17,940 nucleotides of DNA from Mollicutes bacterium PWAP (GTDB taxonomy: Bacteria; Bacillota_I; Bacilli_A; Mycoplasmatales; Metamycoplasmataceae). This document shows positions 1 through 17,940 of the stretch, piece after piece. Below the pieces are notes generated by a model. That model saw only the letters and a program-made list of their open reading frames with translations, was not told where the DNA came from and made no database searches. Numbering within the stretch: the first letter of the stretch is position 1; each line of letters begins with the position of its first letter. The stretch spans positions 1-17,940 of the forward strand of contig JAIFTM010000001.1 in NCBI GenBank assembly GCA_019661745.1, written 5' to 3'. Position numbers and translations under genes: made by a program.

Positions 1-417
1 TAAGAAGATTTTTTTTAAATGGTTTAGATGTTCAAAAATAGATAAATTAGAAAGTTTAGATAATTGTTCTACATTTTTAAATTTATCAAAATTAGTTAGT
101 TTGTCTCCTCCAATAATAAAAAATAATTCATTTGGATGTTTTGAAAAAAATTTTACTGTGTCAATAGAATAACTCACTCCTTTTCTTTTAATCTCAAAGT
201 CACTTAATTCCATTTTTTCTTCATTAGATATTGCTAAATTTATCATTTTCATTCTATGTTTATCATTGCCAGGTTTAAAATTCTTTCTATCATTTCTTTT
301 ATAAAAAGGAATAAAAATAAATTTATCTAAATTTAAATGATCGATTGCTTCTTTTGCAAGATTAATATCTTTTTTTGTGATTGGATTGAAAGACCCACCA
401 AATAATCCTATTTTCAT
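1..417 (-). CDS. nadD: nicotinate-nucleotide adenylyltransferase, N-terminal part (3' end outside window)
   Basis: Transfers AMP from ATP to nicotinate mononucleotide to make deamido-NAD in cytosolic NAD synthesis. The visible 139 codons match the N-terminal nucleotidyltransferase fold: MKIGLFGGSFNPIT at residues 1-14, KHRMKMINLAI near 54-64, GVSYSIDT near 80-87, and FFIIGGDKL near 99-107, all in the order seen in NadD. No stop occurs before the window edge, so the C-terminus (and any HD domain of the kind fused to NadD in some mycoplasmas) is not visible. One oddity: the family active-site motif (H/T)xGH reads TKKD here, with Lys-Asp where Gly-His is expected. The start is the only ATG that gives the Gly-rich loop at the very N-terminus; a TATAAT box lies 7 bases upstream, so the mRNA may be leaderless. 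Family assignment is good; catalytic competence is open. Confidence 0.85.
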   Translation of the reverse strand, partial: MKIGLFGGSFNPITKKDINLAKEAIDHLNLDKFIFIPFYKRNDRKNFKPGNDKHRMKMINLAISNEEKMELSDFEIKRKGVSYSIDTVKFFSKHPNELFFIIGGDKLTNFDKFKNVEQLSKLSNLSIFEHLNHLKKIFL

Positions 418-424
418 ATTAAAT

Positions 425-430
425 ATTATA
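425..430 (-). promoter_or_regulatory. -10 box of nadD, apparently leaderless
   Basis: A perfect TATAAT on the minus strand ends 7 bases before the nadD ATG, which would put the transcription start at or beside the start codon. No Shine-Dalgarno sequence is present and the -35 region is poor. Leaderless messages are common in mycoplasmas. Confidence 0.55.
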
Positions 431-441
431 CGATGTAAATA

Positions 442-465
442 AAAAATACCATAACTGGTATTTTT
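442..465 (-). terminator. hairpin after tRNA-Ala
   Basis: AAAAATACC and GGTATTTTT form a perfect 9-bp stem around a 6-base loop, 15 bases past the tRNA-Ala 3' end. In minus-strand reading the stem runs into a T-containing tract, so it probably ends the tRNA transcript. It also sits just upstream of the nadD -10 box. Confidence 0.6.
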
Positions 466-479
466 GGTGATTTAACATT

Positions 480-556
480 TGGTGGAGAGGAAGGGACTTG
501 AACCCTCTACCTCCTGCGTGCAAGGCAGGCGCTCTAGCCAGGTGAGCTACCCCCCC
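480..556 (-). tRNA. tRNA-Ala (anticodon UGC)
   Basis: A 77-base cloverleaf with encoded CCA. The acceptor arm is seven G's paired with CCTCTCC (two G-U pairs). The anticodon stem CCTGC/GCAGG closes the loop CTTGCAC, giving UGC, and the T arm carries TTCAAGT. It lies second in a tRNA-Ile / tRNA-Ala pair in the same orientation. Confidence 0.95.
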
Positions 557-562
557 TAATGG

Positions 563-586
563 TATTTGGTTATAAAAAACCAAATA
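563..586 (-). repeat. inverted repeat between the two tRNAs
   Basis: TATTTGGTT and AACCAAATA form a perfect 9-bp stem with a 6-base loop in the 32-base spacer between tRNA-Ile and tRNA-Ala. No run of T follows it in minus-strand reading, so it is more likely a processing structure or a weak attenuator than a terminator. Confidence 0.45.
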
Positions 587-588
587 TA

Positions 589-665
589 TGGTGCGAACGA
601 ATGGACTCGAACCATCGACCTCACGATTATCAGTCGTGTGCTCTAACCAACTGAGCTACGCTCGC
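589..665 (-). tRNA. tRNA-Ile (anticodon GAU)
   Basis: A 77-base cloverleaf with encoded CCA. The 5' end is GCGAGCG, the D arm contains AGCTCAGTTGGTTAGAGC, the anticodon loop is CTGATAA (GAU), and the T loop is TTCGAGT. It is the first gene of the tRNA pair. Confidence 0.95.
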
Positions 666-683
666 AAATACTTTTGCTAATAA

Positions 684-689
684 ATTATA
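684..689 (-). promoter_or_regulatory. -10 box of the tRNA-Ile/tRNA-Ala operon
   Basis: A perfect TATAAT on the minus strand lies 18 bases before the tRNA-Ile 5' end. The -35 region is AT-rich with no clear consensus (TTTAGA about 15 bases further upstream is the best candidate). Confidence 0.5.
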
Positions 690-763
690 TATAAAAATTA
701 AACATCTAAAAAAAGAATTAACCTTTATTTAAGCAAAATATTTTTTTTCTCAATTAATATAAG

Positions 764-788
764 AAAATCACCAAAAAATGGTGATTTT
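764..788 (-). terminator. terminator of the rplM-rpsI operon
   Basis: AAAATCACC and GGTGATTTT form a perfect 9-bp stem with a 7-base loop, 14 bases after the rpsI stop codon. The descending arm ends in a T run in minus-strand reading. Confidence 0.75.
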
Positions 789-802
789 AAATTAAAAAAT
801 AA

Positions 803-1192
803 TTAACGTTTTGAGAATTGTTTTGATTTTCTGGCTTTTTTAAGTCCAGGTTTTTTACGTTCTTTAATTCTAGCATCTCTAGTTAGCATACCATTCTTTT
901 TAAGAATAGGTCTGTAATCAGCGCTAATTTTTAGTAGAGCTCTAGCAATGCCTAGTCTAATAGCTTGGGCTTGACCTGCAAGGCCACCACCTCTAACATT
1001 AACTCTAATATCAAACTGCACACCTGTTTCAGTCATAACTAAAGGTTGTTTGGCATCTTTAATTAAAAGATCATTCATTAAATAATCTTTACTTTCTCTA
1101 CCATTTATCAAAAAATTTCCTTTACCTTTAATTAGTATAACTCTAGCTGTAGAAGATTTTCTTCTTCCAAGCCCTCTATATTGATCTTTCAT
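803..1192 (-). CDS. rpsI: 30S ribosomal protein S9
   Basis: Structural protein of the small ribosomal subunit whose C-terminal tail reaches the P-site tRNA. The 129 codons match S9 end to end: [14 protein letters not shown] near the start, the GRESKDYL segment, [21 protein letters not shown] in the middle (residues about 66-86), and a Lys/Arg-rich tail ending KSKQFSKR, a form of the family's conserved SKR ending. The ATG overlaps the last base of the rplM stop codon (TAATG), so the two are translationally coupled, as expected for the conserved rplM-rpsI pair. Length and sequence look ordinary. Confidence 0.97.
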
Positions 1193-1626
1193 TATTTAAC
1201 CTCTAATTTTTCTAGCTTTTGTGCTTGTTGTTTGTGGTCTTCGCCTGCATAAACAAATAGGTTTCTTCTTTGTTTGTCACCTAATTTATTGTGAGGAAGC
1301 ATACCATAGATAGCCTTTTCAACAATTGCAGTTGGGTTTTTCTTTCTAAGAGTTGCGGCATTCCTAGTTTTAAGTCCACCAGGATAACCTGAGTGTGAAT
1401 AATATAATTTATTTTCTTCTTTGTTTGCTGTAAGAACTGCTTTTTCAGCATTAATAATTACAACATTATCTCCCATATCAACATGTGGAGTAAATGTAGG
1501 TTTATGTTTACCTCTAAGTACTGAAGCAACTTTAGCGGCTAGTTTACCAACTATAATTCCTTCGGCATCAACGATAAATCAATTTTTTTCTACTTCTTTG
1601 TGTTTAATCATAGTAGTTTGTCTCAT
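1192..1626 (-). CDS. rplM: 50S ribosomal protein L13
   Basis: Early-assembly protein of the large ribosomal subunit. The full reading is 144 codons beginning [16 protein letters not shown]. The Trp codon at residue 16 is TGA, which would truncate the gene under the standard code; this is one of the clearest signs of genetic code 4 here. Family landmarks follow: [39 protein letters not shown] and the C-terminal [27 protein letters not shown]. The start is supported by AAAGGAG 7 bases upstream. It is the first gene of the rplM-rpsI operon and overlaps rpsI by one base. Confidence 0.97.
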
Positions 1627-1702
1627 GATAAATCTCCTTTTATAAATTTCATTTAGCTCTATTAAAAAAAATTACGGGACTTTCCTTATTAGTGCTTATT
1701 TT

Positions 1703-1708
1703 ATTATA
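1703..1708 (-). promoter_or_regulatory. -10 box of the rplM-rpsI operon
   Basis: TATAAT on the minus strand gives a leader of roughly 70 bases before the rplM start. The -35 region (ATATAC at consensus spacing) is weak. Some Firmicutes carry an L13 autoregulatory leader in this position; I cannot show its structure here. Confidence 0.5.
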
Positions 1709-1734
1709 TAACAACTTTTATTATTGTATATTTA

Positions 1735-1808
1735 AAAAATGGCATAAAAAAAATATATTATTTGATTTTAATGGTATTTTTAAAGTATTGTAAATTAATG
1801 CCATTTTT
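1735..1808 (-). terminator. long-loop inverted repeat at the 3' end of the lipoprotein gene
   Basis: AAAAATGGCAT (1735-1745) and ATGCCATTTTT (1798-1808) are perfect 11-base inverted arms separated by 52 bases, which hold the last codons and stop of the lipoprotein gene. In minus-strand reading the second arm is followed by a T run. The loop is long for an intrinsic terminator, so the role is tentative; no better terminator is seen for this gene. Confidence 0.3.
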
Positions 1809-2288
1809 CTTTAAATTAAAAGCATCGGATATATATTCATCAATCATTTTTTGAGTTTCATTATTTACTCCTGAAACTTTTAAATCAAATGCATTGTCTT
1901 GATGTCATTCATTACCATTTGTATCTATAATTTTTACAGAAATTCTTTCTAATTGTGGCACAACTATATCTTGTAAAGAATCATATGATCCTCAATCTTT
2001 ATTTGTTATATAAGTATTTCCATCTTTTGTTTTTAATAAAAAATAAATAGATTGCATAGCTTTTATAATCATTTCTTTAGCTTCGGAATAATATATTTTT
2101 TTAGAAAAATCTAATTTCAATCCTAAAGTTTGATAAATTTTTTCATTACCATTTGAATCAATTTCATTATGTAATCTCATTTTATTATTACCAAATTCAT
2201 GAGCATCACTACATCCTACAAGAATAATAGATGAAGAAAATATAGGTAATAAACATAATTTATTTAATATTTTATTTCTTTTTTTCAT
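1758..2288 (-). CDS. lipoprotein of unknown function
   Basis: Predicted surface lipoprotein of 176 residues. The N-terminus MKKRNKILNKLC is a positively charged n-region followed by a hydrophobic stretch and the lipobox LVGC, so signal peptidase II would cleave before Cys26. The rest is hydrophilic, with segments such as RLHNEIDSNGNEKIYQ, KTKDGNTYITNKDWGS, and RISVKIIDTNGNEWHQD; the repeated DxNGNE element (twice) suggests two related strands or half-repeats. Two TGA codons are read as Trp, and the protein continues about 78 residues past the first one. I do not recognise the family. It is a single-gene unit: its own TATAAT lies 10 bases upstream, and the neighbour upstream ends in a terminator. 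Surface lipoproteins of mycoplasmas often diverge fast, so homologs may be hard to find. Confidence 0.75.
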
Positions 2289-2297
2289 ATTGAATTT

Positions 2298-2303
2298 ATT
2301 ATA
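2298..2303 (-). promoter_or_regulatory. -10 box of the lipoprotein gene, near-leaderless
   Basis: TATAAT on the minus strand ends 9 bases before the ATG, leaving a leader of only a few bases and no room for a Shine-Dalgarno sequence. Confidence 0.45.
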
Positions 2304-2322
2304 TTGATTTTAAAAATAAAAA

Positions 2323-2340
2323 TTTGGAAAAAATTCCAAA
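2323..2340 (-). terminator. terminator of the marR-gapN/reductase operon
   Basis: TTTGGAA and TTCCAAA form a 7-bp stem with a 4-base loop, followed in minus-strand reading by a long T-rich tract (TTTTTATTTTT). It lies 17 bases after the reductase stop. Confidence 0.65.
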
Positions 2341-2356
2341 ATTTTAAAATTAAAAA

Positions 2357-4753
2357 TTATTTTTTTCTCATATCCATTAATAATTTTATGTATTCTTGAT
2401 CATTTTTTTTATTTCCTAAACGAACACCTTTTAATTTAAGATCATCAGTAAAAGACATTGATCTAAACATAGCAGTATTTTCTAAATAATAATTGTAATC
2501 TGTTTTATTCATAGAATTAAGTTTTTTATAGTCATCTTTATCTAAATGAACTTTAAGTAAATCTAAATTAGAAATAACTCTTGAAGCTTTTGAAGATTTA
2601 GGTAAAACTACATAACCAGCATCTAAAATGTATTTTTGAAGTATATTAGCAGGAGTTGTATTATGTTTTGCTGAAATAGCATCAATTGTTTTTATTTCAT
2701 CTTTTGTTAAAGCGGAATCTTTATATCAAAAATTAGGATTATAGTAAGGTCTTATAGAAGAATATCCCATAAGATTAATACCTTTTTCTTTACAAAAAAT
2801 TTCTATTTTTTTAATTCTTTGAATAACTGAGGCAATAATTTGTAAATCAGAAGGATATTCTCCAGTTTGTTCTTTAATATATTCTATTTCTTCAATAGTG
2901 AAGTTTGAAACTCCAACAAATCTAACAAGACCATTATCTCTTGCTCTCATAGCTTCTTTATAAGCAATTAGATTTTCTTCATTACCACATGAAGAATGTA
3001 AAAGAATAGTATCTAAAAAAGTAGTATTTAAGTGCTCTATTGATTTTTCAATTGATTTATATGTATTATATTTATAATTCAAAGAATGAATTTTAGTTGT
3101 TATTCAAAAATCTTCTCTTTTAACATTGGATTTTGGTCAAGAAAGTCCAATTAATTCTTCATTAAAATAAAATTGTGCAGTATCAATGTGTTTATATCCA
3201 TTATTTAGAGCTGCAACAATTGTTTCTTCAACTTGCTTGGGATCGTTTATTTCTCATGTACCTAAAGCAACTTTAGGCATATTTTTTATATTTGTTTTAA
3301 TCATAATATTTTTTTCCTTTTCTTTTTTATATTTTATTTTATTTATAATAATTGGTTTTACTCTACTCATTGATAGTAAAGCTTCTTTTATGCCTTGAGT
3401 TCCAAAACCAGAATTTTTAACACCTAAAAAAGGTAAAATATCAGGTCCTCTAGAACTACTTCTATTTAAATTTACTGTACCTGTTTCCATTTGAACGGCA
3501 ATTTCAAAAAATTCTTCATCATTTTCAGTGAAAACAGAACCTTGCAATCCATAACTACTTTTATTGTGAATTTTAATCGCTTCTCCCAATTCTTTAAATC
3601 TTATTATTGGAAGAATAGGTGCAAATGGTTCTTCTCAAGCCAACTTCATATCTTCTGTAATAAAATCAATTAATATTGGATCAACTAAAGTAAATTTTCT
3701 TCTACCACCATTTAAAATAGTGGCTCCTTTTTCTTTTGCATCATTCATTAATGAAATAGTATTTTTAGCTGTTCATTCATCAATTAAAGGAGTAACCATG
3801 TTTTCTTTTGTAGCAGTACCGACGGAAATCTTTGATACTTCTTCACTTAATCTTTTTGAAAGTTCATCGGCAATAGCTTCATCAACTAAAACCCTTTTTA
3901 TTGCTGTACATCTTTGACCAGAATAAGAGTATGCGCCTTTAATAATTTCTTTAACAGTTAAATCTAAATTCGCATTTTTAGTGACAATAGCAGCATCTTT
4001 GCCACCAAGTTCTAAAACTAATGGAATCATTGAAGTTTTTTCACTAATTCCAATACCAACTCTTTCTCCACCAGTAAAACTAATCATATTAACTTCTTCA
4101 TGTTCTACAATAACATCGCCAATTTTGCTTCCTCTACCTGTTACATAGTTAAAAGTACCTTTAGGAAAACCTGCTTTATCAAAAAGTTCAGCTACAATAG
4201 CGCCACTCAATGAACCTTGTGTTGCGCTTTTTGCAATAACTGTATTTCCAACTAAAAGAGCAGGGGCAATTTTAGCAAGCGAAAGATTAACTGGATAGTT
4301 AAATGGACTAATTGCCACAACAACACCAAGACTTTCTCTTGTTAAATGAACTTCTTTCCCTTCAATTTTATGAATAGAAGAGTCAACTATTTCATAGTTT
4401 TCTTCAAATTCAATGTATTCTTCAATAGTTTGACTTATGTAATAAACCGTTCTTCTAACTTCACTAAGACTACTTGACTTTGGTTTGGCAATCTCTAGAA
4501 TCATAGCATCAGCAATTCTATCTTCATTTTCTTCTAATAAAGAAACAAATTTTTTCATAAAAACAATTCTATCTTTGTATGTATAAAATTTTCATTTTTT
4601 ATAAGCTTTTCTTGCACTTTTAAATGCAAAATCAATTTCTTCTTTTGTTAAAGAAGGCACTGTTCCTGCAACTTTACCAGTTTCGGGATTCATAATTTCT
4701 AATTTTTCTTTTTTATCAATGAATTTTCCATTAATATATGCTTTTAATTCCAT
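2357..4753 (-). CDS. gapN: GapN-type aldehyde dehydrogenase read through into an aldo/keto reductase (798-codon frame)
   Basis: Residues 1 to about 475 match non-phosphorylating, NADP-dependent glyceraldehyde-3-phosphate dehydrogenase (GapN), which oxidises glyceraldehyde 3-phosphate to 3-phosphoglycerate with NADPH formation. Visible landmarks are SPFNYPVNLSLAKIAPAL (Asn152), LVLELGGKDAA (Glu248) and GQRCTAIKRVLV (catalytic Cys282), at almost the numbering of streptococcal GapN. Residues 484-798 are a complete aldo/keto reductase with tetrad Asp524, Tyr529, Lys554 and His586, then FVGVSNF and LPKSSK, plus a C-terminal tail of about 50 residues. There is no stop codon between the two: the GapN end (VKPIIINK) runs through a short Lys/Glu linker into the reductase Met484. 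That Met also has its own Shine-Dalgarno sequence. The frame could therefore be a true fusion or two cistrons that lost a stop. AGGAG precedes the GapN ATG. It follows a MarR-type gene by 9 bases. Confidence 0.85.
3302..3321 (-). promoter_or_regulatory. internal ribosome binding site and ATG for the reductase half
   Basis: In minus-strand reading AAAAGG lies about 11 bases before an ATG (3302-3304) that sits exactly at the start of the aldo/keto reductase homology. The same bases encode the Lys/Glu-rich linker of the read-through protein. This is what a normal intercistronic start would look like, so independent initiation of the reductase is plausible even if the upstream frame stays open. 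Confidence 0.5.
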
Positions 4754-4762
4754 ATTATTCTC

Positions 4763-5068
4763 CTATTTCAATAAATCTAAACCCTTTTGAGAAAGTTTGA
4801 TTAAGGTAATTCTTTTGTCATTTATATTTTTTTTCTTAATAGCGAAACCTTTTTTAACTAATGAATTTGAAATTGTTGTAACCTTAACTTTAATAGAATT
4901 GATTTCACCACCGTATCCATCTAAAATTATTTGAACCATTTCATTCATTTTTAATTCTTTAGCTTTTAAAGTAAAAATAGCCATCAATTCTTCAAATGTT
5001 AAATTGTTTTTATAAGCAATTTTTACATATTTACTTTTTATATTTATAAATTTTTCAAAATCTTTCAT
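4763..5068 (-). CDS. MarR-type winged-helix regulator
   Basis: Predicted dimeric DNA-binding repressor of 101 residues. The C-terminal half reads as a winged helix: SIKVKVTTISNSLVKKGFAIKKK (helix-turn-helix with recognition helix) followed by the wing NDKRITLIKLSQKGLDLL, which carries the family's Asp-Lys-Arg and the helix LSQKG. The N-terminal half (FEKFINIKSKYVKIAYKNNLTFEELMAIFTL) is helical but short compared with typical MarR proteins of about 140 residues, so this is a compact form. An AGGTG sits 4 bases from the ATG. It is the first gene of an operon with the GapN/reductase frame and most likely controls that operon, perhaps in response to aldehydes or redox stress; this last point is inference from position alone. 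Confidence 0.75.
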   Translation of the reverse strand: MKDFEKFINIKSKYVKIAYKNNLTFEELMAIFTLKAKELKMNEMVQIILDGYGGEINSIKVKVTTISNSLVKKGFAIKKKNINDKRITLIKLSQKGLDLLK

Positions 5069-5088
5069 TTTTCACCTAAATCAAAATT

Positions 5089-5094
5089 ATTATA
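5089..5094 (-). promoter_or_regulatory. -10 box of the marR-gapN operon
   Basis: TATAAT on the minus strand, 20 bases before the MarR-type ATG, giving a leader of about 14 bases that includes the AGGTG ribosome site. No clear -35 box. Confidence 0.5.
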
Positions 5095-5147
5095 AATTAA
5101 AAAACATAAGAAATATTAATTATTTTTTCTTAATAGTAATTACAAAA

Positions 5148-5168
5148 CAAACAATTGATAATTGTTTG
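5148..5168 (-). terminator. terminator after the ROK pseudogene
   Basis: CAAACAATT and AATTGTTTG form a perfect 9-bp stem with a 3-base loop, immediately after the ROK stop codon and followed by TTTTG in minus-strand reading. It closes the EIIB-RpiR-ROK operon. Confidence 0.75.
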
Positions 5169-5170
5169 GA

Positions 5171-6039
5171 TTATTTAACAAATTCAGCGGCTCCTAAAAT
5201 CCCTGCTGAATTTCCGCTAATTGCAAGATTTATAGAAATATTTTCATACAATAAAAGGAAGAAGTTTTCTTTTGAGTTGTTTTTTAATAATATTAACTAA
5301 AATAGTACCGTCATTTGAAGGCCCACCGCCAATAATTATATTATTTATATTCATTGAAAAAATCATTGTAGTAATATGATTGATTAAATATTGCAAGCTA
5401 TCTTAAAGTATTTTAATAAATTCTTTTTCTTTTTTCAATTCAATTAAATTATATTTTCTTATATCTTCTTTTAAAGAGAAATTAATTCCGGCATTTTTAA
5501 TTTTATTTTGAATATTAATTGCACTTGCTTCAGCTTCAATACAACCATTTAATCCACAATTTAATTTTTTTTAATCCAAAAATTTCTCCATGACCCAATT
5601 CGCCTGCAAAATCATTTTCTCCTTCAATTAATTTTCCATCAATAATAATACCACCACCAATACCTGCCCCGAGTGTATACATAATTAAATTATTTTTTCT
5701 TTGTAAGTATTTTTCAGCTAAAGCAGCGGCATTTGCATCATTAATAACGCTAATTTTTTTATTATTATATTTCGATATTTATTTTTTTACGTCAAAATTT
5801 TCTAAACCTAAGTTTACAGAAAAAGTTATTTTTTTTGTTTTATTATCTACAAAACCTCGAATAGTAATGCTAATCTCCGTATATTCATTTTCTTTTATTT
5901 GTAAATTTTTAAAAATATTGCCAAAAATATTTTCTTTTACAGTTGGGATCGTATGATGTTTTTCAATAGTTCCATTTGTTTTAACAATTCCAATTTTAGA
6001 GTAAGTTCCACCTAAATCAATTACTAAAATTTTTCTCAC
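5171..6039 (-). pseudogene. ROK-family sugar kinase, broken
   Basis: Remnant of a ROK kinase (glucokinase / N-acetylhexosamine kinase type) that would phosphorylate a free sugar in the cytosol. The start is taken as GTG with AAGGAGG upstream, giving MRKILVIDLGGTYSKIGIV, the ATP-binding loop of the family. Further pieces in order are INDANAAALAEKY, LGAGIGGGIIIDGKLI, FAGELGHGEIF, the zinc/ROK signature NCGLNGCIEA, IIIGGGPS, and AISGNSAGILGAAEFVK. They are split by an in-frame TAA at 5779-5781, a one-base frameshift at an A8 run (5565-5572), a second in-frame TAA (5403-5405) and another frameshift near 5243-5252. It is the last gene of the EIIB-RpiR operon, so its substrate was probably the hexose released from the imported disaccharide. 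Clearly inactive as read. Confidence 0.88.
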
Positions 6040-6141
6040 AATATTTATTCTATTCCTCCTTGAAGTAAGTAATACAAAATAAATTCTTAAAAATTTTATC
6101 ATTTCAAGGTTTGCATCAATTTCTATTGAAAAATCACTTGT

Positions 6142-6678
6142 TTAAGGCATTTTAATAATTTTAGCTTCTTTAAATTTTTTAACAACGCCTATATTAGTTG
6201 CATCTGTAGTCAATAGAAAGTCTTTTTCTTGTATCCCATTTATAGAAATATATTTTTCTACAGTTAGAGATTCCATTGTTCTTGAAATAAAAAATGTTTT
6301 ATAGTTATATTTTTTAATATCATTTAATTTTGAGACCAATATAACTTTATATCTATTTATTTTTAGTAATTCTTTTAAAAAGCAAGCGGTAGGACTACAA
6401 CTTTTTGATGTAACAATAATTATATTTTCATCTTTAGATTGATTTATTAAATTTAAATATTCTTTTGTTTTATTGAAATTTGCTTGCATCGATTTATTTA
6501 TTGAAGATATAAGATTTCCAAAATTATCAAAACCTTTTCTTCTACAATAGCGACTAATGGTTACATTACTAATCCCAGTTTCCAAAGAAACTTGTTTCAT
6601 GATTTCTATAAGTTTATTATTCTCAATACTACTTTTAAAATATTTGGATAATTTAATATCATTTTCATTTTTTGACAT
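6142..6678 (-). CDS. RpiR-type transcriptional regulator, short form
   Basis: DNA-binding protein of 178 residues with the two-part RpiR layout. Residues about 25-60 form the helix-turn-helix: MKQVSLETGISNVTISRYCRRKGFDNFG matches the family pattern of a Ser/Thr-Ile-Ser-Arg-Phe/Tyr-Cys recognition helix followed by KxGFxxF. The rest resembles a reduced SIS (sugar isomerase) domain, with strands ENIIIVTSKS and YKVILVSK; SIS domains of this family normally bind a sugar phosphate. RpiR proteins usually have about 280 residues, so the effector part is trimmed or degenerate. It lies between EIIB and the ROK remnant, 82 bases after the EIIB stop. It is the best candidate for the protein that binds the repeated TGAAAATATTTTCA sites in this window. 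There is no strong Shine-Dalgarno sequence. Confidence 0.78.
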   Translation of the reverse strand: MSKNENDIKLSKYFKSSIENNKLIEIMKQVSLETGISNVTISRYCRRKGFDNFGNLISSINKSMQANFNKTKEYLNLINQSKDENIIIVTSKSCSPTACFLKELLKINRYKVILVSKLNDIKKYNYKTFFISRTMESLTVEKYISINGIQEKDFLLTTDATNIGVVKKFKEAKIIKMP

Positions 6679-6760
6679 TTTTTCTACTTTTTTTAATTAT
6701 ATAAAGTTAAATAAAAGCCATCTTATAATGATATCTTAATAAGTTTTATTTTCCTAATAA

Positions 6761-7054
6761 TTATTTTGCAGTTGCAATAACTTTTTCAGAATTAGCTAAA
6801 GCATATGCAGCAGGTTCAATAACAACAACCGGTATTTTTCTAGCCACTAATTCTTCAAATTCTTCTTGTAAATAAGAAACTTGTGGTCCTAACATAAAAA
6901 TTTCAAATTCGTTAACCATTCCTTTTGCCGTTTCGGAACCATGAGGTTCAACTCTACCAGTCATCCCATTTTTTTTATAATAATTTTCAATTGATCTTTC
7001 TAACATTAATGTTGACATCCCTGCTGAACAAGCTAATAAAATATTTAATTCCAT
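6761..7054 (-). CDS. PTS lactose/cellobiose-family EIIB
   Basis: Cytosolic phosphocarrier of 97 residues that passes phosphate from EIIA to the sugar during uptake through EIIC. The N-terminus MELNILLACSAGMSTLML is the phosphocysteine loop of the lactose/cellobiose (chitobiose) EIIB family, with the active-site Cys at position 9. FEIFMLGPQVSYL and IPVVVIEPAAYALAN are the following strands in the usual order. Full length and undamaged, with AAAGGAG 8 bases before ATG. It is the first gene of the operon EIIB-RpiR-ROK and is preceded by two copies of the regulon palindrome. Its partners EIIA and EIIC in this window are both broken, so as sequenced it has no intact cognate permease here. The exact sugar (cellobiose, chitobiose or another beta-disaccharide) cannot be told from EIIB. 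Confidence 0.92.
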   Translation of the reverse strand: MELNILLACSAGMSTLMLERSIENYYKKNGMTGRVEPHGSETAKGMVNEFEIFMLGPQVSYLQEEFEELVARKIPVVVIEPAAYALANSEKVIATAK

Positions 7055-7078
7055 TATTTTTTCTCCTTTATTTTAATA

Positions 7079-7138
7079 TGAAAATTATTTCACTTTTATA
7101 ATTCCTTTTTAAAAAGTGAAAATATTTTCACTTTTTAA
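7079..7138 (-). promoter_or_regulatory. double operator and promoter of the EIIB operon
   Basis: The outer site is a perfect 30-bp palindrome (7109-7138) centred on the core TGAAAATATTTTCA (7117-7130). The inner site (7079-7092) is an imperfect copy, TGAAAATTATTTCA. Between them in minus-strand reading lies TATAAA (7095-7100), a plausible -10 box, so one site overlaps the -35 region and the other covers the transcription start. Centre-to-centre distance is 38 bases. The layout is that of a repressor acting through two dimers. The outer palindrome also contains the stop codon of the GH1 gene (7135-7137). Confidence 0.7.
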
Positions 7139-8605
7139 TTTAAAGATTCAATGAATTTAACTTTTTCTAAATCAATGACTTCTTCAAGTTTTTTGTATTC
7201 TTTAAACATTCCATTATTTCTTGATGTTTCTCTTAATCATTCAGCAGATTTTTTCTCTTTACAATCAAGCGTTTTTCTATCAAATTCAATAAAACCATAA
7301 GTATTTTTATAAACATTTACTCATGATAAACAATCAAATATTGCTCACATATGATAACCAAATATATTTGAGCCTTCTTCAATTGCTTTATGCAAGTACT
7401 CTAAGTGTTCATTAACAAAAGCAATACGATAATCATCTTGGATTTTTCCAGTTTTATCTTTGTATTTATTTTCATCTTGAACATCCATTCCATTTTCAGA
7501 AATATACATTGGTATATTATTGTATCTTTCTCTAATTAATTTTGCACCATCATAAATAGCTTTTGGAAAAATTTCTCATCCTCTAAAAAAATTTTTTGCG
7601 TGCATTTTTTCATTCATAAGATTCAGAATATCTATGTAGAATATTTTGATTTTTATCAATTTTCTTGGGGCTTGAACTCTAGCAGGAGCATAAAAATTCA
7701 TTCCTACAAAATCAACTTTTGTTTTTGAGATAATTTCCAATTCATCTTTTGTATATTTGGGGAGAAGATTTTCTTTTTCCAATAATTCTTTTAAATCTTT
7801 AGGTATTTCGCTTTTAACCATCATATCTAAAAAGGAAAAATTATGAAGCATATTAAAAATATCTGCTGTTTTTTGATCTTTTTCAATAATATTTTTGCCA
7901 TATTTTGCATAAGCAGGCGCAATATTTACAATAACCTCTATTTTGGCCAATTTATTGCTATATTTTTGGATTACAATATTTACAGCTTTACAATGAGCCA
8001 AAATAGCGCCATAAGAAGCATCAACAAATTTTTTACTATCATTTAACTATATTTGGATAATGATTACCTGTAATATATCCATGTAGTGTTGGAACAATGG
8101 TTTCATTCATAGTGGCAATATATTTAACTTCATCTCCATATTTTTCAAAAATAAAATCAACAAATTTTGCAAATTCATCAGTAACTTCTTTGTTAATTCA
8201 ACCACCTTTTTCAAATGCTCATAATGGCAAATCAAAATTATGAATAGTCATTATTAATTCAAGATTATTCTTTTTAGCTTCAGCAATCAAAAAATGACAG
8301 TATTGGATTGCATCTTTATTTTTAGTTTTTCCATCAGGAAATATTCTTGTTCAACTAAAAACTAATCTAACACTATTGGTGCCTATATTTGAAAAAAATT
8401 TTAAATCATTTTTTCAATATTCAATAAACATATTAGTTTTTCTACTGTTTCTCCATTGAAAAATTTTTCTGGTTTAGTTTCTTTCATTATGTCTCAACCT
8501 GTTTTTCTTTTTAATTGACCTTTTTTATAACCATCTGATTGTTCTGATGCAGCTGTGACACCTCAAAGAAAACCGTTTGGAAATTTCAATAATTCTTTTT
8601 TTCAT
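7135..8605 (-). pseudogene. 6-phospho-beta-glycosidase (GH1), broken
   Basis: Remnant of a glycoside hydrolase family 1 enzyme that splits a phosphorylated beta-disaccharide after PTS uptake. Landmarks in order are FPNGFLWGVTAASEQSDG, NSVRLVFSWTRIFPDG, the acid/base Glu in TMNETIVPTLHGYITG, FHN-like MLHNFSFLD, VDFVGMNFYAPARVQAP, RGWEIFPKAIYDGAK, the nucleophile in YISENGMD, and SWVNVYKNTYGFIEFD. The ATG (8605) with AAGGA upstream is out of frame with the first domain because of an A7 run (8596-8602). Other shifts lie near 8437-8445, near 8035-8047, and as a compensating pair at about 7663-7666 and the A/T run 7585-7597: the alternative frame between them reads YEWKNARKNFFRGWE, the family's usual approach to RGWE. 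It is read divergently from the MupG-type gene across a shared operator. Confidence 0.9.
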
Positions 8606-8659
8606 TTATTTCCTTCTTTCAAAAATATTATTATTTTTTATCAGTTGATTAATTATTAA

Positions 8660-8696
8660 TGAAAATATTTTCACTTTCATAAGTTTTAAATATTAA
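8660..8696. promoter_or_regulatory. operator and promoter region between the GH1 and MupG-type genes
   Basis: Perfect core TGAAAATATTTTCA at 8660-8673, extended by ACTTT on one side. Read on the plus strand, TTTTCA (8668-8673) could serve as -35 and TATTAA (8691-8696) as -10 at exactly 17 bases spacing, starting transcription a few bases before the MupG-type ATG at 8715. The same palindrome lies 54 bases upstream of the GH1 start on the other strand, so one site can control both directions. Confidence 0.6.
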
Positions 8697-8714
8697 AATA
8701 TCTAATATATATGT

Positions 8715-9855
8715 ATGAAAAAGAAAAAATTAGGAATATCACTTTATCCAGAAAAAGTGAATGAAAAAGAATTAATTGTTTATATAAATGATGCTGCTAA
8801 AGCAAAATTTGAATATGGTTTCATTAATTTTTTATATATGAAAAACAATAAAGAAGGTTTGGGGAAACTTGAAAAATATAAAAGAATTTTATTGCATGCA
8901 AAAAATAAAGGAATAAAAGTATTTGGCGATGTAAATCCAGAATTTTATGAAGATTTTGGTTTACAATTGAAAGAATTTGATTTTTTTAATGAAATGGGTT
9001 TATATGGTCTACGCTTTGATGAAGGCGCTGCTCCACAAGTTATAAAAGAATTAACTACTAAAGAAATGCATATTCAAATAAACGGTTCAAATTTTATAGA
9101 TTTAAAAACATATAAAGATAAAAATGTTGATCTTGCCATTTTGAATGCTTGTCATAATTTTTATCCTTTAAAATTTACAGGCTTAAATAAACAAAAATTT
9201 ATTGAATATTCAAATTATTATAATACTCAAAAAATTGACGTTAGCGGTTTTATTTCAATTGATAATGATGGATCAAGAATAGGATCATGAGATGTTAATG
9301 ATGGAATGCCAAGAATTGAAGAACATAGAGATATGAATATCTTTAATGTTTTAGAAGATTGCCATAAATATAACGGCATTAATATTTTAATTATTTCTAA
9401 ACATAGATTATCGGTTGAATAAATTTTAAAAATGAATAAAATAAATGAAAAGTTTCATTATTATAAAGAACAAAAAATATTTAATTTAGAAATCAAACTA
9501 AGAGATCATATTTCTTTTATTGAAAAAAATATTTTACTTAAAAATAAAGGTTTTAAGCACGCAAATAGACTAGATGAAACTGATTTTCATATTAGAAACA
9601 CATACAGCAGAATAAGATAAAAAAATGAAAACATAATTTCTTTAGATAAAGAAAATAAATTATTTAAAGAAGGAGATATTTTAGTATTAAATAACAATTC
9701 AAACAGATATAAAGGAGAGGTTTGAATTGTGAAACAAGAAATTTACAACTATCAAAATAGATTTAATTTAGTAGGAACTATTACAAAAAAAAGACAAAGA
9801 AAAATTACAATTTATTTTTGGAGGAGATGAATTCGTAATGAATGAGAAAACATAA
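8715..9855 (+). pseudogene. MupG/DUF871-family glycosidase, broken
   Basis: Remnant of the DUF871 family, whose characterised member MupG is a 6-phospho-N-acetylmuramidase cutting a phosphorylated disaccharide from peptidoglycan turnover. The N-terminal TIM-barrel shows LGISLYPEKVNEKEL, GDVNPEFYEDFGL, GLYGLRFDEG, and HNFYPLKFTGLNKQKF, followed by VNDGMPRIEEHRDM. The C-terminal domain is visible downstream: HANRLDETDFHIRNTYSRIR, LFKEGDILVLNN, NRYKGEVWIVKQEIYNYQNRFNLVGTI and FGGDEFVMNEK. The frame is broken by TAA at 9420-9422, TAA at 9618-9620, and a one-base excess in an A8 run at 9785-9792. The final stop overlaps the EIIA start (TAATG), so the two formed one operon. Almost no leader precedes the ATG. 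Substrate specificity in this organism is unknown; a wall-less cell has no muropeptides of its own. Confidence 0.87.
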
Positions 9856-10105
9856 TGTCAAAAATTAATTGAGAACAGGTTTCAATGAATTTAATTACTG
9901 AAAGTGGACAAGCAAAAAGCGCCGCTATGATTGAAATGAGAGCTGCAAGAAAAAATGATTTTGAAAAAGCAGAAGAGAAAAACTTGATTTTAAAGTATTA
10001 TTTTTACATGCTGAAGATCAATTACTCACAACACAAACAATTATTGCTTTAGCAGAAGAAATTATAATATTGCACAAAGAAAAAGCATTATTACAAGAAA
10101 AATAG
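9855..10105 (+). pseudogene. PTS lactose/cellobiose-family EIIA, broken
   Basis: Remnant of the helical EIIA that carries phosphate from HPr to EIIB. The first part reads VSMNLITESGQAKSAAMIEMRAARKNDFEKAEE, the standard first two helices. The last part, in another frame, reads LFLHAEDQLLTTQTIIALAEEIIILHKEK, with the phospho-accepting His of the HAxD motif and the metal-binding Asp. Between them about 20-25 residues normally present (end of helix 2 and start of helix 3) are absent and the frame is shifted near 9977-9985, so this is a deletion rather than a simple homopolymer slip. The His that usually follows the Asp is Gln here. The start overlaps the MupG-type stop. The final codons lie inside the terminator stem. 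Confidence 0.85.
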
Positions 10106-10136
10106 TAAAAACTTTTTTTCTTGTAATAATGCTTTT
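10081..10136 (+). terminator. strong terminator of the MupG-EIIA operon
   Basis: A perfect 22-bp stem (10081-10102 with 10115-10136) around a 12-base loop, followed by a T run. The ascending arm encodes the last codons of EIIA and the stop codon sits in the arm-loop junction. Confidence 0.9.
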
Positions 10137-10153
10137 TTTATTTTACAAAAACA

Positions 10154-10188
10154 AAAAAATACTCATGATAATTTCATGAGTATTTTTT
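10154..10188. terminator. bidirectional terminator between convergent operons
   Basis: AAAAAATACTCATGA and its exact complement form a 15-bp stem with a 5-base loop, with A and T runs on the two sides so it can work in both directions. It overlaps the final stop codon of the minus-strand pseudogene that starts at 10803. Confidence 0.85.
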
Positions 10189-10803
10189 AAAATGTAATGT
10201 AACCTTTTTTATTATATTTTTTAATATAAACTTTAGAATCATAGTCCATTTCATTACCATCAATCACTTGGACTAAATTCTTTTGAAGCAAGAATGATCT
10301 ATAGAGCGTTATTTTTTAGCAGTAATTTTATATACTTCATCTGAAATTCCGAATAAAGTTCTATCACCCTTCATTCACTCAATATATTCAACTTTAACTT
10401 TTTTAGAAAAAATACCTTTTCTAACATTGCAACTAATTCTATTTTTAGTTCCATTTTTAGAAAAAAATTGTAAAGTTATTCTACATATTTTTGGTGAATT
10501 TTCATAAGTGATTACTTTTAGCTCTTGGAAAGTTTTTCCTTTAGTTTGAAGTTTTGCACCTAAAAATACATCTTCATGATTATATTTTGGTTTAATGTCT
10601 TTTAAAACATAGTCTATTACATGTTTAAATATTAGTTGTTTATTTGTTTCTTTTTTAATAGTTAATGTTCTTCCAAAAGTTAATATTCTTCTATACTCTG
10701 AAATTAAAGATGTGTATTTTCTTTCATCGTTTAATTCTTTATAAGATGATTTATTATCTTTTGTTTTTGTTTGATTTTTTGTTTATTTATTGTTATAAGA
10801 CAT
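10187..10803 (-). pseudogene. unknown soluble protein, broken
   Basis: I do not recognise the family. The frame starts MSYNNK and is stopped at codon 7 by TAA (10783-10785), then continues open in the same frame for about 157 residues: KELNDERKYTSLISEYRR, KQLIFKHVIDYVLKDIKPKY, GKTFQELKVITYENSPKIC, and RISCNVRKGIFSKKVKVEYIEW (with TGA as Trp). After a second TAA (10309-10311) at an A6 run, a shift to the next frame gives a sensible C-terminus NLVQVIDGNEMDYDSKVYIKKY ending at 10187. There is no alternative ATG, GTG or TTG early in the open part, so the stop at codon 7 is likely inactivating. No signal peptide or membrane segment is seen. It is the last gene of the operon that begins with the small membrane protein at 13491 and EIIC. 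A coding sequence of about 205 residues is the likely ancestor. Confidence 0.6.
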
Positions 10804-10813
10804 ATTTATATTA

Positions 10814-11023
10814 TTACATTAATATGAATACTAATATTCCTGCTGTTAAAAATATTACAAATAATATAGAACAAACTATTCAGGATCATTTATGAAACTG
10901 TGAATGTCTATATGAAATATTGCCATATCTAATTTTTCTATATCTAAGAGAAAAACAAATAAAGAATGGAATTAATATACAAACTAAAAACAATATTAAT
11001 AATACAATCGAAAGTGTTACCAT
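10814..11023 (-). CDS. small two-segment membrane protein of unknown function
   Basis: A 69-residue protein that only appears when TGA is read as Trp (two such codons, in HKWSWIV). Residues about 2-25 (VTLSIVLLILFLVCILIPFFICF) and 47-68 (IVCSILFVIFLTAGILVFILM) are strongly hydrophobic, joined by a basic loop RYRKIRYGNISYRHSQFHK, so a hairpin with both ends outside and the loop in the cytosol is predicted by the positive-inside rule. It lies 10 bases upstream of the broken soluble gene and 15 bases downstream of the membrane-anchored pseudogene, all in one orientation. The three look like one functional module. No family recognised. Confidence 0.6.
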
Positions 11024-11038
11024 AATAAAATTATTAAA

Positions 11039-11608
11039 TTAGATTTTTAAAGCTGTTTCTACAGCGCTATCAATAATTGAATCATCATCATCAACTAATT
11101 TATTTTTTTGTCAAACAAATGCTTGTTTAGCATCTTTTCCTTATGAAAACAATTCTTAAAGAATTGTTTTCATAAGTGTAACATCAATATTATTACCACT
11201 AACTTTTTGAGTAGTTTTAATATTTTTTAATTCTATTGTTATTTATTCTGCTCTTTTTTCAATATGAATTAAATCGTAAGCTAGTTTAACTAAACCATTT
11301 TTATATTTTGATGGTTCTTTTAATGTACTTGTTACGTCTCCTTCTTTTATACTTAATTTTTCAGCAGATTTTAAAACTTGTAAATGATTTCTATCATCAA
11401 TATCAAAAATTAATACATCGCCAACAATATGTTTTAAATGTGAAGAATCAGGAATAGATACAAAATATCTTACGCCATTATCATTAGCAATATTTACGGT
11501 TCAACTTTTTTTATGATTATTTAAAGCAATGCCAACACCAATAGCAGTACCACCAGCAAATAAAACTCCTAAAGAAGTTCCAAGAATAATTCAACTTTTT
11601 TTAGTCAT
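11039..11608 (-). pseudogene. membrane-anchored protein of unknown function, broken
   Basis: The frame starts MTKKSWIILGTSLGVLFAGG and holds one N-terminal hydrophobic segment (residues about 6-29) followed by a soluble part: HKKSWTVNIANDNGVRYFV, IVGDVLIFDIDDRNHL, and EGDVTSTLKEPSKY. The segment is an uncleaved anchor rather than a lipobox. TAA interrupts after LIHIEKRAE; the same frame then continues ITIELKNIKTTQKVSGNNIDVTL, hits two more stops inside a perfect 37-bp palindrome (11140-11176), and goes on GKDAKQAFVWQKNKLVDDDDSIIDSAVETALKI to the final stop. All parts share one frame, so the lesions are substitutions and an insertion rather than slips. Function unknown; the GDVLIFDIDD stretch resembles a small beta-barrel strand pattern but is not diagnostic. 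Confidence 0.6.
11140..11176. repeat. perfect 37-bp palindrome inside a decayed gene
   Basis: CTTATGAAAACAATTCTT is followed by a single base and then its exact reverse complement. In the reading frame of the host gene it contributes two stop codons. There is no T run after it, so it is not an ordinary terminator. It looks like an inverted duplication. Confidence 0.85.
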
Positions 11609-11644
11609 TATTTAGCAACCTACATTTTTTTTACTTCTTCTTTT

Positions 11645-13118
11645 TTATCTTTCATTTTTTTGCTTTTTTTGTGCTCTTTTTGTTGAAAGAACAAATGGGA
11701 AATAAACACCAAATAATGTAGAAATTGATAGAATCGCAACTATTTCTGCTCTTCAATCGAATTGCGATGCAATTAGAAGGTATAGAAGAGGAGGAGGAGT
11801 TGTTCAAGGAGCTAATTTTTTTTGTTAGAGGAAGATTCATTCATTCAATTTTAATGGCAGCTATAGGTCATAAGACGGCAAGCATTGGTCCAAATACATA
11901 TGGAATAAAGTATTTAAAGTTAAATAGAATTGGAAATCCAAAGATAACTGGTTCATTAATTTCAAAAATTCCAGTCGGAAGCGCAAATTTTGCAGCCTCA
12001 TACTCTGAACCACCTTTAAGAATTCATAGAGTTAAAATAACTAAAGGTAATGTTCCACCGGCACCACCGATATATCCAAATCCATTGTAAACACCTTCAA
12101 AAAATACATTATGACCACCATTAATATTACCAATTAACAAAATAAGAGCAATAGGTCTAAAAATACCATTTAGTGTATTGGGCCCATGAATTCCGAAGAA
12201 GAATAAGAATGAAACCATGAATACATAAACAAGTAATATCCCAATATCAGCACCACTTTGCGCAAAACTAATAAATGGTTTTGTAACAACAATATCAATT
12301 ACATATGATAATGATTGAATTGTTCCATCATTTGTAATTGTTACTCCTTCATTAGCAAAGAAAAAATCATACCAACTGTAAAGTTTTAATACTGTAGCGG
12401 AAAGTAGTGTTAGAATAGCAGGTAATAATGCTGAAAAATCTCTGCCAACTGCCGGAGGACTCCACCAAGCATTTTAATTTGTAATTTTTCTGACTTCATT
12501 AAAAATGAATATAATTCAGGTCCAAGTATCTCAGCAACAATTGCCATAATTTCATGATTTGGGGCAAATATACCTATATCAATATCACTAGAAGAAGAAG
12601 AAGAAGAAGAAGAAGAAGAATAAAATTATTAACATTCCAACAGAAACAATTCCACTCATTATTGGATTTTTTGTTCTACGAATTGATGACATTGAAAAAC
12701 CAATTAATAATGTAGCATATAGTGTCAATTGACCTAATGTCGCAGTATTAATTTATCCAAAAAATATTTGGCCAAATTTCGCAATTTGTTGTCATTTATC
12801 ATCTAAAACTCATGTTGTATATCTATTTAATAATGATGAGGAAGCAACTGTTGTATAACCATTTGCATGAGCAATCAATCCTAAGATTGATGTTTTTTCA
12901 GCGCCCTATCCTGCAAAAACAATTGTAATAAATAATACTGCAACAGCGCCAGCAATTGTAAGATGTAGTGAAAGTGCAAATCCATCACGCAATGCAGAAA
13001 GGTGTTTTTGTTGACCTATTTTCCCTAATGGTTTAGTTATTTTTTGAAATCTTAATGAAGCTGGATTTTTCTTTTTCTTTTTTTCAGCTTTGGGTTTTTC
13101 TTTAGTTTTAGTAAACAT
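11645..13118 (-). pseudogene. PTS lactose/cellobiose-family EIIC, broken
   Basis: Remnant of the membrane permease that imports and phosphorylates the disaccharide with EIIA and EIIB. Landmarks: KIGQQKHLSALRDGFALSLHLTIAG at the N-terminus, then hydrophobic segments, IFAPNHEIMAIVAEILGPELYSFLM, WWSPPAVGRDFSALLPAIL (the family's PPAV motif), GADIGILLVYVFMVSFLFFFGIHG, TGIFEINEPVIFGFPILFN (EPVIFG signature) and APWTTPPPLLYLLIA near the end. Lesions: TAG at 12906-12908, TAA at 12753-12755, a frame change at the (GAA)10 tract (12591-12620), a one-base loss near 12472-12475, and a slip in a T8 run at 11816-11823. The ATG overlaps the end of the upstream small membrane protein gene by 11 bases and has AAAGGAG in front. 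The N-terminus is preceded by an unusual Lys-rich stretch. Confidence 0.9.
12591..12620 (+). repeat. (GAA)10 microsatellite in EIIC
   Basis: Ten uninterrupted GAA units (TTC on the coding strand). In the upstream reading frame they encode ten Phe and then a stop; in the frame that continues into the rest of EIIC they encode Ser (TCT). The tract therefore sits exactly where the frame breaks. Confidence 0.95.
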
Positions 13119-13491
13119 TATTTTGCACTCCTTTCTCTTTTGTTGACTCATACTTTTCTGATGTTCCTGTTTTATTCTTTTCCTTATCCATTGATAAATA
13201 GACAATACCAAGAATCATGAAAACAAAGTTAATGGAGAAAGATGCAACCACAGCAGTAAGGAATTTAGTTTTATTATGAAGCATTATTGGAGATCAAGTA
13301 ATTGCAAATCTAATTACAAATATTAATACAAATACAACAAAAAATCCTAATCCTAATAATCCGTCATTTTCATCAGCAGTAACACCTTGTTTAGTTGTGG
13401 CAACAAATACAATACCAAGTATTAAGAATAATAACTCAATTCCAGCTAAAATAGTAACGTTAATGAGCCTTCCTTTTAATTTAAAATTCAT
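13108..13491 (-). CDS. small three-segment membrane protein, first gene of the EIIC operon
   Basis: A 127-residue protein of unknown family. Hydrophobic segments are at residues about 10-31 (VTILAGIELLFLILGIVFVA), 45-64 (LLGLGFFVVFVLIFVIRFAI) and 82-103 (LTAVVASFSINFVFMILGIV), followed by a charged tail EKNKTGTSEKYESTKEKG. TGA is read as Trp once, just after the second segment; under the standard code the gene would be cut in half. AAAAGG lies about 6 bases before the ATG. The stop codon lies inside the EIIC coding start, so the two genes are translationally coupled, and the regulon palindrome lies 86 bases upstream. It may assist the permease, but nothing in its sequence shows how. It is one of the few undamaged members of this regulon. 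Confidence 0.75.
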
Positions 13492-13576
13492 TTTTTCCTT
13501 TTAATTTTTTAAATAAATTGTAAGATATTTGTCTTACTTAATAATTATCTTTTTTAAATGAAAGTATTTAATAAAG

Positions 13577-13590
13577 TGAAAATATTTTCA
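13577..13590. promoter_or_regulatory. operator upstream of the EIIC operon
   Basis: Exact third copy of TGAAAATATTTTCA, again flanked by AAAG on one side, as in front of EIIB and between GH1 and MupG. It lies 86 bases before the small membrane protein gene; I could not place a convincing -10 box between the two. A short inverted repeat GTAAGA/TCTTAC (13520-13537) lies in the leader. Confidence 0.65.
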
Positions 13591-13612
13591 TAAAAATAAA
13601 AAAGAAAATAAA

Positions 13613-13638
13613 AAAATACATTTCGAAAAATGTATTTT
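13613..13638 (-). terminator. terminator of ptsG
   Basis: AAAATACATTT and AAATGTATTTT form an 11-bp stem with a 4-base loop 18 bases after the ptsG stop, followed by a long T tract in minus-strand reading. Confidence 0.8.
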
Positions 13639-13655
13639 AAATTTTTAAAGATTGA

Positions 13656-16103
13656 TTATTTAAATTCAATAATATTAGAATTTTTAGTAACTTTTCCTTT
13701 TGAAGAAGGAACTTTTACTACACCTTTTGAAGAAGGAACAGCTAGAACTACAACATCAGCAGTAGGAGCATTCTTTCTAACAAATTCTAAATCAACTTTA
13801 GCTAAAATAGCTCCAGATTCAATTTTATCTCCTTGTTTTACTTGAGATTCAAATCCTTTACCATTTAAATTAACTGTATCAACACCGATGTGAACTAGAA
13901 TTTCTACTCCTTCATCTGTTGTAATACCATAAGCATGACCTGTTGGGAATACTGTTGAAAGTGTTCCAGAAACTGGAGAAAATACAGAACCAGATTTTTT
14001 AGCAGATAAAGAAACTACTACACCTTTTCCCATAATTCCATTTGAAAATACACCGTCATTTAAAGATTTTAATGATCTTAGAGTACCAACACCAACTGAT
14101 TTAGCAATAACTGGTAAAGCTAAACTTTTTGAAGAAGATTTTGTTTTAGTTTCTATTTTAGAAGAAGAACTATCAAAATTTAAATCAGCGCCAATATTTG
14201 CTTTAATATTTGTATTTAAAGAATCTACAGCAGGACCAATAATAACTTGAATATGTCCATTTCCAATAAATGAAACACCAACTGCGTTAGATGGATATTC
14301 TTTAAGAGAATTTGTATCTACTTTATCTTTAGAAACAATGTCATATCTTAGTCTTGTTGCACAATTAGAATATTTTTTAATATTATCTCATCCACCTAAA
14401 GCCATAATAATAGCTTTACCTTGATCTGTTAAAAGTTTTGAAGAATCATTAGAAGATTTTCCTTTATTCCTAAAGTCAGCTTTTGAGAATAATTTTGTAT
14501 TACCACCTCTACCTGGTGTTCCTAAGTCTTTTTTCGTAATTGCAAAATAAAATACAAAGTAGTAGATAGGCGCATATCCAGCTCCTATAACAAGTAATCA
14601 TCAGAAATGAGTACCTTGTTGCATTGGTAAAACACCATAAATAATAAGATCTAATATACCGCCTGAGAATGTCATTCCAACATGAACTTGCAAAATATTA
14701 GCTAACATATAAGAAACTCCCATTAATACAGCATGGAATCCTCAGAATAATCAAGGAGCTAAGAAAACGAATGTAAATTCAATTGGTTCTGTAACCCCTG
14801 TAGTAAATGAAGTAATGATTGCAGGAATAATAGTACCAGCAGCCATTTTTCTGTTTTCTTTAGGAGCTGCCATAATCATAGCAATTCCAGCGGCAGGAAG
14901 ACCGAATAACATAACTGGATAAGCACCATCCATAAATCTACCTAAGTGCAATCCAAGTTGTTTTTGAGCAAAATCAAATGCTTGTAATGAGTGAGAATTA
15001 CCATTAGCATCATTCCAAAGAACATTGTTTGGAAGTTTACGAACAGCTTGTCACATGTTTACATCTCCAGTTGCAGCAGGATTTGTTAAAATAGTTTGAT
15101 CTGATGCGTTAACTAAAACATTACCATTTTGAGCTCAATCCATATAAGCATCATGAAGATTACCACCGGCAGATGTTCATCATAATGGAGCATAGAAAAC
15201 GTGGTGTAATCCAATAGGAATTAAAGAACGTCTAATAATACCAACGATAAGCGAATCAATTCCTCCCGGAAGATCAGCTGATCATTTACCGAAAGCATTA
15301 AGACCATAACCAATATATGGTCATATAAGAAGCATAAAGAATGATAAAGGAATAACAGCAACAACTGAAATTAATCCAACAAACTTTTTACCTCCAAAGA
15401 AACTAATTATAGTGGGTAATTTGATTGTGTGGAATTTGTTATATAAAGTAGCAACAAGTCCTCCGACCAAAATTCCACCAAAAATTGATGAATTTATTGA
15501 TGTAATACCAATATTTGAACCAACAATTTTATCTAAAGCAACAGGATCTCTACCCGCACCTTCAAATAATATTTTTCAACCTTGATGATAACGAACAAAA
15601 TATTGTTTAGCGCCTTTATCATAATGAGAAATTAATGATTGACCGGAATTATTTGCATCTAATCCACCAGTTTGCAAATCAGTATAATCTTTAGAAAAAG
15701 TTTCTGTTATAAATACTGATTGGATTGAATTAAATACAGCAAATCCAACAATAAATGCAAAAACCCCTACTCCAGCTTCATCAGTGAATGAAACTACAAG
15801 AGCAGCACCAAATAATATGGGCATGTTATTGAAAACAGGTCCACCAAGATTTTCTAATAAAATACCGAAAGTTTTTAAAGAAGTATCACCATTCAATAAA
15901 CTTGCTTCGGTTTTTATAGTAGCCCCAACTCCAAGGAAAAATCCAGCTACAGCCATAACAGCAATAGGTAACATAAATGCTCCAGAAATTCTAGAAAGGA
16001 AAATTTTTCCTTTACCTTTGTTATTATTAACTTTAACTTTACGAACTTTTTCTTGGCCTTGAGAAGTCGCAGAATTATCTACGACATTTTTTGTATTAGC
16101 CAT
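13656..16103 (-). CDS. ptsG: glucose-family PTS permease EIICBA
   Basis: One-chain permease of 815 residues that imports a hexose (probably glucose) and phosphorylates it during transport. EIIC occupies residues 1 to about 535: FLSRISGAFMLPIAVMAVAGF opens the membrane part, LIPIGLHHVFYAPLWW and FTTGVTEPIEFTFVFLAPWLF are family signatures. EIIB follows with the phosphocysteine Cys581 in SNCATRLRYDI. EIIA is C-terminal, with His723 (GHAYGI) and phospho-His738 (VHIGVDTVNLNGKGF), at the family's exact 15-residue spacing. Several TGA Trp codons occur and no lesion is present over 2.4 kb, in contrast to the neighbouring regulon. The EIIA tail carries a duplicated VPSSKG element. AAAGGA precedes ATG. 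Single-gene unit with its own promoter and terminator; operator-like palindromes lie upstream. Related family members take trehalose, N-acetylglucosamine or beta-glucosides, so glucose is likely but not proven. Confidence 0.93.
13696..13739 (-). repeat. 27-base direct repeat in the 3' end of ptsG
   Basis: The 17-base unit CCTTTTGAAGAAGGAAC occurs twice with a period of 27, duplicating nine codons (VPSSKGVVK and VPSSKGKVT) in the last strand region of the EIIA domain. Confidence 0.8.
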
Positions 16104-16131
16104 TTAAGTGTCCTTTCTTAAAATATAAATC

Positions 16132-16161
16132 GTAATAGAAGTCTATTACTTATTTATTATA
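16132..16161 (-). promoter_or_regulatory. ptsG promoter with a palindrome at the transcription start
   Basis: TATAAT on the minus strand at 16156-16161 is the -10 box; the start of transcription should fall near 16149. A perfect inverted repeat, GTAATAGA and TCTATTAC with 2 bases between (16132-16149), begins right there, in the position of a repressor site or a 5'-end stabilising hairpin. Confidence 0.55.
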
Positions 16162-16199
16162 CTTAATTAAAATTAATCATATATATTATTAATATATGT

Positions 16200-16213
16200 C
16201 TTGTATATACAAG
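16200..16213. promoter_or_regulatory. CTTGTATATACAAG palindrome, candidate GntR/TreR-type operator
   Basis: A perfect 14-bp palindrome about 40 bases upstream of the ptsG -10 box. TTGTATATACAA is the kind of site bound by GntR/HutC-type repressors such as TreR, and a GntR-type regulator is encoded at the right edge of the window. Confidence 0.5.
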
Positions 16214-16230
16214 CATTTTTTTAAAATAAA

Positions 16231-16250
16231 AATAAGATTTTAATCTTATT
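16231..16250 (-). terminator. terminator of the GntR operon
   Basis: AATAAGATT and AATCTTATT form a 9-bp stem with a 2-base loop. It overlaps the stop codon of the 116-residue membrane protein and is followed in minus-strand reading by a T-rich tract. Confidence 0.7.
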
Positions 16251-16599
16251 ACATAGTACTTAAAGTACTTCCGGTTAATCATGCGATACCAATAATAAAC
16301 AATACTAAGCCTATAAAAATAGGTAATAATAAAATGATTCTTTCGCCAAGTGGTAAAAACATTCCAGTCTCATCATATTTAATATCAATTCTGTTGTATT
16401 TAATTTTGTATTGTTTAAGTTGTTCAGATTTATAATTTTTCATTCTTTTTTTTGTAAAGTAGTAACAAGACATGGCAAAAATTCCTAAAATAATTAAAGA
16501 GACTCCAATTACAATAAGCCCCGTTTGTGTTAAATTATCTAAACCAGGCAATTTAGAAATTATTGGTATAGGTGAAGTGCTTTGGTTAACGACTGACAT
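16249..16599 (-). CDS. two-segment membrane protein of unknown function
   Basis: A 116-residue protein, ten residues longer than it appears under the standard code because the TGA after IIGIA is Trp (ending WLTGSTLSTM). Membrane segments are at residues about 25-48 (TGLIVIGVSLIILGIFAMSCYY) and 86-106 (ERIILLLPIFIGLVLFIIGI), with a basic loop KKRMKNYKSEQLKQYKIKYN between them that should face the cytosol. The N-terminus (NQSTSPIPIISKLPGLDN) would be outside. AAGGAG lies 5 bases before the ATG. It is the last gene of the operon GntR regulator / 279-residue membrane protein / this gene. No family recognised. Confidence 0.7.
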
Positions 16600-16611
16600 A
16601 TTTCTCCTTAA

Positions 16612-17451
16612 TTATTTTATATTAAAAAATTCTTTATATAAATCATTAGATTTAACAACAATATCTTTTTTGTTATAAACATCATTAATTAAAGAAGATG
16701 CTATATTTGTTCTAAATGATTCCATTTCTGTAATGTTAAAGTAATATACATTTATTATAATAAAAAAAATTCCATCATTATTAAAAGCTTTAATATTTTT
16801 AACATATTTATTTTTCAATAACTCTAAAATTTTATTTTTAATTTTAGAGTTATTGAAATTATCTTTAGCATCATCCCCATAAAAATAGATTTTTCTTTTT
16901 CTTTCAAAAGAAATATTTTCTTTCAAATTAGATTTTATTTTTTTTGTTGAAACAATGAAATTTCCAAATTTTTTTGTATTATTAGAAAACTCTAAAAAAA
17001 TTTGGTTTTTTCTATGCTTAAATAAAAAAGATCAATTTAAATTATGATAGCTAATGCCATAAACTTTAATATTACTATTTTCTAAAATATTAGAAGTATT
17101 TTCAATAACTTGAGGTTTATTATTAATTATTTCAATAGGTTTATTTTTTAAATTATATTTTGAAGATTTAAAGATGATTCCTTCTTTTTCATAAATTTTA
17201 TTTAAAACTTTATTTTTGTTTTTTATTGAGCCCAAAACCTCTTCATTATATTTAAGAACGTTTGCATAGTAAATTATTGGTGGAACAATTAAGAAAAAAA
17301 ATATTCAAGAAGTAATATGAGCAAACAAACTTACATTACTTGGCTTGTTTATTCTGTCAACTATCATTTCTAAATCATATTTAAAATCTAATGAAAACAA
17401 TTCATTCCATTTTTTAATGTCATTTTTTTTAATATTAAATTTTTTATTCAT
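16612..17451 (-). CDS. membrane-anchored protein of unknown function
   Basis: A 279-residue protein visible only with TGA as Trp (two such codons). The N-terminal 45 residues are cytosolic and charged (KKNDIKKWNELFSLDFKYDLEMIVDRIN). One hydrophobic segment follows at about residues 48-70 (SLFAHITSWIFFFLIVPPII), and the remaining 200 residues are hydrophilic, rich in Asn and Lys, with alternating strands such as SNIKVYGISYHNLNWSFLFK and GIFFIIINVYYFNITEME. The region FGNFIVSTKKIKSNLK recalls phosphate- or sugar-binding strands only loosely. It starts 4 bases after the GntR-type stop, with no clear ribosome site, so translation is probably coupled. I do not recognise the family. It may sense or bind something that the GntR-type regulator responds to, but that is inference from position. 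Confidence 0.7.
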
Positions 17452-17455
17452 AATT

Positions 17456-17940
17456 TTAAACTTTCATTTCTAAGAATTTAATTCTTTTTTCTTTTTTCTT
17501 TTTATAAACAATGCTAATTGGTGGACAATTCAAAAAAGTTAATTCATCAAAAATAAAAGATTCTTTATTTTTGTTTTTTCCTAAATTTAGTTTTTTTTCA
17601 CTAGAAAATAAAATATATTTTTCATACTTAATTAATATATTTTCGAAAAATTTAATTTTAATATTATTTAAATTTTGCAATTTTTTTCCATTTTCTAAAA
17701 CAATTATATTATTTAAATTTAATTCTTCTAATTTTGCTAATTGAACAAAAACATTTGAATCAGAAACTTTATATCCTTTTGTTGCAATAACATCTATTAC
17801 ACCAATAGACACAAGTTTTTTTAAACTTTCTCTAGCAGTTATTCTACTACATTGAAATTTTGTAGATATTTGGTTTTCACTCATAATAAATTGACCAGGG
17901 ATTAATTCACAATTAATTATTTTTTTAATTAATCAATTAA
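17456..17940 (-). CDS. GntR-type transcriptional regulator, 5' end outside window
   Basis: DNA-binding regulator missing its first residues beyond the window edge. The visible N-terminus WLIKKIINCELIPGQFIMSENQISTKFQCSRITARESLKKLVSIGVIDVIATKGYKV is a textbook GntR winged helix: the Pro-Gly before the conserved Ser-Glu-Asn, the recognition helix SRITARESLKKL and the Gly of the wing. The C-terminal 95 residues are shorter and less clear than a full UTRA effector domain (about 140 residues) but lie in the right place for one (ISIVYKKKKEKRIKFLEMKV at the end). It heads an operon with two membrane proteins. A TTGTATATACAA palindrome, typical for this regulator class, lies 1.2 kb away upstream of ptsG, so it may control ptsG as well as its own operon. 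Confidence 0.85.

Follow-up and report, generated by a model that had tools for sequence, protein, structure and literature searches.

Does a reading frame that joins a non-phosphorylating glyceraldehyde-3-phosphate dehydrogenase (GapN) to an aldo/keto reductase (AKR) encode one bifunctional enzyme, or is it an operon that has lost a stop codon? The question is raised by a locus in a stretch of 17,940 nucleotides from Mollicutes bacterium PWAP (hereafter, the window). An earlier note on this DNA had put forward both readings, a self-recycling redox enzyme and a recent stop loss.

One reading frame, two enzymes

On the minus strand of the window, a single open frame runs from 4753 to 2357 and encodes 798 amino acids followed by a stop (NCBI table 4, TGA read as tryptophan). 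The earlier note described this frame as uninterrupted, which is correct, and omitted its strand. Seven TGA codons fall within the frame, all tryptophan under table 4. Translation with table 11 splits the stretch into several shorter ORFs, so the single frame depends on the mollicute code. This code is supported by the conservation of two TGA-encoded residues as tryptophan, W54 being invariant and W373 nearly invariant in 34 aligned GapN sequences. A further one, W539, is leucine in all ten AKR relatives compared. In the 798-aa protein, Pfam places Aldedh at residues 14–466 (442 bits) and Aldo_ket_red at 495–749 (124 bits). The locus consists of the following features.

4763..5068, minus strand: MarR/SarA-like small regulator, directly upstream of GapN (PF22381, 21.7 bits, cut-off 27)
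3338..4753, minus strand: GapN half, residues 1–472, non-phosphorylating NADP-type glyceraldehyde-3-phosphate dehydrogenase (PF00171, 442 bits; PDB matches)
3305..3337, minus strand: 33-base A-rich spacer, read as the 11-residue linker 473–483 and containing a Shine-Dalgarno match for the AKR (delimited by the ends and starts of relatives)
2357..3304, minus strand: AKR half, Met484–Lys798 and stop (PF00248, 124 bits)

Mixed GapN and AKR alignments with the fusion misplaced one of the halves; therefore, the halves were aligned and modelled separately. Of the first mixed alignment, we kept only the AKR sequences and, for GapN, the positions where the sequences end; of the second, only the GapN sequences.

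The first half is a GapN of the aldehyde dehydrogenase (ALDH) superfamily, with a full-length Aldedh domain and the catalytic Cys, Glu and Asn. When residues 1–472 were compared with solved structures, the top 11 PDB rows were all GapN, among them 3prl (452 bits) and the Streptococcus-type enzyme 1euh (447 bits, residues 3–470 matching 5–472), which shares the catalytic Asn, Glu and Cys. The 11 solved sequences have 474–505 residues and, unlike this fusion, no room for an attached AKR. The catalytic N152, E248 and C282 are invariant in the 34 aligned GapN sequences, and so are R101, R281 and R435, which we take to bind the phosphate. At positions invariant in ten relatives, the GapN half departs in 6.6% of cases, within the range of those relatives themselves (0–10.1%). 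Its model, built with its own relatives aligned, has pLDDT mostly of 80–98 per ten-residue block, with a dip to 63–78 at residues 431–460.

By its family, this GapN would oxidize glyceraldehyde 3-phosphate to 3-phosphoglycerate, making NADPH. The genome also encodes a phosphorylating GAPDH and a second AKR (G000:C14), which suggests that GapN is an NADPH-making side branch. GapN is described as the main NADPH source in JCVI-syn3A, essential in vivo (PMC6609329), and GAPN has been named the likely NADPH source in a marine mycoplasma (PMC10449156).

The second half belongs to the AKRs, as it matches PF00248 and has the Asp/Tyr/Lys/His tetrad. The tetrad residues, D524, Y529, K554 and H586, are invariant in 34 aligned AKR sequences. 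A script check confirmed these four, the three catalytic residues of GapN and Y475 exactly as the earlier note had listed them. Lys719 and Arg725, both nearly invariant across AKRs and presumably involved in NADPH binding, are also kept. Positions 637–638 we take to be the Asn-Gln pair near the nicotinamide in the cofactor site; here Q638 is kept, and N637, nearly invariant in AKR relatives, is replaced by leucine. With its own relatives aligned, the AKR half was modelled with block-mean pLDDT of 86–98 from residue 491 on.

The best solved match of the AKR half is YvgN (PDB 3d3f/3f7j, 118 bits), and the NCBIfam models DkgB and DkgA score 140 and 135 bits, both below the cut-off. The catalytic tetrad is shared with these YvgN-type AKRs. 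YvgN chains are 275–276 residues long, whereas the group of this AKR is mostly 291–319 aa: this is the length range of its 14 nearest relatives (P0121–P0134, 47–59% identity), except for one 201-aa piece. Two of these relatives carry a source name, one being assigned to a Mycoplasmatales bacterium and the other to Mycoplasma marinum. YvgN is described as a glyoxal/methylglyoxal reductase that also accepts glyceraldehyde and glyceraldehyde 3-phosphate in vitro (PMC5270733). The nearest characterized relatives being methylglyoxal and triose-aldehyde reductases, the AKR would spend NADPH on reactive aldehydes, and its kinship with YvgN, DkgA and DkgB points to methylglyoxal or triose aldehydes as possible substrates.

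The junction retains an old spacer

To see where the two genes used to end and begin, we compared the junction with relatives, as the earlier note had proposed. Eight of 11 GapN relatives stop at the match to Lys472, five of these in NK, while the other three are longer. In genome G008, for instance, GapN ends in ...IIFNK, immediately followed by the stop. Further GapN relatives have tails of a few to about a dozen residues past Lys472, some of them rich in lysine, and the ancestral stop of GapN could have been codon 473 or slightly later. On the other side, the start of the nearest AKR relatives is no more than about four residues away from the match to Met484. Since GapN relatives mostly end at Lys472 and AKR relatives begin near Met484, the linker 473–483 is, judging by these boundaries, a former 33-base intergenic spacer.

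The AKR also keeps its own translation start. Its ATG (Met484) is still present after the spacer and is preceded by the Shine-Dalgarno sequence that the earlier note had pointed out. Calculated with the 3' end of the 16S rRNA of the same genome, CACCTCCTTT, the duplex energy is -5.8 kcal/mol at the AKR start vs. -7.3 kcal/mol at that of GapN. A score at least as good as that of the AKR was found in the sampled DNA at 27 of 77 ORF starts and at 44 of 524 internal ATGs; hence, a match of this strength sets an internal ATG apart to a moderate degree only. An Rfam scan found no RNA family at the junction, a simple terminator scan found no terminator there on the strand of the gene, and promoter-like sites from a simple scan were no more frequent than in shuffled sequence. 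The sole 16S gene found lies on contig C14. The window itself carries tRNA-Ala(TGC) and tRNA-Ile(GAT) at 484–556 and 589–665 of the minus strand, beside ribosomal protein genes and not beside this 16S gene.

The earlier note had blamed one codon for the stop loss, TAT at 3329–3331 (Y475), as being one substitution away from a stop and lying where GapN proteins usually end. Neither argument distinguishes it. A single substitution would turn eight of the 11 spacer codons into TAA or TAG, and the stop expected from eight of 11 relatives is at codon 473, not 475. Codon 473, in turn, is more than one substitution away from TAA and TAG, so that a stop could not have been lost there by a single substitution.

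Probable loss of a stop codon in an ordinary operon

Taken together, these observations make it probable that the locus is a regulator–GapN–AKR operon in which the stop of GapN has been lost, probably recently, and that the long frame yields a run-on product rather than a maintained bifunctional enzyme. Ribosomes starting at GapN would run on into the AKR and produce a protein of about 90 kDa (an estimate), while others would probably begin at Met484, yielding free AKR. The last predicted strand of GapN ends at residue 471, and residues 475–503 have pLDDT below 50 in the model built with GapN relatives, where the AKR half, having no relatives in the alignment, is modelled poorly, as was generally the case for the half whose relatives were left out. 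The fusion would be tolerated owing to the flexible lysine-rich stretch that follows this strand.

No special circumstances are needed for such a run-on. We counted close co-directional pairs of mechanically predicted ORFs (at least 100 aa each, with gaps from above -30 up to 100 bases) and asked whether the loss of the upstream stop alone would lead in frame into the downstream gene. This was the case for 35 of 214 pairs in the G008 stretches and for seven of 53 in the sample of the window's own genome together with the window, meaning that roughly one in six to eight stop losses at close pairs gives a fusion of this kind.

Thus, stop loss, which the earlier note had called recent, is the better of its two views, although comparison with relatives gives no reason to blame that particular codon at 3329–3331. 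The preserved spacer is what indicates that the loss is probably recent, and the original stop site is uncertain, because some GapN relatives have longer, even lysine-rich tails.

Could the missing stop be a sequencing error?

The explanation next in rank is that the stop is missing from the assembly and not from the organism, which would then make two normal proteins. We regard this as possible but clearly less likely. The genome is a draft (549,125 bases in 85 contigs, 80.9% complete), the spacer is A-rich, and this contig is the source of the sole copy of the fusion in the protein set. Moreover, other genes of the window, in a cluster of accessory sugar genes at 5779–12218, look broken.

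5779–6102: ROK, N-terminal piece
7135–8431: GH1, two ORFs with two frame changes
8715–9422: MupG ORF, N-terminal domain only
9729–10052: PTS IIA ORF, matching the first third
11631–12218: PTS IIC ORF, matching the last third

The two frame changes of GH1 fall within about 500 bases, and the ROK, MupG, PTS IIA and PTS IIC ORFs match part of their families only. Both real decay and local sequence errors fit these sugar genes; their being accessory suits real decay. To estimate how common broken genes are, we examined 23 sampled contigs (133,154 bases) and the window, some partial alignments aside. None of 42 sites with a counterpart in G008 (at least 60 bits) was split across frames; two multi-frame rows had overlapping query ranges and were read as tandem paralogues. 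The reverse comparison, with 44 ORFs having hits, also revealed no split gene, and the GapN-AKR ORF was the sole fusion flagged. Both comparisons speak against an error.

One enzyme or two?

The other view of the earlier note was a self-recycling redox pair in a single protein. As a selected bifunctional enzyme, it would have the AKR use up, on aldehydes derived from trioses, the NADPH that GapN supplies, in a closed NADP(H) loop. We consider this unlikely. The intact catalytic residues of both halves, together with Lys719 and Arg725, and the activity of YvgN, the nearest characterized AKR, on triose aldehydes (PMC5270733) speak for such an enzyme. On the other hand, the same fusion was found in no other genome among the matches listed, and the linker has not evolved away from intergenic sequence with a plausible ribosome-binding site.

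We searched for a second fusion in 5.8 billion proteins, using residues 470–798 as the query (E ≤ 0.001) and considering 3382 candidates of 439–1396 aa; the protein itself was the sole match. This search requires relatives to share exact five-residue words, and it could miss proteins of TGA=Trp organisms that had been shortened by prediction with the wrong code. In 147 related genomes, 86 of which had a match, coverage of residues 1–798 was seen, among the matches listed, in the genome itself only; the other matches listed cover one half each, with a spill of at most about 40 residues. Among the best 120 of 6846 matches listed in the GapN search, the longest besides P0001 has 559 aa. In this relative, P0005, a portion of the ALDH domain seems to occur twice, which may have arisen in assembling its 1.8-kb contig. 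Close relatives were also lacking: the matches listed (the best 120 for each half) reached at most 53% identity for GapN and 59% for the AKR, and the 59% match covers a shorter piece, the nearest near-full-length AKR being about 55% identical. A search of genome contigs for related loci, which may omit very near genomes, returned three distant Pseudoalteromonas ALDHs only. In the parts of the literature that we consulted, neither a GapN-AKR fusion nor a self-sufficient pair was found described. Within these sets, the fusion is a single case.

A known protein of comparable build is AdhE, which consists of an aldehyde dehydrogenase and a C-terminal iron alcohol dehydrogenase, both halves acting in reduction. 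AdhE and the present fusion alike have a reductase after the ALDH fold within a single polypeptide, and a nicotinamide cofactor serves both domains; the difference is that the second domain of AdhE is an iron alcohol dehydrogenase and not an AKR, and that the present fusion was found once. In the 798-aa protein, Pfam listed PF00171, PF00248 and a weak LuxC match and no iron alcohol dehydrogenase family, so the protein is not AdhE-like.

Of the positions invariant in ten chosen relatives, 9.9% are altered in the AKR half, position 637 beside Gln638 among them, compared with 0–6.7% for each relative. This suggests relaxed rather than tightened constraint on the AKR half, or merely a longer branch. 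The excess divergence does not favour fresh selection as a GapN-AKR pair, although a longer branch would look alike.

Some independent evidence comes from the neighbourhoods of these genes in other genomes. An AKR lies within 300 bases of GapN for three of 142 AKR genes vs. 0.31 expected (Poisson p 0.004), and within 3 kb for five vs. 1.08 expected (p 0.005). The count covers 142 AKR rows among the matches listed, from 96 genomes that also have a GapN row, and assumes a genome size of 1 Mb for all; the two rows of the genome itself were left out, as was one row each of G253, G268, G274, G282, G283 and G284, for which the count included no GapN row. The three immediate pairs, tandem in G091, divergent in G009 and convergent in G104 (loci L066:6264–8520, L067 and L068), belong to three families of the order. 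The test is post hoc, having been conceived after the first cases, and the AKRs of these pairs are 27–33% identical to this one. The most similar AKRs, those of G006, G035 and G007, are on another contig than GapN or far away from it. We see here weak independent support for a possible functional link between GapN and AKR, a lead rather than proof. Among the pairs compared, that of G091 is the single tandem within 300 bases. Its GapN (6264–7694) and AKR (7705–8520) have the same order and strand as here and a 10-base gap with a Shine-Dalgarno sequence; it differs in that a stop is present, the genes are unfused, and the AKR is about 27% identical to this one.

The self-recycling enzyme proposed earlier finds little in its favour beyond the intact active sites: there is no other fusion in the sets searched, the linker is the former gap between the genes and includes the ribosome-binding site of the AKR, and, once a stop is lost, about one in six to eight close pairs can be expected to run together like this. 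Stop loss in an ordinary operon explains the locus best.

A variant would be a triose-aldehyde dismutase without net cofactor, created by a very recent fusion, with the AKR also still made alone. In it, GapN would oxidize one glyceraldehyde 3-phosphate, and the AKR would use that NADPH to reduce glyceraldehyde 3-phosphate, glyceraldehyde or methylglyoxal. We think this quite improbable. Least likely of all is early decay of the operon, with the AKR on its way out: the five broken-looking accessory genes at 5.8–12.2 kb, the divergence of the AKR half at conserved sites and the second AKR would agree with it, but the 798-codon frame is intact although 269 of its codons are one substitution away from a stop, the catalytic residues are kept, and GapN is described as essential in a minimal mycoplasma (PMC6609329).

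The operon and its possible role

In the proposed operon, the regulator precedes GapN, and only nine bases separate its stop from the ATG of GapN. The NCBIfam scores of the regulator, 20 bits for Staph_reg_Sar and 19 bits for MprA, are both far below the cut-off. A MarR/SarA-like protein in this position might sense aldehydes or the redox state for the operon. The stress response that Streptococcus mutans mounts alike to fructose, methylglyoxal and hydrogen peroxide is described as having gapN among its core genes; methylglyoxal also induces several AKRs of that species (PMC12077213). It is a reasonable inference that GapN and AKR form a regulated operon for NADPH supply and the reduction of reactive triose aldehydes.

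Should the missing stop prove to be an error, this ordinary operon remains. If the run-on protein is made, it would be a fusion enzyme caught at birth, in which not only both domains but also the former spacer and ribosome-binding site can still be recognized, and any benefit of covalently coupling an NADPH maker to an NADPH user would become testable. The adjacency of GapN and AKR in three families of the order may reflect a shared role in dealing with triose-derived aldehydes, in organisms where GapN can be the main source of NADPH.
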